From assembly GCA_011390935.1 (NCBI GenBank), contig JAABRL010000012.1, positions 1 to 64,000 of the forward strand: a DNA stretch of 64,000 bases, given 5' to 3'. Both the position numbers and the translations under genes were made by a program. This stretch comes from Gemmatimonas sp. (GTDB lineage Bacteria; Gemmatimonadota; Gemmatimonadetes; Gemmatimonadales; Gemmatimonadaceae). Every line of letters starts with the position of its first letter. Position 1 is the first letter of the stretch. Below are positions 1 through 64,000 of the stretch, one piece after another. A model generated the notes under the pieces. That model saw nothing but the letters and a program-made list of their open reading frames with translations. It was not told the DNA's origin and ran no database searches.

Positions 1-962
<962 letters not shown>

Positions 963-1413
963 GTGTCTGCTAGCTCTATCACTTAAATCTGATCCCCAAA
1001 TCCGAAGATCTGGGCACCGGAATCATCAGGTTGAACTCTTCCCGCGGACGATGAATCCGCGGATCAATGAGTCCGCCCCGCACATTCTTCTGATCTCGAC
1101 TTCGATTGTCAAATAGCGGTCGGCCCGCTGCCAGTCCTGCACAGCCACCGATGATTTTTGCGCCGCGCTTCGTGCGGCAGATTTTTAATATAAACCAGCG
1201 TACATCGTTTTGGGAAGTGGGGGCGGCGAACTTTCGTTCAGTACCGAAGCATCGCGCCCAACCCACCCTCCGTCCCCGGAACGACCCCTCGCGTCTCAGC
1301 CGATCAGGCTCGACACAAACAAGGTAGATCAAACAAGGGACACGAAGTTATGTCGCAAAACGAAAGTGCGCAAGACCCAATTTCGGGCCTCCAGAACAAA
1401 ACCTCCAGAGACA
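963..1413 (-). other. rRNA leader and upstream region, no gene
   Basis: About 450 bases between the 16S 5' end and the tRNA terminator. It holds the promoter described separately and an AT-rich stretch at 1182-1193 (ATTTTTAATATA) that could act as an upstream activating element for it. No open frame here looks like a protein, and no clear boxA is visible. Confidence 0.5.
1084..1112 (-). promoter_or_regulatory. Probable rRNA promoter
   Basis: On the minus strand a perfect -35 TTGACA (1107-1112) is followed by 17 bases and a -10-like AAGAAT (1084-1089). The bases after it are GC-rich (GTGCGGGG), as expected of a stringently controlled rRNA discriminator. Transcription would start near 1077 and give a leader of about 115 bases before 16S. 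A second possible start (TTCCCA, 18 bases, TATATT, around 1190-1220) lies upstream but is weaker. Confidence 0.65.
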
Positions 1414-1445
1414 CCGAAGCCGGAAGCTCTCGCTTCCGGCTTCGG
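1414..1445 (-). terminator. Hairpin after the tRNA cluster
   Basis: A perfect 13-base inverted repeat (CCGAAGCCGGAAG, six-base loop, CTTCCGGCTTCGG) lies just downstream of tRNA-Lys in the direction of its transcription. It is followed on the minus strand by a T-containing but not pure T stretch. It probably separates tRNA transcription from the rRNA promoter. Confidence 0.6.
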
Positions 1446-1471
1446 ACCTCAGCGACGTGCCCGCCGCCACA

Positions 1472-1544
1472 TGCGCCCTCTAGGACTCGAACCTAGAACC
1501 TACTGATTAAGAGTCAGCTGCTCTACCGATTGAGCTAAGGGCGC
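1472..1544 (-). tRNA. tRNA-Lys (anticodon CTT)
   Basis: The reverse complement folds as a cloverleaf: acceptor GCGCCCT/AGGGCGC, D arm starting GCTCAATCGGTAGAGC, anticodon stem GCTGA/TCAGT with loop CTCTTAA, and T arm with GGTTCGAGTCC. The discriminator is A. CCA is not encoded. It is the last of three tRNAs in the same orientation. Confidence 0.95.
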
Positions 1545-1589
1545 GAACTCGAACCAACCTTACCCTGCAATCCACTCCCAACACGATCA

Positions 1590-1663
1590 CGCGCCAGGAG
1601 GGACTCGAACCCCCGACCCGCAGCTTAGAAGGCTGCCGCTCTGTCCAGCTGAGCTACTGGCGC
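1590..1663 (-). tRNA. tRNA-Arg (anticodon TCT)
   Basis: The cloverleaf has acceptor GCGCCAG/CTGGCGC, anticodon stem GCAGC/GCTGC with loop CTTCTAA (anticodon TCT, reads AGA), and T arm with GGTTCGAGTCC. The discriminator base is G. CCA is not encoded. It sits 45 bases from tRNA-Lys and 56 from tRNA-Pro. Confidence 0.95.
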
Positions 1664-1719
1664 ATCCCACCCGCCAGAACATAAAACGAACCCCGCCACG
1701 CGTTGCCCGCTAAACGAAG

Positions 1720-1793
1720 TCGGGGCGGCCGGATTCGAACCGGCGACCTCCTGCTCCCAAAGCAGGCGCGATACCGGGCTACGCTACGCCCCG
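1720..1793 (-). tRNA. tRNA-Pro (anticodon TGG)
   Basis: The cloverleaf has acceptor CGGGGCG/CGCCCCG (C1-G72, typical of proline tRNAs), anticodon stem CCTGC/GCAGG with loop TTTGGGA (anticodon TGG), and T arm with GGTTCGAATCC. The discriminator is A and CCA is not encoded. It is the first gene of the tRNA trio, directly downstream of rdgB. Confidence 0.95.
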
Positions 1794-1830
1794 TGACGGT
1801 CGCGGAGATTACACCGAACCACCGCCTCGG

Positions 1831-2517
1831 TCAACTGGTCTCCGCAAAATCTTTCGCAAACCCTGCCAGAACCTGCGTCACCGCACGGCCTCGATGACTC
1901 ACCCTCGCCTTCTCAACCGCTGACACCGCGCCAAAACACGCCCCCAGTTCGGTCGACCAGAAGTACGGGTCGTACCCAAACCCGCGATCTCCACACGGGT
2001 CATGCAGAATCTCACCCGTGGTCTCGCCGACCGACGCAACCGCTCGATCGCCCCAGAGCATCACCGCGGCGCAGACGTACGACGCACGCCGATTCGGCTG
2101 GGTGGACAGCGCCTCCAACAGGCGCCGGCAGTTCGCCTCGTCCAACGCCGCTCCACTCAGGTCAGGCCGCTCGCTCCATCGCTTGCTGCGTACCCCCGGC
2201 GCTCCGCCCAATGCGTGCACACATAACCCGGAATCCTCAGCCAGCACCACACGCCCGTCGGCGCGCTCGAGGAAATACGCAGCCTTCGCCCGCGCATTCT
2301 CCGCGAACGTTTCGTAGATCTCCAAGGCGTCTTCCTCGGGCCGCTCCGCGATGCCCGCCTCGTCGAGCGACTCGGCCTCCCATCCCGCCGACGCAACCAA
2401 CGCGCGAAGCTCGCGCAGCTTGCCCGCATTCCGAGTCGCCAGAAGAATCACGGCCGATCGTTGGGCCGCCTCCGCGACACGCAGCGCCGCAGCACCCTCG
2501 TCGCGATCGCCACTCAC
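1831..2517 (-). CDS. rdgB: Non-canonical purine NTP pyrophosphatase (RdgB/HAM1)
   Basis: Hydrolyses ITP, dITP and XTP to monophosphates in the cytoplasm, keeping deaminated purines out of nucleic acids. The 228-residue protein shows the Ham1 features in order: substrate-binding [10 protein letters not shown] (27-36), [10 protein letters not shown] (70-79), the EDSGLCV block (94-100), [11 protein letters not shown] near 177-187, and SHRGRAV near the C-terminus. The N-terminus is about 20 residues longer than usual, so a later start is possible. The chosen ATG overlaps the rph stop codon by four bases (ATGA), which argues for it and for co-transcription. The rph-rdgB pairing is common in bacteria. 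Confidence 0.93.
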
Positions 2518-3260
2518 CCAGGCAGCCCGAGTGCCTGCGCCTGCGCCTCGTGCAGCGAACCAATCCCCTGCTGCGCCAGATCGAGCAGGGCATCCAGTTC
2601 GCGCCGATCGAACGTCCCCTGCTCACCGGTGCCCTGCACTTCCACAAACCGTGCACCAGTGCACATGACGACGTTCATGTCGACCGCGGCGCGCACATCC
2701 TCGTCGTAGTTCAGATCCAGATGCGGGGCCCCCTGCACCACGCCGACGGACACGGCGGCGACGCGACGCCGCACCGGCGATTCGCTCGCGCGCTCGGTGC
2801 GTACGAGCCAGTCGAAGGCGTCCACCACCGCGACCGCGGCTCCCGTGATCGCGGCCGTGCGTGTGCCACCGTCGGCCTGCAACACGTCGCAGTCGATTCG
2901 CACGGTGAACTCACCAAACGCGAAGTCGTCGAGCATGGCTCGTACACTCCGCCCGATCAACCGCTGAATCTCCTGCGTGCGACCGCCGAGTTGACTGCGT
3001 TCGCGCGAGGTGCGCGTGCGCGTGGCGCGCGGCAACATGGCGTACTCCGCCGTGAGCCAGCCCAGACCGCTACCACGGCGCCATCCCGGCACACCGTCTT
3101 CAATGCTGGCCGCACACAATACGCGCGTCTCACCGAATGACACGAGACACGAGCCCTCCGCGTGCGGAACCGCACCGCGCTCGAGCATCACGGGGCGCAT
3201 GACATCCAGCGCACGGGTCGTACGAATGGGCTGCGTCGAATCAACGTTGGGTTCGGTCAC
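2514..3260 (-). CDS. rph: Ribonuclease PH
   Basis: Phosphate-dependent 3'-5' exoribonuclease that trims tRNA precursors to their mature 3' end. It is 248 residues, normal for the family. The N-terminal half shows [16 protein letters not shown] (65-80), RTSRE (83-87) and the conserved [14 protein letters not shown] block (92-105) that forms the phosphate and RNA site. The metal-binding acidic segment ([18 protein letters not shown]) lies near residue 175-195. It is translationally coupled to rdgB. Having it near a tRNA cluster without encoded CCA ends fits its role but may be chance. Confidence 0.95.
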
Positions 3261-3303
3261 GGCATGAGCGGGAAACAGGGGGAACGGCGCGACGGCATGC
3301 GCA

Positions 3304-3801
3304 TCATGCCCCCGCGTCCTGCACTTTGGCGATGATCCCGGTGGTGGACTGACCGGGCACCAAGGGAATCACGACAACACGCCCACCACGTGCGCGCACG
3401 ACATCGGCCCCAACGATGGTGTCGGGGGAGTAGTCTCCCCCCTTCACGATCACATCAGGCTGTAGTCGTGCGACCAACTCGGCCGGCGTATCCTGCGGAA
3501 AGATCACGACGAGATCGACCATCTCGAGCGCCGACAGCACCGCGGCGCGTTCGGCCTCGGTGCGCACCGGGCGCGTCGGCCCCTTGAGCCGCCGAACCGA
3601 CGCGTCGCTGTTGAGCCCGACCACCAGCGCGGCCCCCTCACGTCGAGCGCCAAGCAGGACATCGATGTGCCCGGGGTGCAGCAGGTCAAACACCCCGTTG
3701 GTGAACACGACGGCGCCAGCGACTCGGGATCGCCACGCGGCGGCGGCATCCCAGTCGAGCACTTTGCTACGGGGCTCGCGCACGCCAACCGCACTCAGCA
3801 T
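3304..3801 (-). CDS. rfaE2: D-glycero-beta-D-manno-heptose 1-phosphate adenylyltransferase (RfaE2/HldE C-terminal domain)
   Basis: Transfers AMP to heptose 1-phosphate to make ADP-heptose for the LPS inner core. The 165-residue protein has only the nucleotidyltransferase half of Hld[18 protein letters not shown] (33-49) with the HPGH nucleotide motif, [13 protein letters not shown] (62-74), VKGGDY (119-124) and STTGII (152-157). The kinase half is not in the window. The ATG at 3801 was chosen because an upstream in-frame extension would run through the preceding lipoprotein gene and is not family-like. Start and upstream stop are 10 bases apart, so the genes are likely co-transcribed. Confidence 0.9.
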
Positions 3802-3811
3802 CGCACTCGCC

Positions 3812-4366
3812 TCACCACTGCGAGAGCATATCGTCCACGAGCTCGTTGATGAGCTGCTCGATCGCTTCGCGGCGTCCACGCGCCTCGGCGCCCTCGGCGT
3901 ACTGCGCTTCGCGGCGTGCGCCGGTCTTGCTTTGCAGTGACTCGCCGGTGCGTTGATTGGTGATCTCGAAGTCGACCACAAGCTGCAGCTTGCGACGCGC
4001 TGACGTGGCCTGACGCGGATCGGCCGCCACGCCAACCGGCAGGTCGACCTCGTACTCGGTGATGGTGCCAGTCACGAGCACATCCGCACGCTCAGCGGGC
4101 GCATCGCGGAGATTCAGACGATCCTGCATCGCCTTGCGCATCGCCTCGAAGAGTTCGCGCTGCACATCAGGCACCGCCGTCAAGTTGTCGAACGGCAACA
4201 CGGCCACCGTCCGCAACTCGCGCGGCAAACCGCCGCCCGAGAAGCCGTAGAGGCAGCCGGATTGCGTCACGACCGCGAGGAACAGCACAGACTGGGCGAC
4301 GGGCCGCAGCCGTCGCCACAACGTCCTACGGCTTGCGCCAAATGGCATCGTCGAAGCCTTCTTCAA
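3812..4366 (-). CDS. LptE-like outer-membrane lipoprotein (LPS assembly)
   Basis: A 184-residue lipoprotein with a basic N-terminus, a hydrophobic stretch (24-34) and a lipobox ending at Cys38 (TQSGC). The following segment (LPRELRTVAVLPFDNLTAVP) and the ADVLVTGTITEYEVD and LVVDFEI patterns match the LptE family, whose members plug the LptD barrel and guide LPS to the cell surface. LptE proteins diverge greatly, so the call rests on fold-type pattern, size and neighbours: ADP-heptose synthesis just downstream, another lipoprotein just upstream. The start overlaps the end of the upstream gene by 41 bases. Confidence 0.75.
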   Translation of the reverse strand: MKKASTMPFGASRRTLWRRLRPVAQSVLFLAVVTQSGCLYGFSGGGLPRELRTVAVLPFDNLTAVPDVQRELFEAMRKAMQDRLNLRDAPAERADVLVTGTITEYEVDLPVGVAADPRQATSARRKLQLVVDFEITNQRTGESLQSKTGARREAQYAEGAEARGRREAIEQLINELVDDMLSQW

Positions 4367-5006
4367 TGGTCAGCACTTCGGAAACCGCGAGGGCGAGCGA
4401 CCGACGGCCGCCCGAATGAACATACCGCAACCGCAACGTACCATCGGCGAGTGGCACGCGCTCTGCCCACTCGACGACGCGCGTCCCTTCAATCCGCTCG
4501 ATGCGTACCAGACGCGCGCCCACGAAGTGCACGCGCCACGTGCGCCGGTCGGTCTCGGTGCCGGACAGATCCGCACGCAAGGTGTCCCCATCGAGACGCA
4601 CAATGGTATCGCGACCAGCTGGGAGCGCCACGCGTCCGAGCGCCGCCCAGAGTAGCGGCGGCGGCGGCAGAAATCGGCGGATGAGGTCGATGCCCGGCAC
4701 GAAGAGCGAATCCCCCTCGAGAATCGCCATCCCGTTGCCGTACCCATTGGCGATGAACAGATCGAGGCGCGCACGGTCGGGCGGTCCGGTCCGCACGACA
4801 CCTTCCCCCTTCACATCGAACGTGTCGTCCTCGTATGTCCATTCGAAGCGATACAGCTGCGGAATGGAGGGAAGGCCGGTGCGCGGAATGGCGCTGGTGG
4901 TCTGCTCCCCCGACAGCGGACGCACACGCGGCGCGCAGGCGCTGATGGCCCCCAGCAGCGACAAGGCGACGACGAATCGAGTCGTACCTGTGAGCCGGCC
5001 GGTCAC
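4326..5006 (-). CDS. Putative LolA/LolB-like lipoprotein
   Basis: A 226-residue lipoprotein: signal segment 10-23, lipobox ISAC with Cys24. After it come alternating beta-strand-like stretches (YRFEWTYEDDTFDVKGEGVV, RARLDLF, GDTLRADLSG, WRVHFVGARLVRIERI) of the kind found in the half-barrel lipid-carrier fold of LolA, LolB and DUF4292 proteins. I do not recognise a precise family. The placement between an LptE-like lipoprotein and a cyclophilin lipoprotein suggests a role in outer-membrane biogenesis. It overlaps the upstream gene by four bases and the downstream one by 41 bases. Confidence 0.6.
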   Translation of the reverse strand: MTGRLTGTTRFVVALSLLGAISACAPRVRPLSGEQTTSAIPRTGLPSIPQLYRFEWTYEDDTFDVKGEGVVRTGPPDRARLDLFIANGYGNGMAILEGDSLFVPGIDLIRRFLPPPPLLWAALGRVALPAGRDTIVRLDGDTLRADLSGTETDRRTWRVHFVGARLVRIERIEGTRVVEWAERVPLADGTLRLRYVHSGGRRSLALAVSEVLTIEEGFDDAIWRKP

Positions 5007-7087
5007 GGCACCTCCACGCGCAGAATGCGATCGCCCAACAACAGGGCGTCCATCACGTTGAACCCACCGGCCACACGCGCGAACACGGTGTAGCCACCGT
5101 CGAGATGCGGTTGCGGCGCAAGCGTGAGGAAGTACTGACTCCCGCCGGTGTCGGGGCCGGACAGTGCCATGCCGACCGCGCCGCGCTCATACCGGTGGCG
5201 ATTGAGCTCGTCACGAATGCTGCGGCCGGGACCGCCGCTTCCGGTTCCGGTCGGATCGCCATCCTGCGCGACAAATCCCGCGATCACGCGATGAAAGCGG
5301 GTCCCGTCGAAGTACTGTCGTCGCGCCAGCTGCACGAAGTTGTCCACCGTGAGGGGTGCATCGGTTGGGAGCAGCGTCAACGTGATCACACCACGTTCGG
5401 TGTGCAGCCGCGCCGTCGCAGGTCGAGCTTCGCCGAGCCACTCGGCGGCCACTCGCAAGTAGTCGGCAGGTGCCACAACCGGTCCGTCCACCATCGCCCA
5501 GTGTGCCATGGGCGTCACGTCCCGTACCCCGCGCCGTACGAGCGGATCCGCCGCTACAGGCAACGCGCCCAGCGCCGACACCTGTTGCGCACCGAAGGCG
5601 GCGCTGTCGCGCCTCCACGCGGTGGCGATAACCCGAAGCGCCGCTGATCGCACCACATGTCCGTCGCGGGTCGAGTCGGCGCGATAGCGGGCGATGGCCT
5701 GCGGCACATCGACGGCCGAAGCGCGCGAGGCGAGGGCGCCGATCGCGCTGGCTCGAACCAACGGTTCCGCGTCAGTCTGCATCGCCTCGAGCACGGCGCG
5801 AACGGCCGGCTGCGCCGATGCGGATGCCAACGACGAGGCCGCAGCAGCGCGCACCCGCGGCGAGGCATCGGCGCGGGCCCACGCGGTTCGCGCGAGCGCA
5901 TCAGCGGTGGCGAGCGTCGCAGTGGCTGCGCCTCGATTGGCGAACTCGAACGCCGCAAGACGTCGCCAGGGATCATCGTGCTGCTGCCACGATGATCGGA
6001 CGGCAGCAAGCCGATCGCGCCGAACGGCCGCGTCGAGTAGCGCGCGTTGCACCATGAAGGTGGTGTCGGCGCTGAAGGCCCGCTGCCATGCGAACTCGTC
6101 GTCGGCGAGCACGGGCGCGATGCCCTCGGCGGCCGTCACGCGCACCGGTGCCATCGAGTCTCGCAGTGCCACCTGCAGTGCGTCACGCAGCGACGCCGAC
6201 GCCTCGGCCCTCACGCCGATCGAATCCCACGATCCGAGCACCAGGCCGGCGGACCGCACGGCCTGCACCCGTACCTGCATGTCTGCATCTCGCATCAGCG
6301 GCGGAAGGACGCGCAGAGCTTCGCCACGCAGCGAGTCTCCCAACAGCGCTGGCACCGCACCCGCCGCGACGTGCGCACGCACGGAGGCATCGCGGTGTCC
6401 GCTCTGCGCGAGCAGCGCTCGGGCCGCGCCGGCCGCACGTGCGCGGGCAACACCGTACGCCGCCGCGCTGGCCACGCGCGCATCGGCGTCGAGCAGAAAC
6501 GGCAGCAGCAGTGTCGTCGGAACCGGACGGAGAGTGGAGATTGCGCGCAACAACGCGATCCGCCGCTCATGACCCGCGACGCGCCCCTCGCGCACCGATT
6601 GCAGCGACGCTTCGAGGGTCGAACGCGCGGGCTCGCCGATCGCGCCGAGCGCCCAAGCCGCCTCGGCTGCGGTGCCTTCGTCGGGGCCGTCGAGCGCCTT
6701 CGCGAGCACGGCAAGCGACGCGGTGTCCCGCGCCAACCCCAGCGCGAAGACGGCAGTGGCGGAGAGGGCGGTGTCGGAGTGTGCGGCCAGCGATCGCAGC
6801 ACCGGATACCGTTCCCGTAGACGAAGCTGTCCGATGAGCAGCACGGCGCGGCGATGACGAACCGAGTCGACGGCATGCCGAGGCGGCGTCTCCACGATGC
6901 TGTCGAGCACGACCAGATCTGCACGTCGGGAGTCGGCCATGGCCAGGAGCGCGGCGTCCACGCGCACTGCTGGCGTCACCGGGCGCGGCGACGGCGACCG
7001 CGGCGGTGTGGCACACGCCACGAGCAATACGCCGAACACCGGCCACGCCGCTCGGCCGATCGTCCGCACGGACCGCTCAGCGCGCAC
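5003..7087 (-). CDS. HEAT-repeat lipoprotein with C-terminal cyclophilin-type peptidyl-prolyl isomerase domain
   Basis: A 694-residue exported protein. A hydrophobic signal (13-24) ends in the lipobox VAC with Cys25, so it is probably lipid-anchored in the periplasm. Residues about 60-530 are alpha-helical repeats rich in Ala, Arg and Leu with the HEAT pattern (AALGLARD, AAWALGAIGEPA, AVRSAGLVLGS, AAAYGVARARAAG). Residues about 553-694 form a cyclophilin domain with FHRVIAGFVAQDGD and GMALSGPDTGGSQYFLTL, containing the catalytic Arg and the substrate pocket residues. A protein-protein docking solenoid attached to a foldase suggests a chaperone for envelope proteins; this is inference. It overlaps the gene on either side. 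Confidence 0.85.
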   Translation of the reverse strand: MRAERSVRTIGRAAWPVFGVLLVACATPPRSPSPRPVTPAVRVDAALLAMADSRRADLVVLDSIVETPPRHAVDSVRHRRAVLLIGQLRLRERYPVLRSLAAHSDTALSATAVFALGLARDTASLAVLAKALDGPDEGTAAEAAWALGAIGEPARSTLEASLQSVREGRVAGHERRIALLRAISTLRPVPTTLLLPFLLDADARVASAAAYGVARARAAGAARALLAQSGHRDASVRAHVAAGAVPALLGDSLRGEALRVLPPLMRDADMQVRVQAVRSAGLVLGSWDSIGVRAEASASLRDALQVALRDSMAPVRVTAAEGIAPVLADDEFAWQRAFSADTTFMVQRALLDAAVRRDRLAAVRSSWQQHDDPWRRLAAFEFANRGAATATLATADALARTAWARADASPRVRAAAASSLASASAQPAVRAVLEAMQTDAEPLVRASAIGALASRASAVDVPQAIARYRADSTRDGHVVRSAALRVIATAWRRDSAAFGAQQVSALGALPVAADPLVRRGVRDVTPMAHWAMVDGPVVAPADYLRVAAEWLGEARPATARLHTERGVITLTLLPTDAPLTVDNFVQLARRQYFDGTRFHRVIAGFVAQDGDPTGTGSGGPGRSIRDELNRHRYERGAVGMALSGPDTGGSQYFLTLAPQPHLDGGYTVFARVAGGFNVMDALLLGDRILRVEVP

Positions 7088-7553
7088 TCGCCGCTCCTTG
7101 CGCGCGACGCAGGACCTGGAGCAGCGCGTCGGGCAGACGGGACGGTCTGCCGGTTCGATCGAGGGCTACAAGCGACGTCGTGGCGGTGACGAGCGGCTTT
7201 CCGGTCTCCGCGTGCTCGATGCGGTAGCCGAATCGCATGCTGCGCGAGCGCACGTCATCGAGGTGCGTGTGCACCACGATCGGGTCGTCGTACCGCGCCG
7301 ACCCAACGCAGCGCATTGCGGCGTCACTGACGGCCAGCGTGATGCCGTCGCGTTCCATGTCCGCATACGATCGTCCCAGCGCGCGAATGAAATCGGTGCG
7401 TCCGATTTCACACCACACGAGGTAGTTCGCGTGGTAGACGACCCCCATCTGGTCGGTTTCGGCGTAGCGCACCCGTACTTCGGAGCGGTGGACATACGGC
7501 GTCGAGTCGGTCATCGGGGGTGGTCGGGAGGAGACAGCATCGTGACTCCGCAA
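7077..7553 (-). CDS. Acyl-CoA thioesterase, YbgC/4-hydroxybenzoyl-CoA thioesterase family
   Basis: Hotdog-fold protein of 158 residues, probably hydrolysing acyl-CoA or acyl-ACP thioesters. The N-terminal active-site segment RYAETDQMGVVYHANYL (29-45) contains the catalytic Asp of the family, followed by the long hotdog helix (GRTDFIRALG). A second possible start is Met14 (MTDSTPY), which would shorten the protein by 13 residues and match the family better. In Proteobacteria ybgC lies in the tol-pal cluster. Here it leads the lipoprotein operon and its 3' end overlaps the next gene by 11 bases. Confidence 0.85.
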   Translation of the reverse strand: MRSHDAVSSRPPPMTDSTPYVHRSEVRVRYAETDQMGVVYHANYLVWCEIGRTDFIRALGRSYADMERDGITLAVSDAAMRCVGSARYDDPIVVHTHLDDVRSRSMRFGYRIEHAETGKPLVTATTSLVALDRTGRPSRLPDALLQVLRRAQGAASAR

Positions 7554-7629
7554 GATGGCGGGGCGCCCCCGTGGCCCTCAAGCACTGCCGCGATTTGTCC
7601 CGCTGCGGCGGTCGCGTTAAACTGCCCCC

Positions 7630-8406
7630 GTGCTTCCCTCCCCCGTGCTGCTCGTCGGCGACGTGCACCTGGGCATCGCGCCTGCGGATGCCGAACAGGA
7701 CCTGCTGCGCTTCCTGCGCGATGCGCCCGCGCACGCGCGCTCGGTCGTGATCATGGGCGACCTGTTCGACTTCTGGTTTGCGTGGCGCCACGCGATGCCT
7801 CAGTCGGGTTTTCGAGTCCTGGCGGCGCTCGCCGACCTGCGGGACGCCGGTATCCCGGTACTCTGGATCGGCGGCAACCACGACTGCTGGGGCGGCGAGA
7901 CGCTGATGCAGCTGACCGGCGCCACGTACACGCTCGAGCCGTGGGATGGCGCGCTGGGACCGTGGCGCGCTCGGCTGGCGCACGGCGACGGGCTGCGGGA
8001 GGTCGAAGACCGGCCCTACCGGCGTTTGCGCCGAGTGCTGCGGCATCCGCTCGCCATACGCGCGTACGGACTTCTGCATCCCTCTCTGGCCACGTCCATT
8101 GCGCTGCGGTCGTCGCACACCAGTCGCGCTCGGCGCGCCGGCGATGAGGGGCGCGGGCTGCACGCGGTCGCCAGCAGTTGGATGCAGCAGGCCAGCGATC
8201 CCGAGCTGGTGGTGTTCGGACACTCGCACGTTCCGGCGCTGGTGTCGGCCGGCCGCGGCATCTACGCCAACGCAGGCGCGTGGTATCTCGATCGTCAGTT
8301 TCTCCGGGTTACGGACCATCACGTCTCGCGCCTGGAGTGGAACGGCTCGGCGGCAGGACGGGTGCTCGCCGAGATCGAACGGACCGACACACGCTCGCGC
8401 GCGTAA
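7630..8406 (+). CDS. LpxH-like UDP-2,3-diacylglucosamine diphosphatase (metallophosphoesterase)
   Basis: Calcineurin-like phosphoesterase of 258 residues with the full metal-binding set: GDVHLG (10-15), GDLFDFW (44-50), GGNHD (79-83), HGD near 118, and GHSH near 197. The DLFDFW spacing is typical of LpxH, which cleaves UDP-diacylglucosamine to lipid X in lipid A synthesis. LpxH-like groups also exist in non-lipid roles, so the substrate is inferred. Neighbouring LPS genes support it. It starts with GTG, is divergent from the ybgC-like gene, and its stop abuts the stop of the convergent gene at 8407. Confidence 0.8.
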   Translation: MLPSPVLLVGDVHLGIAPADAEQDLLRFLRDAPAHARSVVIMGDLFDFWFAWRHAMPQSGFRVLAALADLRDAGIPVLWIGGNHDCWGGETLMQLTGATYTLEPWDGALGPWRARLAHGDGLREVEDRPYRRLRRVLRHPLAIRAYGLLHPSLATSIALRSSHTSRARRAGDEGRGLHAVASSWMQQASDPELVVFGHSHVPALVSAGRGIYANAGAWYLDRQFLRVTDHHVSRLEWNGSAAGRVLAEIERTDTRSRA

Positions 8407-9081
8407 CTACCAGCGTAGCGTCGCGACGAGCGCAAGTCCGTTTGCGGTCGGCACCATCGTGACCTGCGTGGGCACGTCCCAGAGCTGCGCCCCCACAAAC
8501 GCGTCAGCACCGGCGATCAGGTGATTGAAGACGATGGCCGCGGCCCAATCTTCGACGTGCAGCCGCCGACTGCGCTCCATGGACTCCTCGAATCGCGGTG
8601 GGAGCGTGCCCACGCGCGTGAGCGCGCCCGTGCCTGGGGCCACGGAGAAGTTGCCCGGCAGCGTATCGGTGCCCTGACGACGCACCTCCCGCACATCGTT
8701 GGCAGAGCGGCGCAGCATGGCAATGGCCGCCAACTCGATCCCGGCAAAGAATGCTCCGGAGGTGGCCTTCTCCAATCGGGACTGCGCGAGTCCGGGCACG
8801 AGTGCCGACATGAAGAAGGCCCGACGCGGCGACAGCGGGGGTCGTTGCATGGGTGCGCGCCTGACCGGGCGTCGCACGGAGTCCTGGTCACTGCCGACGC
8901 GCAGCAGAATGGGTAGCTGCACCGAATCGCGCTGCGCGGAATCGGGGAGCACCTGTGCCTGCAACGACGAGGTCAGTCCAAGCGCACACCCGATCGCAGC
9001 GCACGCCCACCCCGCAGCGAGACGCGTGCGGGTGCGTGTCAGAGCGTACGCGACGCGTACCAGCGACTGACGCAGCGCCAT
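8407..9081 (-). CDS. Exported membrane protein, DUF5683-like, function unknown
   Basis: A 224-residue protein with a signal peptide (hydrophobic segment ending SLQAQ near residue 43). A conserved-looking stretch SPRRAFFMSALVPGLAQ (near 84-100) followed by two membrane helices resembles the DUF5683 family of small envelope proteins in Bacteroidota and relatives. No catalytic motif is seen. The ATG at 9081 is preferred over an upstream in-frame ATG at 9171 because it sits 6 bases from the end of ridA and begins the signal peptide directly. Confidence 0.6.
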   Translation of the reverse strand: MALRQSLVRVAYALTRTRTRLAAGWACAAIGCALGLTSSLQAQVLPDSAQRDSVQLPILLRVGSDQDSVRRPVRRAPMQRPPLSPRRAFFMSALVPGLAQSRLEKATSGAFFAGIELAAIAMLRRSANDVREVRRQGTDTLPGNFSVAPGTGALTRVGTLPPRFEESMERSRRLHVEDWAAAIVFNHLIAGADAFVGAQLWDVPTQVTMVPTANGLALVATLRW

Positions 9082-9086
9082 CACCG

Positions 9087-9470
9087 TCAGGGCAAGGCAG
9101 CGACGACTTCGATTTCCACGCGCACGTCGCGCGGCAGGCCAGCCACGGCGACGGTAGAGCGAGCGGGGCACGCGGCACCGAACGCGCGCGCGTAGACCTC
9201 GTTCATGGCCTGAAAGTCGGCCATGTCACGCAAGAACACGGTTGTCTTCACCACATGCGCGAACTCGCAGCCAGCGGCCGCCAGCACTGCCTGCAGGTTG
9301 CTGATGACCTGTTCGGTCTGCGCGGCGACGGTCTCCCCCACAATCTCCATGCGTTCCGGATGCAATGGAATCTGACCGGCGGTAAAGAGGAACCCGTTGG
9401 CCTTGATGGCTTGTGCGTATGGGCCGATGGCAGCCGGTGCGTGGTCGCTATGAACGCGTTCGATGGACAC
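9087..9470 (-). CDS. ridA: RidA-family reactive intermediate deaminase
   Basis: Hydrolyses reactive enamine/imine intermediates such as 2-aminoacrylate, protecting PLP enzymes. The 127-residue length matches the family when started at the GTG at 9470. Signatures are AIGPYAQAI near the N-terminus, FTAGQIP, the VVKTTVFLRDMADF block and the C-terminal GLPRDVRVEIEVVA; the conserved catalytic Arg is within CPARSTVAVAGLP. A longer in-frame ORF would run into tatD and has no family support. It lies 40 bases downstream of tatD on the same strand. Confidence 0.9.
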   Translation of the reverse strand: MSIERVHSDHAPAAIGPYAQAIKANGFLFTAGQIPLHPERMEIVGETVAAQTEQVISNLQAVLAAAGCEFAHVVKTTVFLRDMADFQAMNEVYARAFGAACPARSTVAVAGLPRDVRVEIEVVAALP

Positions 9471-9510
9471 GAAAGTAGTTGAAAGAAGGGTCGTTGACGC
9501 GCGCGCTCGT

Positions 9511-10287
9511 TTACGGCGCGAGCGAGAAGAAGCGACGGGTGTTGGCGAGCGCGAGCGTACCAAGCACGTCGGGCGCGACACCTCGAGCAGCGGCCACTCT
9601 CGCTACGGTGTGGGATACCCACGACGGCTCGTTTCGTTGCCCGCGATGTGGCACCGGAGCGAGATACGGCGCATCCGACTCCACCAAGAGGCGATCATCG
9701 GGAATGCGCTGCAGGAGCGCATCGTCCGTGAACTTCTTGAAGGTCACGACACCGCTGAACGAGATCGACCAGCCCGCCTCGAGCGCCACGTCGGCGAGCG
9801 CGTGCGAACCGGTAAAGCAGTGCAGCACCCCACGCACTCCGCTCGCGGATGCGTCACGCACCATGTCGGCGGTGTCGTGTTCAGCCTCTCGTGTGTGCAC
9901 GACGACTGGGCGATCGAGTTCGCGTGCGAGCGCCAACTGGGCTGCAAAGACACGCCGCTGCACGTCGCGCGGGCTGTGGTCGTAGTGGTAATCCAGCCCG
10001 CATTCGCCGATCGCTACCGCACCATCGGCCACCAGTGATCGGATCGCATCGGGGTGCCCCTCATCCCACGCGGAGGCGTCGTGCGGATGCAGGCCCGCGG
10101 TGAACCACACGAGTCCGGGATACGTCGCCGCGATATCGGCAGCACGGTGCGCGGCGGCGGGTGACTCGCCGATACAGACAATCGCGCGAGCACCGGCATC
10201 CCGGGCTCGCGCGATCACGTCATGCACATCACTCGCAAACTGCTCGCTGGCCAGGTGGACGTGGCTGTCCGCAAAGGGCATGCTCAC
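9511..10287 (-). CDS. tatD: TatD-family metal-dependent hydrolase/DNase
   Basis: TIM-barrel hydrolase of 258 residues; family members are 3'-5' exonucleases acting in DNA repair or quality control. Metal-binding motifs appear in order: DSHVHL (7-12), GECGLDYHY (near 96-104), HTREAEHD, LHCFTG and the terminal ESDAPYLAP. The start is either GTG at 10287 or ATG at 10281 (GTG-AGC-ATG); GTG is kept because an AGG lies 8 bases before it. It lies 35 bases downstream of secF. Confidence 0.92.
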   Translation of the reverse strand: MSMPFADSHVHLASEQFASDVHDVIARARDAGARAIVCIGESPAAAHRAADIAATYPGLVWFTAGLHPHDASAWDEGHPDAIRSLVADGAVAIGECGLDYHYDHSPRDVQRRVFAAQLALARELDRPVVVHTREAEHDTADMVRDASASGVRGVLHCFTGSHALADVALEAGWSISFSGVVTFKKFTDDALLQRIPDDRLLVESDAPYLAPVPHRGQRNEPSWVSHTVARVAAARGVAPDVLGTLALANTRRFFSLAP

Positions 10288-10322
10288 GTGCAGGCCTGCC
10301 AGCGATCAGTGCGACGGATCAC

Positions 10323-11357
10323 TCAGCGCGTCGCTGCCGGCTTGCGCGCCTTCGAGGCCGCGCCGCCCTTGGCACCAGCACCCGCGGCCGCAAGCGCCTG
10401 CATTTCATCTGCGGCGCCACGACGGTGGTTCTTGTCCTCATCACCACGCGGGTAGCGCGCTTCGATGAACAGCAGCAGCGGCGTGGCCACGTACATGGAG
10501 CTGAACACGGCGACCACGACACCAAACGCCATCACGATCGAGAACGGTCGCAGCACCTCGCCCGCGAAGAACAGCAGGGCAAGCGTGGCCGCCAACGTGG
10601 TCGCGTGCGTGAGCACGGAGCGACCGAGCGTCTCGTTGATGGAGCGATTGATCGTGTCGTACAGCGTGGCCTTGCGGAACTTGCGCAGGTTCTCGCGCAC
10701 GCGGTCGAAAATGATGATGGTGTCGTTGGCGGAGTAGCCGAGCACCGTGAGTACGGCGGCGACGACCGTCAGCGAGACTTCGATGTCGAAGATCTTGATG
10801 AACGCGAGTGTGACGACCACGTCGTGCACAAGCGACAGCACGGCCGCGGTGCCGAAGCGCCAATCGAACCGAATCGCGAGATACACGAGCGAGATGATCG
10901 ACGTGAGAATGAGCGCCAGGATCGCTCCGCGGCGCAGCTCGGCGCCCACCTTGGGACCAACGGCTTCGGTGCGCACCACCGTGAACTCACCCGCGCCGAA
11001 TCGCTCCGTCAACGCCGTTTCGATCTTCTTGGCGATGCCTTCGGCGCCGGCTTCCTGCTCATCGACCGACGCCTGATCCTGCGCGCGCACCGTATACTCG
11101 GTGGCTTCACCGAACTGCGTGATTTCGGCGCCCGCCACACCCGCCGACTCGACCGTGGACCGCAGCACGGCCACGTCGGGCGCCTGCTTGAATTCGAGCT
11201 GCATGAGCGTACCGCCCGTGAACTCGATGGAATAGTTCGGACCGCCGGTGACCCCGAACGTCGCCAGGCCGACCACCACGAACGCGACCGTGATGGCCGC
11301 CGCGATACGCCAGAAGCGGAGGAAGTCGTACGAGGTCTTGCTGAAGAGACGAATCAT
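10323..11357 (-). CDS. secF: Protein translocase subunit SecF
   Basis: Inner-membrane partner of SecD that uses the proton motive force to pull proteins across after SecYEG export. The 344-residue sequence has a first membrane helix (17-35), the F-T-G motif of SecF (YSIEFTGGTLMQL, 42-54), a periplasmic domain, and the C-terminal bundle with ANDTIIIFDRVREN. The C-terminal tail is rich in Ala, Gly and Lys and not conserved. It starts 7 bases after secD, so the pair is one transcript. Confidence 0.95.
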   Translation of the reverse strand: MIRLFSKTSYDFLRFWRIAAAITVAFVVVGLATFGVTGGPNYSIEFTGGTLMQLEFKQAPDVAVLRSTVESAGVAGAEITQFGEATEYTVRAQDQASVDEQEAGAEGIAKKIETALTERFGAGEFTVVRTEAVGPKVGAELRRGAILALILTSIISLVYLAIRFDWRFGTAAVLSLVHDVVVTLAFIKIFDIEVSLTVVAAVLTVLGYSANDTIIIFDRVRENLRKFRKATLYDTINRSINETLGRSVLTHATTLAATLALLFFAGEVLRPFSIVMAFGVVVAVFSSMYVATPLLLFIEARYPRGDEDKNHRRGAADEMQALAAAGAGAKGGAASKARKPAATR

Positions 11358-11364
11358 GGGCGGC

Positions 11365-13005
11365 TCAGATGCTCAGGGCCTTGGCGCCGCGGGTCTGCTG
11401 CAGCCAGAGCATGAAGAAGGTGCGGCTGACAAAGAGCGCCGTAAAGAGAGACGCCACCACGCCAGCGATGAGGGTAACCGCGAATCCACGCACCGGTCCC
11501 GACCCGTACTGATACAAGACGGCGCCGGAGAGGATCGTGGTGACGGCCGAGTCGACGATGGCCGACAGTGCGTGCCGGAAGCCCTCGTCCACCGACAGGC
11601 GCACGGACTTGCCTGCGTCGAGTTCCTCTCGGATTCGCTCGAAAATCAGCACGTTCGCGTCCACCGCGATACCGACGGAGAGCACGAAGCCGGCAAGCCC
11701 GGGCAATGTGAGCACCGCATCGAAGCCAGCGAGGACCGCGGCGGTGAACAGCACGTAGAGCGCAAGCGCCGCCACCGCCAGCGTACCGGCGAACCGGTAG
11801 TAGCCGATCATGATGACAATCACGAGCAGCACCGACAGCGCGAGCGCGCGCACGCCCTTGTCGATCGAGTCCTGTCCGAGGCTGGCGCCGATGTTGCGCA
11901 CCTCGGTGATCTTGAGCGGCACGGGGAGCGCGCCGGCGCGCAGCACCAGCGCCAGATCCTGCGCCGCCTGCAGCGAGCCGCCACCAAGCGTGATCTGGCC
12001 GTTGCGGCCGATCGAACTCTGAATGACCGGCGCCGTCATGACCTTGTCGTCGAGGACGATGGCCATGTTTTCCTTCAGATGCTTGGCCGTCTCGTTCTTG
12101 AACCGACGCCCGCCTTCGTTGTTCAGCGTGAACGTCACGACGTTGCCATCCACCGGATCGGTGTTCGGGCGTGCGTCGATGAGGTACTCACCCGTGATGA
12201 TCGGCTTCGCATCGAGCATGTACAGCTCGCGATAGCGCTGATTGCCGGCCACGAGTTCCTCCGAGCCCCACTTGAGCTGCTTGCCCGGCGGAATGACGGC
12301 CTGCACGGATGGCGTATTCAATGCCGAGGCCAGTGCGTCGTAGGCCTCGATCGGCACGACGTACTGTCCAGGGACCGCGCCGCCGGCCACGTTCGACGTG
12401 AACAGACCCGCCGACGGCGTGGCCGGGGTCGTTGCCGCGGCGCTGTCCGAATCGGCCGCCGCAGAATCACCGCCGAAGAGCGACGTCACGCCGACCGAGC
12501 GCGCCGTGTCGCCCGTGGCCACCTGCGTGCCGCTTCGAATCCCCGCGGCAGCCGCGGCCTGATCGAGACGCGCCAACACGCGCTCGAGCGCCTGCGTGCG
12601 GTCGGTGATCTGGAACTGCAGGAACGCCGCTTCGGACACGACCGACTGGGCGCGCTCCGGATCGTCGATGCCAGGCAGCTCGACGACGAGTCGATCGGTC
12701 CCGATCTTCTGCACGACCGGTTCGGCCACGCCGAACTCGTCGATACGCTGACGGATCACCTTGAGTGCGCGATCCAGCGCCTCTGCCTTGTCGGCGACGG
12801 CCTGCTTGGACTCGTCGACCTCGAGCGTGAGGTGCATCCCGCCCTGGAGGTCGAGGCCCTTCTTGAGGGGGACGCGCTTGACGGTGTCATAAACAAAGAC
12901 GCCGTCACGCTTGACGCGCTCAATGACAGTTCGCGGAAAGAGCGCCCACGCCGAAACGAGGACACACCCGAGAATGAGGAGAAGGCGATTACGAATGTTC
13001 GCCAT
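11365..13005 (-). CDS. secD: Protein translocase subunit SecD
   Basis: Six-helix export motor subunit of 546 residues. The first helix is followed by [15 protein letters not shown], the SecD signature, then the large periplasmic P1 domain including an inserted Ala/Asp/Ser-rich stretch ([20 protein letters not shown]) that is probably a flexible loop. The C-terminal part has [18 protein letters not shown] and the last helices. The ATG at 13005 (MANIRNRLL) was chosen; the upstream extension has no signal-like or family character. No yajC is seen upstream, where it often lies. Confidence 0.95.
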
Positions 13006-13090
13006 CGCGGCCGGTGGCTGAAGGCAAAAAAAGGGCGAGCGCCAGCCGGAATCCCGACGACGCCGCATGAGTAGGGTCTAGCCCTGTAAC

Positions 13091-14023
13091 TTAGGTGGCG
13101 AGGGCCGCTCGCGCCAAGTCCTCATCGATACGCAACTGCGCCCGAAGGGTCTCGGCGTCGTCGAAGCGGCGCACTTCGCGCAGCCGCTTGAGAAAGCGGA
13201 CCTCCACCGGCTGCCCATACCAATCACCTGACGCGTCGAAGAGGTGCGCCTCGAGCCGCCGATCCGTCTCGTTCCACGTCGGGCGTCCGCCCAGATTCAG
13301 CATGCCGCCGAACTCTCCGTCCGGGAGCTGCACGCGAACCGCGTACACCCCGTCCGGCGGCAGCAGCTTGCGCGTCGACACCGGGGCGAGATTCACGGTC
13401 GGGAAACCGAGGGCCCGGCCGCGCTTCTCGCCATGCACCACGGTGCTCCAGACGCCATACAGCCGTCCGAGTCCGTCGGCCGCCCGCAGGAGATCTCCGC
13501 CCGCCACGGCACGACGGATCGCCGTCGACGAAACGGGATGTCCCTCGCTGCCCTGCACCGGTTCCACCAGTTCCACGCTGAAGCCCCGCACCGCCCCCAG
13601 CGCCTGCAGCACCGACGCGTCACCCATACGGTCGCGTCCGAACCCGTGATCGTGCCCCACCAGGAGCGCCCGCAGCTGACAGCGCGAGAGCAGGATCTCA
13701 TCCACGAACCGCTCCGCGGACATGGCCGCCAGCGCCGGTGTGAAGGGGAGCACCACGGTCACATCGACCCCGGTGCGCGAGAGCGCGTCGAGCTTCTCGT
13801 CGCGCGTGGTCAACAATGGCGGCGCCGCCGAGGGGTTGACCACCTCGAGTGGATGCGGATCGAAGGTGACCACGATCGACGTGAGTTGACGCTCCTGCGC
13901 GAGGCGCACCAACCGGGCGACGACATCCTGATGCCCACGATGCACCCCGTCGAAGGTGCCCACAGTGATCGCGGCCCCAGCGGTCGTCAGCGTGAGCGGC
14001 GTCGTGCCATCGACGACGATCAT
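13091..14023 (-). CDS. ribF: Bifunctional riboflavin kinase/FAD synthetase
   Basis: Makes FMN from riboflavin and then FAD. The 310-residue protein begins with the nucleotidyltransferase domain (VGTFDGVHRGHQDVV, GHDHGFGRDRMGD, SSTAIRRAVAGGD) and ends with the flavokinase domain (EKRGRALGFPTVNL, and WNETDRRLEAHLFD). The ATG at 14023 forms an ATGA overlap with the truB stop, which fixes the start. It is the last gene of the rimP-nusA-infB operon; ribF after truB is a widely kept order. Confidence 0.95.
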   Translation of the reverse strand: MIVVDGTTPLTLTTAGAAITVGTFDGVHRGHQDVVARLVRLAQERQLTSIVVTFDPHPLEVVNPSAAPPLLTTRDEKLDALSRTGVDVTVVLPFTPALAAMSAERFVDEILLSRCQLRALLVGHDHGFGRDRMGDASVLQALGAVRGFSVELVEPVQGSEGHPVSSTAIRRAVAGGDLLRAADGLGRLYGVWSTVVHGEKRGRALGFPTVNLAPVSTRKLLPPDGVYAVRVQLPDGEFGGMLNLGGRPTWNETDRRLEAHLFDASGDWYGQPVEVRFLKRLREVRRFDDAETLRAQLRIDEDLARAALAT

Positions 14024-14922
14024 GGGCGTGGCTCCGGTTCCCCCAAGACCACGCGAGGCTGCCACACACCGGTGTCATGTCGCAGCCCTCGCTCGGCGAT
14101 GGCAACGATGTGCCCGGTGTCCTCGCGCACCAGCACCGCCGACGCGCCGTCGATGCTGGCCTCGATCGTGCGACCCAGGCGCACGTTGCTCACGTCGTCA
14201 GGCGCGAGCCGTTGCACGGGGAGGTGCGGCATCGCGACCAGCGCCGACGTGAGGGGCACCATGGCCCCGGGCGCCAGAGCGTCGAACGACCGCGCGTGCT
14301 CGACCAGCAACGGTCCACTCGCCACGCGCCGAAGGGACGCGCAGTGGGCCACGGTGCCGAGCGCCTGCCCGAGATCGCGGGCGAGTGCCCGGATGTACGT
14401 GCCACCGCTGCAACGGATCTCGGCATCGAGCCAGTCCGCACCGCGCGCCAGTTCCTCCCACGCGTGCACGGTGATGGCAACCGGCGGTAGTGACACCGCC
14501 TCACCGCGCCGAGCTTTCGCATACGCACGCTCTCCGTCGACATGCTTGGCCGAGTACGCCGGCGGCACCTGTTGGAGCGGACCGGTGAGCGACGCCAAGG
14601 CGTCCGTGAGCCGCGACCACTGCGGCGCAGGTCCCTGCGCGATCTCGGTGCCCGTGCTGTCGTCCGTATCGGTCGCTCGCCCAAACGCGATGCGCGTACG
14701 ATACACCTTGGGCTCGCCGAGCACGTACGGCAGCAGGCGAGTGGCCTGCCCCACGGCACACACGAGCAGGCCGGTGGCAAAGGGATCGAGCGTGCCGGCG
14801 TGACCAACGCGTCGTGTGCGCTGCGAACGCCGCACGCGCGCCACGACATCATGCGAGGTGACGCCGGCGGGTTTGTCGACCAGCAACAGCCCGTCCAGCA
14901 ACGTGGGATCGGGCGTGAGCAC
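14020..14922 (-). CDS. truB: tRNA pseudouridine-55 synthase TruB
   Basis: Modifies U55 in the T loop of tRNAs. The 300-residue protein has LLVDKPAGVTSHDVV near the N-terminus, the catalytic motif GHAGTLDPFATGLL with its Asp, and KVYRTRIAFGRATDTDDSTG. A GTG at 14922 (VLTPDP) is the first plausible start after the rbfA stop; a TTG four to eight codons further in cannot be excluded. It lies 13 bases after rbfA. Confidence 0.92.
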   Translation of the reverse strand: MLTPDPTLLDGLLLVDKPAGVTSHDVVARVRRSQRTRRVGHAGTLDPFATGLLVCAVGQATRLLPYVLGEPKVYRTRIAFGRATDTDDSTGTEIAQGPAPQWSRLTDALASLTGPLQQVPPAYSAKHVDGERAYAKARRGEAVSLPPVAITVHAWEELARGADWLDAEIRCSGGTYIRALARDLGQALGTVAHCASLRRVASGPLLVEHARSFDALAPGAMVPLTSALVAMPHLPVQRLAPDDVSNVRLGRTIEASIDGASAVLVREDTGHIVAIAERGLRHDTGVWQPRVVLGEPEPRP

Positions 14923-14935
14923 GTGCGGCTCGGTG

Positions 14936-15367
14936 CTACGCAGCGGTATCAGTCCCGCTGCTGTCGTCGCCGTCCGCCTGCGCGTCCGCGCCGGCATCCT
15001 CCCCGGCGACAGGTTCCACACGCACCTGCGCAAGCAACGCCTCGATGCGCGCGGCGTGCGCAATGCTCTCGTCGACCTTGAACTCGATTTCGGGCGCCGC
15101 CCGCAAGCGCAGCGCACGACCAATGGTTCCGCGCAGATGATGCGCCACGGAGGCGAGCCCTTCGAACGTATCGGCCCGCTCCTTGTCGCTTCCCAACACA
15201 CTCACGTACACCTTCGCATGGCGCAGATCGCGCGTGACATCGACACCCGTGACGGTGACCATGCCGCGGAGACGGGGATCCTTGGCCCCGTCCCGCAGAA
15301 ACATCGCCACTTCCGTGCGGATGCCTTCGGCCACGCGTTCAGCGCGCCTGGGATCGCCTCCGGTCAT
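14936..15367 (-). CDS. rbfA: Ribosome-binding factor A
   Basis: Cold-shock-associated 30S assembly factor that binds near the 16S 5' helix. The 143-residue protein shows the KH-type core: RVAEGIRTEVAMFLRDGAKDP, VTVTGVDVTRDLRHAKVYVSV and LRGTIGRALRLRAAPEIEFKVDES. The last about 20 residues are Asp/Ala/Thr-rich and variable. It lies 11 bases after infB. Confidence 0.95.
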   Translation of the reverse strand: MTGGDPRRAERVAEGIRTEVAMFLRDGAKDPRLRGMVTVTGVDVTRDLRHAKVYVSVLGSDKERADTFEGLASVAHHLRGTIGRALRLRAAPEIEFKVDESIAHAARIEALLAQVRVEPVAGEDAGADAQADGDDSSGTDTAA

Positions 15368-15378
15368 GTCACCCTCCC

Positions 15379-18312
15379 TTACGAGGAACGCGCGGAATCG
15401 TCGAGCGTGCGCGCGACCTCTTCAGTGCGGTAGGCTTCGATCACGTCGCCGACCTTGACGTCATTGAAGTTCTCGACGCCGATACCGCACTCGTAGCCTT
15501 CCTTGACTTCCTTCGCATCGTCCTTGAAGCGACGCAGCGAGCCGAGCGTGCCGTCGTACAGCTCGACACCATCGCGAACCACGCGGACTCGCGAGCCACG
15601 CGTAATGCTGCCGCTGCGCACGAGACAACCGGCGATCGTGCCAACGCGCGCGACCTTGAACACCTCGCGCACCTCGGCTTCGCCCGTAACCACTTCGCGC
15701 GACTCGGGGCGCAGCATGCCTTCGAGCGCCGAGCGCACATCGGCGACCGCTTCGTAAATGATGCGATACAGCTTGATGTCGACGCCTTCCCGCTCGGCGG
15801 CGTTTCGGGCGTTGTTGTCGGGACGCACGTGGAAGCCAATGATGATGGCGCCCGATGCCTTCGCGAGCAGGATGTCGCTTTCGGTAATCGCACCCACACC
15901 GCGGTGCACGATGTCGACCGACACTTCGCCGGTGGACAGCTGCCCGAGTGCGTCGGCCAGCGCCTCGGCCGGACCACCCTGGTCGGCCTTGATGAGCAGG
16001 CGCAGCTGACGCTTCTCGCCGGCCGCGGTCTGCGACATGAAGTCTTCGAGCGACACGTTGCCGCGCGATGTGCGACGGCTGCGTGCCTCACGATCGAGAC
16101 GTTCGCGGCGCTGCGCAATGTCGCGCGCCTGCGAGGCGTCATCGACCACGATCATCTGGTCGCCCGCCATCGGCACGCCAGGGAGACCGAGGATCTGCAC
16201 CGGAATGGCCGGACCGGCCGACTTGACGGTCTTCCCGCGCTCGTCGAGCAGCGCGCGCACACGGCCGGAGAACATGCCACAGATGAAGTCGTCACCGACC
16301 TTCAGCGTGCCGTTCTGCACGAGCACGGTCGCAACCGATCCCTTGCCCGGATCGAGCTGCGCTTCGACCACCGTGCCGGTGGCGTTGCGTGCCGGGTTGG
16401 CCTTGAGGTCGAGGATTTCGGACTGCAGCAGGATCTGCTCGAGCAGTTCCGGCACACCCGTGCCGTGCTTGGCCGAGATTTCCGACGAGAGCGTGGTGCC
16501 ACCGAAGTCTTCGAGCACCACCTCGTGCTGCAGCAGATCCTGCTTGACCTTGTTGGGATTGGCCTGCGGCAGATCGACTTTGTTGATCGCCACGATCATC
16601 GGCACGCCGGCACTCTTGGCGTGCGAGATCGCTTCGATCGTCTGCGGCATGACCTGGTCATCGGCCGCCACCACCAGCACCACGATGTCCGTGACCTGCG
16701 CACCACGCGCACGCATGGCGGTGAACGCCTCGTGACCCGGGGTGTCGAGGAACGTGATCATCTTGCCGCCGGGCAGCGTGACGTGATACGCACCGATATG
16801 CTGCGTGATGCCACCGGCTTCACCGGCAACCACGTTGGCCTTGCGGATGTAGTCGAGCAGCGATGTCTTGCCGTGGTCGACGTGACCCATGATGGTCACG
16901 ATGGCCGGGCGAGACACGAGCGACTCGGGCGTATCGACCACCGGCTCTTCACCGAGGTCGGCCGAATACTCCTCTTCCTTCACAGCCTCGAAGCCGAACT
17001 CGCTGGCAATGAGTTCGATCTGGTCGAAGTCGAGACGCTGATTGATGGTGACCATGAGGCCGAGCGTCTTGAACGCGAAGCCCACGATCTGCGTGGCCGA
17101 GATGCCGAGGATCTGCGCGAGTTCGGACACCGTGATGAACTCGTTGACGCGTACGGTCTTCTTTTCGCGCTCGGCGGCTTCGGCACGCTGCGCTTCCATC
17201 TCTTCGCGTGCATCGAAGCGACCACGACCTCGGCGTGCCCCACCGGGGCCACGCATGGCGGTCATCGTCTTGGTGATGTTCGCCGAGACGGCTTCCTGAT
17301 CGACCGATCCGCGCTTGCCTTTCTTGCCGCGACGCGGACCTGCCGCGCCCCCGGCGGGCGCGCCACCACTCATGCCGCCGGTATTGCCACCACCCGGCCC
17401 TCCGGCCATCGGCGCGCCGGGACGTCGATCGTCACGACGTGCACCGCCCGAGAGTCCACCGCCCGGCGCCGCACTGGCGATCGGCCGTGCGCCGAATGGT
17501 GCTGACGTGCGCCCACGGGGTGCACCAGGGGTGATCGGGCGCGGACGCAGCCGGGACGGCTCTGACGGCGTGGGGGCGGCCGGTGGCGCACTCGGCGACG
17601 CCGAAGCGACCGGAACCGGACGCGGCGCAGGCGGCGCTGCGGGCGGTGCCACCGGGGCGGCGACGGGCGTTTCAGGTGCCGGCACGGCTTCGGTCGTGGC
17701 GTTCGCGGTGGCGGCGGCCGGCGCAGTGGGCGCTTCCACGGCAGGCTCACGCTCGACCGCAGCGGCGGCGGCGGCGGCCTCCGCGGCGGCGCGCTCGGCC
17801 TCGGCCTGGCGCGCTGCTGCGAGGGCGGCCGCCTGTTCGGCAGCGGCCCGTTCAGCCGCAGCGGCCCGTTCGGCAGCGACCCGCTCGGCGGCTTCCCGCG
17901 CCGCCGCTTCGCGCTGCTCGGCTTCGGCTCGTTCCGCCTCACGCTGCGCTTCGACGGCCGCGACGGCTTCCGCCTCGGCCGCGGCTTCCTGCTGCGCGGC
18001 CTCGACATCGGCGCGGCGACGACGGCGCACGGCCGGCGTGGACTCATCGGACGTCTCGACCGGTGGCGCCTCGACCGGCTCCTCCGCCTTGGTGCGGCGA
18101 CGGCGCGGCTTGGCCTCCGGCACCGGGTTTGCCTGTTCCGCTCGCGTGCGCTTCTCACGCTCCCAGCGAACTCGGGCGCGCGCTACCTGGTCGTCCGTGA
18201 GCAGCGACATGTGGCTGCGTACCGGGACGTCCATTTGGCGAAGCAGGGCGATCACTTCATCGGCTGGAATGCCGAATTCACCCGCCATGTCATGCACACG
18301 AAGCTTGCTCAA
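15379..18312 (-). CDS. infB: Translation initiation factor IF-2
   Basis: GTPase that places fMet-tRNA on the 30S subunit. The protein has 977 residues. An IF2N helix region (1-55) is followed by a very long low-complexity linker (about 60-390) of Ala/Glu/Arg-rich coiled coil, then Pro/Ala/Ser and Gly-rich blocks, then a second IF2N domain (near 410-460). The G domain begins near 472 with GHVDHGKTSLLD (G1), DTPGHEAFTAMR (G3) and NKVDLP (G4), and domains II-IV complete the protein. The start overlaps the L7Ae-like gene by four bases. Confidence 0.97.
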   Translation of the reverse strand: MSKLRVHDMAGEFGIPADEVIALLRQMDVPVRSHMSLLTDDQVARARVRWEREKRTRAEQANPVPEAKPRRRRTKAEEPVEAPPVETSDESTPAVRRRRRADVEAAQQEAAAEAEAVAAVEAQREAERAEAEQREAAAREAAERVAAERAAAAERAAAEQAAALAAARQAEAERAAAEAAAAAAAVEREPAVEAPTAPAAATANATTEAVPAPETPVAAPVAPPAAPPAPRPVPVASASPSAPPAAPTPSEPSRLRPRPITPGAPRGRTSAPFGARPIASAAPGGGLSGGARRDDRRPGAPMAGGPGGGNTGGMSGGAPAGGAAGPRRGKKGKRGSVDQEAVSANITKTMTAMRGPGGARRGRGRFDAREEMEAQRAEAAEREKKTVRVNEFITVSELAQILGISATQIVGFAFKTLGLMVTINQRLDFDQIELIASEFGFEAVKEEEYSADLGEEPVVDTPESLVSRPAIVTIMGHVDHGKTSLLDYIRKANVVAGEAGGITQHIGAYHVTLPGGKMITFLDTPGHEAFTAMRARGAQVTDIVVLVVAADDQVMPQTIEAISHAKSAGVPMIVAINKVDLPQANPNKVKQDLLQHEVVLEDFGGTTLSSEISAKHGTGVPELLEQILLQSEILDLKANPARNATGTVVEAQLDPGKGSVATVLVQNGTLKVGDDFICGMFSGRVRALLDERGKTVKSAGPAIPVQILGLPGVPMAGDQMIVVDDASQARDIAQRRERLDREARSRRTSRGNVSLEDFMSQTAAGEKRQLRLLIKADQGGPAEALADALGQLSTGEVSVDIVHRGVGAITESDILLAKASGAIIIGFHVRPDNNARNAAEREGVDIKLYRIIYEAVADVRSALEGMLRPESREVVTGEAEVREVFKVARVGTIAGCLVRSGSITRGSRVRVVRDGVELYDGTLGSLRRFKDDAKEVKEGYECGIGVENFNDVKVGDVIEAYRTEEVARTLDDSARSS

Positions 18313-18716
18313 CCCTTCCTCCTCTGCGCGTCACGCGCCGCATCGCCGGAATCGAGCGTCCCCCCAGTGGAGAAATGCCCGACAGCGTCGCGGATCCCGC
18401 GCGCCAGCGCTTTATCTACTATACCGACCGCGGCGGTGGAATCACGTCCCACCACCGCGCCCAGCTCGGCCGCACTCGGCCACTCAAATATCTCGACCCG
18501 CTTTGCCCGCAGGATAGGCACCACCTTGTCAAGCGTGTGTCGCGAGACATCGACCGCGATGAGGGCCAGTACCACCGTGCCCTTTCGCGCTGCCTCCCGC
18601 ACCTGCTCCGCCCCGACGATCACCAGGCGGCCACGCACGCCAAGTCCTACCAGTCCCAGTACTTTCCGACGCACCGCCTCAGGGAGCCCCTCGGCAGGCG
18701 TCGATGCCTCGTCCAT
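18309..18716 (-). CDS. L7Ae/L30e-like ribosomal protein family (YlxQ-like)
   Basis: A 135-residue protein with the L7Ae/L30e/S12e fold pattern: GLGVRGRLVIVGAEQVREAARKG, ALIAVDVSRHTLDKV, and a C-terminal AVGIVDKALARGI. In many bacteria a small L7Ae relative (YlxQ) sits between nusA and infB, exactly as here, and binds kink-turn RNA. The N-terminal and C-terminal tails are charged and probably disordered. It overlaps infB, and its start codon touches the end of nusA. Confidence 0.8.
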   Translation of the reverse strand: MDEASTPAEGLPEAVRRKVLGLVGLGVRGRLVIVGAEQVREAARKGTVVLALIAVDVSRHTLDKVVPILRAKRVEIFEWPSAAELGAVVGRDSTAAVGIVDKALARGIRDAVGHFSTGGTLDSGDAARDAQRRKG

Positions 18717-20059
18717 CAGCTGCGCGACCCCTCGGATCCGCCCGCCGACTCGTCCACCTCTTCGGTCGTGAGCTCTTCGATGATCGCCATGATGCGATCG
18801 GCTTCCTCACCGGCGATGCCGGGGAGACGCACGAAGTCCTCACGCTCCAGATCCAGAATATCATTGAGCGTGCGATAGCCCGCCTCTTCCAGTACCGCGA
18901 CGGTGGCCGCCGGCATACCGGCCAGCTGACTGAGCGGCACATCTTCCTCGCCCTCTTCTTCCTCGGGGAGCGGCGCGAAGAGCGGCATATCCCCGCCCTT
19001 CTCGAGCCACTCGCGGCTGGAGTAGAGATCGATCTTCCAGCCGGTGAGCTCCGACGCCAGCCGCACATTCTGCCCGCTGCGCCCGATCGCCAGCGAAAGC
19101 TGGTCCTCGTCGACGACGGCCTGAATGGTGCGCGTGAGCGGGTCACTGAAGACGCGCGCCACACGAGCGGGCGCCAACGCCAGCTTGGCGAAGCGCTCCG
19201 GCTCGTCGGACCACGGCACGATATCGATCCGCTCGCCGCCCAGCTCGTTGACCACCGCCTGCACGCGCGCGCCCTTGAGACCGACGCATGCGCCCACCGG
19301 ATCGACGGCCGCGTCTCGCGACATCACGGCGATCTTGGTGCGGCTGCCGACTTCGCGCGCCGCAGCCTTGATCTCCACGATGTGCTGCTGGATTTCCGGC
19401 ACTTCGAGCTTGAAGAGCGCTGTGACGAACATGGCGTCGCTGCGGCTGAGAATCAGACGCGGCCCCTTGGGCGTATCTTCGACTCGCTTGAGCACGGCAC
19501 GAATCGTTTCGCCCTGATGGTAATGCTCGCGGTGGTTCTGCTCACGGTACGGGATGATGGCCTCGGCCTCCCGGAACTTGTTGAGCATGACCACGAGCTT
19601 GCCGCGCTCGATCTGCTGCACTTCACCGGAGAGCAGGTCACCCACGCGCTCGCTGAACTCATCCTTGATGCGCGTGCGCTCACCCTCTCGGACGCGCTGC
19701 AGGATGCGCTGCTTGGCGGCCTGGACGGCCGTGCGCCCGAACTCCGCGAACTCGACCGGGATTTCCATCACGTCGCCGAGCTGGAAATCGGGGTCTTCGT
19801 AGCGCGCTTCCTCGAGCAGCACTTCGCGCGAGGCATCGGTGACCTCTTCGACCACCGTCTTCAGGAGGACGATACGGATGGCGCCCTTGTCTTCGTCGAT
19901 CTCGATCTCGGCCTGCGCATTGGCGCCATGCTTCTTGGCCAGGGCGGCATGAATGCCGTCCTGCAGGAGTTCGTGCAGCTCGGCACGATCCATCTGCTTT
20001 GAATTGGCCAGCTCGCGGAATGCGGCGAGAATCTCGGCGGACCCGACCATCCGTGTCAC
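18716..20059 (-). CDS. nusA: Transcription termination/antitermination factor NusA
   Basis: RNA polymerase-binding elongation factor that controls pausing, termination and antitermination. The 447-residue protein has the N-terminal polymerase-binding domain (1-125), an S1 domain (about 130-200), two KH domains (about 220-350; VGACVGLKGARVQAVVNEL is the KH1 GxxG loop), an acidic linker (EEEEGEEDVP) and one C-terminal helix-hairpin-helix unit (GIAGEEADRIM). Its leader region holds a terminator hairpin, which is relevant because NusA itself could act there. Confidence 0.96.
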   Translation of the reverse strand: MTRMVGSAEILAAFRELANSKQMDRAELHELLQDGIHAALAKKHGANAQAEIEIDEDKGAIRIVLLKTVVEEVTDASREVLLEEARYEDPDFQLGDVMEIPVEFAEFGRTAVQAAKQRILQRVREGERTRIKDEFSERVGDLLSGEVQQIERGKLVVMLNKFREAEAIIPYREQNHREHYHQGETIRAVLKRVEDTPKGPRLILSRSDAMFVTALFKLEVPEIQQHIVEIKAAAREVGSRTKIAVMSRDAAVDPVGACVGLKGARVQAVVNELGGERIDIVPWSDEPERFAKLALAPARVARVFSDPLTRTIQAVVDEDQLSLAIGRSGQNVRLASELTGWKIDLYSSREWLEKGGDMPLFAPLPEEEEGEEDVPLSQLAGMPAATVAVLEEAGYRTLNDILDLEREDFVRLPGIAGEEADRIMAIIEELTTEEVDESAGGSEGSRS

Positions 20060-20062
20060 CCC

Positions 20063-20542
20063 TTAGCGTTTCCAGTGGAACGCGAGCCGCGCCTGCGTGA
20101 CGGCAGACAGCGGGAATCGGTATTCCACACCCTTGCCATCGCGCACAACCGCCTGCGTCGCGCCATCCTCACCATCCAAAGCAAGGATTTCGACTTCCTG
20201 TCGGCCCCCCGGGAGCGCGCCACAGGTGACTGTGGCATGCCGCCCGATGAACCGACGCCATTCGGACTCCGTGCGCAGCGGGCGATCCGCCCCGGGCGAC
20301 GACACCTCGAGCACATAGTGCTCCGGCATCCCCTCCAAGACATCGAGCCGGGCCTCGAGAGCCCGGCTCACCCGCGTGCAATCTTCCAGCGAGACCTTCT
20401 CGAGATCTCGACGTTCGACGCGAATCTCGAGGACCTGCCGAGCGCGTGACCCACCGCGCCGCAGCTCCACCAGATCATAGTCCAACTCGCCCAGCACTTC
20501 GGTGATGAGCGGTTCCAGCGAATCGCCTGCGTGCCCGGCCAC
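20063..20542 (-). CDS. rimP: Ribosome maturation factor RimP
   Basis: Needed for 30S subunit maturation. From the GTG at 20542 the protein is 159 residues, the usual length, with GDSLEPLITEVLGELDYDLVELRR at the N-terminus and YVLEVSSPGADRPLRTESEWRRFIG in the centre. This start is chosen over the in-frame ATG at 20584 because the upstream codons lie inside a terminator hairpin and because a GGAG stands 7 bases before the GTG. First gene of the rimP-nusA-infB-rbfA-truB-ribF transcript. Confidence 0.92.
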   Translation of the reverse strand: MAGHAGDSLEPLITEVLGELDYDLVELRRGGSRARQVLEIRVERRDLEKVSLEDCTRVSRALEARLDVLEGMPEHYVLEVSSPGADRPLRTESEWRRFIGRHATVTCGALPGGRQEVEILALDGEDGATQAVVRDGKGVEYRFPLSAVTQARLAFHWKR

Positions 20543-20559
20543 TTGAAACTCCAGAGAAC

Positions 20560-20588
20560 AAAAAAGTGTGGGGGCCATCCCCACACTT
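20560..20588 (-). terminator. Intrinsic terminator in the rimP leader (candidate attenuator)
   Basis: Stem AGTGTGGGG / CCCCACACT (9 pairs, 5-base loop) followed on the minus strand by six T residues. It lies between the promoter at 20635-20663 and the rimP start at 20542. The pgeF end at 20690 is upstream of that promoter, so the hairpin sits inside the rimP-nusA leader and is not simply the pgeF terminator. Confidence 0.85.
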
Positions 20589-20593
20589 CACAA

Positions 20594-20625
20594 CGCCCGG
20601 CGCACTCGAGATGAGCGTCCGGGCG
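20594..20625 (-). promoter_or_regulatory. Second leader hairpin upstream of rimP
   Basis: Inverted repeat CGCCCGG / CCGGGCG (7 pairs, 18-base loop) in the leader RNA between the predicted transcription start and the terminator hairpin. It may help or compete with the terminator fold. Only the pairing is seen; function is inferred. Confidence 0.45.
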
Positions 20626-20634
20626 TATTCATGT

Positions 20635-20663
20635 AACGTAGGAGGCGAGACGCGGAAGGTCAA
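20635..20663 (-). promoter_or_regulatory. Promoter of the rimP-nusA-infB operon
   Basis: Minus-strand -35 TTGACC (20658-20663), 17-base spacer, -10 TACGTT (20635-20640). Predicted start near 20628 gives a leader of about 85 bases containing two hairpins. Confidence 0.65.
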
Positions 20664-20689
20664 GGCAGATGGTGCTTTGGAGCATCTGA

Positions 20690-21412
20690 TCACGGCCGCA
20701 GGATCACGCCAAGCTGCCGCCCCGCATCCCCGCCCCGATGGCTGAACAGGCGCTCGCTGTCGCAGCGCGTACACCAGCGACTCAGCGAAACCGAACGAAC
20801 GCCGACGGACGCCGCCCGCTCGGCCAGCACCGCCCGCACGTCCAGACGCCCCTTGGCCGAGGCCGCCTTGCCCGTGACCGCCGTCAGCACCTCCGGGCCC
20901 ACCTCGTAACAGTGCCCGCAGATTGCTGGGCCGAGGTGGGCGTGCAACTCCTCCGGCGCGGCCCCGAGCGCCGCCAACGCGGCCACCCCGTGCTCGAGGA
21001 TGCCGGCCGCGGTGCCGCGCCAACCGGCGTGCAGCACGGCGATCGGCCCCGTCGGGTGAGCCAGAAACACCGGCGTGCAGTCGGCTACGGTCACCGCCAT
21101 GGCCACCCCGGACTCGGCCGTCACATGCCCGTCCCGATCGCGGCCGCGCAACCACCCGCGCCACCCGGTGCCGTGCGTTTCCAGCTCGGCGCCGTGCACC
21201 TGCCCGGCCGACGCCAGCGCGGGCGCCCCGGCCGCCCGACAGTCGGCCAGCAGCGCCGACCATCGATCCATGACCACGCCCACCGGCTCGTTGCTGCCCA
21301 GACCGAAGCTCCCCGCCGCTCGCGTGGTGGTGAAGGCGATCAGTCCGAGTGCCGCAAGCTCGTCAACAGGGATGGCGCTGGCGAGCGGTCCGGGCGACTC
21401 AGCCGCGGTCAA
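20690..21412 (-). CDS. pgeF: Peptidoglycan editing factor PgeF (laccase-domain multicopper/purine nucleoside hydrolase family)
   Basis: YfiH/YlmD family protein of 240 residues. Members remove wrong amino acids from cell-wall precursors or act as zinc-dependent purine nucleoside phosphorylases. The metal and substrate motifs are present: AGQVHGAEL (near 70), TVADCTPVFLAHP (near 107), LHAGWRGTAAGIL (near 127) and GPAICGHCYEVGPEV (near 160). The gene overlaps the end of murA by 14 bases, fitting a cell-wall link. Confidence 0.88.
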   Translation of the reverse strand: MTAAESPGPLASAIPVDELAALGLIAFTTTRAAGSFGLGSNEPVGVVMDRWSALLADCRAAGAPALASAGQVHGAELETHGTGWRGWLRGRDRDGHVTAESGVAMAVTVADCTPVFLAHPTGPIAVLHAGWRGTAAGILEHGVAALAALGAAPEELHAHLGPAICGHCYEVGPEVLTAVTGKAASAKGRLDVRAVLAERAASVGVRSVSLSRWCTRCDSERLFSHRGGDAGRQLGVILRP

Positions 21413-22694
21413 GCTCCACCCGTTCGATCACGGCCCCGAGCGCGCCGAGGCGCTCGTGGATGCGCTCATAGCCGCGCTCGATCTGGTTGGCGTTGTTGAT
21501 GGTGCTGGTGCCTTCGGCGCAACAGGCCGCCAACAGCATGGCCATGCCGGCGCGGATATCGGGTGATTCGACCGTCTGCGCACGCAAGCGATTCGGCCCC
21601 GCGACGAGCGCCCGGTGCGGGTCGCACAGCACGATCTTGGCGCCCATGCCCACCAGCTTGTCCACGAAGAAGAGGCGCGACTCGAACATCTTCTCATGCA
21701 TGAGGATGAGCCCGTCACACTGCGTCGCCGTGACGATCGCGATCGACATGAGGTCGGCCGGAAACGCGGGCCACGGCTGATCCTCGAGCTTGGGCACGTG
21801 CCCGCCGAGGTCGGGCTCGATCGCCAGCGCCTGTTCGGCGGGCACGATGAGGTTGTCCCCCTCGATGATGCAACGCACGCCGAGGCGCTCGAAGCCCATG
21901 AGCGTGGAGCGCAGGTGCGCCGTACCGGCCGCTTCGATGGTGAGCGCGGATCGGGTCACCGCGGCGAGGCCGATGAACGAGCCCACCTCGATGTGATCCG
22001 GGCCGATGCGGTGCGTGGCCGCGCCCAGCGTCGCGCCCCCGTGCACGGTGACCGTGTTCGTACCGATGCCCTCGATGCGCGCGCCGAGCGCGACGAGGAA
22101 ATGCGCCAGATCCTGCACATGCGGCTCGCTGGCGCAGTTGCGCAGGATCGTGACGCCCTCGGCGGCCACGGCCGCCATGAGCGCGTTTTCCGTGGCGGTG
22201 ACGCTGGGTTCGTCGAGGAACACATCCGCGCCCTGCAGCCTGGACGCGCGGAACGTGAAGGTCTCGCCCAACTCGTACGTGGCGCCGAGCTGCTGCAGCA
22301 CGTGGAAGTGGGTGTCGAGACGCCGACGCCCGATCACGTCGCCGCCGGGAGGCGAGAGCGTGACCTCGCCGCAACGGGCAAGCAGCGGCGCGGCGAGCAG
22401 GATCGACGCGCGAATGCGCACGCACAGCGCCGGATCGAGCCGAGCCGCCTGGACCTGCTTCGCGTGAATCTCCAGCACATCGGGGCCGGTCCACTCACAG
22501 CTCGCGCCAACACTCCGCACGAGCTCCACCAGCGTTTCGATGTCGCGAATGCGCGGCACATTTTCGAGGCGCACCGGATGTTCGGTGAGCAGGGCGGCGG
22601 CCACGATGGGCAGGGCGGCGTTCTTGTTGCCGGTCGGGCGAATGGACCCGCTGAGGCGGTGCCCCCCCTCGACGAGAAAACGGACTGACGACAT
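21399..22694 (-). CDS. murA: UDP-N-acetylglucosamine 1-carboxyvinyltransferase MurA (Asp in place of catalytic Cys)
   Basis: First committed enzyme of peptidoglycan synthesis, transferring enolpyruvate from PEP to UDP-GlcNAc in the cytoplasm. The 431-residue length is normal. Lys24 is in TGNKNAALP. The loop that normally reads PGGCxIGxRPxD here reads PPGGDVIGRRRLD, with Asp119 at the position of the Cys that fosfomycin alkylates. Asp at this site is known in Chlamydia and Mycobacterium MurA, which are active and fosfomycin-insensitive. The rest, including the C-terminal NNANQIERGYERI segment, is intact. Confidence 0.95.
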   Translation of the reverse strand: MSSVRFLVEGGHRLSGSIRPTGNKNAALPIVAAALLTEHPVRLENVPRIRDIETLVELVRSVGASCEWTGPDVLEIHAKQVQAARLDPALCVRIRASILLAAPLLARCGEVTLSPPGGDVIGRRRLDTHFHVLQQLGATYELGETFTFRASRLQGADVFLDEPSVTATENALMAAVAAEGVTILRNCASEPHVQDLAHFLVALGARIEGIGTNTVTVHGGATLGAATHRIGPDHIEVGSFIGLAAVTRSALTIEAAGTAHLRSTLMGFERLGVRCIIEGDNLIVPAEQALAIEPDLGGHVPKLEDQPWPAFPADLMSIAIVTATQCDGLILMHEKMFESRLFFVDKLVGMGAKIVLCDPHRALVAGPNRLRAQTVESPDIRAGMAMLLAACCAEGTSTINNANQIERGYERIHERLGALGAVIERVELDRG

Positions 22695-22884
22695 GCGCGT
22701 GGGGGTGGAGACGATCGGTTGGAATCGGACGGCGTAGGATCACGAAGCGCGGGACCAGCGTCAAGCGCCGAGTCATGTGGATGTGATACCCCGCACACTG
22801 TCGATCGCCTCGTTCAACCGGCGCACACGGCGCGGATTGCGTCCATTGCTTGACCCTGCGACCCGTGGCGGGTACGATCCGGCC

Positions 22885-23646
22885 ATGGTCCTCGACCTTC
22901 TCCTCATGCTCCAGCCGCCTGCGGCGATCGTGCGTGATACGATCGTGACGCTCACGATGCCGGCCGAACGTACGGCGTTCGACGTGGCCAGCGGCACGCT
23001 CCAGATCATCGTGTTGCTGGTCGGCCTCGTTGCGCTGATCGCGATGGCCATCACGGCACTCGCGCTCAAAAAGGTCATCGAGAAGCTGGAAGGCACGATT
23101 GATCGACTCGCCGCCGACGCGAAGCCGCTGTTGCATCAGGCCACACGCACGACCGAAGAGGCGCGGGATCTGGTCAAGCGCGTTCGCACCGAAGCCGAGC
23201 GACTCGCCGAAGCGACGGGCGCGGTGAGCGATCGCCTGCTCGACGTGTCCGACGCGGCGGGTGAGCGGCTCGATCAGGTGAATGCGCTGCTCGACGTGCT
23301 GCAGGACGAGGTACAGGAGACGGCCCTTTCGGCGGCGGCGACGGTGCGTGGCATGCGGGTGGGGGCTGTGGCCCTTGGGGCAGCGCTGACCGGCGTACGG
23401 GCGGTACGGCGACGTGCGGCAGAGGACGAGGACGAGGACGACGCTGATGCGGATGATGTCGAACTGGCTGACGATGATCAGTTTGACGATGACGCGTTCG
23501 AAGACGATCCGTCCGATGCGGATCCGAGCGATCGCCCATACTTCGCGCCTGGCGACGAACACGACGACGAGACGGGCGACGATGGCGTTGACGAGGAACC
23601 AGCCCGCCCGCGGACGTCGTCCTCGCGGCGGCGCCGCTCGCGATGA
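22885..23646 (+). CDS. DUF948-like membrane protein with coiled coil and acidic tail
   Basis: A single membrane helix (LQIIVLLVGLVALIAMAITALAL) is followed by a helical, heptad-rich stretch of about 100 residues (EKLEGTIDRLAADAKPLL, ARDLVKRVRTEAERLAEAT), then a strongly acidic tail (EDEDEDDADADD and similar) ending in a basic RRRR patch. This is the layout of DUF948 proteins, which have no established function. The ATG at 22885 is preferred to one at 22777 because the extra residues are basic and lack a hydrophobic segment. It overlaps the next gene by four bases. Confidence 0.6.
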   Translation: MVLDLLLMLQPPAAIVRDTIVTLTMPAERTAFDVASGTLQIIVLLVGLVALIAMAITALALKKVIEKLEGTIDRLAADAKPLLHQATRTTEEARDLVKRVRTEAERLAEATGAVSDRLLDVSDAAGERLDQVNALLDVLQDEVQETALSAAATVRGMRVGAVALGAALTGVRAVRRRAAEDEDEDDADADDVELADDDQFDDDAFEDDPSDADPSDRPYFAPGDEHDDETGDDGVDEEPARPRTSSSRRRRSR

Positions 23647-24575
23647 TACGCTGGGCCGGGTACGCCGCGGTCGCGATGCTCGCGATCGTGCTGCTGCCGA
23701 GCGATGCGTGGGCGTGGACACCGGGAACGCACGTGTTCCTCGGCGATGCAGTGTTGCGGCACCTGCACTTTCTGCCTGCGCGATTGGCCGAGCTGCTGGC
23801 CGCCTACCCTGCTGATTTTCTCTACGGATCGATTGCGGCGGACACGAGCATCGCGAAGAAGTACGCGGCGGTGGGCCGACATTGCCACGCGTGGCATGTC
23901 GGGCGCGAGATTCATTCGGAAAGCTCAGAGGGCGCACTGCGTGCGTTCTCCCTCGGCTATCTCGCCCATCTCGCCGCCGACGTGGTGGCGCACAATTTTT
24001 TTGTACCGCGCCAGCTGGCCGTGACGTCGAGTACGTCGGCGCTGGGCCACAGCTACTGGGAAAGCCGCATCGACACGCACATCGGCGACGAGTGGCCACG
24101 GCGCGCTCGGGAGCTGCTCTTCATGGACCACAGTCGCGCCGACCAGCTGCTCGACCGCATTCTGTCGCCCACGATCTTCGGGACCCCCACCAATCGACGC
24201 ATCTTTCGCGGCATGGTGCACGTGACCGACACGGATTCGTGGCAGCGCATCTTCAAGCTGATCAGCGAGAACAGTCGGTGGGATCTCACCGATGCGGATG
24301 TGAATCGCTATCTCACGCGTGCGTTCGACTACATCGTGGATCTGCTGGTGCGATGGGACGGCAGCGAAGGGTACGCGTACGATCCGAGTGGCGATGAACC
24401 GCTGCGGCAGGCGAAGAAGCTGCGCCGACTTGCGTTGCGGCAAGGTGGCGATGTGCGTGCGGCGCTGGAGGCGGATCGCACGTTCGGCATGCCGGTATCC
24501 ACGCTGGATTTTGCGGAGCGGATGGCGGCGCCGTTGCTGGCGCCGTGGAAGCGGGAAGTGTTGCCAACCGGGTGA
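23643..24575 (+). CDS. Zinc-dependent phospholipase C-like exported protein
   Basis: A 310-residue protein with a signal peptide (1-24, cleavage after DAWA) leaving Trp25 as the likely first mature residue. Bacterial zinc phospholipases C use an N-terminal Trp and several His/Asp to bind three zinc ions. Here WTPGTHVFLGD starts the mature chain, and HCHAWHVG and GYLAHLAADVVAHNFF supply further His and Asp ligands, as in Zn_dep_PLPC proteins. The substrate is not shown by the sequence. It is translationally coupled to the DUF948-like gene and ends 11 bases from the end of gatB. Confidence 0.75.
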   Translation: MIRWAGYAAVAMLAIVLLPSDAWAWTPGTHVFLGDAVLRHLHFLPARLAELLAAYPADFLYGSIAADTSIAKKYAAVGRHCHAWHVGREIHSESSEGALRAFSLGYLAHLAADVVAHNFFVPRQLAVTSSTSALGHSYWESRIDTHIGDEWPRRARELLFMDHSRADQLLDRILSPTIFGTPTNRRIFRGMVHVTDTDSWQRIFKLISENSRWDLTDADVNRYLTRAFDYIVDLLVRWDGSEGYAYDPSGDEPLRQAKKLRRLALRQGGDVRAALEADRTFGMPVSTLDFAERMAAPLLAPWKREVLPTG

Positions 24576-24585
24576 GGACGCCGAC

Positions 24586-26034
24586 CTACGGTATCCGGCC
24601 AGCCAGCAACTGGTTCACCTTTTTCGGATCCGCGCTGCCCTTCGATTTCTTCATCACCGCTCCAACGAGCACGCCCTGCAGCTTCTTCTCCCCTGCAAGA
24701 AAGCGCGCGGCTTCGGTAGGCATCTCGGCGATCACCTCGTCGATCCACGCCACCAGCGCTCCGTCATCGGAGACCTGAAGCAGTCCCTCACGCTCGGCAA
24801 TGAGACGCGGCTCTACGTCCTCGGCTTCGAGGAGGGCGAAAACTTGCTTGGCGGCGGTGTTGCTCACGGCACCGCTGGCCTCGAGCGCGATCAGCGCGCC
24901 GAGGCGCGCCACGGAGACGGGATGCGCCGATAGCGCACCGCCGCGTGCATTGACCGACGCCAGCAGCACCCCCAGCACCCAGTTCGCCGCTCGCTTGGCA
25001 TCTCCGGACGCCGCGGCGACCGCTTCGTAGCGATCGGCGAGCTCGACCGTCACCGTGAGCTGCTCGATCTCGGACGCGCTCAGTCCGTACACCGAGGCGA
25101 AACGCGCGCGCTTGGCCGCCGGCAGTTCCGGGAGTGCCACCCGATGCGCTTCAATGAACGACGGGTCGAGCACCAGCGGCGGTAGGTCGGGTTCGGGGAA
25201 GTAGCGATAGTCGTGACTGCCTTCCTTGCTGCGCGCAGGCCGCACCTCATTGCGCACGCCGTCCCACAACATGGTGCGCTGTTCCACTTCACCGCCTGCG
25301 CGCAAGACGGCGCATTGCCGCGCGAACTCGATCTCGATGCTGCGTTCCACACCGGAGATGGAGTTCAGGTTCTTGATCTCCGTTCGCGTGCCGAACGCGT
25401 CCTGCCCGACCGGTCGCGCGGAGATGTTCACATCCACGCGCAGCGACCCCTCCTCCATGTTCGCGTCGGAGACCTCCGTGTACTCGAGGATCTGCTTGAC
25501 GGCGCGAACGTACGCTCCGGCATCTGCGCTCGAGCGCAGATCGGGTTCGCTCACAATCTCGATGAGCGGCGTGCCGGCGCGATTGAGATCGATGGCGGAG
25601 AAGCCGGGGAACCGATCGTGCACCGACTTGCCGGCGTCCTCCTCCACGTGCACACGCGTGATGCCGATGACACGCGCTGTCCCGTCGGCGTTGGTGCCCA
25701 CCACCACACGCCCACCCGTGGCCAGCGGCCGATCGAACTGGGAGATCTGGTACCCCTTGGGAAGATCGGGATAGAAGTAGTGCTTGCGCGCGAACACGGA
25801 CACCGGATGCACGGTGCACTCGAGACCGAGCGACGCGCGGGTGGCGAGCTCGATGGCGAGGCGGTTGCAGACGGGCAGCGCCCCGGGCAGTCCGAGGCAC
25901 ACGGCGTCGGTGTTGGCATTGGGCGCATCGCCGAAGTTGGCGCTGGCCGCCGAGAAGAGTTTCGTGCGCGTCTTCAGCTGGCAGTGAATCTCCAGCCCGA
26001 TCACCATCTCATAGCCATCCGTCACGCCGCTCAT
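24586..26034 (-). CDS. gatB: Aspartyl/glutamyl-tRNA amidotransferase subunit B
   Basis: Binds the mischarged tRNA and phosphorylates Glu-tRNA(Gln) or Asp-tRNA(Asn) for amidation in the GatCAB complex. The 482-residue protein starts with YEMVIGLEIHCQLKTRTKLFS and has the conserved GLPGALPVCN, KHYFYPDLPKGYQISQF and AGTPLIEIVSEPDLRS blocks and a C-terminal YqeY-like tail. It overlaps gatA by four bases. GatCAB suggests that Gln or Asn tRNAs are made indirectly in this organism. Confidence 0.96.
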   Translation of the reverse strand: MSGVTDGYEMVIGLEIHCQLKTRTKLFSAASANFGDAPNANTDAVCLGLPGALPVCNRLAIELATRASLGLECTVHPVSVFARKHYFYPDLPKGYQISQFDRPLATGGRVVVGTNADGTARVIGITRVHVEEDAGKSVHDRFPGFSAIDLNRAGTPLIEIVSEPDLRSSADAGAYVRAVKQILEYTEVSDANMEEGSLRVDVNISARPVGQDAFGTRTEIKNLNSISGVERSIEIEFARQCAVLRAGGEVEQRTMLWDGVRNEVRPARSKEGSHDYRYFPEPDLPPLVLDPSFIEAHRVALPELPAAKRARFASVYGLSASEIEQLTVTVELADRYEAVAAASGDAKRAANWVLGVLLASVNARGGALSAHPVSVARLGALIALEASGAVSNTAAKQVFALLEAEDVEPRLIAEREGLLQVSDDGALVAWIDEVIAEMPTEAARFLAGEKKLQGVLVGAVMKKSKGSADPKKVNQLLAGRIP

Positions 26035-27500
26035 CGGTGCGCCTCCGCACCGAGTGCGTGCTCGAGTGCATACGCCACACGGAACATGGTGGCTTCGTCG
26101 AAGTGCGCTGCGAGCAGCTGCCCACCGACGGGCAGTCCATCAATGCGACCGATGGGCTGCGACATGGCGGGGACCCCCGCGAGATTGGCCGTGGCCGTGA
26201 AGATGTCGCTGAGATACATCTCGTAGGGATCCTTCTTCGAGCCCGCGAGGAACGCCGTAGTGGGCGTGGTCGGAGTGAGCAGCACGTGCACGCCACTCGC
26301 GAACACCTGCGCGAAGTCATCGGTGATGAGCCGACGCACGGCCATGGCGCGCTTGTAGTAGGCGTCGTAGTAGCCCGCCGAGAGCACGTACGTGCCGAGC
26401 AGTACGCGGCGCGTGACTTCGGGGCCGAAGCCCGTGGATCGGGACGCCTCGTACATGCCGCGCAGTCCTTCACCCTCGTCTACACGCAGCCCGTAGCGCA
26501 CGCCGTCGAAGCGCGCGAGGTTGCTGGACGCTTCCGCAGGCGCGACGATGTAGTACACCGGAATGGCGAGGTCCGTATGCGGCAACGAGACGTCACGCAG
26601 CTCGGCGCCGAGCCCTTGCAAACGATCGGCGGCGCGATCGAGCAGGGCGCGCATGGCCGGGTCGAGCGAATCGGGGAAGTACTCCGCCGGGCGTCCGACC
26701 ACGACGCCCTCGAGCGGGCGATCCCCCGCCACATGTCGCGCGGCGCGATAGTCGGCCACGGGTACGTCCACCGTGGTGCTGTCGAGCGGATCGACGCCTG
26801 CGATGACCTGCAGGCCGAGTGCCGCATCGTCGACCGACTGCCCGAACACGCCCACCTGATCGAGCGATGACGCGAAAGCCACGAGCCCGTGGCGTGACAC
26901 GCGACCATAGGTGGGCTTCACCCCGACGATGCCGCAGAACGCCGCGGGCTGGCGCACGGAACCGCCGGTTTCCGAGCCGAGCGCGATTCGCGTGACGCCC
27001 GCAGCGACGACGGCGGCCGAGCCACCCGATGAGCCACCCGGCACACGTGCGTGATCAAGCGGATGCTTCGTGCCACCCCACGCACTGTTCTCGGTGCTCG
27101 AGCCCATGGCGAACTCGTCCATGTTCGTCTTCATGGGAATCACGGCACCTGCGGCGCGCAGGCGGGCGACCACGGTGGCTTCGTACGGACTCACGTAGCC
27201 TTCGAGAATGCGCGAGCCACAGGTGGTGGGCATGCGCAGCGTGGCGATGTTGTCCTTCACGGCCACCGGAATGCCGGCGAGTGCGCCGCTCGGCGCGCCT
27301 TCGGCGAGCACCGCGCGTGCCCCCTCATGATCGCTCCACAGCACTGCGTTCAGCCCGTCGGGTCCCACATGGGCCGACTCGGCGGCCGCGATCGTGGCGT
27401 GAAGCGCCGCATCGGGCGGCAGCGTTCCAGCGGCGATCTCGGAGGCAACATCAGCCGCGGCACGTGACAACAGCGTGCCGCTCATGAGCGTGCCGCTCAT
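26031..27500 (-). CDS. gatA: Aspartyl/glutamyl-tRNA amidotransferase subunit A
   Basis: Glutaminase subunit of GatCAB that supplies ammonia. The amidase signature is complete: catalytic Lys in AGIPVAVKDNIAT, the Ser region GGSSGGSAAVVAAG, then GSETGGSVRQPAAFCG and GVKPTYGRVSRHG. The length is 489 residues from the ATG at 27500, which overlaps gatC by four bases. A tandem 15-base duplication at the start gives MSGTL twice, so translation could also begin at 27485. Confidence 0.96.
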   Translation of the reverse strand: MSGTLMSGTLLSRAAADVASEIAAGTLPPDAALHATIAAAESAHVGPDGLNAVLWSDHEGARAVLAEGAPSGALAGIPVAVKDNIATLRMPTTCGSRILEGYVSPYEATVVARLRAAGAVIPMKTNMDEFAMGSSTENSAWGGTKHPLDHARVPGGSSGGSAAVVAAGVTRIALGSETGGSVRQPAAFCGIVGVKPTYGRVSRHGLVAFASSLDQVGVFGQSVDDAALGLQVIAGVDPLDSTTVDVPVADYRAARHVAGDRPLEGVVVGRPAEYFPDSLDPAMRALLDRAADRLQGLGAELRDVSLPHTDLAIPVYYIVAPAEASSNLARFDGVRYGLRVDEGEGLRGMYEASRSTGFGPEVTRRVLLGTYVLSAGYYDAYYKRAMAVRRLITDDFAQVFASGVHVLLTPTTPTTAFLAGSKKDPYEMYLSDIFTATANLAGVPAMSQPIGRIDGLPVGGQLLAAHFDEATMFRVAYALEHALGAEAHR

Positions 27501-27501
27501 G
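27472..27501 (-). repeat. Tandem 15-base duplication at the gatA start
   Basis: Two exact copies of AGCGTGCCGCTCATG (27472-27486, 27487-27501). Each copy carries an in-frame start codon and encodes MSGTL on the minus strand. It gives gatA two alternative starts, only the outer one overlapping the gatC stop. Confidence 0.9.
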
Positions 27502-27820
27502 CCTCGCCCTCGTCGTCGTCGGTGGTCGCGGCGCCATGCGTCGCCAGTCGCGGTACGAGAAAGAAGCCATCGCGCATGCTGGGCGCGAACTCGTGCCGCT
27601 CGCGATGCAACCCGATGGGGTTGGGCACGTCCTCGCGAAAGCGCAGACCGTGGGTGGCATCGGGATCGAGTGACGCACCGCGAATATCCACCTGTTGGAG
27701 CACATCCATGTGTTCGAGAATGCGATTCAGCTCGCCGGCCAGCGCGCGCACGCGCTCCTCATCGAAGCGCAGTCGCGCCAGGGCCGCCACATGGCGCACA
27801 TCATCATCGGAGACGGACAC
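27497..27820 (-). CDS. gatC: Aspartyl/glutamyl-tRNA amidotransferase subunit C
   Basis: Small scaffold subunit that holds GatA and GatB together. The 107-residue protein starts at GTG 27820 and shows DDDVRHVAALARLRFDEERV, LAGELNRILEHMDVLQQVDI and the C-terminal FREDVP and FFLVPRLATH motifs. The start lies just after the helicase stop (TGA-C-GTG), with a GGGAG ahead of it. The in-frame extension upstream runs through uvrD and is not real. Confidence 0.93.
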   Translation of the reverse strand: MSVSDDDVRHVAALARLRFDEERVRALAGELNRILEHMDVLQQVDIRGASLDPDATHGLRFREDVPNPIGLHRERHEFAPSMRDGFFLVPRLATHGAATTDDDEGEA

Positions 27821-27821
27821 G

Positions 27822-30263
27822 TCACTCCCACCCACGTTCGAGTTTGGCCTGCGCAATGACGAGCGTCTTACGCCCGATTTCTTCATCGTCGAAGTCGATG
27901 CGCACCTTCGCATCACGACCCGCGCCCGTGAACTCCGCGATGGTGCCCGCGCCGAACTTGCTGTGGCGCACCCGCTCACCCACGCGAAACTCCGGCATGT
28001 CCTGCGACTCGTCTTCCGGCGATGCCCCGCCGTCACTGCGTCCTGCCCACGTGGACGGATCGACGGCTTTGGCACGCGTGCGTCCGGCATCGAGGCGACT
28101 GCGTCCCTCGAAACTGTTGCGGCCGAAGCCGGCGCTGCCGTACGGGCCAGGTGCGCTGCGACGACGCGACGCGTCGCCATCACCCTGCCGCCAGCCGCGC
28201 GAGCCGCCAAACGGCTCGTCGCCCGCTTCGGCGAGTCGTCCGCGTCCTTCGGTGAGCACGCGCCGTGTATCGCTGCGCAGCACCAGCCCCTTGGGGATTT
28301 CGGCCAGAAAGCGCGACGGCACGCAGGCCATGAACTCACCGTTGCGTCGACGCTGCTCCGTGTGCGTGAGGAACAGCGTGCGCTCGGCGCGCGTGACGCC
28401 GACATAGAACAGACGCCGCTCCTCCTCGAGCTGCGACGGATCCTCGGCGGCTCTGGCCAGCGGAAACAGTCCGTCCTCGAGTCCCGTCACGAACACGAGC
28501 GGATACTCGAGACCCTTCGCGTTGTGCATGGTCATCATGGTGACGGCATCGGCGCTCGGATCGAGCGCGTCGCTGCCGGCCACGAGCGTCGCCTGCTGCA
28601 GAAAGTGATCGAGCGGCGTGAGCCCGACCTCGCCGCCGTCATCGGCCACGACTTCGGCCGCACCGGCGATGAGTTCGCGCACGTTCTCGATGCGATCGAG
28701 TCCCTCGGGACCTTCAGCGCGCAGATGATCGTGATAGCGAATGGCATCGACGAGGTCGCGCAGCAGTTCATCGACCGAGGCGTCGACCGCCTTGGCACGG
28801 AACTGTTCGATCAGCGTGGCGAACGACGCGAACCCTTCACGCGCGGCGGCGCGAAACCCACTCACGAGGTCGAAGCGCGCCGCCGCCGCGAGCATGGAGA
28901 CACCCTGCTCGCGCGCGATCGCGTCGAGCTGCGCCACGCTGGTATCACCCAGTCCGCGGCGCGGCGTCGAGACCGCACGGCGAAACGCTTCGTCGTCGGA
29001 TGGGTTGGCGATGAGCTTGAGGTACGCCATGAGATCGCGGATTTCGCGCCGATCGTAGAAGCGAACGGCGCCAACCAGGCGGTACGGCATGCCGCGCCGA
29101 CGGAAGGCGTCTTCGAAGGCGCGACTCTGCGCGTTCGTCCGATACAGCACCGCGCATTCGTTGCGGGCGATCCCGGCGCGCGACATGCGGTCCACGATCG
29201 TGTCAGCGACAAAATCGGCTTCATCGCGCTCGTCGAGCGTACCCACGCGCATGACCGCTTCACCCGACGGCCGTGTGGCGCGCAGCGTCTTGCCGCGACG
29301 TTCCGTGTTGCCTTCGATCACCGCGTTGGCCACCGCGAGAATCTGCGGCGTGGAGCGGTAGTTCTCCTCGAGTCGAACGACCGCGGCGCCCGGAAAGTCG
29401 CGCTCGAAATCGAGGATGTTGCGGATGTCGGCACCGCGCCAGCCGTAGATGGACTGGTCGTCGTCACCGACCACCATGACGTTGCCGTGTGCGGCGCCGA
29501 TGAGCTGAATGAAGCGGTACTGTGCACGATTGGTATCCTGGTATTCATCCACCAGCACGTACCGAAAGCGCTGCTGCAAGTCGGCGCGTACGTGCTCATG
29601 CTGCTCCATCGCGCGCACCGGCAGCACGAGCAGGTCATCAAATGACACGGCGTTCGCGCGCTGCAGCGCGTCGTCGAGATCCACGTAGACACCGGCCACG
29701 GCCTGCGTGAACGGATCACGCGCCAGTGACGCGTACTCCGAAGCCGAGACGAGCGCGTTCTTTGCGTCGGAGATCGCGGCGAGTACGGCCTTGGGCGCGA
29801 GCGTCTTCGGGTCGAGGCGGCGCCGCTCCATCACACGCTTGCACAGCGTGATGGAGTCGTCTTCGTCGTAGATGGTGTACGTGGCGGTGCGCCCCACCAG
29901 CGGCGCCATGCGGCGCAGCAGCCGCGCGCCGATGCTGTGGAAGGTGCCGCTCCACATCCCGCGCGGTTCCTCGCCCAACTGTCGACCAATGCGCTCCCGC
30001 ATTTCACCGGCGGCCTTGTTGGTAAAGGTCACCGACAGAATCGCGCTTGCGGGAATGCGCCGCTGCGCAATCAGTCGCGTGATGCGCGTGGTGAGCACGC
30101 GCGTCTTGCCGGATCCTGCACCGGCGAGCACGAGCATCGGGCCATCGTCGTGCACCACCGCGGCACGCTGCGACGGGTTCAGCCCCTCGAGGGAGCGGGA
30201 GAGATCCACCGCCGGCGCTGCGGCGGGAACGTCGAACAGGGAGCCATGCCACACAGAAGTCAT
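27822..30263 (-). CDS. pcrA: UvrD/PcrA-type DNA helicase
   Basis: Superfamily 1A 3'-5' helicase for repair, replication restart and transcription-coupled repair. The 813-residue protein has Walker A LAGAGSGKTRVL, motif Ia FTNKAAGEMRER, Walker B VDEYQDTNRAQY, motif III VVGDDDQSIYGWRG, motif IV ENYRST, and motif VI VGVTRAERTLFLTH. The C-terminus (FRVGERVRHSKFGAGTI) is the Tudor-like RNA polymerase-binding domain typical of PcrA. The ATG at 30263 overlaps the kinase stop and was chosen over a longer frame with no family match. Confidence 0.94.
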   Translation of the reverse strand: MTSVWHGSLFDVPAAAPAVDLSRSLEGLNPSQRAAVVHDDGPMLVLAGAGSGKTRVLTTRITRLIAQRRIPASAILSVTFTNKAAGEMRERIGRQLGEEPRGMWSGTFHSIGARLLRRMAPLVGRTATYTIYDEDDSITLCKRVMERRRLDPKTLAPKAVLAAISDAKNALVSASEYASLARDPFTQAVAGVYVDLDDALQRANAVSFDDLLVLPVRAMEQHEHVRADLQQRFRYVLVDEYQDTNRAQYRFIQLIGAAHGNVMVVGDDDQSIYGWRGADIRNILDFERDFPGAAVVRLEENYRSTPQILAVANAVIEGNTERRGKTLRATRPSGEAVMRVGTLDERDEADFVADTIVDRMSRAGIARNECAVLYRTNAQSRAFEDAFRRRGMPYRLVGAVRFYDRREIRDLMAYLKLIANPSDDEAFRRAVSTPRRGLGDTSVAQLDAIAREQGVSMLAAAARFDLVSGFRAAAREGFASFATLIEQFRAKAVDASVDELLRDLVDAIRYHDHLRAEGPEGLDRIENVRELIAGAAEVVADDGGEVGLTPLDHFLQQATLVAGSDALDPSADAVTMMTMHNAKGLEYPLVFVTGLEDGLFPLARAAEDPSQLEEERRLFYVGVTRAERTLFLTHTEQRRRNGEFMACVPSRFLAEIPKGLVLRSDTRRVLTEGRGRLAEAGDEPFGGSRGWRQGDGDASRRRSAPGPYGSAGFGRNSFEGRSRLDAGRTRAKAVDPSTWAGRSDGGASPEDESQDMPEFRVGERVRHSKFGAGTIAEFTGAGRDAKVRIDFDDEEIGRKTLVIAQAKLERGWE

Positions 30264-31414
30264 GCAGGCAAGATAACGTCGAACGTGGCTCCGGGGCCGC
30301 CCTCCACGAGCACGAGCCTGCCGCCGTGATTCTCCTGCACGATGCGCCGCGCGAGGGCGAGGCCGATACCCCAGCCGCGTTCCTTGGTGGTCACGCCGGC
30401 GTCGAAGATCTTCTTGCGCAGTGCACGCGGCACGCCGGGCCCATTGTCCTGCACACGAATGCGCGCGCCCCCTTCGGCCAGCGGCTCCGCGCGCAGCACC
30501 ACTTCTCCGCCCCGTCCGCCGAGGGCATCGATGGCATTCTTGGTGAGCACTTCGAGCACCCACTCCAGCAGCACGCCGTCGCCGCCGATGATGAGCGGCT
30601 CACTTGGGCGCTCTGCGCGCACCACCACCTTGCGCGTGCGCTGCGGGACGCGCGCTGCGAAATACGTCGCGAGCCGCTCTACCATTTCGCCGAGCTCCAC
30701 CGGGTCGCGGCGCGGCGGGCGGCCGATGCGTTCGAATCGATGCGCCACCCGATCGAGCCGCACCAGATCCTGCTCCATCTGCGAGACCGCGCGGGCGATG
30801 GCCGGATCGCTGGAGTCGCGGTCGGCGAGCAGCTCCACCCAACCAGCCAGCGACGAGAGTGGCGTGCCGAGCTGGTGCGCGGACTCGCGCGCCATACCGG
30901 CCCACACCTTCTCGCGCTCGGCACGACCACGTTCGCGAAAGCCCCACGCGCCGAAGAGCAGCAGCAGGCCGATGGCCCCCGCCTGCAGGAGCGGAATGGT
31001 GGCGAGTCCCCGAACCAATCGACTGTCGCCGATGTGAATGGAGCCGGCGCCGGGTGCTTCGATGGGCGGATTGAGCGCGTCCATCTGCCGCACGTACGCA
31101 CGCAGCACCGAATCACTGGGTGGCGTGTCGAACGGCAAGTTGATCGCATCGGCGATTTCGCCGCTGGGGGCGATAAGTACGAGCGGCACCCCAGACTGCC
31201 CGATCTCTGCCGCAAGGCCGAGCAACGCCTCGAGCCGCGTGCCCTCGGTGCTGGAGGTATCGGCCAGCACCGAGTAGATGCGCGACGACATGCGCCCTTG
31301 CAACTGCGCCGCGCGGCGCAGTTCGCTCACCACGCGCTGCGTGTAGATGACGTACCACCCGAGCAACAGGGCGACGCCGAGCGCAGCAATCACGAACGGC
31401 GACGCGCGACGCAT
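30260..31414 (-). CDS. Membrane sensor histidine kinase
   Basis: A 384-residue kinase with two membrane helices (6-24 and 138-158) around a periplasmic sensor region of about 110 residues. The H box is ARESAHQLGTPLSSLAG with the phosphoacceptor His180. The ATP-binding domain has an N box (KNAIDALGG), G1 (VQDNGPGVP) and G2 (GWGIGLALARRI). The sensor domain has no recognisable fold and the signal is unknown. No response regulator adjoins it on this strand; a receiver-only regulator lies about 2.5 kb away on the other strand. Confidence 0.85.
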   Translation of the reverse strand: MRRASPFVIAALGVALLLGWYVIYTQRVVSELRRAAQLQGRMSSRIYSVLADTSSTEGTRLEALLGLAAEIGQSGVPLVLIAPSGEIADAINLPFDTPPSDSVLRAYVRQMDALNPPIEAPGAGSIHIGDSRLVRGLATIPLLQAGAIGLLLLFGAWGFRERGRAEREKVWAGMARESAHQLGTPLSSLAGWVELLADRDSSDPAIARAVSQMEQDLVRLDRVAHRFERIGRPPRRDPVELGEMVERLATYFAARVPQRTRKVVVRAERPSEPLIIGGDGVLLEWVLEVLTKNAIDALGGRGGEVVLRAEPLAEGGARIRVQDNGPGVPRALRKKIFDAGVTTKERGWGIGLALARRIVQENHGGRLVLVEGGPGATFDVILPA

Positions 31415-31418
31415 CACG

Positions 31419-32696
31419 TCACCGCAGCGTGTCGCGCCCCAGATACGGCTGCAGCGCCTTTGGTACCGCGATGCTGCCGTCGGGCATCTGGTGCTGCTCC
31501 AGCAGCGCCGCGATGATGCGCGAGAAGGCGAGCGCCGAGCCGTTGAGGGTGTGCACGAAGCGCGGCTTCTCGCCCGCGGCGGCGCGGTAGCGGATGTTCG
31601 CGCGGCGCGCCTGGAAGTCGGTGAAGACCGAGCACGACGACACTTCGAGCCACTTCCCGACGCCAGGGGCAAACACCTCGAGGTCGTACGTCATGGCGCT
31701 CGAGAATCCCGTGTCGCCCGCGGCAAGTCGCAGCACGCGATAGGGCAGCTCCAGCCGCTGCAGCATGGTTTCGGCGTGCGAGGTGAGCAGTTCGAGTTCG
31801 GCGCGCGAGTTTTCCGGCGTGGCGTACCGCACCAGCTCGACCTTGTCGAACTCGTGCACGCGCAGCAGGCCGCGGGTGTCCTTGCCCGCCGATCCGGCTT
31901 CGCGCCGAAAGCAGGCGCTGAAGGCCACGAAGCCTCGCGGCAGCTCGCCGGGCTCGAGAATTTCGTCGCGATACAGATTGGTGACGGGCACTTCGGCGGT
32001 GGGAATGAGGAACAGATCGTCATTCGCCACGGCGTACATGTCGTCTTCGAACTTCGGCAGCTGGCCGGTGCCGGTCATGGTGGCGCGGTTCACCAGCAAC
32101 GGCACCCAGAGCTCTTCGTAGCCATGCTCGTCGACATGCACGTCGACCATGAAGTTCATGAGCGCACGCACCAGTCGCGCGCCCAGACCGCGATAGACGA
32201 TGAACCCGCTGCCCGAGATCTTGGCCCCACGCGCCAAATCGAATACGCCGAGACGCTCACCCACCTCCCAGTGTGGCACGACCGTGCCATCGCTGGCGCG
32301 CGCCGTGCCCCAGGTACGCACGACGTCGTTGGCCTCTTCACCACCAGCCGGCACTTCGTCGAGCGTGAGATTGGGCAGCTGCAGCAGAATGTCCTGCATC
32401 TCGGCTTCGACGGCCTGCCGTCGCGCCTCGAGCGAGGCAATCTGCTCGCCGACCGTGCGTCCCTCGGCCATCAGGGCATCGGCATTCTCACCCGCGCGCC
32501 GAAGCTGCGCGACCTCCTGCGAGATGCGGTTGCGCTGCGCCTGCATCTCTTCGGCGGCGCGAATCGCGTCACGGCGATCCTTTTCGAGTGCTTCGGCGCG
32601 GTCGAGCAGCGGACCAAGCTCATCGAGCTTGCCCCGGCGCCGCATCCCCTCGCGGAGATGGTCCATCTGGTCGCGAAGGAGGCGGATATCGTGCAT
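31419..32696 (-). CDS. serS: Seryl-tRNA synthetase
   Basis: Class II aminoacyl-tRNA synthetase charging tRNA(Ser). The 425-residue protein has the N-terminal antiparallel coiled-coil tRNA-binding arm (about 1-110), motif 2 (ACFRREAGSAGKDTRGLLR) and motif 3 (NGSALAFSRIIAALLE), with LEVSSCSVFTDFQARR between them. It starts 8 bases after the lipoprotein gene and ends 5 bases before the kinase. Confidence 0.97.
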   Translation of the reverse strand: MHDIRLLRDQMDHLREGMRRRGKLDELGPLLDRAEALEKDRRDAIRAAEEMQAQRNRISQEVAQLRRAGENADALMAEGRTVGEQIASLEARRQAVEAEMQDILLQLPNLTLDEVPAGGEEANDVVRTWGTARASDGTVVPHWEVGERLGVFDLARGAKISGSGFIVYRGLGARLVRALMNFMVDVHVDEHGYEELWVPLLVNRATMTGTGQLPKFEDDMYAVANDDLFLIPTAEVPVTNLYRDEILEPGELPRGFVAFSACFRREAGSAGKDTRGLLRVHEFDKVELVRYATPENSRAELELLTSHAETMLQRLELPYRVLRLAAGDTGFSSAMTYDLEVFAPGVGKWLEVSSCSVFTDFQARRANIRYRAAAGEKPRFVHTLNGSALAFSRIIAALLEQHQMPDGSIAVPKALQPYLGRDTLR

Positions 32697-32703
32697 GGCG
32701 AAC

Positions 32704-33306
32704 TCAGTTGCGCGGCAACCCTACGGTGAGGTCGCGGTAGCCGCAGTTGCGATTGATCAGGACGCGAAACGAGATTCGGCGCGTGAGGGCGTTGACCTCA
32801 TCGACCACGAGCTTGGCATAGAACGGATCGCCAAAGCTGCACAGCGCGGGATCGACGCGCACGACCCACGTTTCACCCAGCGCGGCCGTGACCGTGGAGT
32901 CGTTGATGAACCCGCTGTTGGGCGCGCGTCCCAGGTCATCGAACGCGGACGTCGTGCGGGCGAGCCCCACGGAGGTCGCACCGCTCGGCGGATTGACAAG
33001 CGCGAGCGCTGGCACGAGGCGGATCTGTCCATCGGCCCCAAGGTCGAACGCGACCTGAAAGTTCGGCCCGCCGCTGGCATCGAGCGCAGGGCGTACCGTG
33101 CGCAGGTTCACGAACTCGAGGGCCGAGGGCGACGTCACACCCGCCGACAACGCCGTCACCGTGAAGCTCGAGACCGCGCTTTCCGTGGTTGCGATGGGGC
33201 GGAACGGGTCGTCTTGGCTGCATGCGGTCACGACCGTCGCGGCGACGACGAGCGGCAGCACGCGACGGATCCGTGCCGAGACGGTCGCGATCCAGGATGA
33301 AGGCAC
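32704..33306 (-). CDS. Lipoprotein of unknown function
   Basis: A 200-residue protein with a basic N-terminus, hydrophobic core (RVLPLVVAATVVT) and a lipobox ending at Cys29 (VTAC). The mature part is beta-rich and Ser/Thr/Ala-rich, with only two other Cys (near 156 and 188) that could form a disulfide. No family is recognised. The start is uncertain: GTG at 33306 or TTG at 33315, neither with an ideal ribosome site (a GGAGAGG lies 14 bases before the TTG). It is the first gene after the operon promoter. Confidence 0.6.
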   Translation of the reverse strand: MPSSWIATVSARIRRVLPLVVAATVVTACSQDDPFRPIATTESAVSSFTVTALSAGVTSPSALEFVNLRTVRPALDASGGPNFQVAFDLGADGQIRLVPALALVNPPSGATSVGLARTTSAFDDLGRAPNSGFINDSTVTAALGETWVVRVDPALCSFGDPFYAKLVVDEVNALTRRISFRVLINRNCGYRDLTVGLPRN

Positions 33307-33370
33307 AGCGGTCAAGTACAGCAGGCAAACCTCTCCGAAAGGTCGACGACGACGTGCGGTGCGACCCGGT

Positions 33371-33399
33371 AGCATACCCCGGCTGTCGTGTCCGGGCAA
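33371..33399 (-). promoter_or_regulatory. Promoter of the lipoprotein-serS-pcrA-gatCAB operon
   Basis: Minus-strand -35 TTGCCC (33394-33399), 17-base spacer, -10 TATGCT (33371-33376). The predicted start near 33364 lies about 50-60 bases before the first gene. Confidence 0.55.
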
Positions 33400-33453
33400 G
33401 CGATCTCCTTCCCGACGGAGCCCTGTACCGCGCGCCGCTGGCGTACCTTGCTC

Positions 33454-33483
33454 TTGACGCTCTACCCGCTCAATCACTACCCT
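33454..33483 (+). promoter_or_regulatory. Candidate promoter of the Roadblock-regulator cassette
   Basis: Plus-strand -35 TTGACG (33454-33459), 18-base spacer, -10 TACCCT (33478-33483). It points away from the promoter at 33371-33399 and would start about 70 bases before the Roadblock gene. Confidence 0.45.
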
Positions 33484-33562
33484 GACCACGCAGTGACGGT
33501 GGCCCGACCGGGTGCGCCAGGCGAGGACAGGTTCCGTTTCCCATACGCCGGAGTTCATCCGC

Positions 33563-33916
33563 ATGCCCACGATTCGTGATCTGGTGAGCGCGCTGCGCCG
33601 CCGCGACGGCGTTGACGCCGTGGTCGTCCTCGGGCGGGACGGTCTGCTGATCGACGGAGCCGTCGAATCCGGCCTCGATGCGGACGGTCTCGCCGCGCAT
33701 GTGCCACCGCTCGTTGGCGCGGCCAGCGAACTGGCGCAAGCGCTGAGCCGCGGGCCGTTCGGACTCTCGGTGCTGGAGTATGAACGAGGGCTGGCGGTGG
33801 TGTCGGCGGTCTCGCCCGACGCGTTCCTGCTGGTGCTCGTGCGGCGCGAGGCGAACCTCGCCCAGCTGCTGTTCGATCTGCGACGCCACCGGCCGCAAAT
33901 CGCGGCCCTGATCTGA
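33563..33916 (+). CDS. Roadblock/LC7 domain protein
   Basis: A 117-residue single-domain protein. The N-terminal helix (MPTIRDLVSALRRRDGV), then DAVVVLGRDGLLIDGAV, the AAHVPPLVGAASELAQALSRG helix and the final LLVLVRREANLAQLLFDLRRH segment follow the Roadblock/LC7 pattern, in which a beta sheet packs on two helices. Bacterial members usually dimerise and act as GTPase regulators next to an MglA-type GTPase, but none is present here. A GGAG 9 bases before the ATG supports this start over one at 33512. Confidence 0.8.
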   Translation: MPTIRDLVSALRRRDGVDAVVVLGRDGLLIDGAVESGLDADGLAAHVPPLVGAASELAQALSRGPFGLSVLEYERGLAVVSAVSPDAFLLVLVRREANLAQLLFDLRRHRPQIAALI

Positions 33917-33925
33917 GCGCACGCG

Positions 33926-34348
33926 GTGACACTCCCTGCCGCCGTGCCTGTGCTGGTCGTGGATGATGAACCGCACATTGGCCGCATCATCAAGACGCGT
34001 CTCGAACAAGGGCCGTTCGAGGTGACCCTGGCGGAAACCGGGAGTGCGGCACTCGAGGCGCTCAACAGCGCCGAGCGCGTCGAGTTGCTCATTCTCGACC
34101 TGATGCTGCCGGGGATGAGCGGCATTGACGTGCTGCGCACGCTCCGGCACGATGCACGGTGGGCGACCCTGCCCTGTCTGATCCTCACCGCCGCCGGCCA
34201 GGACGCGCAGTATCGCGAGGCCGAGGCACTTGGCGTGTCCGAGTTCATGACGAAGCCGTTCAGCCCTCGTCGCCTCTTCGCCCGTGCGCTCGCCCTGACG
34301 GGTGCGACCGATCCCGACGTGCGCGACGGCGCCGAGGCGACGCCATGA
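33926..34348 (+). CDS. Receiver-domain-only response regulator
   Basis: A 140-residue CheY-like protein starting at GTG. It has the acidic pair and phosphoacceptor of a receiver (VVDDEPHIG, LLILDLMLPGMSG), a Thr switch residue (LILTAAG) and the conserved Lys (FMTKPFSP). There is no output domain; the last 25 residues are variable. Its partner kinase is unknown. It overlaps manC by four bases (ATGA), so its level is tied to the nucleotidyltransferase. Confidence 0.88.
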   Translation: MTLPAAVPVLVVDDEPHIGRIIKTRLEQGPFEVTLAETGSAALEALNSAERVELLILDLMLPGMSGIDVLRTLRHDARWATLPCLILTAAGQDAQYREAEALGVSEFMTKPFSPRRLFARALALTGATDPDVRDGAEATP

Positions 34349-35376
34349 GCACCTGGTGCGTGGTCCTCGCCGGCGGCGTGGGGTCCCGGTTCTGGCCGCT
34401 TTCCACACCAAGCCGTCCGAAGCAGCTCCTCCCGCTGGTGTCGGAGCTTCCGCTCCTGCGCGACACGCTCGATCGTCTGGCGCCGCTGGCGCCGCCGGCG
34501 CAGACGCTGGTGCTCACGAATGCGTCGCTCGCGTCGGCTGTGCGTGACCTGTTGCCAGATGTCCCTGCCGACAACGTGATTCCGGAGCCGCGTCCGGCGG
34601 GCACGGCGGCCGCGCTGGCGTGGGCGGCACACGAGATCGCGTCGCGCGATGGCGCGGAGAGCGTGATGCTGTGCGTGCACGCCGATTGGGCGATTGGCGA
34701 CGTGACGGGCTTTCGCACGACGCTCGCGCGCGCCGCGGCCGTTGCATCCGAGCGCGAGTCGCTGGTGACGGTGGGAGTCGTCCCAACCCGCGCGGATCCC
34801 GGGTTCGGGTACATCCAGCTGGGCGACGTGGTGGATGGTGAGGTGCGGACCGTCGCGCGATTCGTGGAGAAACCGGACCGGGCGCGTGCGGCGGAGATGG
34901 TCGCGGCCGGCTACCTCTGGAACTCCGGCATCTTCGCGTGGCGTGTGGGCGATCTGCTCGACGAAATTCGGGCGCTCACGCCGGAAGTTGCGCCGGCGTT
35001 GGCGGCCCATGCCGATGATCGCGACGCGTTCTTCGCCGCCGTGCAATCGGTCGCGGTCGACGTGGGCGTGCTGGAGCGGAGCGCCCGCGTGTTGGTGGTG
35101 CCAGGTGATTTCGGCTGGGATGACGTGGGGACATGGGGGGCGCTGCATCGTGTGCGGCGGCACGATGCCCAGGAGAACGCCGTGTTCGGGCGGGTGCACG
35201 CGCTGCAGGCGCACGACAACGTGGTGCACACCGAAGGCGCGCCGGTGGTCTTGTACGGCGTGCAGGATCTGGTGGTGGTGGTGCGCGACGGGGTGGTGCT
35301 CGTGACCACGCGCGATCAGGCCGCCGACTTGAAGACGCTGCTCGATTCGCTGCCTCCCGATCTGCGCGAGCTCTGA
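34345..35376 (+). CDS. manC: Mannose-1-phosphate guanylyltransferase
   Basis: Makes GDP-mannose from GTP and mannose 1-phosphate for glycan synthesis. The 343-residue protein has the nucleotide-binding loop LAGGVGSRFWPLSTPSRPKQ (8-27), PRPAGTAAALAWA, the FVEKPDRA motif and GYLWNSGIFAWRV. It lacks the phosphomannose-isomerase domain of bifunctional ManC. The start is the ATG overlapping the response regulator stop. Confidence 0.92.
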   Translation: MSTWCVVLAGGVGSRFWPLSTPSRPKQLLPLVSELPLLRDTLDRLAPLAPPAQTLVLTNASLASAVRDLLPDVPADNVIPEPRPAGTAAALAWAAHEIASRDGAESVMLCVHADWAIGDVTGFRTTLARAAAVASERESLVTVGVVPTRADPGFGYIQLGDVVDGEVRTVARFVEKPDRARAAEMVAAGYLWNSGIFAWRVGDLLDEIRALTPEVAPALAAHADDRDAFFAAVQSVAVDVGVLERSARVLVVPGDFGWDDVGTWGALHRVRRHDAQENAVFGRVHALQAHDNVVHTEGAPVVLYGVQDLVVVVRDGVVLVTTRDQAADLKTLLDSLPPDLREL

Positions 35377-35382
35377 GTCCCG

Positions 35383-36612
35383 ATGCCGCCGCGTGCCGGA
35401 GTGGTGTGCTACGACGACGCGCAGGCGCGGCAGTTCGAGCCGTTTGCGCTCACGCGTCCGTTCAGCGAAATGCGCGTGGGGGCGCTGCTCGTACGCGAGC
35501 GGTGGACGACGGCCTGCGGGCGGCCGGCGCGTGGTTTTCTCGCGGCGCCCGCGTTGCGTGACTTTCGGGAACCCGGCGCGCCGAGCGCGGCGCGCGGGAT
35601 GCTACCAGCCGGCACGCTGGTGGTGCAGTCACGCTGTGCGATCGCCCTCGCGCCGTTGCGCGATGACGCGCGCGTGCTGCGCTGCGACGGGCGCGTCGCC
35701 GGGGTGCGACTCGCGAGCGACGAGCCGGTGGCTGCGTTCTCCGATGGAACGCTGACACTCGAATCGCTGGCGCGGCGGCATCACGGCCGTCACGTGGGTA
35801 CCGCCGTCGCGGGCCACTGGTGCGACGAGGTGTGGGATGTGATTCGCTGGCTCGCGCCGCTGCTCGTGGACGACGTGCCCGCGCTTGCCTCGCGTTTGTC
35901 GTGCGAGACCGTGGAGAGCCACGGGCACGCCATCACAATCCTTGGTGGCGGCACCGTGTGGCGGGAGGTGGGCGCACAGATCGAGCCCCACACCGTGTTC
36001 GACACCAGCAGCGGTCCGATTCTGTTGCGCCGCGAGGCTCGTGTGCATGCGTTCTCCCGTGTGCAGGGCCCGTGTTATGTCGGCGTGGGGACGACGATCA
36101 GCGGCGGCCGCGTTGGGGGCAGCGCACTCGGCGATACGTGCAAAGTGAATGGCGAAGTGAGCGCCAGTGTGTTCGTGGGGCACGCGAACAAGGGGCACGA
36201 TGGGTTTGTGGGCCATTCGATTCTCGGACGCTGGGTGAACCTTGGCGCCGGCACCACCACGAGCAATCTGAAAAATACGTACGGCCCCGTTGCGCTTTGG
36301 ACACCGTCGGGGGTGCGCGATACCGGCCTGCAGTTTCTGGGCACGCTGTTCGGTGATCACGTGAAGACCGGGATCGGTCTACGGCTCACCACCGGCTGCG
36401 TCCTTGGCGCCGGCGCGAACGTGGTGGACCAGATGCCACCCAAGGTCGTCTCGCCGTTCGCCTGGGGAAGCGGCGCGCCCTACGGGTTGTACGACGTGGA
36501 GAAGTTTCTCGAGACGGCGGCGCGTGTGATGGCACGCCGCGACGTGGTGCTCGACGCTGTCGGTGCACGCCTGTTGCGCCGAGTCTTCGCCGATCGGTGG
36601 TCGGTGGGCTGA
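35383..36612 (+). CDS. Alternative GlmU-like sugar nucleotidyltransferase/acetyltransferase
   Basis: A 409-residue protein with an unusual N-terminal nucleotidyltransferase-like domain (FEPFALTRPFSEMRVG, PF13562 type) and a C-terminal left-handed beta-helix domain (VHAFSRVQGPCYVGVGTTI, GHANKGHDGFVGHSILGRW, NLGAGTTTSNLKNTYG). This matches the alternative bacterial GlmU family proposed to make UDP-GlcNAc in phyla that lack ordinary GlmU. The exact substrate is inferred. It starts 6 bases after manC. Confidence 0.75.
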   Translation: MPPRAGVVCYDDAQARQFEPFALTRPFSEMRVGALLVRERWTTACGRPARGFLAAPALRDFREPGAPSAARGMLPAGTLVVQSRCAIALAPLRDDARVLRCDGRVAGVRLASDEPVAAFSDGTLTLESLARRHHGRHVGTAVAGHWCDEVWDVIRWLAPLLVDDVPALASRLSCETVESHGHAITILGGGTVWREVGAQIEPHTVFDTSSGPILLRREARVHAFSRVQGPCYVGVGTTISGGRVGGSALGDTCKVNGEVSASVFVGHANKGHDGFVGHSILGRWVNLGAGTTTSNLKNTYGPVALWTPSGVRDTGLQFLGTLFGDHVKTGIGLRLTTGCVLGAGANVVDQMPPKVVSPFAWGSGAPYGLYDVEKFLETAARVMARRDVVLDAVGARLLRRVFADRWSVG

Positions 36613-36618
36613 CGCGCG

Positions 36619-37440
36619 ATGCGCGTCAGCGTCCTGGGATCGGGCAGCCGCGGCAATGCGATCCTCGTGGAGTCGGGGTCCACGCGTGTGCTCGTGGATG
36701 CGGGCTTCGGCCCGCGCGCGCTGGCCACGCGTCTTCGTGTGCTCGGCTGCGCGCCGGAATCGATCACGGGCGTGGTGCTCACCCACGAGCACGTCGATCA
36801 TGCCTCAGGGGCGCTGGCCGCGTGCGCGCGCTGGGGGTGGCCGCTGTACGCCACCGCCGGAACGCTGGCGGCACTACCCGAGGCGATGGTACCGGTGCGC
36901 ACGATTGCACACGGGCAGGCGTGGAGCATCGGTGATCTTGCGGGACAGTCGGTGGCCGTACCACACGACGCCGCGGACTGCGCGGCGCTGCTGTTCGAGG
37001 ACCGGCGTACGGGCGAGCGGACGGGCATTGCACTCGACCTCGGGCACGTGCCCGCGCCGCTCGCTCCCGCGTTCGAGCGTCTCGACCTGTTGGTGATCGA
37101 GGCCAACCACGAGGTCTCGCAATTGATGGCTGGTCCCTATCCGTGGGCGCTCAAACAGCGTATTGCCGGGGATCGTGGCCATCTGTCCAATGCAGGGGCG
37201 GCGGCGCTGGTCGCGACGTGCGCGCACGCCGGCCTGCGTGGCGTCGTGCTCGCGCACCTGAGTGAGACCAACAACTCGCCGGCGCTGGCCGTAGCCTCGG
37301 TACATGCCGCATTGACGCGCCGCGGGCGAGCGGGGGCGCACACCAGCGTCCTGGCGGCGAGCCAGCGCTTTCCCCTGGGGCCGGTCTCGTCGCGGGGCGG
37401 CACGGCAGAGTCTTCTGTGCAGATGGAGTTGCGACTCTGA
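36619..37440 (+). CDS. YycJ/WalJ-like metallo-beta-lactamase fold hydrolase
   Basis: A 273-residue MBL-fold protein with GSGSRGNAILVES at the N-terminus, the metal motif THEHVDHASG, DLGH, EANHEVSQLM and VLAHLSETNNSP. This matches the YycJ (WalJ) family, a 5'-3' exonuclease-like group linked to mismatch repair and cell-wall signalling in Firmicutes. It starts 6 bases after the GlmU-like gene. Confidence 0.85.
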   Translation: MRVSVLGSGSRGNAILVESGSTRVLVDAGFGPRALATRLRVLGCAPESITGVVLTHEHVDHASGALAACARWGWPLYATAGTLAALPEAMVPVRTIAHGQAWSIGDLAGQSVAVPHDAADCAALLFEDRRTGERTGIALDLGHVPAPLAPAFERLDLLVIEANHEVSQLMAGPYPWALKQRIAGDRGHLSNAGAAALVATCAHAGLRGVVLAHLSETNNSPALAVASVHAALTRRGRAGAHTSVLAASQRFPLGPVSSRGGTAESSVQMELRL

Positions 37441-37534
37441 CGCGGTCCCGAAATGGCGTATCTTCCGACGGCAGCTCGTGGTCCGCGGGTTAGCTTACAC
37501 TGCTTCCTTTCCGCCTCCCTGACGGAGTCCGTGC

Positions 37535-39214
37535 ATGCTCGATGCCACAACCCCCGCTGGTCCCCCGCGCCGAAGCCGCGCCCGAGCCGGCGACGCGCCA
37601 TCGGGACGCGCCGACGCGCCGCCGGGCGCTCCCGCGAGCGGCTCCGGCAAGGCGAGCCACTCGGGGCCCTCCTTCAAGGACAGCTGGCGCTACGACCTGC
37701 CGGCCTCGATCGTGGTGCTGCTGGTTGCGCTGCCACTCTGTCTGGGCATCGCGCTGGCGTCTGGCGCGCCGTTGTCAGCAGGGCTGCTGGCCGGCGTCAT
37801 CGGTGGGATCGTCGTCGGCTTGCTGTCAGACTCCGAACTCATGGTCAGCGGCCCGGCCGCCGGCCTGACCGCGATTGTACTCGCGGGCATCACGGCACTC
37901 GGATCGTTCCCCGCGTTCCTCACCGCCACCATCATCGGCGGCCTGCTGCAGGTGACGCTCAGCATCATTCGCGCGGGCGTCATCGGGTATTATTTCCCGT
38001 CGGCGGTGATCCGCGGTATGCTCGCCGGCATCGGTGTCATTCTGATCCTCAAGCAACTGCCGCATGCGGTCGGATACGACGCTGATTTCGAGGGTGACAT
38101 GTCCTTCGTGCAGGCCGACGGCACGAATACGTTCAGCGCTCTCGGGGAAGCGATGCGGCAGATTCAGCCCGGTGCGGCGCTCATCTGCCTGATCGCGCTG
38201 TTCATTCTGGTGTTCTGGCCCAAGGTGCCCGCGCTCAAGAAGTTGAAGCTGATGCCGGCTCCGCTCGTCGTGGTGCTCATGGGCGTGGGACTGAACGAGT
38301 TGTTCGACGTGATCGCGCCGGCCTGGGCGATTCGCGATACGCATCTGGTGCAACTCCCAGTGGCGGAGACCGCCAGCGACCTGCTCAACTTCTTCATCTT
38401 CCCCGACCTGTCCGCTTTGGCGAATCCCGAGACGTGGCGTCTCGGCGTGACGATCGCGATCGTGGCCAGCCTGGAATCGCTGCTCAGTCTCGAGGCGACG
38501 GACAAGCTCGATCCCTACAAGCGCGAGTCCGACACCAATCGCGAACTGCTCGCGCAGGGCGTCGGCAACACGATCTGCGGCATGGTGGGTGGCTTGCCCG
38601 TGACGGGCGTGATCGTGCGCTCGGCCGCGAACATCGACTCCGGCGGTCGGACGCGGTGGTCAGGCATCACGCATGGCGTGCTGTTGCTGGTCGCGGTGCT
38701 CACGATTCCGGCACTGCTGAACTACATCCCGCTGGCTGCGCTCGCCGCCATCCTGCTGCACACCGGTTACAAGCTGGCCTCGCCGGCGCTGTGGGCGTCC
38801 ACGTACCGCCTGGGATGGCAGCAGTTCACGCCCTTTGCGGTGACGGTGGTGGCGATCGTGCTCACCGACCTGCTGATCGGGATTGCCGTCGGCATGCTGG
38901 TGGGACTGTTCTTCATTCTGTCCGAGTACCTCCGGCAGCCCGCGCTCAACCGCGTGAGTTCGCCGGACTCGGTGCTTCAGCGCTACCAGCTGCCTGATCA
39001 GGCCACGTTCCTGAGCAAGGCCAACATCGAGCGCACCTTGGATGCCCTGCCAGCGGGCGCGCGCATCGAGATCGACGGACGCAATACCAAGCGGTTTGAC
39101 CACGACGTACTGGAGATCCTGCACGATTTCAGCAAGACCGCGGAGCTGCGCGGCATCGACTACCGGCTGGTTGGCGTTCCTTCGCCAGCGGCCCCTTCCC
39201 CAGGCGGGCACTGA
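37535..39214 (+). CDS. SulP-family anion transporter with STAS domain
   Basis: A 559-residue membrane protein of about 11-12 helices (VVLLVALPLCLGIALASGAP is the first SulP segment, followed by GLLAGVIGGIVVGLLS). A C-terminal STAS domain (about 470-555, RIEIDGRNTKRFDHDVLEIL) is present. SulP members carry sulfate, bicarbonate or other anions. Pairing with a carbonic anhydrase 3 bases downstream suggests bicarbonate, as in BicA-type uptake; this is inference. The first 50 residues are a Pro/Ala/Arg-rich cytoplasmic tail. Confidence 0.88.
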   Translation: MLDATTPAGPPRRSRARAGDAPSGRADAPPGAPASGSGKASHSGPSFKDSWRYDLPASIVVLLVALPLCLGIALASGAPLSAGLLAGVIGGIVVGLLSDSELMVSGPAAGLTAIVLAGITALGSFPAFLTATIIGGLLQVTLSIIRAGVIGYYFPSAVIRGMLAGIGVILILKQLPHAVGYDADFEGDMSFVQADGTNTFSALGEAMRQIQPGAALICLIALFILVFWPKVPALKKLKLMPAPLVVVLMGVGLNELFDVIAPAWAIRDTHLVQLPVAETASDLLNFFIFPDLSALANPETWRLGVTIAIVASLESLLSLEATDKLDPYKRESDTNRELLAQGVGNTICGMVGGLPVTGVIVRSAANIDSGGRTRWSGITHGVLLLVAVLTIPALLNYIPLAALAAILLHTGYKLASPALWASTYRLGWQQFTPFAVTVVAIVLTDLLIGIAVGMLVGLFFILSEYLRQPALNRVSSPDSVLQRYQLPDQATFLSKANIERTLDALPAGARIEIDGRNTKRFDHDVLEILHDFSKTAELRGIDYRLVGVPSPAAPSPGGH

Positions 39215-39217
39215 CGT

Positions 39218-39895
39218 ATGCAGCTGTTCCACCAACTGTTCGAGAACAACCGCCGCTGGGCGGAGGGTATGCGGGCGTCCGACCCCGAATACTTCGAGCG
39301 CCGCTCGGCCCGCCAAGAGCCGCATTTCCTGTTCATCGGCGGCCACGATTCGCGGATCCCGAGCGAGGCCATCACCGGCACCAGGCCGGGCGAAGTCCTC
39401 ATGCATCGCAACATCGGCAATCAGGTGCACCCGAGCGATTTCAACACGCTGTCCGTGATCGAGTATGCCGTGGAGCAGCTCGATGTCCGACACATCGTGA
39501 TCAGTGGCCACTACGGCTGCGGCGGCATCAAGGCGGCCATGGACGACATGGGGCATGGATTGCTCGACCACTGGCTGCACGTCGTTCGCGAGCTGCGCCT
39601 GCGACACGCCGATGAATTGAATGCGCTGTCAGACGATCAGTCGCGAGAAGATCGCCTCGTGGAGCTGAACGTGGTGAAGCAGGTGTTTCAACTCGCGCGC
39701 ACCCCGATCATTCAACGCGCGTGGTCACGCGGAAAGCGTCCGCTGATTCACGGTATGGTGTACGACGTGCACGATGGGCTGCTGCGACCGCTCGTCTCGG
39801 GGCTCTGCGATGCGGCGACGCTGGCGACGGCTCACACGAAGCCCGTCAAGAGCTACGTGAGCGAGCTCGTCCACGACGGCGACACCACCACCTGA
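39218..39895 (+). CDS. Beta-class carbonic anhydrase with altered zinc site
   Basis: A 225-residue protein that aligns without gaps to E. coli Can through residue 101. The zinc ligands His98 and Cys101 (SGHYGCGG, 96-103), Asp44 and Arg46 (HDSR) are kept. The first ligand Cys42 is Gly, and the next residue is His43 instead of Ser (IGGHDSRIP, 40-48). The family normally reads IGCSDSRVP. The reading frame is continuous around it, so this is a substitution. Either His43 replaces the cysteine ligand, or the protein is inactive or altered in substrate. It probably works with the SulP gene just upstream. Confidence 0.9.
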   Translation: MQLFHQLFENNRRWAEGMRASDPEYFERRSARQEPHFLFIGGHDSRIPSEAITGTRPGEVLMHRNIGNQVHPSDFNTLSVIEYAVEQLDVRHIVISGHYGCGGIKAAMDDMGHGLLDHWLHVVRELRLRHADELNALSDDQSREDRLVELNVVKQVFQLARTPIIQRAWSRGKRPLIHGMVYDVHDGLLRPLVSGLCDAATLATAHTKPVKSYVSELVHDGDTTT

Positions 39896-39913
39896 CCCGC
39901 CGAACGTTCTCGT

Positions 39914-39960
39914 GTACGAAGAAGGGGCGCCCCAGTGGGGCGCCCCTTGATCGTTCGTAC
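39914..39960. terminator. Bidirectional hairpin between carbonic anhydrase and groEL
   Basis: A 12-pair perfect stem (AAGGGGCGCCCC, loop AGT, GGGGCGCCCCTT at 39922-39948) nested in an outer repeat (GTACGAA / TTCGTAC). It separates two convergent genes. No long T run follows on either strand. Confidence 0.7.
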
Positions 39961-39975
39961 CAGGCGCGAAAGCGC

Positions 39976-41944
<1,969 letters not shown>

Positions 41945-41996
41945 AGGGTACGCCTCCAAAAGGTGAGTCAGGGATGATTCGTCTGACGACACTCAG

Positions 41997-42023
41997 TTAG
42001 CACTCACCGCATGTGAGTGCTAA
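41997..42023 (-). promoter_or_regulatory. CIRCE operator (HrcA binding site)
   Basis: Perfect inverted repeat TTAGCACTC, nine bases, GAGTGCTAA. This is the HrcA operator that represses groES-groEL until heat shock. It overlaps the predicted transcription start. Confidence 0.97.
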
Positions 42024-42032
42024 CCAGACGTA

Positions 42033-42062
42033 ATACTACCTCACGCTGGGCTACCCTGTCAA
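42033..42062 (-). promoter_or_regulatory. Vegetative promoter of groES-groEL
   Basis: Minus-strand -35 TTGACA (42057-42062), 18-base spacer, -10 TAGTAT (42033-42038). Start near 42026, directly at the CIRCE element, so HrcA binding would block initiation. Confidence 0.75.
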
Positions 42063-42200
42063 CCCACCCTGGGACGCCGTCCGCGAGGCCAAGCCACGAT
42101 ACCGCAACAGCTTAGCCACGGTTCAACGATCATTTCGGCAGACGCGACTGCCGTTTACGCGCATGGGCTGCCAGAATGTCGCGGAGGCTGAACGCGGGCG

Positions 42201-42971
42201 TCAGCGCGCTGGATTGGGGGCAACCGCTGCTTGCTCGGGCAGCGCAACACGCCCAACTCGCGCGATCTGCGATCCCTCGGTGGCCGCTGCGTGCGCGACA
42301 TCGGCACCAGCCCGGACCAACGCCACGAGCGTGCTCGCGCCCTCGCAGAGGTACTGATGGCAGGTGTCCGAGCGGAGCGCCGGCGTGAGGGCACAACCGC
42401 GCGCCGTATGGTACACACACGACCGGCGATAGCTGCGATGCGGCAGATCGCGAAGGTACGCGGCACGAAGCGCGGCCGTGTCGAACGACGAGTTTCGCCG
42501 CACGCGACGGAGCGTCTCCGTCGTCAACCACGCCGTCGTGCCACCGGACTGACAACAGAATCCGCGACACGTCGCACACCCCTGCGACACGGCCAGCGTC
42601 TCGCGGGGCGACAACGCCTCGAGCTCGTGCGGCGTCTCGTCACCGGCGGTGATCGCGCCTGCCGCGTCGCTCGACGCGTCGAGATGCGCTTCGAGGTGCG
42701 CGGCGAAATCGGCACGTCGATGGGCCGGAAGGCGCGTAGTCCGGCGCCTATTTGACGGGAGCAGCACGATCGGATCCGTGCCGCCAACAACGGCCCGGAC
42801 CGAGTCCATTCGACGCTGCGTCGCGGCCGATCGCTGCGCATGCGACTGCAACTGCACGGTATGGAGACAGGCGAGCTGCCCGCAGACGCCGTCCTGCATC
42901 CCTGCGGGGTATGGCAACAGGCCTGCGTTCGCCGCGCCGCACACGACACAGCGCCGGATAAACGCGCTCAT
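42201..42971 (-). CDS. YkgJ-like cysteine-cluster protein
   Basis: A 256-residue protein of unknown function with three Cys groups: an N-terminal zinc-finger-like set (Cys8, Cys11, Cys30, Cys35), a central CATCRGFCC (Cys132, 135, 139, 140) and a C-terminal set (Cys185, 193, 204, 209). The central and C-terminal sets match the YkgJ family, thought to bind zinc or an iron-sulfur cluster. The start is the ATG that overlaps the birA stop by four bases; the longer upstream frame crosses birA. Confidence 0.7.
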   Translation of the reverse strand: MSAFIRRCVVCGAANAGLLPYPAGMQDGVCGQLACLHTVQLQSHAQRSAATQRRMDSVRAVVGGTDPIVLLPSNRRRTTRLPAHRRADFAAHLEAHLDASSDAAGAITAGDETPHELEALSPRETLAVSQGCATCRGFCCQSGGTTAWLTTETLRRVRRNSSFDTAALRAAYLRDLPHRSYRRSCVYHTARGCALTPALRSDTCHQYLCEGASTLVALVRAGADVAHAAATEGSQIARVGRVALPEQAAVAPNPAR

Positions 42972-43756
42972 GGCATTTCGGCGAGTTCGAGGGAACCAGA
43001 CCGAAAATGTCGTGTCGCCGCGCCCTGTGCAACGCGCAGCGCCCCCGTCGCATCGATGCCCTGCACCACGCCCGCCTCTGGCGAGACGCAGCGGTGACCG
43101 GCCATCGCGTCTCGGGCGTGCCACGCCTCGAGTTCGTCGGGCGCGAGCGTCCCCGCTCGGCGCGTTGCCTCGCGGAGCCGTGGGACCAGCGCGCCCAGCA
43201 CCTGCGCGCGCGTCACACCAGCGCGCAATGCACCGGGACGAACACCCGAAGGCAAGGCGTGCGGCACCCGCAGGTTGACGCCGATGCCGATCGCCACCCA
43301 CTCCACCAGCGACTCACGCCACCGCGCCTCCACCAGCACACCGGCGAGCTTGCGCAGCTCGGCGGGTACGGGGCGCCCCGTGTCGCTCGAACCAAGCAGA
43401 ACATCGTTGGGCCACTTCAACCAGAGCCCACCATCAGTCAGCGCCGTGAGTCCTTCGGCGAGCGCCAGACCAACGCGAAGCGAGAGCACCTGCAACGCCT
43501 CTGGCGCTACCCCACGCTCGAGCAGCGTGAACCAGACGCCATCACCCGCCCGCGAAAGCCACGCTTTGCCGCTGCGTCCGCGTCCCGCCGACTGCACATC
43601 GGCGAGCACCAGCAATCCGCTCGGCGCGCCCTCGCTCGCACGTTGATGCGCGACATCCATGGTTGACGCCACGTGCGCTTCGTGCTGCCACGCGGTGATG
43701 CCCACCGCTCCGGCATCGAACGGAACGCCATCGAGCAGCAGCGGAGGACCGGCCAT
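42968..43756 (-). CDS. birA: Biotin-[acetyl-CoA carboxylase] ligase
   Basis: Attaches biotin to the carrier protein of acetyl-CoA carboxylase. The 262-residue protein has the ATP/biotin motif GRGRSGKAWLSRAGDG, LKWPNDVLLG and GIGVNLRVPH, and a C-terminal SH3-like segment. It lacks the N-terminal DNA-binding domain of E. coli BirA, so it is the enzyme only and not a repressor. It lies 6 bases after uppP. Confidence 0.93.
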   Translation of the reverse strand: MAGPPLLLDGVPFDAGAVGITAWQHEAHVASTMDVAHQRASEGAPSGLLVLADVQSAGRGRSGKAWLSRAGDGVWFTLLERGVAPEALQVLSLRVGLALAEGLTALTDGGLWLKWPNDVLLGSSDTGRPVPAELRKLAGVLVEARWRESLVEWVAIGIGVNLRVPHALPSGVRPGALRAGVTRAQVLGALVPRLREATRRAGTLAPDELEAWHARDAMAGHRCVSPEAGVVQGIDATGALRVAQGAATRHFRSGSLELAEMP

Positions 43757-43762
43757 GGGGTG

Positions 43763-44578
43763 CTACGCGCTCGGCACGCCGCGCACGGCCAGCAGTCCGA
43801 ACACGATCGCGCCGAGGATGATCCGATAGACGGCGAACACGCCAAAGCTGTGGCGCGTGACGAACCGCAGCAGCACCGTGATCGCGAGCCAACTGCTGAT
43901 GGCCGCGGCCGCAATTCCTGCCGCGAGCGGACCGATCGCGCCGCTGTCACGGATCACTTCGGGCAGCTTGAGCACCACGGCTGCGCCGATGATCGGAAAG
44001 CTCATGAGGAAGCTGAATCGCGCGGCGGCGCCGCGCTCCAGTCCGAGCGCGCGACCTGCGGTCATGGTGGAACCGGAGCGTGACACGCCGGGAACCAGTG
44101 CGCACACCTGCGCGAGACCGATCAACCACGCATCACGTGCGGTGAGGTGTTCGAGACGTCGCGCCTGTCCGGCGACGCGATCGACGTACCACAGAATCGC
44201 GCCCAGCAGAATCAGTGTGGTAGCCATGACGGCAGGGTGCCGAAAGACGGTTTCGGCATAGTCTTTCAACAACACGCCGCCAACGCCCGCAGGAATCGTT
44301 GCCGCAATGAGCAACAGCACGCGTCGATCCGCGGTGGTCTCCACGCGACGCGTTTGCACCAGCCGCCATGCGGCCTGCGCGAGTTCGATCCAATCGGCCC
44401 GGAAGTACCACGCCACGGCGACCAGCGTCCCCAGGTGAAGCGACACGTCGAAGGCGAGTCCCGGATCACGCCACCCGAGCAGCCATGGGGCGAGCGCAAG
44501 GTGCGCCGAACTGCTGACGGGAAGAAACTCGGTGAGTCCCTGCACCAGGCCGAGCACGATGGCTTCGAACAGGGTCAT
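43763..44578 (-). CDS. uppP: Undecaprenyl-diphosphatase
   Basis: Integral membrane enzyme that recycles the undecaprenyl carrier of cell-wall and glycan synthesis. The 271-residue protein has GLTEFLPVSSSAHL near the N-terminus and the phosphatase loop VPGVSRSGSTM, with about 8 helices. The ATG at 44578 overlaps the bshA stop by four bases; an in-frame extension upstream is antisense-like and arginine-rich. Confidence 0.95.
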   Translation of the reverse strand: MTLFEAIVLGLVQGLTEFLPVSSSAHLALAPWLLGWRDPGLAFDVSLHLGTLVAVAWYFRADWIELAQAAWRLVQTRRVETTADRRVLLLIAATIPAGVGGVLLKDYAETVFRHPAVMATTLILLGAILWYVDRVAGQARRLEHLTARDAWLIGLAQVCALVPGVSRSGSTMTAGRALGLERGAAARFSFLMSFPIIGAAVVLKLPEVIRDSGAIGPLAAGIAAAAISSWLAITVLLRFVTRHSFGVFAVYRIILGAIVFGLLAVRGVPSA

Positions 44579-45750
44579 GCAGGCACCGGTGTCGCGCGCA
44601 TGGCGGGTGCGCCCACGCGTCCACGCGCCACGGTTCGCTCGTACACCGCTTCGTATTGCGCGACGACATCGCGCTCGGCGAACCGTGCGCGTGCATCGGC
44701 GGCGGCGGCGGCGCTCATGACCTGCCATTGTGCGGGATCAGCCAGCAGCGCGATGGCGGCCTTTGCCATCGCATCCACGTCCCCAAGCGGAAACAGCCAC
44801 CCCGTTTCACCGTGCGTCACGACCTCCGGAATACCGCCGACGTCAGACGCGATCACGGGCACCCCACAGGCGAGCGCCTCGAGCGCACTCAGGCCGAACG
44901 ATTCCGACTGGCTGGGGAGCAGAAACAGATCAGCGCCCGCGAGCAGCGGTGCCACCGAATCGATCTTGCCGAGAAAACGGACATCACCGTGCACGCCAAG
45001 ATCGCGTGCTTCGTCTTCAGCTTCCACGCGCTCGGGGCCATCGCCCACCATCACGAGCAAACTCGGCATCGCGGCGCGCACCCGAGCGAACACGCGGACG
45101 ACATCACGCACCCGCTTGACCGCGCGGAAGTTGGAGATGTGCATGAGCACCTTGCGCCCATCCGCAACGGCATCCGGGAATGGCGACGGATGGGTCGATC
45201 GTTCGAACAGCGCGGGATCGATGAAGTTGTGAATGACGTCGACTGCGCAGCCGGTGCACCCGAACGCCTTGTAGGTTTCGGCGCGCAGGTGCTCCGAGAC
45301 GGCCGTCACGGCGTCCGACTTCTCGATCGAGAATTTGGTGATGGTGAAGAAGGAGCGTTCCTGCCCCACGATCGTGATGTCGGTGCCGTGCAGCGTGGTC
45401 ACCACGCGCACATCCTGTCCGGACTCACGCAGCATTTCGCGGGCGATCCACGCGCTCGTGGCGTGCGGGATGGCGTAGTGGCAGTGCAGCACATCGAGCC
45501 CGTGATCGCGCACGACTTCGTGCATTTTCACAGCAAGTGCAAGGTCGTATGGTGGAAACTCGAAGAGCGGATAGCGCGCGACTTCGACTTCATGAAAGAA
45601 GACGCGTGGCAGGAAGTTCGGCAGTCGAAACGGCTGCTGATACGTAATGAAATGCACTTCGTGCCCACGTGCGGCGAGGGCGATGCCAAGCTCCGTGGCC
45701 ACTGCGCCGGAACCGCCATAGGTGGGGTAACAGGTGATGCCGATCTTCAC
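44575..45750 (-). CDS. bshA: N-acetyl-alpha-D-glucosaminyl L-malate synthase (bacillithiol)
   Basis: GT4 glycosyltransferase catalysing the first step of bacillithiol synthesis from UDP-GlcNAc and L-malate. The 391-residue protein starts KIGITCYPTYGGSGAVATELG, has LHGTDITIVG, HCHYAIPHA, and the donor-site motif ESFGLSALEALACGVPVIASDVGG. The start is the GTG that overlaps the miaA stop by four bases. The bshB and bshC genes are not in the window. Confidence 0.92.
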   Translation of the reverse strand: MKIGITCYPTYGGSGAVATELGIALAARGHEVHFITYQQPFRLPNFLPRVFFHEVEVARYPLFEFPPYDLALAVKMHEVVRDHGLDVLHCHYAIPHATSAWIAREMLRESGQDVRVVTTLHGTDITIVGQERSFFTITKFSIEKSDAVTAVSEHLRAETYKAFGCTGCAVDVIHNFIDPALFERSTHPSPFPDAVADGRKVLMHISNFRAVKRVRDVVRVFARVRAAMPSLLVMVGDGPERVEAEDEARDLGVHGDVRFLGKIDSVAPLLAGADLFLLPSQSESFGLSALEALACGVPVIASDVGGIPEVVTHGETGWLFPLGDVDAMAKAAIALLADPAQWQVMSAAAAADARARFAERDVVAQYEAVYERTVARGRVGAPAMRATPVPA

Positions 45751-46691
45751 GCGCCGTCCTCGGTGAGCGCCCGCCACCAGGCGAGCACGTGGTCCCATGC
45801 ATCCGGTGCCGCCGGTGAAAGGCGGGTGACCGGACCGTCGTGCAGTTGATGTCGATACCAGGTGCGCTGGCGTTTGGCGTACTGTCGGGTGGCGATCGTG
45901 ACCTGCGCGAGGGCATCGCGCAGGGACCGCCGCCCTTCGACGTGTTCCCGGACCACGTCGTAGCCCGTTGACTGCCAGGCCGGCGCGAGGCGCGGTACCA
46001 CGTTGGCCAGCCCCGCGACTTCGTCGACCCACCCGTCCTGCGCCATCTGCTCGACCCGGGACGCAATCCGAGTGGCGAGCGACTCGCCCGGATCCACCAC
46101 AAGATAGCGCACCGGGAGGGGGGCGGTGTGCCCGGCATCGCGCTCGTGCCACGCCGACAGCGGCGTGCCGCTGAGGAGCGCGACCTCGATGGCACGTCGC
46201 CACTGCACGGGGCCGAGGGCGGCACGCGGCGCATCGAGTCGCTCGCACCAGGCCCGCAGCCGCTCCGGGGGTTGTGTCTCGAGCCACGCCGCCAGCTCCG
46301 CGCGACGCGACTCATCGAGCGGCGGGATACTGGCCAGGGGTGACACGAGGGCGCGCACGTAGAACCCGGTGCCACCGACCACGACCGGTACACGCCCCTG
46401 CGCGCGCGCGTCCGCAATCGCGTGTCGCGCGAGCACGGCCCACCGCCATGCGGACCATCGCTCCTCAGGCTCCGCCACATCGAGCGCCACATGCGGGACG
46501 AGCGCCTGCTCGGCCGGCGTCGGCTTGGCCGTCCCGATGTTGAAGCCGCGATAGAGCTGCCGCGAGTCGGCGCTGATGATCGTGATGGGAGCAACGTCGG
46601 CCAGACGGAGCGCGATCGCCGATTTGCCCGCTGCGGTCGGACCACAAATGACCGGCACGGCGTGGGGCGCGAGCGACTGCATGCTGGTCAT
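45747..46691 (-). CDS. miaA: tRNA dimethylallyltransferase
   Basis: Adds a prenyl group to A37 of tRNAs reading UNN codons. The 314-residue protein has the P-loop CGPTAAGKSAIALRLA, SADSRQLYRGFNIGTAKP and VVGGTGFYVRAL. The start is the ATG at 46691, 4 bases after mutL; the ATG at 46682 is an alternative. The mutL-miaA order is shared with Proteobacteria, where hfq usually follows, but here bshA does. Confidence 0.95.
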   Translation of the reverse strand: MTSMQSLAPHAVPVICGPTAAGKSAIALRLADVAPITIISADSRQLYRGFNIGTAKPTPAEQALVPHVALDVAEPEERWSAWRWAVLARHAIADARAQGRVPVVVGGTGFYVRALVSPLASIPPLDESRRAELAAWLETQPPERLRAWCERLDAPRAALGPVQWRRAIEVALLSGTPLSAWHERDAGHTAPLPVRYLVVDPGESLATRIASRVEQMAQDGWVDEVAGLANVVPRLAPAWQSTGYDVVREHVEGRRSLRDALAQVTIATRQYAKRQRTWYRHQLHDGPVTRLSPAAPDAWDHVLAWWRALTEDGA

Positions 46692-46695
46692 GCCA

Positions 46696-48528
46696 TCAGC
46701 TGCGACCGAACCGTCGGTCGAGCTCGTCCCACGAGAGACGCACGATCGTTGCGCGCCCATGCACGTCGTTGGCCGGCAGTGTGGTCCGTGCAAGATCGAT
46801 GTACAACGCGCGCATCTCGGCCGGCGAGAGTGCGTCGCCGGCCTTCACGGCCGCCTTGCACGCGACGGTGGACGCCAATCGTTCGTGTCGCGCGGCGTCA
46901 CTCGGTGATCGATCCCCGGCGAGGGCGGCGAGCGTATCGCGCAGGCATCGTTCCGCATCGAATCGCGGATGCGGCATGGGCACCGCCTGTACCAGCAGCG
47001 TGTGACCACCAAACGCTTCGACCTCGAACCCCAGCGCGGCGAACGCCGGCGCGGCGACATCGAACGCGTCCGCCTCCGCGGCGGAGAGATGTACCGTGAG
47101 CGGGAACAGCAGGCGCTGACTGGCGCTCGAGCCACTCGCCATGTCGTGCAGGAAGCGCTCATACAAGACGCGTTCGTGCGCGGCGTGCTGATCGATGAGG
47201 ACGACACCGTCCGCGTGTTCGAACATGAGATACGTGCGACGCAACTGCAGGAGCGGCGGCACGACGATGTCGTCTTCGGCCGGCACCGACGCGTCGGCGG
47301 ACGCCTGTGCGGGAGCGTCCGGCGCGTCGTCAGCATGGGCGAGCGGTGCACGGTGCCCGGATGAGTCCGTGCTCGCGACGCCGGTCGTTTCCGCAAACAG
47401 CCCACCCGCCGGCGTTGGCGTCGGCACCCGCAACATCCACGGCTCCACGGACGACACGCCAGCGCCGAGCGTTGGCGCGGTTCCCCCCGCCTGCGGCGTG
47501 AACACGCGCCATCCGCCGAGCCCCGCAGCGGCATCGAATGTGCCCAGCGCGCGGCGGACGATGTGCTCGAGCGCGCGCTCGATCGGCCAGCGATCGTGCA
47601 GGCGGACCTCGGCCTTGGCGGGGTGCACGTTCACGTCAACATCGGCCGCCGGCAGCGTGAGGTCGAGCACGAGCGAGGGGCGCAGACCGGCTGGCAGCGT
47701 GGACCGATACGCGGCTTCCGCCGCGCGCACGAGCCCGGGATCACGTACGATCCGACCGTTCACCATGAGCAGCACACGGCGCGTGCGTGTACCCACGTCG
47801 GCCGGGCGCTCGAGGAGACCGCGCGCATGCAGTACACCATACACATCATCCACATCGACGAAGCGGGCGATGGCATCGGCGCCCCACAGCGCAGCCAAAC
47901 GGGCACGCAGTGACGGCGCGGCGGGCAGATCGAGCGCGACCTTGCCGTCGTGTCGCGCCACCATGTGCACGTCGCGCCGAAGCACGGCGATGTGCCCGAG
48001 CGTTTCGGCAATCGCGCGCCATTCGCTGCGCGCGCCCTTGAGAAACTTGCGACGCGCCGGCGTGTTGTGAAACAACCGGTGCACGTGCACAGTGGTACCG
48101 CGTCGGCGCGCGATCTCGTCGACCGTGGCGATCACGCCGCCGCTCCCACGCACCGCCGTGCCAACGCCGTCGTCGAGTGCCGTCTCCACGGCGAACTCCG
48201 ACACGGACGCGATGGCTGGCAGCGCTTCGCCGCGAAAGCCGAAGCTGGCGACACCGACCAGGTCGGCGGCGGTGGTGATCTTGCTCGTGGCGTGTCGCTC
48301 GAGGGAACGCACCGCGTCGTCGCGTCCCATCCCACTGCCGTCGTCGGCAATGCGAATCAGCGCGCGTCCGCCGTCTTCAATGGTGATATCGATGGTCGTG
48401 GCACCCGCATCGAGCGCGTTCTCCACGAGTTCTTTCACCACCGAGGCCGGCCGTTCGACCACTTCACCGGCGGCGATCTGATCGGCCACCGGGCCGCTCA
48501 ACACGTGAATGCGCGAGGTGCTGGTCAT
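46696..48528 (-). CDS. mutL: DNA mismatch repair protein MutL
   Basis: ATPase that links MutS to the strand-nicking step. The 610-residue protein has GHKL motifs VKELVENALDAGATTI, IRIADDGSGMGRDD and SFGFRGEALPAI, a variable linker (about 330-420), and a C-terminal domain with the endonuclease motif DQHAAHERVLYE (Asp446 onward), so it nicks DNA itself and needs no MutH. Start and upstream stop overlap by four bases. Confidence 0.96.
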   Translation of the reverse strand: MTSTSRIHVLSGPVADQIAAGEVVERPASVVKELVENALDAGATTIDITIEDGGRALIRIADDGSGMGRDDAVRSLERHATSKITTAADLVGVASFGFRGEALPAIASVSEFAVETALDDGVGTAVRGSGGVIATVDEIARRRGTTVHVHRLFHNTPARRKFLKGARSEWRAIAETLGHIAVLRRDVHMVARHDGKVALDLPAAPSLRARLAALWGADAIARFVDVDDVYGVLHARGLLERPADVGTRTRRVLLMVNGRIVRDPGLVRAAEAAYRSTLPAGLRPSLVLDLTLPAADVDVNVHPAKAEVRLHDRWPIERALEHIVRRALGTFDAAAGLGGWRVFTPQAGGTAPTLGAGVSSVEPWMLRVPTPTPAGGLFAETTGVASTDSSGHRAPLAHADDAPDAPAQASADASVPAEDDIVVPPLLQLRRTYLMFEHADGVVLIDQHAAHERVLYERFLHDMASGSSASQRLLFPLTVHLSAAEADAFDVAAPAFAALGFEVEAFGGHTLLVQAVPMPHPRFDAERCLRDTLAALAGDRSPSDAARHERLASTVACKAAVKAGDALSPAEMRALYIDLARTTLPANDVHGRATIVRLSWDELDRRFGRS

Positions 48529-50747
48529 TCGAGCGGCACCAACGCGCTGGCGGGCAACCATCCGGACCGTCCATCGGCGTGCAAGACGCGCGCCCACGCT
48601 TCCCCTGACGCGCCCTCGAGTCGCGATGCTTCGCGTCGCACGAGATCACCGCGTGCCGTCCCGCCAAAGACGTTCGCGTCACGGCCGGGCGCTACATGCA
48701 TCGGCTCGGCCCCAGACACGACCGAGAGCGACGTGGGCGACAGCAGCTGCTCGAAGCGCAGCTGCCACGCGCCAAGCACGATCGCGAGCAACAGCAGGCC
48801 CGTCGGGATCGCGCGCCCGAGCCGCGCCGCGTCCGTCTGCACACCGCCGGGGTCACGACGCGCCCACACCACGCCTGCCCATCCGAGACACCACAGCAGT
48901 GCCGCGACCAGCGTCCCGACATCACGCGGCACGTTCGGCACGCGCGCGACGCCCTCCCAACTGGCCGACGGCAACAGGGCGAGGTTGCGTCGCACATCGG
49001 TGGCGTTGGGTTCGAGGCGCAACGCACGCTGCCAGCCTCGCACCGCCGCGACCGTGTCGTGCGCGGCCCACGCCGCCGTTCCCGCATTCGCCCATGCGTC
49101 TGCGTGTCGCGGAGCGCTCGCGGCGAGCGACAGGAAATACGTCGCCGATTCAGCATACCGCTGCTGCTCGAATGCTTGCACGCCGGACGCAAAGGCAGAG
49201 GGCTGCGCGGAACGCGCCTGCAGCGTCGCCGCACCGCCGCCGATCGCGATCAGGAGCATGAGCAGCGGTGTGACCGGCGCGCGCAACCGGCGAGGCGTCT
49301 CACCGCTGTCAGAGGCGACCGGTATCGCCTCGAGTGCGACCTGTGCGAGCAGCGCGTTGATGCGCGCCCGCGCCTCGGCCTCGTGGCGCCAGGCGGCATC
49401 CGCTTCGCGTGCCCAGGCAGCGGCGTCGAGATCGGCAACCAGCGCGAGCACCTGTTGGGTGGTGCCGCGCGTGACGCCGCGACGGCGCAACCGCCGTTCA
49501 AGCGCCGAATGCGCAACAAGCGCCGTCGGCGTTGTCGCAAGTCGAGTCGCCAGTGCATCGAGCAGCTGCTTGCGTGCGTCGGCGGCGGAGCGACGGGCGC
49601 GTTCGTTCGAGGAGCGCTCGCGTGGGTGCTGCTCGGCGGGAACGTCGAGCGCCGCACTCGCGTCGCGACCCGTGATGTCGCGCGAGACGACAGCGCGACG
49701 GCGTCGCAGCGCGGGCAACGGGGCCAGCGCCAGCAGCGCCCAGAGCAACGGATGTCGCGACAGCGGAGCGCGCGTCTCACCACGGTCCACCGTCCGCAGC
49801 ACCAGGCCGTCTCGTTCCACGACGGTCATTGGTGCCGACACGAACTCGCCCGCCGCGATCGTGATGCCGATGGGCTCACTGCTGGCCACACGATACGAGG
49901 CTTCGTACGGATCGAAGTAGGCATACTCGATGACCGGCACAGCCAACGGCCCCTCGCGCTCAGGAGTCACGAGCCAGTCGAACTCCTTCGTCCCCCGCAC
50001 GTACTGGCCACTGGTGTCGACGGTGACACGCTCCCCGGCGGTCACGAGCGCGGCGCCAGGCGTGACCACCTGCGGACGCGGCCACAGCTTGACGTTGCCC
50101 CGTCCCGTCACGCGCACCGTGAGCACCACCGGCTCGCCAACGCGCGCGTCAGCCGCATCGACAGATGCCCGCACCCCGAGGACGCCAACCGCGCCGGAGA
50201 AGTCGTCCGGCTGGCCCGTGCGTGGCAGCGCGCGCACGTGGAGTGCGACATCGTCCGCGCGCATCACCGCCGACTCTTCGCGACTGAAGAAGCTCGCGCT
50301 GCGCGGCAGCGTGTAGCTCAGTTGCGACGCGGGAATCTCGAGTCGGCCTGATGCCAGCGGGAAGAGCGCTCGCTGCAACACATGCGGGAAGCTGCGGGTG
50401 CCGTTCTGGGAAATCGGCGGTAGCGACTGCGGTCCGCCGAGATCGTACGCGAGCACGCCGCGCAGTTCCGCGGGCACGACCTCGGGATTGCGGCGCATGC
50501 GCTGCTGCGCCGACTCCGTGATGAACACGCCAATTTCGTAGGTGGCCTGCTGCCCCACGTAGACGGTGTCCGGCGTGAGCAGCACGCGAAAGCCCACCGG
50601 TTCCGACGGATCGAGTCGCACACGATCCTGAATGACCGGTGCACGCGCCTGTCCCTGCAGTTCGGGCGCGGTGACACCAGCCAACACCACGGCCGCGAGC
50701 AACAGGCTCGGTGTGGCGCTCGCGCGCACACGTCGCCGCAGCTTCAT
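48525..50747 (-). CDS. BatD-BatE fusion protein (Bat aerotolerance operon)
   Basis: A 740-residue protein. Residues 1-35 form a signal peptide. Residues about 40-310 are BatD-like beta-sandwich domains with GVRASVDAADARVGEPVVLTVRV; a membrane helix follows near 325-345. Residues about 350-480 form a linker, then a second helix, TPR-like repeats (AFEQQRYAESATYFLSLAA, HADAWANAGTAAWAAHDTV) as in BatE, two more helices, and a C-terminal SH3-like domain. BatD and BatE are usually separate. It ends overlapping mutL. Confidence 0.8.
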   Translation of the reverse strand: MKLRRRVRASATPSLLLAAVVLAGVTAPELQGQARAPVIQDRVRLDPSEPVGFRVLLTPDTVYVGQQATYEIGVFITESAQQRMRRNPEVVPAELRGVLAYDLGGPQSLPPISQNGTRSFPHVLQRALFPLASGRLEIPASQLSYTLPRSASFFSREESAVMRADDVALHVRALPRTGQPDDFSGAVGVLGVRASVDAADARVGEPVVLTVRVTGRGNVKLWPRPQVVTPGAALVTAGERVTVDTSGQYVRGTKEFDWLVTPEREGPLAVPVIEYAYFDPYEASYRVASSEPIGITIAAGEFVSAPMTVVERDGLVLRTVDRGETRAPLSRHPLLWALLALAPLPALRRRRAVVSRDITGRDASAALDVPAEQHPRERSSNERARRSAADARKQLLDALATRLATTPTALVAHSALERRLRRRGVTRGTTQQVLALVADLDAAAWAREADAAWRHEAEARARINALLAQVALEAIPVASDSGETPRRLRAPVTPLLMLLIAIGGGAATLQARSAQPSAFASGVQAFEQQRYAESATYFLSLAASAPRHADAWANAGTAAWAAHDTVAAVRGWQRALRLEPNATDVRRNLALLPSASWEGVARVPNVPRDVGTLVAALLWCLGWAGVVWARRDPGGVQTDAARLGRAIPTGLLLLAIVLGAWQLRFEQLLSPTSLSVVSGAEPMHVAPGRDANVFGGTARGDLVRREASRLEGASGEAWARVLHADGRSGWLPASALVPLE

Positions 50748-50758
50748 GAGGGCGCGTC

Positions 50759-52513
50759 TCACCAATCCCGTCCCCCAGGCGGCGGCGGCTGCCGGGTCAT
50801 GCGCTGACGCTTGCCCTGCACATCGCGTTCATCACGCGCAGCACTGTTGAGCAAGGCCTCCGCTTGCGCCTGATCGAGTTGCCCGGGCTGCTGCTGCGAC
50901 TCGGGACTCTCCGACGATTCGTCGTCCTCACCACCACCACCGCCACCACCGCCGGACGGTGGCTGCGGCCGTAGGGCGAGTTCGTAGTTCCACTTGCCAT
51001 CGACGTCATCAAACCGCTCGCCGAGATACGCGCGATAGAGCTCGCGCGCTGCAGCGAAGGCTCGGTCGGCGGTGTCCCCGTTTACCGCCCGTGCTTCGAT
51101 GAGGCGTGCCAGTCCGCCGTTGAATCGCGCCCGCGCGCGCACCTCGCCGTCTGAAGCGCGCCGCACCGCTTCGAGCAGTTCGCTCGCCGAGTCGAGAGAA
51201 TCGGCCGCCAGCAGCGCGGTCGCGAGATTGTAGCGCATCTCGAGCGACGTGTCGCCCTCGGCCATCAGTACCCGATAGGCGGCTACCGCGCCGATCGCAT
51301 CGCCTTCCGCGAGCCGAATGGCTGGATCGGGGGCCCGCGCACACGCGCCGACGGTCAACAGCACACCGAGCGGCAGCAGTGCGATCAACGCGCCCGCCTT
51401 GTCCGTCACGGCACCGAGCGTGCCGGCGCTGACGGTGGATTCCGACCTCGTTGGTCCGGTGGGCACCGCGCTCTCACCCGCACGCGCCGAACGACGCGTG
51501 ACCGGCTTGCGCGCCAGCCACGTATCGAGGAGCAGGAGCAACAGCGCGGGTGTGAGGAACCATGCAAAGCGGGCCACATGATCTTCGCGCGACGCCACGA
51601 GTCGCCGCTCGGTACGCAACGACGCGAAGGATGCGCGTACGCGGCCGGCACGATCCGTCGCCTCGGCCGGCACGAACAGACCACCCGCTGCCTCAGCGGC
51701 TGCCTCCAGCAACTCCGGCATGTAGCGAGTGATCACCACGTTGCCCTGCTCGTCGCGTTTGTCACGCGTGGTGTTGCCGAAGACCTCGGGGATGGTGCTG
51801 CCTTCTGCGGAACCGAACCCGACGGTCACCAGCAGGATGCCCTGACTCGCCGCTTCCGCCGCAGCGGCGCGCACATCTTCGACGGGCTCGAACGCCTCGC
51901 CGTCGCTCATGAGCACGAGCGCTCGATCCGCATTGCCGGTCGACGCGCCAAGCAGTTCCACGCCCTGGCGAATGGCGCGCGCGAGCGACGTCCCCGCCTG
52001 CCCCACGCTCTCCGGCGTGAGGTTCTCGAGATACAACTCGATCGCCCCCTCATCGGCCGTGAGTGGCGAGAGGATGTAGCTGCGGCCGGCGAAGGCGATG
52101 ATCGCCAGCCGATCCGCCCGCGATGCCGCTCGCAGCCGTCGCACCTCCTGCTTCATGCGATCGAGACGCGTGGGGCGTTCGTCACGTGCCATCATGGAGA
52201 GCGAGGCATCGAGTGCGACGGCAATGTCGAGACCGCGTCGCGCCTCACTCGACGCCGTGGTGCCCCAGCGGGGACCGATCAGGGCCAGCGCGGCCAACAG
52301 CGCCACGAGTGTGAGCCGAACGGTGCGCCCGCGCGTGGCGGCGTGCCCAGCGCCGAGGCGCGGCAAGGCATCGGGACGCGCAAATCGACCGAGGCGCCGA
52401 GCGCGCTGTTGCTGTTGCCATCGCAACACGGCAAACACGGCGGCGGGAAGCAGCACCACCAATGCGAGAGCGACCGGCCACCCCAGATCCACACGCACAT
52501 CGGACCACGTCAT
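50759..52513 (-). CDS. BatB-BatC fusion: VWA domain protein with TPR region
   Basis: A 584-residue membrane protein. Two N-terminal helices precede a von Willebrand A domain with MIDAS motif ALDASLSMMARD (DxSxS), SDGEAFEP and a Thr loop. A third helix (FLTPALLLLLLDTWL) follows, then a lipobox-like LLTVGAC, TPR-like repeats (TSLEMRYNLATALLAADSLDSA) and a Gly/Ser-rich tail. This combines BatB and BatC. It overlaps batA by four bases. Confidence 0.85.
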   Translation of the reverse strand: MTWSDVRVDLGWPVALALVVLLPAAVFAVLRWQQQQRARRLGRFARPDALPRLGAGHAATRGRTVRLTLVALLAALALIGPRWGTTASSEARRGLDIAVALDASLSMMARDERPTRLDRMKQEVRRLRAASRADRLAIIAFAGRSYILSPLTADEGAIELYLENLTPESVGQAGTSLARAIRQGVELLGASTGNADRALVLMSDGEAFEPVEDVRAAAAEAASQGILLVTVGFGSAEGSTIPEVFGNTTRDKRDEQGNVVITRYMPELLEAAAEAAGGLFVPAEATDRAGRVRASFASLRTERRLVASREDHVARFAWFLTPALLLLLLDTWLARKPVTRRSARAGESAVPTGPTRSESTVSAGTLGAVTDKAGALIALLPLGVLLTVGACARAPDPAIRLAEGDAIGAVAAYRVLMAEGDTSLEMRYNLATALLAADSLDSASELLEAVRRASDGEVRARARFNGGLARLIEARAVNGDTADRAFAAARELYRAYLGERFDDVDGKWNYELALRPQPPSGGGGGGGGEDDESSESPESQQQPGQLDQAQAEALLNSAARDERDVQGKRQRMTRQPPPPGGRDW

Positions 52514-53538
52514 GGCAGCACTCCACGCCGCGCGACGAGCCACACTTCGCCGATCAGCGCCACGATGGCGAACGACAGGGGCCACCGATAGCGCTCCGTG
52601 TATCGCACAAAGCTTCGCGCCTCCACCGGAGAGCGCTCGAGCACGTCGATCTGCTCGAAGATGCGCTGCAGCGCCACCCCATCGCGCGCGCGAAAGTAGC
52701 GACCGCCTGAGCCTTCCGAGATTTCCGTGAGCAGCGCTTCATCGATGCGCACCGGACGGTTCTCGTAGCGCAATCCGAACAACCCGCGACCCACTGGGGT
52801 CGGCGCCATCCCCTCGGAGCCGATGCCGATGGAATAAATGCGAATGCCGAACGCGGACGCGGCCTGCGCCGCCGTCCGTGGATCGATCGCGCCGCGATTG
52901 TTTTCGCCGTCGGTGAGCAGCAGCATGACCCGCGAGCGTCCATCCGCGCTGCGCAGGCGATTGGCCGCGGTGGCGATGGCGGTCCCGATCGCCGTGCCAT
53001 CTTCGAGCAAACCGGGCTGCAGGTTGTCGATGGCGGCCAGGACCACGGGATAGTCGGTGGTGAGCGGGACCTGCGTGAGCGCCTCCCCGGAGAAAGCCAC
53101 GACCCCGATGCGATCGGTGCGTCGTCCGACCACGAAGTCCTTGGCACGATCCTTGGCCACTTCCATGCGATTCTGCGGCTGAAAGTCTTCGGCCAGCATG
53201 GAACTCGAGATGTCCACGACGAGCGCGATATCGATGCCGTCGCGGGTGACATTCTGCGCCGCAGCACCCGTGCGCGGCTGCGCGAGGGCCACGATGACGC
53301 CGGCAATCGCGAGCCATCGGAACCACGGCGCGAGTCGTGCGATCGTGGAGCGACGACGCGGTGCATTGGCGAGCAGACTCGCGCGCGAGAACGTCAGCGC
53401 TGGTGCTTGTTGTCGCCGCTGCCACCAGATCCAGGCCGGAATGAGCAACAGCGCGCCCAACAACCAGGGACGCGCGAACTCGAGGCCGGAGAACACCAGC
53501 CCTGGGTCGAGCAACCAGGTGGGCAACCAGTCCATCAT
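52510..53538 (-). CDS. batA: BatA-like VWA domain membrane protein
   Basis: A 342-residue protein with two N-terminal helices, a VWA domain (MIDAS VVDISSSMLAEDF, LLLTDGENNRG and Thr in between) and a C-terminal membrane helix (WPLSFAIVALIGEVWLVA). This is the aerotolerance BatA layout; the domain faces the periplasm. The start overlaps the upstream gene by four bases. Confidence 0.9.
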   Translation of the reverse strand: MMDWLPTWLLDPGLVFSGLEFARPWLLGALLLIPAWIWWQRRQQAPALTFSRASLLANAPRRRSTIARLAPWFRWLAIAGVIVALAQPRTGAAAQNVTRDGIDIALVVDISSSMLAEDFQPQNRMEVAKDRAKDFVVGRRTDRIGVVAFSGEALTQVPLTTDYPVVLAAIDNLQPGLLEDGTAIGTAIATAANRLRSADGRSRVMLLLTDGENNRGAIDPRTAAQAASAFGIRIYSIGIGSEGMAPTPVGRGLFGLRYENRPVRIDEALLTEISEGSGGRYFRARDGVALQRIFEQIDVLERSPVEARSFVRYTERYRWPLSFAIVALIGEVWLVARRGVLP

Positions 53539-54494
53539 ACGGCCGCTCCTGCCGGCTCGCGCTGCTCGACCTGCTGGACGATCGCCCTGGCATCGGCCAC
53601 GAGCGCGCGCGCCTCCGTGGCATCGAGCGGGCGCTGCGCGTACTTCACCGCGTCGACGCCCACCAGCAGCGAGACCAACGACGGCACCGGCACGCGCACG
53701 TCGTCCGACACGGACGCGAGCAACTCGGCGCTGGTGTGTGCCAGCGACGTGCGCGGACTGCGACTGAGCAGATAGCTACGCACGATATCGACAGCGAGAG
53801 TGACGGACCGTCCGTGCTCTCCGGCTTCGCTGAGGGCGAGCCGTTCGAGTCGATCAAATGCCGCCATCGCACGTTCATAGGCCCCCAGCACGGGCGTGGC
53901 CTGCGACGCGATCACCGGTGCGCGACGACGCGACCGCCACCAGAGCAGCAGCGCAACCGCCGCGAGCGCCAGCAGCGCCGGCCACCATCGCTCCCACCAT
54001 GGCACCACCTGGGCAAACGGAGGCTTTGCCGGACGCGGCACATGTTCGGCCGTGTCGGCGCTGAGCACGCTCTGCACGTACACACGCGCATCGGCGAGGC
54101 GCACCGGCACCGTATCGTTGCCCACGATCACCAATGCGGCCGGCCACTCCGTGGCCAATTGCCCCGTGTCCCATGCCGCGACCTGGTACTCGGCGATTTC
54201 CTCGCGCATCATGCTGTCCGACGCGCCATCGCGGCGAACCATGGGCGCACGCGGCGCGATCGTGGCGGCGGTGTCGTTCACCTGCGGCCACTCCACGCGA
54301 GCACCGAGTGGCACGCGCACGCGCGCGGTCACGGTGAACGGATCGCCGACGGTCACCGTGTCCGGACGTACCACCACACCGGCCTGTACCGCAGCGCGCG
54401 GCGCCGCGGCGGGCTGTGCACCCGAACCGCTCGTGGGCAGCAGCGTGCACAGCACCGTCGCGATGACAGCGCCGCGAGACGCTGACGCGTTCAC
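53535..54494 (-). CDS. DUF4381-like membrane protein of the Bat operon
   Basis: A 319-residue protein with a signal peptide (1-26), a beta-rich periplasmic domain (VVVRPDTVTVGDPFTVTARV) and one membrane helix (WWPALLALAAVALLLWW) followed by a cytoplasmic helical region. Such proteins sit between DUF58 and BatA genes in many operons and may assist the AAA/VWA complex. Role is inferred from position. Confidence 0.65.
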   Translation of the reverse strand: MNASASRGAVIATVLCTLLPTSGSGAQPAAAPRAAVQAGVVVRPDTVTVGDPFTVTARVRVPLGARVEWPQVNDTAATIAPRAPMVRRDGASDSMMREEIAEYQVAAWDTGQLATEWPAALVIVGNDTVPVRLADARVYVQSVLSADTAEHVPRPAKPPFAQVVPWWERWWPALLALAAVALLLWWRSRRRAPVIASQATPVLGAYERAMAAFDRLERLALSEAGEHGRSVTLAVDIVRSYLLSRSPRTSLAHTSAELLASVSDDVRVPVPSLVSLLVGVDAVKYAQRPLDATEARALVADARAIVQQVEQREPAGAAV

Positions 54495-55432
54495 GCCGCG
54501 CTCCCCGCGGGTGATGGACGAGCGACTGCGCGCACCGCACCGTGCGCGCGACGCGCACGCGCCTGAAAGAAGCTGAGGAGCGGTTCGACGTACCCCGTGT
54601 CGGTGCGCACCAGCACCTCGTCGATGCCCAACCGTCCGAAGAGCGACTGGCGTGCGCGCTCTTCGGCGTCCACCTGCGCGTTGAACCAGTCGCGCACCGC
54701 GGGATCGCTCGTGTCCACTTCGACCGTCTCGCCGGACTCGGGGTCGATGAGGCGCGCCACCCCCACGTCCGGCAGTCTGCGCTCAGCCGGATCTTCGATG
54801 GTGATGGCGATGACATCGTGACGCTGTGCGAGCAACGACAGCGGCCGATCGAGGTCGGCCCCCTGAAAATCGGAGCACACGAACACGACCGAGCGGTGCG
54901 GGAGCAATCGCCCCAATCGCTCGAGCGCGGGCGCGAACGCCGTGCGTGTCCCCTGCGGTTCAACGGAGAGCAGGTCACGCACGAGGCGCAGCGCATGTCG
55001 CCGTCCCTTGCGTGGCGGGACCGCATGTTCGACACGATCCGTAAAGCAGAGCAAGCCGATGCGGTCGTTGTTGCGAACGGCGGCCAGCGCCAGCACCGCC
55101 GCGAGCTCGGTGATCAGCTCACTCTTGGCGCGCGCCTCGGTGCCGAACGCGGCCGACCCTGACACGTCGAGCGCGAGCATGACGGTGAGTTCGCGTTCCT
55201 CGACATACCGCTTGACGAACGGTCGCCCCATGCGAGCCGAGACATTCCAGTCGATGGTGCGCACTTCGTCACCGGGCTGGTATTCGCGCACCTCGGCGAA
55301 CTCCATGCCCTGCCCCTTGAAGAGCGAGCGATAGTCGCCGGCGAACCGCGAGTCGACCAGGCGCCGCGTGCGCAGCTCCAGGCGCCGAACCTGACGCAGG
55401 ACGTCGGCCGGAACCGTGGTGGTCACGCTCAC
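54491..55432 (-). CDS. DUF58 domain protein
   Basis: A 313-residue protein with the DUF58 signature (FAEVREYQPGDEVRTIDWNVSARMG) and a degenerate VWA fold (LALDVSGSAAFGT). DUF58 proteins are the usual partner of MoxR ATPases, probably as scaffold or client. No signal peptide; likely cytoplasmic. Overlaps moxR by four bases. Confidence 0.9.
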   Translation of the reverse strand: MSVTTTVPADVLRQVRRLELRTRRLVDSRFAGDYRSLFKGQGMEFAEVREYQPGDEVRTIDWNVSARMGRPFVKRYVEERELTVMLALDVSGSAAFGTEARAKSELITELAAVLALAAVRNNDRIGLLCFTDRVEHAVPPRKGRRHALRLVRDLLSVEPQGTRTAFAPALERLGRLLPHRSVVFVCSDFQGADLDRPLSLLAQRHDVIAITIEDPAERRLPDVGVARLIDPESGETVEVDTSDPAVRDWFNAQVDAEERARQSLFGRLGIDEVLVRTDTGYVEPLLSFFQARARRAHGAVRAVARPSPAGSAA

Positions 55433-56439
55433 GGCGCCTCGACGCGCCCGAGAATGCGGGACACGATCGTGTCGGTGGTGACCCCTTCGGCGTCGGCCTC
55501 GAAGGTGGTGAGCACGCGATGCCGGAGCACGTCGGGGGCGATGGCTTTTACATCATCGGGCGTCACGAAGCTGCGACCGCGCAGAAACGCGTGCGCGCGC
55601 GACGCTTGTCCCAGCGCGATGGTGGCGCGCGGTGAGGCACCAAACTCCACCAGCGGTACCAGATCGGCCAGCCCGACCTCTTTGGGGTGTCGCGTGGCGT
55701 GCACGAGCTCCACGATGTAGTCGACGAGGCGATCGTCCATGTACATGTCTGCGATGCGTCGGCGAGCGTCGAGCAGCTGCTGCGGCGTAGCCACCGCGGC
55801 CACCGGAATCGACTCACCGCTGGCCATGCGTCGCAGAATCTCCTTTTCTTCGGCGCGCGTGGGATACCCCACGCGCAGCTTGAACATGAAGCGGTCCACC
55901 TGCGCTTCAGGGAGCGGATAGGTACCCTCCTGTTCGATCGGGTTCTGCGTGGCGAGCACCAGAAACGGCTCGGAGAGCGGATAGGTGGTCCCGCCGATTG
56001 TCACCTGCTTCTCCTGCATCGCTTCGAGCAGCGCGGCCTGCACCTTGGCCGGGGCGCGATTGATTTCGTCGGCCAGGATGATGTTCGCGAAGATGGGGCC
56101 GTGCTTGACGCGAAACTCTCCGCTCCCCTGATCGAAGATCTGCGTGCCGATCACGTCGGCCGGGAGAAGATCGGGGGTGAACTGAATGCGCTGGAACGTG
56201 GTGTGCACCGTCTCGGCGAGCGTGCGCACCGTCAGCGTCTTCGCGAGACCGGGCACGCCCTCCAACAGCACGTGGCCGCCGGTGAGCAGACTGATGAGCA
56301 GTCGCTCCACGAGATACTCCTGCCCGACGATGCGTCGACCGACCTCGTGCAGCACGGCCTGCACCATCTGCGTGTCAGCGCTGGTGCTGGTGGCGCCGGA
56401 GGGCGACGCAGTTGCGACGGGCTGGACAGGAACGGTCAA
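55429..56439 (-). CDS. MoxR-family AAA+ ATPase
   Basis: A 336-residue AAA+ chaperone with Walker A EGVPGLAKTLTVRTLA, Walker B ILADEINRAPAKVQAALLEAMQE, and sensor ATQNPIEQEGTYPLPEAQVDRF. MoxR proteins help mature VWA proteins and metal-containing complexes. It is the first gene of the 12-gene operon. Confidence 0.94.
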   Translation of the reverse strand: MTVPVQPVATASPSGATSTSADTQMVQAVLHEVGRRIVGQEYLVERLLISLLTGGHVLLEGVPGLAKTLTVRTLAETVHTTFQRIQFTPDLLPADVIGTQIFDQGSGEFRVKHGPIFANIILADEINRAPAKVQAALLEAMQEKQVTIGGTTYPLSEPFLVLATQNPIEQEGTYPLPEAQVDRFMFKLRVGYPTRAEEKEILRRMASGESIPVAAVATPQQLLDARRRIADMYMDDRLVDYIVELVHATRHPKEVGLADLVPLVEFGASPRATIALGQASRAHAFLRGRSFVTPDDVKAIAPDVLRHRVLTTFEADAEGVTTDTIVSRILGRVEAP

Positions 56440-56541
56440 CGGTCACGACTCCAGAAGAGAGCTTCGCAGGGGCGGACGCGCACGGTGGGCGCCGCCGCAG
56501 AAGGGAACGTTACAGCATACCCGAAAGCAGCGTCGGTCGTT

Positions 56542-56579
56542 CACGCGCTCCGCAACGGGGGACCGTCGCGGAGCGCGTG
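56542..56579 (-). terminator. Hairpin after rluB
   Basis: Perfect 12-pair inverted repeat (CACGCGCTCCGC, 14-base loop, GCGGAGCGCGTG) just after the rluB stop. No T run follows on the minus strand. It separates rluB from the moxR operon. Confidence 0.5.
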
Positions 56580-56584
56580 GTGGG

Positions 56585-57406
56585 TCATCCGCCGCTGAGC
56601 GTCTCGATGATCGAGCGTTCCCGCGTGGTGAGCGGTCGCGTTTCGCCGACGGGCAACTCGCCGAGTTCCACGGGTCCGTAGCGAGTGCGAACGAGGCGTT
56701 CCACGGTAAGGCCGAGCACCTCGCAGAGGCGACGGACTTCGCGTGTTCTCCCGTCGATGAGCGTGACTTCGAATGCCCACCGACGCTCGCCGATCGGTTC
56801 GGCGTGCACCTCGACCGGCTGCACCGGGCCATCGTCCAACTCGACGCCGCCCCGCGCGATGCGCGCGGCGGTCGCCGCATCGCCCCGCACGATGGCGACA
56901 TACGTCCGCTCGACCTCGCGGCTGGGGTGCGTAAGGCGATGCGCGGCCTGCCCATCGGTGGTGAGCAGGATCAGCCCCTCCGTGAGGAAATCGAGGCGCC
57001 CGACGTACACCAGCCCCGGCACCTGTGGGACCAGATCGAAGACGGTGGGTCGCCCTTGCGGGTCGGTGCGCGTGGTCATGACACCGGCCGGCTTGTGCAG
57101 CACGATCCACGTGGTGGTTTCGCGTGCGGCGTGCACACGCTTGCCGTCGACGGTAATGGTATCGCGCGCCGGATCAACCACCTGACCCGTCAGGGCCACC
57201 GCTCCGTTCACCATCACACGCCCGTCGGCGACGAGGCGATCGGCTTCGCGTCGCGAGGCCACCCCCGCGCGGGCGAGGGCGCGCTGCACGCGCATGGGCC
57301 CGGCCGCGTCGGCGTCCACCTTGGTGGTGAACGGATCACGCGGCTTCGACGGGCCTCGTTTCGCGCCGCCGGAACGGCGCTGCGGGCGTCCTCCGCGCCC
57401 GGTCAT
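56585..57406 (-). CDS. RluB/RsuA-type 16S/23S rRNA pseudouridine synthase
   Basis: A 273-residue protein. An S4 RNA-binding domain at the N-terminus (VQRALARAGVASRREADRLV) precedes the catalytic domain with HKPAGVMTTRTDPQGRPTVF and the active-site GRLDFLTEGLILLTTDG containing the catalytic Asp. The exact target is inferred. It overlaps scpB by four bases. Confidence 0.9.
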   Translation of the reverse strand: MTGRGGRPQRRSGGAKRGPSKPRDPFTTKVDADAAGPMRVQRALARAGVASRREADRLVADGRVMVNGAVALTGQVVDPARDTITVDGKRVHAARETTTWIVLHKPAGVMTTRTDPQGRPTVFDLVPQVPGLVYVGRLDFLTEGLILLTTDGQAAHRLTHPSREVERTYVAIVRGDAATAARIARGGVELDDGPVQPVEVHAEPIGERRWAFEVTLIDGRTREVRRLCEVLGLTVERLVRTRYGPVELGELPVGETRPLTTRERSIIETLSGG

Positions 57407-58251
57407 TCGACGGACGCCGGACGTTCCGACGCGTCAGCCCCGGCGGCGTAGGGCGAGTCGTCGTCACCCCGCGCGTGGTCGTCGGGCGCCTCGTCGTGGG
57501 ACACGTCGTCGTCAGGCACGTCGTCGTCAGACACGTTGTCGTCAGACACGTTGTCGTCGGGCACCGCGGACGCTTCGAGGGACTCGAGCGCCGTCGGTGC
57601 GTCGTCGTCCGTCACCGCTTCCGCTACGTCCTCCGATGCGACAGCCGTCGCGTCAGCCACGAGATGCTCCCCGAGCGGCAACAGCGGCGGCGGCGGCTCA
57701 ACGGGCGTGCCCACCAACCCACCGGCACCACGGAGCGCAATCGCCAGCTCGTCGGCGCGCGGCAGTTCCTCGAGATGGCGCAGCCCGAACTGTTCGAGAA
57801 ACAGCGCTGTCGTGCCGTACAACAACGGACGGCCGATGCCTTCGCTGCGTCCGACGATGTCGATCAGGTTGCGCTCATGCAGCGACTTGAGGACGCTACC
57901 GACAGCCACGCCGCGGATCTCCTCGATCTCGGCGCGGCCGATGGGCTGGCGATAGGCAATGATGGCGAGCGTCTCGAGCGAGGGAGAGGAGAGGCGCTGC
58001 GGCCGCACCGACACCTGGGCGCGCTCAATGGCTTCGGTGTATTCGGGACGTGTGAGGATCTGCCACCCCCCACCCTGCTCCACGAGTTCGACGCCGTGTC
58101 CGTCCACATCGTAGTGCTCGCGCAGTTCGTCGAGCGCCGACGAGAGCGCCGCAGGCGACGCCTCCGGATCGAGCGTGGCGAGGGCGTCGAACGGAATCGG
58201 GCGGGGGCTCGCGAAGAGCGCCGCTTCAAGCAGCTTCGCTAACGGCGTCAC
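57403..58251 (-). CDS. scpB: Segregation and condensation protein B
   Basis: Partner of ScpA in the SMC condensin complex. The 282-residue protein has two winged-helix domains with LSSPSLETLAIIAYRQPIGRAEIEEIRGV and LYGTTALFLEQFGL. The C-terminal tail (about 200-282) is highly acidic, with a 15-base tandem repeat in the DNA coding for blocks such as SDDNV and PDDDV. The GTG at 58251 was chosen with GGAG about 9 bases before; it overlaps scpA by 26 bases. Confidence 0.93.
   Translation of the reverse strand: MTPLAKLLEAALFASPRPIPFDALATLDPEASPAALSSALDELREHYDVDGHGVELVEQGGGWQILTRPEYTEAIERAQVSVRPQRLSSPSLETLAIIAYRQPIGRAEIEEIRGVAVGSVLKSLHERNLIDIVGRSEGIGRPLLYGTTALFLEQFGLRHLEELPRADELAIALRGAGGLVGTPVEPPPPLLPLGEHLVADATAVASEDVAEAVTDDDAPTALESLEASAVPDDNVSDDNVSDDDVPDDDVSHDEAPDDHARGDDDSPYAAGADASERPASVE
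57502..57561 (-). repeat. Four tandem 15-base repeats in scpB
   Basis: Units of the type CACGTCGTCGTCAGG repeated four times with one to three changes. On the minus strand each codes for [P/S]DD[D/N]V in the acidic tail of ScpB. The repeat keeps the reading frame, so copy number could vary without frameshift. Confidence 0.85.
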
Positions 58252-58975
58252 GACGTTCGATCTCCACCATGGCAAACGGAACAGGCTGGGCCACGCGGAC
58301 TTCGCCGAGTTTGGCCATCTCGAGCAGGGCGAGCAGGACCGACAGAATCTGCCACGGTTCGGCATCGCGGCCGATGAGGTCGCGCCAGCTGGCGTGGTGT
58401 CGCATGGCGATCACCTGCCGGATTGTGAGGAGCGCGCCCTGCACATCGAGCGAGCGCGGCACGACCTCGTGCATGGTGGGTTCCTTCGACACGCGCAGCA
58501 CACGGTCGACGGCCGCCAGCAGATCGGCGAGCGAGAGCACGAGCGGCGCGACGGGCGGCGCCACGTCCACCTGCGGCACCCACGATCGCGCGAACCGGTT
58601 GCGACGCTCCTCGCCACGACGTTCGAGCAGATCCACAACCTCTCGCATCTGCTGATACTCGAGCAGACGGCGCACCAGTTCGGCGCGCGGATCTTCCCAC
58701 GTCTCTTCCCCCTCGGCGCGGGGCAGCAGCATCTGCGCCTTGATGCGCAGCAGCCGCGCCGCCATTTCGAGGTAGTCGGCCGCCTCGTCGAGCCCCAGCG
58801 TACTGATGCGCGCCAGGAACTGCTCGGCGATGCGCGCGATGGGGATATCGTAGATGTCGACCTGTTCGTCGCGAATGAGCGACAGGAGCAGATCGAGCGG
58901 CCCCGAGAACTGCTCGAGTTCGACGACGAACGGCGAGCCGGTCGCGTCGGTGGGTCGGAAGTTGGGCGCGATCAC
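58226..58975 (-). CDS. scpA: Segregation and condensation protein A
   Basis: Kleisin-like subunit of the SMC complex in chromosome compaction. The 249-residue protein begins FVVELEQFSGPLDLLLSLIRDEQVDIYDIPIARIAEQF, the conserved ScpA N-terminus, followed by a middle helical region and the C-terminal winged helix. It overlaps the protease gene by four bases. Confidence 0.94.
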   Translation of the reverse strand: MIAPNFRPTDATGSPFVVELEQFSGPLDLLLSLIRDEQVDIYDIPIARIAEQFLARISTLGLDEAADYLEMAARLLRIKAQMLLPRAEGEETWEDPRAELVRRLLEYQQMREVVDLLERRGEERRNRFARSWVPQVDVAPPVAPLVLSLADLLAAVDRVLRVSKEPTMHEVVPRSLDVQGALLTIRQVIAMRHHASWRDLIGRDAEPWQILSVLLALLEMAKLGEVRVAQPVPFAMVEIERRDAVSEAA

Positions 58976-59652
58976 GAGAAGGGATTCGGGAGCATGAACG
59001 GAAGATACAGGCGTTCAGCGAACGACTGCACGAAAAGTGCGGGGCCGACGATCACCGTGCGGAAGCCGGGCACGAAGTACATGAAGCCGAGCAGCACGAG
59101 AATTCCGGCGCCGGCTACTCGCTGATAGGCCAGCGCCAGGCGCGGGGGGAGGAGGTACTTGAACACGTGCGACCCATCGAGCGGCGGGATGGGGAGCAGG
59201 TTGAAGACCACCAGGATCATGTTCACGAAGATCCCCATCACGGCCATGCGCTGCAAGATCGCCATGGGCTGTTCGATCGCGCCGACCGCCTGCCCCAGGA
59301 GGCCCGCGACGATCACCAGGGGCACGCAGGCGAGCACGATCAGCAGATTGGCGGTCACGCCAGCGAGGGACACGATGATGTCGCCACGCTTGAGGTTGCG
59401 AAAGTTTCTGGGATCGACCGGGATCGGCTTGGCGCCCCCGATGATCGGGGCGCCCGCGATGGCCAGCATGACCGGAAGAATGATGGTCATGAACGGGTCG
59501 ATGTGCTTGACCGGATTCCACGTGAGGCGCCCAAGCGCCCACGCGGTGGAGTCGCCCTGTCGCAGAGCGGCCCATCCGTGCGCGTATTCGTGCGCGACCA
59601 TGGAAAAGAGCAACATGGGCGCGATGAGGACGAGCTGCAGCTGCCAGGTCAA
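58972..59652 (-). CDS. Site-2 protease family (M50) membrane metalloprotease
   Basis: A zinc membrane protease of about 226 residues with motif AHEYAHGWAAL in the first helix and the second metal site NLLPIPPLDGSHVF. About 4-5 helices; Rip1/YwhC-like without a PDZ domain. The start is uncertain. A TTG at 59652 matches the family N-terminus; a longer TTG frame at 59733 would begin at the predicted transcription start and be leaderless. Confidence 0.8.
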   Translation of the reverse strand: MTWQLQLVLIAPMLLFSMVAHEYAHGWAALRQGDSTAWALGRLTWNPVKHIDPFMTIILPVMLAIAGAPIIGGAKPIPVDPRNFRNLKRGDIIVSLAGVTANLLIVLACVPLVIVAGLLGQAVGAIEQPMAILQRMAVMGIFVNMILVVFNLLPIPPLDGSHVFKYLLPPRLALAYQRVAGAGILVLLGFMYFVPGFRTVIVGPALFVQSFAERLYLPFMLPNPFS

Positions 59653-59740
59653 CGCGGGATGGGAAGGAAGATGGGAGGCCCGCGACGACGATGGTTCGAC
59701 GACCGAACGTATCGAATACGTGCGAGCAAGCAACTGTGGA

Positions 59741-59769
59741 AATCTACCTGATTATCCACGCGCTGTCAA
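59741..59769 (-). promoter_or_regulatory. Promoter of the protease-scpA-scpB-rluB operon
   Basis: Minus-strand -35 TTGACA (59764-59769), 17-base spacer, -10 TAGATT (59741-59746). Start near 59734. Confidence 0.7.
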
Positions 59770-59811
59770 AAGTGTGCGATCGGCGCCCGCGTCCAGCGCA
59801 CGGACGGTTCC

Positions 59812-59840
59812 TTGACAGCATGGGCGCCTCGGGATACTTT
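59812..59840 (+). promoter_or_regulatory. Promoter of rpsT
   Basis: Plus-strand -35 TTGACA (59812-59817), 17-base spacer, -10 TACTTT (59835-59840). Start near 59847 leaves a leader of about 100 bases, where S20 autoregulation could act. Confidence 0.75.
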
Positions 59841-59948
59841 CTACGATCTGTCCAGAACCGCGCGCGCCGCGTGCAGGCTTGGCCTGCGACAGGACTGGTC
59901 GATGCACCGTCCCGCGCGCTTCTACTACCCTCGAGACAAGACCGTTCC

Positions 59949-60197
59949 GTGCCGAATATCAAGTCCGCCAAGAAGGATCTTCGGAAGTCGCGCGCTGCTG
60001 CCGTGCGTAACCGCGCCCAGCGTTCCGCCCTGCGCACCGCGCTCAAGAAGGCCAAGCTCGCGGTGGCCACCCCGGACGAGCGCCTCAAGGCGGTCTCGCT
60101 CCTCGACCGTGCCGCCCGCAAGGGCCTCGTGCACGGCAACGCCGCCGCTCGTCAGAAGAGCGCCATCGCACGCATCGCGGCATCGGCCACCGCCTGA
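59949..60197 (+). CDS. rpsT: 30S ribosomal protein S20
   Basis: Binds 16S rRNA early in 30S assembly. The 82-residue protein starts at GTG with PNIKSAKKDLRKSRAA and shows the helical basic pattern of S20 (RNRAQRSALRTALKKAK, GLVHGNAAARQKSAIARI). The upstream frame is antisense-like and contains the promoter, so it was rejected. Confidence 0.97.
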   Translation: MPNIKSAKKDLRKSRAAAVRNRAQRSALRTALKKAKLAVATPDERLKAVSLLDRAARKGLVHGNAAARQKSAIARIAASATA

Positions 60198-60215
60198 TCT
60201 GGCGGCCACGCACGT

Positions 60216-60251
60216 AAAAAGGGCCGGCGTCCTCTCGGACGCCGGCCCTTT
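60216..60251. terminator. Terminator between rpsT and the zinc-ribbon gene
   Basis: Stem GGGCCGGCGTCC / GGACGCCGGCCC (12 pairs, 4-base loop at 60221-60248), preceded by five A and followed by TTT. It serves rpsT and could act for the convergent gene. Confidence 0.85.
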
Positions 60252-60276
60252 GTGCATCGTGGCTTCGCGGCGAGGC

Positions 60277-61335
60277 CTAGAACGTCGCCAACTCTCCACC
60301 ACAGCGCTCGCAGTACCACTCGGTGGGCAGGTTCATCGTCCCGCACTCCGTGCAGCGCAACGTCTTCTGCGGCGTATCGGTCCCCGGTGCCTTGGGCACC
60401 GAGGGGCTCTGCGACTGCGGATCGATCACCGACCGGAGAAACGCGAGCTCGTCGAACGACTCGGCGGGCGGGGTGGCACCGCCGCTGTCGGACGCAACGC
60501 CGCGATCCGACGTCGCATCACCATACAGATCCTGCGCCTCGGTGTCCGTTGGCTCAGCGGCCGGCACCCCGGTCTCGCGCGTGCCCCAGAAGTTCGGGCG
60601 CTCGAGACCGCCTGACATCGGGGGCCGAATCGGACCATCCACATCGGCACTCGCAGGCGGAACGTCATCCACGACGTCCGCCTCGATCGCCGCGAGCGTT
60701 TCCGTGATCGACACGACGCGGTCCGTCCCCTCCTGGTCGTCGACCTGCGGCTCCGGTGCGTTCGCCGTCGGCGGTTCCGATGGCGCTGCGACTTCGAGCG
60801 ACACGTCATCGTCGCTCAGCCAGGACGGCGTCTCCGACGCGACCACAACCGACGGCGCCTCCGGTTCCGGCGCGGGTGATTCGACGTCGGCCGCGACCGG
60901 CGGCTGCGCGTGGGCAAGCAGCTGACCGACGTCTGCGCGCTGTGCTTCCAGCTCGCCGTGCTCCACCCCCATTTCCTGCAGCGACGCCTCGACGCGGTCG
61001 CGCACCGCATGCCACGCCGCGTCGTCGAACTCGCCGACGGCGTGCCGCAGCATCGCCTCCGTACGCTCGTCCTCCTGCGCCCCCATGCGGTCGGACAACG
61101 CCGCTGACCGCGCGTCGAGCGAGGCCAGCAGCTCCGCGAGCGCGGGCGCCTGCGCGTGCAGTTGCGCAAGCACGCGTTCCCGGCGCGTGAGATAGTCGCC
61201 ATGCACTCGCGCGTAGACGTGTTCAGGGGTCTCAGCGCGACGGCCCTCAAGCGCCGAGAGCCAGTCGTCGAAACGGTGGCGTTCCGCCACCAGCGCACGC
61301 ACGTCGTCGATGGACACGGGGGAATGCTCGGTCAT
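60277..61335 (-). CDS. Zinc-ribbon protein with long acidic linker, function unknown
   Basis: A 352-residue protein. The N-terminal 120 residues are helical and charged (VHGDYLTRRERVLAQLHA, LLASLDARSAALSDRMGAQE). Residues 130-320 are Pro/Asp/Glu-rich and probably disordered. The C-terminus is a zinc ribbon (CTECGTMNLPTEWYCERCG, two CxxC pairs). No family is recognised. A GGAG precedes the ATG at 61335; a candidate promoter lies upstream. Confidence 0.65.
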   Translation of the reverse strand: MTEHSPVSIDDVRALVAERHRFDDWLSALEGRRAETPEHVYARVHGDYLTRRERVLAQLHAQAPALAELLASLDARSAALSDRMGAQEDERTEAMLRHAVGEFDDAAWHAVRDRVEASLQEMGVEHGELEAQRADVGQLLAHAQPPVAADVESPAPEPEAPSVVVASETPSWLSDDDVSLEVAAPSEPPTANAPEPQVDDQEGTDRVVSITETLAAIEADVVDDVPPASADVDGPIRPPMSGGLERPNFWGTRETGVPAAEPTDTEAQDLYGDATSDRGVASDSGGATPPAESFDELAFLRSVIDPQSQSPSVPKAPGTDTPQKTLRCTECGTMNLPTEWYCERCGGELATF

Positions 61336-61489
61336 GCGAGAAACTCCGGAAGATCGCACGCAGCGTGCTCGGCACGCTGCAACGGGAGGGAACGGGGGAG
61401 CGGACGCTGCGTGTCGTCTGCACAGGTGTGCCGTCGACTGCGCGTGTCCTCCAGTAGGACGATGCAGCGCGGCTCCTGCCCCAGTCTGC

Positions 61490-61518
61490 ATGTTAGCGAC
61501 GACGAGGCCGATTGTCAC
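61490..61518 (-). promoter_or_regulatory. Candidate promoter of the zinc-ribbon gene
   Basis: Minus-strand GTGACA (61513-61518), 17-base spacer, TAACAT (61490-61495). Start near 61483, about 150 bases before the ATG. Confidence 0.4.
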
Positions 61519-61556
61519 ACCGTGACGCCGGGGGCCCCGCCTGAACAGGACGGACG

Positions 61557-61593
61557 GGCCGGACGCGGCGCAACACGTCCGACCTGTCCGGCC
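61557..61593 (-). terminator. Hairpin after pyrC
   Basis: Inverted repeat GGCCGGAC / GTCCGGCC (8 pairs, 21-base loop) directly after the pyrC stop. No T run is seen. Confidence 0.35.
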
Positions 61594-61598
61594 GTGCC

Positions 61599-62882
61599 CT
61601 ACGCCTCGTACACCACCCGACCGCCGACGACGGTGAGGCGCGCCTGGCCCGTCAACGACACGCCGCCATATGGGGTGTTCCGTCCCTTGGACTTGAAGCG
61701 GGTCGGATCGACCACCCACTGTGCGTTCGGATCGAACACCGTCACGTCGGCGAGGCTGCCGGGACGCAACGTGCCGCCGGGCAAGCCGAACACACGGGCC
61801 TGCTTGCAGCTCATCGCATCGACCAGCTGTGACAGCGTGATCACCCCGCGGTGCAGCAACCAGGTGCAGTTCACGCCGAGTGAGGTCTCAAGTCCCACAA
61901 TGCCGTTGGGTGCGTCGGCGAACTCGCGCTCCTTCTCGTCGTAGTGATGCGGCGCATGATCCGTGACGAGCAGATCAATGGTGCCATCGGCGACCCCCTG
62001 CTGCAGGGCCTCGACATCCTCTGCCGTGCGCAGCGGTGGATTCATCTTGGCGTTCGTGTCGTAGTTGCCCACGCGCTCATCGGTGAGCGAGATGTGATGC
62101 GAGCACACTTCGGCCGTGACGTTGATGCCACGCTCCTTGCCCCACCGCACGAGCTCCACGGAGCCCTTGGTGCTCAGATGACACATGTGAATGTGCCCAC
62201 CCGTGCGCTTCGCGAGCAGAATGTCGCGAATGACATAGATCTCTTCCGCTTCCCCGGGAATCCCCTTGAGTCCGAGACGGGCGCTGATCGCGCCCTCGTT
62301 CATGGAGCCCCCGTGCGCGAGCGTCATGTCCTCGCAGTGCTCGGCCACCGGCACCCCGAACGTGCGCGCGTACTCCAGCGCCGTGCGCATGAGCTGCGCA
62401 CTCTGCACCGGGTACCCATCATCACTGAACGCGACCGCACCGGCCCCGACCATCTCGCCCATCTCCGCCAGCGTTTCGCCCTTCTGCCCGAGCGAGATCG
62501 CGCCGTACGGATATACCCGCGCAAAGCCGGCGGCTTCACCCTGACGCTTCACGAAACCAACCGTGGCCTGATTATCGGTGACGGGACGCGTATTGGGCAT
62601 CGCGCACACTGCCGTGATGCCCCCCGCGACGGCCGAGTGCGCGCCGGAGGCGATCGTCTCGACATCTTCGCGCCCGGGTTCGCGCAGGTGCACATGCACA
62701 TCGATGAGGCCGGGGGACACGACGAGCCCTGAGCAATCGCGGACCTCGGCACCATCGGGCGTGCCGAGCGTGCCACCACATGCTTCAACCTTGCCGTCGC
62801 GCAGCAGCACGTCGCCCACGGTGTCGAGGCCTTGCGACGGATCGACGATCCGTCCTCCCTTGAGCAGCAGATCACGAGCCAT
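61599..62882 (-). CDS. pyrC: Dihydroorotase
   Basis: Third step of pyrimidine synthesis: closes carbamoyl aspartate to dihydroorotate. The 427-residue protein is the type I class, with metal motif DVHVHLREPG (61-70), GHIHMCHLST and TDHAPHHYDEKE. It overlaps pyrB by a shared ATGA sequence. Confidence 0.96.
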   Translation of the reverse strand: MARDLLLKGGRIVDPSQGLDTVGDVLLRDGKVEACGGTLGTPDGAEVRDCSGLVVSPGLIDVHVHLREPGREDVETIASGAHSAVAGGITAVCAMPNTRPVTDNQATVGFVKRQGEAAGFARVYPYGAISLGQKGETLAEMGEMVGAGAVAFSDDGYPVQSAQLMRTALEYARTFGVPVAEHCEDMTLAHGGSMNEGAISARLGLKGIPGEAEEIYVIRDILLAKRTGGHIHMCHLSTKGSVELVRWGKERGINVTAEVCSHHISLTDERVGNYDTNAKMNPPLRTAEDVEALQQGVADGTIDLLVTDHAPHHYDEKEREFADAPNGIVGLETSLGVNCTWLLHRGVITLSQLVDAMSCKQARVFGLPGGTLRPGSLADVTVFDPNAQWVVDPTRFKSKGRNTPYGGVSLTGQARLTVVGGRVVYEA

Positions 62883-63841
62883 CAGGCGCGTCCCCCCTTG
62901 GCAGCATCGGCGAGGTCGGGACGACCACCGGCGAGCAGATAGAGCACGGCCATGCGCACGGCAACGCCGTTGGTGACCTGGTGCAGGATGACAGAGTGCG
63001 GGCCGTCGGCCACGTCAGAATCGATTTCCACGCCGCGGTTCATGGGGCCGGGGTGCAGGATGAGAACGTCACGCGGTGCCTTCTCGAGGCGCGCGCTGGT
63101 GACACCGAAAACACGATTGTACTCGCGCAGCGACGGGATGTAGCCCGCCTGCATGCGTTCCAGTTGCAAGCGCAGAATGTTGAGCGCTTCGGCCCACTCG
63201 ATGGCGGCCTCGATGCGATCGAACACCTGCACGCCCATCTCGGCCACGGCGTTGGGAAGCAACGAGCGCGGACCACACACGGCGACTTCCGCGCCGAGCT
63301 TCTGCAGCCCGTGAATGTTCGAGCGCGCCACACGCGAGTGCAGCACATCGCCCACGATGCAGACGCGGCGCCCGGTGAGGTCACCCATGTGATCGCGCAA
63401 CGTGAGCAGGTCGAGCAGCCCCTGCGTGGGGTGCTCATGTGTGCCATCACCCGCGTTGATCACGTTGCTGTCGATGCGCTCGGCAAGAAATCGCGCCGCG
63501 CCCGAGGCGGGATGACGAATCACGACCATGTCGATGCGCATCGCTTCGAGATTGCGCGCCGTATCCACCAGGGTTTCTCCCTTGGCCACGCTCGACCCCG
63601 ACGACGCCACGTTGACCGTGTCGGCGCTGAGGCGTTTCTCGGCGAACTCGAAGCTGACGCGCGTGCGCGTGGACGCTTCAAAGAAGAGATTCACGATCGT
63701 CATGCCGCGGAGCGTCGGCACTTTCTTGATCTGCCGTTCGGATATCTCCTTGAACGGCACCGCGGTATCGAGAATGAGCCGGATCTGCTCCGCGCTCAAC
63801 TCATCGAGTCCGAGCAGGTCCTTGCCGAGTGGTCCGGTCAT
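62882..63841 (-). CDS. pyrB: Aspartate carbamoyltransferase catalytic subunit
   Basis: Joins carbamoyl phosphate and aspartate. The 319-residue protein has the carbamoyl phosphate loop STRTR (57-61), [10 protein letters not shown] and [12 protein letters not shown]. No pyrI regulatory subunit follows; pyrC does directly. The upstream gene is pyrR. Confidence 0.96.
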
Positions 63842-63878
63842 GCGAACGCACGGGGTAGCTGGTGAGGAGCGCGCGGCA

Positions 63879-64000
63879 TCACGCGGGATCGCGGTCCGCG
63901 AGGATCACGGCATCGCGATCGTCGACCTCGGAGAGCAACACGTCCACGCGCTTGCCGGCGGGCACATCGATGGTTCGTCCCACGATATCGGCGTGGATGG
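63879..64000 (-). CDS. pyrR: Pyrimidine operon regulator/uracil phosphoribosyltransferase PyrR, C-terminal part
   Basis: The last 39 residues, beginning [18 protein letters not shown] and ending in a TGA at 63879-63881, match the PyrR C-terminus (normally PxxADFVGKxxPTSR). The gene is cut by the window end. PyrR binds leader RNA with UMP and controls pyr operons, so the pyrBC pair is probably under its control. The leader is outside the window. Confidence 0.8.

Follow-up and report, generated by a model that had tools for sequence, protein, structure and literature searches.

Attenuators in rimP leaders have been published by Naville and Gautheret (2010; PMC2965389). Their general layout is a promoter, a hairpin and rimP, with no tRNA, and the accessible part of that paper gives the motif as GGGc(...)gCCC at a distance of 4-130 nt from the gene, proposes NusA as the effector and involves no antiterminator. 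In B. subtilis, NusA has been reported to control its own expression by stimulating termination in the nusA 5' leader (Mondal et al., 2016, via PMC12288461). A short transcript of the S. agalactiae operon ends 31 nt from the start site, and NusA feedback has been proposed there as well (PMC4448216). Rfam family RF01770 covers the gammaproteobacterial form, a tandem structure of 102 positions in which each hairpin ends as a terminator.

We compared these systems with the leader in front of rimP-nusA-infB in a 64-kb stretch of DNA from Gemmatimonas sp., family Gemmatimonadaceae, analyzed as a whole and called the window below. Of the features of published rimP leaders, a terminator with U-tract in the 5' UTR, a GGG...CCC stem and the lack of an antiterminator were found. 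As described for the general rimP leader in the available text of PMC2965389, a G-rich 5' arm and a C-rich 3' arm are followed by a U stretch, and the distance to the gene is within 4-130 nt. In contrast to the published GGGc...gCCC, the motif of the window reads GGGg...cCCC and forms part of a longer stem, GTGTGGGG. The pair next to GGG/CCC is thus G...C in the window, while leaders of sister family f2 such as L202 and L205 have GGGC...GCCC. The main text of PMC2965389, as far as it was available, does not name Gemmatimonadota. The original prediction had described a layout different from that of E. coli; the absence of metY stands, but the arrangement is the general one of PMC2965389 and no departure from it.

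Like the E. coli metY-nusA-infB operon, which has terminators t1 and t2 upstream of rimP and NusA-related control according to the accessible part of PMC6511841, the locus carries a terminator 5' of rimP; unlike in E. coli, there is a single terminator and no initiator tRNA gene in the leader. E. coli also carries a hairpin of the same kind, GGGC...GCCC-T7, before rimP. The RF01770 model did not match the window region at E up to 10, nor the rest of the genome; its gathering cut-off of 47 was not reached in the window, whereas the E. coli positive control scored 102 bits. What the window has in common with RF01770 is the location and the second terminator (GGGCUUUAGGCCCUUUUUUU in the E. coli K-12 leader, L270), but no T-run stands behind the upstream hairpin of the window (hairpin 1). 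Matches to Rfam Yfr1 (on the opposite strand) and Guanidine-II were below gathering scores and were judged to be chance. With the B. subtilis nusA leader, so far as the available source describes it, the locus shares a terminator in the nusA-operon leader, and the interruption of the distal U-tract is reminiscent of suboptimal terminators that are sensitive to NusA; in contrast, NusA dependence is experimental in B. subtilis and presumed here, and the hairpin here is strong.

The element belongs to the known rimP-leader kind, is outside the narrower RF01770 model and is ordinary in kind. What is new is how deep the conservation runs within a single phylum, together with the minimal leaders and the evidence from rimP loss.

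Leader anatomy and folding

The order on the minus strand of the window is murA, pgeF, leader, rimP, nusA, ylxQ (L7Ae-like), infB, rbfA and truB (Table 1). Here truB was assigned from the ORF translation, and the other operon gene families from profile matches. An L7Ae-like (YlxQ) RNA-binding protein is encoded between nusA and infB (18309-18716). A Shine-Dalgarno-like site and comparison with relatives point to GTG at 20542 as the rimP start. The original prediction had given the right coordinates for the leader element, and the two hairpins that it described, the second a terminator with six T ahead of rimP, are present in the sequence and on folding. Its distance of about 20 bases between T-run end and rimP start was close to the 17 nt measured. 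The lack of a metY tRNA was borne out by ARAGORN, which found three tRNAs in the window, all at 1472-1793, and none in the leader.

Table 1. Leader features and flanking operon genes, with positions in the window
Feature	Position	Strand	Basis
-35 element TTGACC	20658..20663	-	sequence; TTGAC-N17-TAnnnT in 98/117 distinct leaders
-10 element TACGTT	20635..20640	-	sequence; same 117-leader conservation count as for -35
Upstream hairpin 1	20593..20626	-	fold, -22.2 kcal/mol
Terminator hairpin 2, core GTGTGGGG/CCCCACAC	20563..20589	-	fold, terminator scan, conservation
T6 U-tract	20560..20565	-	sequence; T-run of 6 in 92/117 distinct leaders
Shine-Dalgarno-like GGAG of rimP (putative)	20549..20552	-	sequence, inference
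rimP, GTG start	20063..20542	-	Pfam RimP_N over cut-off; NCBIfam matches under cut-offs
nusA, NTD-S1-KH domains	18716..20059	-	TIGR01953, NusA_N, S1 and KH_5, all over cut-off
infB, downstream operon gene	15379..18312	-	TIGR00487 over cut-off

The promoter lies 27 nt past the pgeF stop and has a spacer of 17 nt, as do 97 of the 98 distinct leaders with a promoter. A TTGAC-type -35 and a TAnnnT -10 with a score of at least 8 were present in those 98 of 117 leaders, compared to 2.2% of 2340 mononucleotide shuffles. Describing the promoter as good was nevertheless generous: it is sigma-70-like and conserved, but matches 8 of 12 consensus bases, and a promoter scan of the window, which needs 9, listed no promoter.

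The 93-nt leader folds well below its shuffles (z -4.2), and each hairpin has a z of -3.7, hairpin 2 at -18.6 kcal/mol. The T6 overlaps the last stem pairs of hairpin 2 and is followed by a G at 20559, the distal interruption, and then by TTCT. A terminator scan picked up hairpin 2, but its 2 sites versus 1.2 expected in shuffles are not significant alone. According to a pattern search, the exact motif with the T-run occurs a single time in the genome of the window.

Ensemble folding of 95 distinct leaders, with dinucleotide-preserving shuffles as reference, showed that the terminator arm pairs downstream with a median probability of 0.9998 (minimum 0.02, in at least one leader). In 72 of the 95 leaders, upstream pairing of the nascent arm was below that of the shuffles, and in 23 it was above; for the window, the values were 0.003 versus 0.64 in shuffles. 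An antiterminator between hairpin 1 and the terminator arm was therefore rejected. Hairpin 1 is usually present, while its sequence is not conserved (pairwise identity 0.327 in this zone, 117 distinct leaders), and it was not strongly better than shuffles, with a median z of -1.25 and values below -2 in 26 of the 95 leaders. Hairpin 1 probably keeps upstream RNA off the terminator arm. Outside the family, 18 of 71 leaders are minimal, with the hairpin at most 16 nt from the -10 and the start codon at most 12 nt after the U-tract, which leaves no room for an antiterminator, or for a sensor beyond the terminator and RNA polymerase.

The U-tract abuts the rimP ATG, or comes within one base of it, in L202, L205, L213, L218, L226, L230 and L232. 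This leaves no space for a Shine-Dalgarno site and suggests an unusual translation start.

Conservation across Gemmatimonadota

A search of 179 family genomes with RimP gave a match in 158 of them, and 58 loci from named genomes were added. From 168 loci, one was dropped as a 10-base placeholder (L166) and six failed the RimP-placement filter (L033, L064, L073, L074, L078, L088); 161 leaders, 139 of them distinct, were retained. This family set includes a few sister-family loci from the named-genome search. A structure finder that requires a GGG arm, and no further sequence, detected the terminator in 160 of the 161 leaders, but in only 52 of 1610 dinucleotide shuffles. In the remaining leader (L040), the extracted segment was too short, and the element is present at locus position 2518. 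The check on hairpin conservation in relatives proposed with the original prediction thus came out in its favor. Conservation was the decisive test and, judged by this comparison of sequences, the leader element is not a chance match.

Among the 117 distinct leaders anchored on TGTGGG, mean pairwise identity was 0.998 for the 5' arm TGTGGGG, 0.965 for the 3' arm and 0.903 for the 7 nt after the 3' arm; these figures are conditioned on the anchor, which is absent from 6 of the 161 leaders (L040, L071, L072, L110, L117 and L161). Pairing is retained through other bases in L071, L072, L117 and L161, with rare departures such as TGTCGGG with CCCGACA (L117) and GCGGGC with GCCCGC (L072). The gap between the arms ranges over 4 to 8 nt within the family and varies more widely outside it. 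The GTGGGG/CCCCAC stem is nearly frozen in sequence.

The GTTCT after the U-tract (window 20555-20565) is common in relatives, with GTTC in 55 of the 117 distinct leaders, a recurrence that goes beyond the requirement for a U-tract. A reading of GTTCT as a boxA, that is, a NusB/S10 site, was dropped, as the 16S leader had no clear rrn boxA match. A further one-mismatch TTTTTTGTTCT lies at 1676-1686, in a stretch flanked by tRNA genes.

In sister families of the order, 35 of 36 leaders passed the structure finder, with cores of two types, GTGGGG...CCCCAC and GCGGGC...GCCCGC. Further out in the class and phylum, 39 of 40 leaders from more distant families passed, and GTGGGG was the usual core. 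Since the finder chose another hairpin in several order and class leaders, these counts were backed by reading the sequences; a motif scan for the core found it in 34 of the 36 order leaders and 37 of the 40 class and phylum leaders. The fetched sequences of L308 and L234 were without the element, L234 retaining just the 3' arm and U-tract.

When 298 genomes of the phylum were searched with a covariance model of the terminator (R1), 141 gave a match at E up to 1. All 120 matches with E up to 0.0102 were checked, and 108 were within 300 nt of RimP. The other 12 had no RimP place listed, so that none was far from a listed RimP; ten of these were 5' of nusA without a RimP gene, one was in G206, which has a shortened RimP, and two were at contig ends (G224, G120). 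Seven family genomes without a model match (G075, G141, G119, G107, G007, G151 and G064) were also without a RimP match, for which an assembly gap is the simplest reading. G196 had neither a RimP nor a model match. The title of the L083 record is Candidatus Kuenenia stuttgartiensis, but its nusA locus is of Gemmatimonadota type (86% NusA identity), and the contig has probably been mis-binned.

Loss of rimP upstream of nusA

RimP is widespread in bacteria. In 13 genomes of sister family f2 (G183, G193, G195, G207, G208, G211, G212, G214, G216, G218, G222, G236 and G366), rimP is absent, and promoter and terminator are retained directly 5' of nusA. Several f2 genomes lacked a RimP_N match; G366 was outside the RimP_N search and has no rimP at its locus. 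The RimP C-terminal domain gave no match better than E 0.26 in the 13 genomes, while positive controls including G197, G200 and G213 did match. The locus order is (murA-)pgeF-promoter-terminator-nusA, with no RimP homology and 113-225 nt between terminator and nusA; the G216 stretch shows nusA only. Downstream, ylxQ is present in all 13 and infB in 12, the G212 stretch ending earlier.

A NusA tree of 41 rows placed the rimP-less genomes in three separate groups, namely G236 with G366, then G183, G193 and G216 beside the rimP-bearing G197 and G221, and a clade of eight genomes. Because deeper families carry rimP, loss is the simplest polarity. The rimP losses seen in the loci L311-L314, L316-L319 and L321-L325 represent at least three lineages within this sister family of the Gemmatimonadales.

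Since the element is retained before nusA without rimP, it follows nusA and not rimP. The rimP-loss loci argue against RimP as the sensor and fit NusA-stimulated termination. The rimP-less form of the nusA leader is absent from the accessible part of PMC2965389, and full-text literature searches, judged by title and abstract opening, turned up no paper on it.

Two further observations concern RimP. In L315 (G206), a RimP-like reading frame at about 1640-2060 is shortened and lacks part of the N-terminal domain; the gene may be on its way to being lost. G253, G267, G270 and G274 of class-level family f5, with genomes 95-98% complete, had no RimP_N match and are possible further losses.

Proposed mechanism and alternatives

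We favor, with a probability of roughly 0.7, the reading that the element is an attenuator of the rimP-leader kind, by which NusA-stimulated termination would limit its own operon without an antiterminator. RNA polymerase would start at the leader promoter, and after a short leader a fraction of the transcripts would end at the GTGGGG/CCCCAC hairpin and U6, before rimP. Plentiful NusA, the product of the second gene, would increase termination and decrease readthrough into rimP-nusA-ylxQ-infB-rbfA-truB, and readthrough would rise when NusA is scarce. No antiterminator would take part, and hairpin 1 would shield the terminator from upstream RNA. The original prediction had suggested that premature termination could give autoregulation; phylum-wide conservation and the link to nusA strengthen this likely role, with NusA as the presumed controlling factor.

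The strong hairpin with its uninterrupted first six U could terminate without NusA. The terminator might set a fixed low readthrough with no feedback, which the absence of a visible sensor also favors. We consider such constitutive attenuation rather improbable, since the primary sequence is frozen beyond the needs of a stable stem and feedback by the same route is reported for B. subtilis in the available part of PMC12288461. Sequence-level freezing suggests specific recognition, and the stem might instead be recognized by another operon product (YlxQ/L7Ae-like, IF2, RbfA) or an unlinked protein controlling termination. In the covered rimP-less loci, ylxQ and infB also stay with nusA and the element, and their products may be effectors. 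However, the motif is the sole exact pattern match in the genome, literature searches found no published case, and the stem has no conserved bulge, whereas YlxQ-like proteins usually bind kink-turns; we regard this recognition as quite unlikely.

Feedback by RimP on its own leader, a possibility raised by Naville and Gautheret (PMC2965389, accessible part) and in keeping with rimP being the first gene in most genomes, is hardly credible given the 13 genomes that retain the terminator without rimP. The element could also be a plain 3' terminator of the upstream murA-pgeF unit, as in the window it follows the pgeF stop at a distance of about 100 nt. This is very unlikely, as it sits 3' of a conserved promoter and stays when the upstream gene changes to one for a cytidylate kinase (L065), an AIPR protein (L049) or a divergent protein kinase (L076). 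TGTGGGG-n-CCCCACA is a perfect dyad, as might befit a DNA operator for a repressor, but the variable arm gap, the T-run always on the rimP side and the one site in the genome of the window make an operator extremely improbable.

How the level of NusA, a general transcription factor, is set in the cell is a basic question. The frozen stems, the minimal leaders of about 30 nt and the rimP-loss lineages make it testable which product the leader senses, and also why the terminator stem is conserved in sequence. One tentative and rather doubtful answer to the latter is that NusA, or RNA polymerase with NusA, may read the GTGGGG/CCCCAC sequence itself and not only its stability. If true, this would be a sequence-specific, NusA-recognized terminator dedicated to nusA, not rimP, and kept phylum-wide through repeated loss of rimP.

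Follow-up and report, generated by a model that had tools for sequence, protein, structure and literature searches.

We found that one genus of the Gemmatimonadaceae (Gemmatimonadota) carries, encoded directly after a SulP-family transporter, a protein of the beta-carbonic anhydrase (beta-CA) fold in which the first zinc ligand, Cys42, and the residue after it have been replaced by Gly-His. The gene is a vertically inherited, in-place descendant of the SulP-linked clade-B beta-CA of the family; it underwent a burst of change on its stem branch and has since been under strong purifying selection. Judging from sequence, we tentatively favor, at somewhat less than an even chance, a protein of beta-CA fold whose metal site has been remodelled around His43 and/or Asp44 together with His98 and Cys101 and whose activity is altered or low. 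A close rival, in which the protein binds bicarbonate without zinc as a partner of SulP, explains the data almost as well.

Organization of the SulP-CA locus

The window, that is, the whole stretch of 64,000 nucleotides that was analyzed, contains the following features around the CA gene.

36619..37440, plus strand: metallo-beta-lactamase (MBL)-fold gene, upstream, conserved neighborhood (by synteny; name by inspection)
37535..39214, plus strand: SulP-family anion transporter, 559 aa, first gene of a two-gene unit (PF00916, 5e-58)
39215..39217, plus strand: 3-nt gap between SulP and CA, SulP lying upstream (sequence)
39218..39895, plus strand: beta-carbonic-anhydrase-fold protein, GGHDSRIP variant, 225 aa (ORF with ATG start; Pro_CA PF00484, E=3e-45)
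39341..39346, plus strand: codons GGC CAC, Gly42 and His43, in place of zinc ligand Cys42 and the next pocket residue (sequence)
39347..39355, plus strand: Asp44-Ser45-Arg46, catalytic Asp-Arg dyad retained (invariant in alignment)
39356..39358, plus strand: Ile47, Val in all canonical homologs (alignment; PMC3230598)
39398..39400, plus strand: Leu61, Phe in all canonical homologs (alignment; PMC3230598)
39509..39520, plus strand: His98-x-x-Cys101, the remaining two zinc ligands, retained (sequence and alignment)
39509-39511, plus strand: His98 codon (sequence)
39518-39520, plus strand: Cys101 codon (sequence)
39845..39892, plus strand: C-terminal CA tail with a PVxSYVxExxH pattern, found in the GHD clade only (alignment; pLDDT below 50)
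39922..39948, no strand assigned: terminator-like inverted repeat AAGGGGCGCCCC-AGT-GGGGCGCCCCTT between CA and groEL, which converge (read directly)
39976..41613, minus strand: groEL, downstream, conserved neighborhood (by synteny; name by inspection)

The SulP-CA pair is flanked by a GMP / GlmU-like / metallo-beta-lactamase cluster and by convergent groEL-groES genes (names by inspection). The short gap between the two genes is conserved across the genus and in relatives with Cys-Cys-Asp (CCD) at residues 42 to 44. The C-terminal tail could possibly contact SulP or place an extra His near the site.

Replacement of the first zinc ligand and changes in the pocket

The Pro_CA model matched the 225-aa protein over the full domain with 155 bits (cut-off, 25.7). 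Residues 41 to 48 read G-G-H-D-S-R-I-P, where beta-CAs have GC[SAC]DSRVP, and the original prediction that Cys42 is Gly and the next residue His was correct. The alignment with E. coli Can that it described was also recovered (1i6o, query residues 6-202 to chain residues 6-201), and the spacing from residue 42 to residues 98 and 101 was identical to that of canonical relatives at the loci compared. Asp44, Arg46, His98, and Cys101, which had been called intact, were all kept in the alignment of proteins carrying Gly-His-Asp at residues 42 to 44 (GHD proteins); His98 and Cys101 form an HxxC motif within GHYGCGG. The second substitution had been described as Ser to His. The His stands, but in the nearest relatives this residue is Cys and not Ser (GCCDSRVP), so that, set against the sister clade, CC has become GH.

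Comparison of 45 canonical homologs defined 37 invariant positions, each with at most one exception. Cys42 was present in 45/45 canonical rows, in which residue 43 was Ser, Ala, or Cys; Gly42-His43 was present in 5/5 genus genomes. Across all five GHD proteins, 34 of the 37 invariants were unchanged, and the three that changed were Cys42 to Gly, Val47 to Ile, and Phe61 to Leu. Gln33, Asp44, Arg46, Tyr83, His98, Cys101, and Gly102 were kept.

In the Coccomyxa CA (numbering +5), the pocket next to the zinc-bound ligand is formed by Ala48 (residue 43 here), Val71, Phe66' (residue 61), and Tyr88', with Phe66' being a wall of the CO2 pocket contributed by the partner monomer (PMC3230598). In the CAs of H. 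influenzae and E. coli, Val47 belongs to the noncatalytic bicarbonate site, which in clade B/type II enzymes is made up of Trp39, Gly41, Val47, Arg64, and Tyr181 (PMC3230598). The GHD CA keeps Gly41 and Arg64 and has Phe for Trp39 and Ile for Val47; its Tyr at 182 (query numbering) is a possible counterpart of Tyr181. As placed by the alignment, the fixed changes at invariant sites all surround the metal and the CO2/bicarbonate pocket, and the exchange of Phe for Leu at position 61 may leave space into which the side chain of His43 fits. Within the GHD clade, 141/195 columns (72%) were invariant, from which the probability of keeping six catalytic residues is roughly 0.14; their retention shows constraint as against neutrality and is weak evidence for metal binding in particular.

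The AlphaFold2 model of the GHD protein, a monomer without metal, had a mean pLDDT of 82 and a pTM of 0.80 and resembled the E. coli, H. influenzae, and V. cholerae beta-CAs with TM scores of 0.86-0.89. A Foldseek search with this model returned beta-CAs throughout among the 50 matches listed. Confidence over residues 41-50 was similar in the GHD and CCD proteins (72 versus 75), and destabilization is therefore not indicated.

The GHD motif is genus-wide and arose once

Orthologs were found in all five genus genomes (the window's included), those of the other four being 80-87% identical to the window protein; the congener Gemmatimonas sp. S07.Bin148 has an ortholog at 88% identity. Scanning with the protein by itself recovered the congener locus L032 and no other, and this locus and G145 were counted once. 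That GHD might replace CSD/CCD in a whole clade was borne out in 5/5 genomes of the genus, with a single origin. Close relatives do not all carry Cys42, as would be expected of a local mutation or an error; the motif is genus-wide.

Relatives outside the genus have GCCDSRVP (57-64% identical) or GC[SA]DSRVP. We scanned 395 genomes of the phylum with a DNA pattern for any Can-spaced beta-CA with a residue-42 codon not beginning with T, and it matched the four sampled genus members and one other genome (G259), where the match was a chance reading frame in unrelated sequence and not a beta-CA. No other Can-spaced beta-CA without Cys42 was found in the 395 genomes by this pattern, which excludes, and is blind to, Ser (TCN), Phe, Tyr, and Trp codons at position 42 and beta-CAs with other spacing. 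In viral contigs, a near-identical pattern found no beta-CA without Cys42, its four matches being chance reading frames. Relatives found in a plasmid search were all below 60% identity.

The gene order GMP-GlmU-like-MBL-SulP-CA-groEL-groES is common to the window and the canonical genomes G112 and G323, and G218 has the same flanking genes as the window except that SulP is missing. Because the flanking genes match on both sides, the CAs of G112, G323, and G218 are positional orthologs and not paralogs. In the CA tree, the GHD proteins formed one clade (100/100) that was sister to the CCD clade, with 99/97 support for the two together, and the SulP tree gave the same grouping. Orthology and tree topology therefore indicate that Cys42 was most simply lost once, in place, in a canonical SulP-linked CA. 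Elsewhere, one canonical CA (L102, G092:C24:46422-47012) has an ORF split by an in-frame TAA and is a pseudogene or an error, and in the assembly of G328 the SulP-CA locus occurs twice in nearly the same form, each time on its own contig (L072 and L073), perhaps a strain mixture.

The SulP partner is ancestral

The GHD CA lies beside SulP in the entire clade (5/5 genus genomes), and the SulP orthologs of the genus are 74-90% identical. The further notion that SulP marks the GHD variant was not upheld, since SulP also adjoins the CA in most relatives and the pair is widespread in the family and common to canonical Cys42 proteins; the SulP link is ancestral and not specific to the motif change. 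In several family members (L075 in G218, L084-L086, L099, and L101), the CA immediately adjoins the MBL gene, with SulP absent; the CA can therefore persist without SulP. The transporter matched the BicA model (NCBIfam) weakly, with 133 bits against a cut-off of 880, and also gave a weak match to the DauA model. From the properties of its family, we infer that it may transport bicarbonate (PMC6458275).

Other CO2-hydration systems

Neither a second beta-CA nor an alpha-CA was detected in the window's genome (92% complete), and no alpha-CA was found anywhere in the genus genomes. The window's genome has a homolog of DabA, the CA-like subunit of the DAB inorganic-carbon system (G000:C39:14779-17115, L130; PF10070, 833 bits; CxDxR intact). 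DabA is present in 3/5 genus genomes (the window's and two of the other four), and a second beta-CA of canonical sequence is present in the other four. An additional hydration system, DabA or a canonical beta-CA, was found in 5/5 GHD genomes versus about 10/16 canonical genomes, which is a trend only. On the same counts we rejected the idea that a spare system is exclusive to GHD genomes. For G112, G218, G338, G090, G236, and G029, the canonical Can-type clade CA was the sole beta-CA/DabA system detected. These small counts fit a CA that was freed from a role in bulk hydration. Looking for loss in place of the canonical paralog, we found nothing in the window's assembly that clearly corresponds to the region flanking this paralog in G145.

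Moderate matches to the RuBisCO large-subunit family (133-175 bits) were seen in 4/5 genus genomes (G000:C40:12405-13238, L132, and also G145, G217, and G298), which could represent either a RuBisCO-like protein or true RuBisCO.

Selection history

Pairwise dN/dS within the GHD clade was 0.07-0.14, at pairwise dS values of 0.8-1.9. These ratios do not exceed those of canonical relatives and for the most part are lower than those of the adjacent SulP. On the stem branch, the ratio of CA to SulP length was 2.5 (5-95% range, 1.6-3.8), compared with 0.73 both inside the GHD clade and in the remaining tree; the stem ratio exceeded the rest in 100/100 bootstraps. A burst followed by renewed constraint is the prediction of a change in function or mechanism and not of decay. 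Because selection has been strong since the replacement, the GHD protein should still do something.

A proposed remodelled metal site and its alternatives

In the ancestor of the genus, Cys42 and its neighbor changed to Gly-His; along with them, Phe61, in the opposite wall of the pocket, became Leu, and Val47, at the bicarbonate site, became Ile. We propose that metal would still be bound through His98 and Cys101 plus His43 and/or Asp44, a residue that already serves as alternative fourth ligand when type II beta-CAs are closed, and His43 could project into the room freed at position 61. The result would be a slow or retuned enzyme for CO2/bicarbonate at the inner side of SulP, with bulk CO2 hydration left to the cell's remaining enzymes, DabA and/or a canonical beta-CA. 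Counting against a remodelled metal site, mutation of the zinc Cys in plant beta-CAs is reported to have abolished both zinc binding and activity.

The rival reading, which is plausible without being probable, is that the protein is a zinc-less pseudoenzyme that keeps its fold and oligomer, no longer hydrates CO2, binds bicarbonate, and would serve SulP as a sensor or regulatory subunit. The zinc ligand that is gone is one conserved in published surveys, Gly41 and Arg64 of the bicarbonate site are retained, and the SulP-CA pair has been held together with its short gap under strong selection; moreover, catalysis could be given up because all five genomes have another hydration system. However, His98, Cys101, Gln33, Tyr83, and Asp44-Arg46 are invariant across the dS range of the clade although a pseudoenzyme would leave them free to change, and the CA persists without SulP in the canonical relative G218.

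Going further than the remodelled site that we favor, the protein could be an active, SulP-tuned enzyme with a rebuilt site, in which His43, shifted by one residue, would stand in for Cys42, the loss of the Phe61' ring to Leu would give it space, and the ligands would be His43/Asp44, His98, and Cys101; we regard this as rather unlikely. A change of substrate, in which the reshaped pocket and extra His act on a molecule other than CO2, is improbable. CS2 and COS hydrolases did arise from beta-CAs, and the pocket changes at 42, 43, 47, and 61 are coordinated and fall on one fast branch, but the SulP operon context is unchanged and, to our knowledge, substrate-switched relatives of beta-CAs keep the Cys-His-Cys zinc site. 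Relaxed decay of a redundant gene that is losing its function and is not yet lost could draw on the spare hydration systems and the long stem branch; it is contradicted by a dN/dS of about 0.1 after the change and by intact ORFs and conserved sites without further decay in all five genomes, and we consider it very improbable. A sequencing or assembly artifact, already doubted in the original prediction, has practically no chance of being correct, since, although all five assemblies are fragmented (60-410 contigs), GGHDSRIP occurs in five genomes of different species with different synonymous codons.

Class membership and relation to known systems

CxDxR and HxxC are described as conserved in all beta-CAs (surveys PMC6690855 and PMC2664464). 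The first zinc motif of the genus is GxDxR in 5/5 genomes, against the CxDxR of the class; having lost Cys42, the protein therefore fails a defining motif of the class while keeping the fold and ancestry. It also scored below the cut-off of the carbonate dehydratase equivalog PRK10437 (NCBIfam; 214 bits versus 251). On its sequence, it should be named a beta-CA-derived variant and not a beta-carbonic anhydrase. A search limited largely to the open literature yielded no description of a natural beta-CA that lacks the first zinc Cys. One feature used in defining the class is the Cys-His-Cys zinc site, which is regarded as universal among beta-carbonic anhydrases. With a ligand replaced in a positional ortholog, coordinated pocket changes, and continued selection, the GHD clade is a natural experiment on whether a zinc site can be rebuilt or beta-CAs can turn regulatory, and canonical sisters at 57-64% identity make the question testable with few point mutants.

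E. coli Can/YadF and H. influenzae HICA (clade B type II) are like the GHD CA in fold and active-site spacing, at about 42% identity, and have in common with it the Asp-Arg dyad, His98, Cys101, Gln33, Tyr83, and Arg64; the GHD CA differs from them in Gly for Cys42, His at 43, Leu for Phe61, Ile for Val47, and Phe for Trp39. SulP-linked and SulP-fused beta-CAs include the Rv3273 type, reportedly described by Felce and Saier in 2004. SulP-CA neighbors and fusions are known, and in can2-sulP of Acidithiobacillus ferrooxidans a clade-B beta-CA lies directly next to SulP, as it does here (PMC6458275). The CA partners in these systems are described as ordinary carbonic anhydrases, whereas the GHD partner is without one zinc ligand. 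Closer still are the SulP-linked GCCDSRVP proteins of sister Gemmatimonadaceae (G112, G218, G323, G135, and others), which, unlike the GHD CA, keep Cys42, Phe61, and Val47. CA VIII, X, and XI, which are related to the alpha class, are conserved, acatalytic proteins that have lost a zinc ligand; the GHD CA is like them in this loss and unrelated to them in fold.
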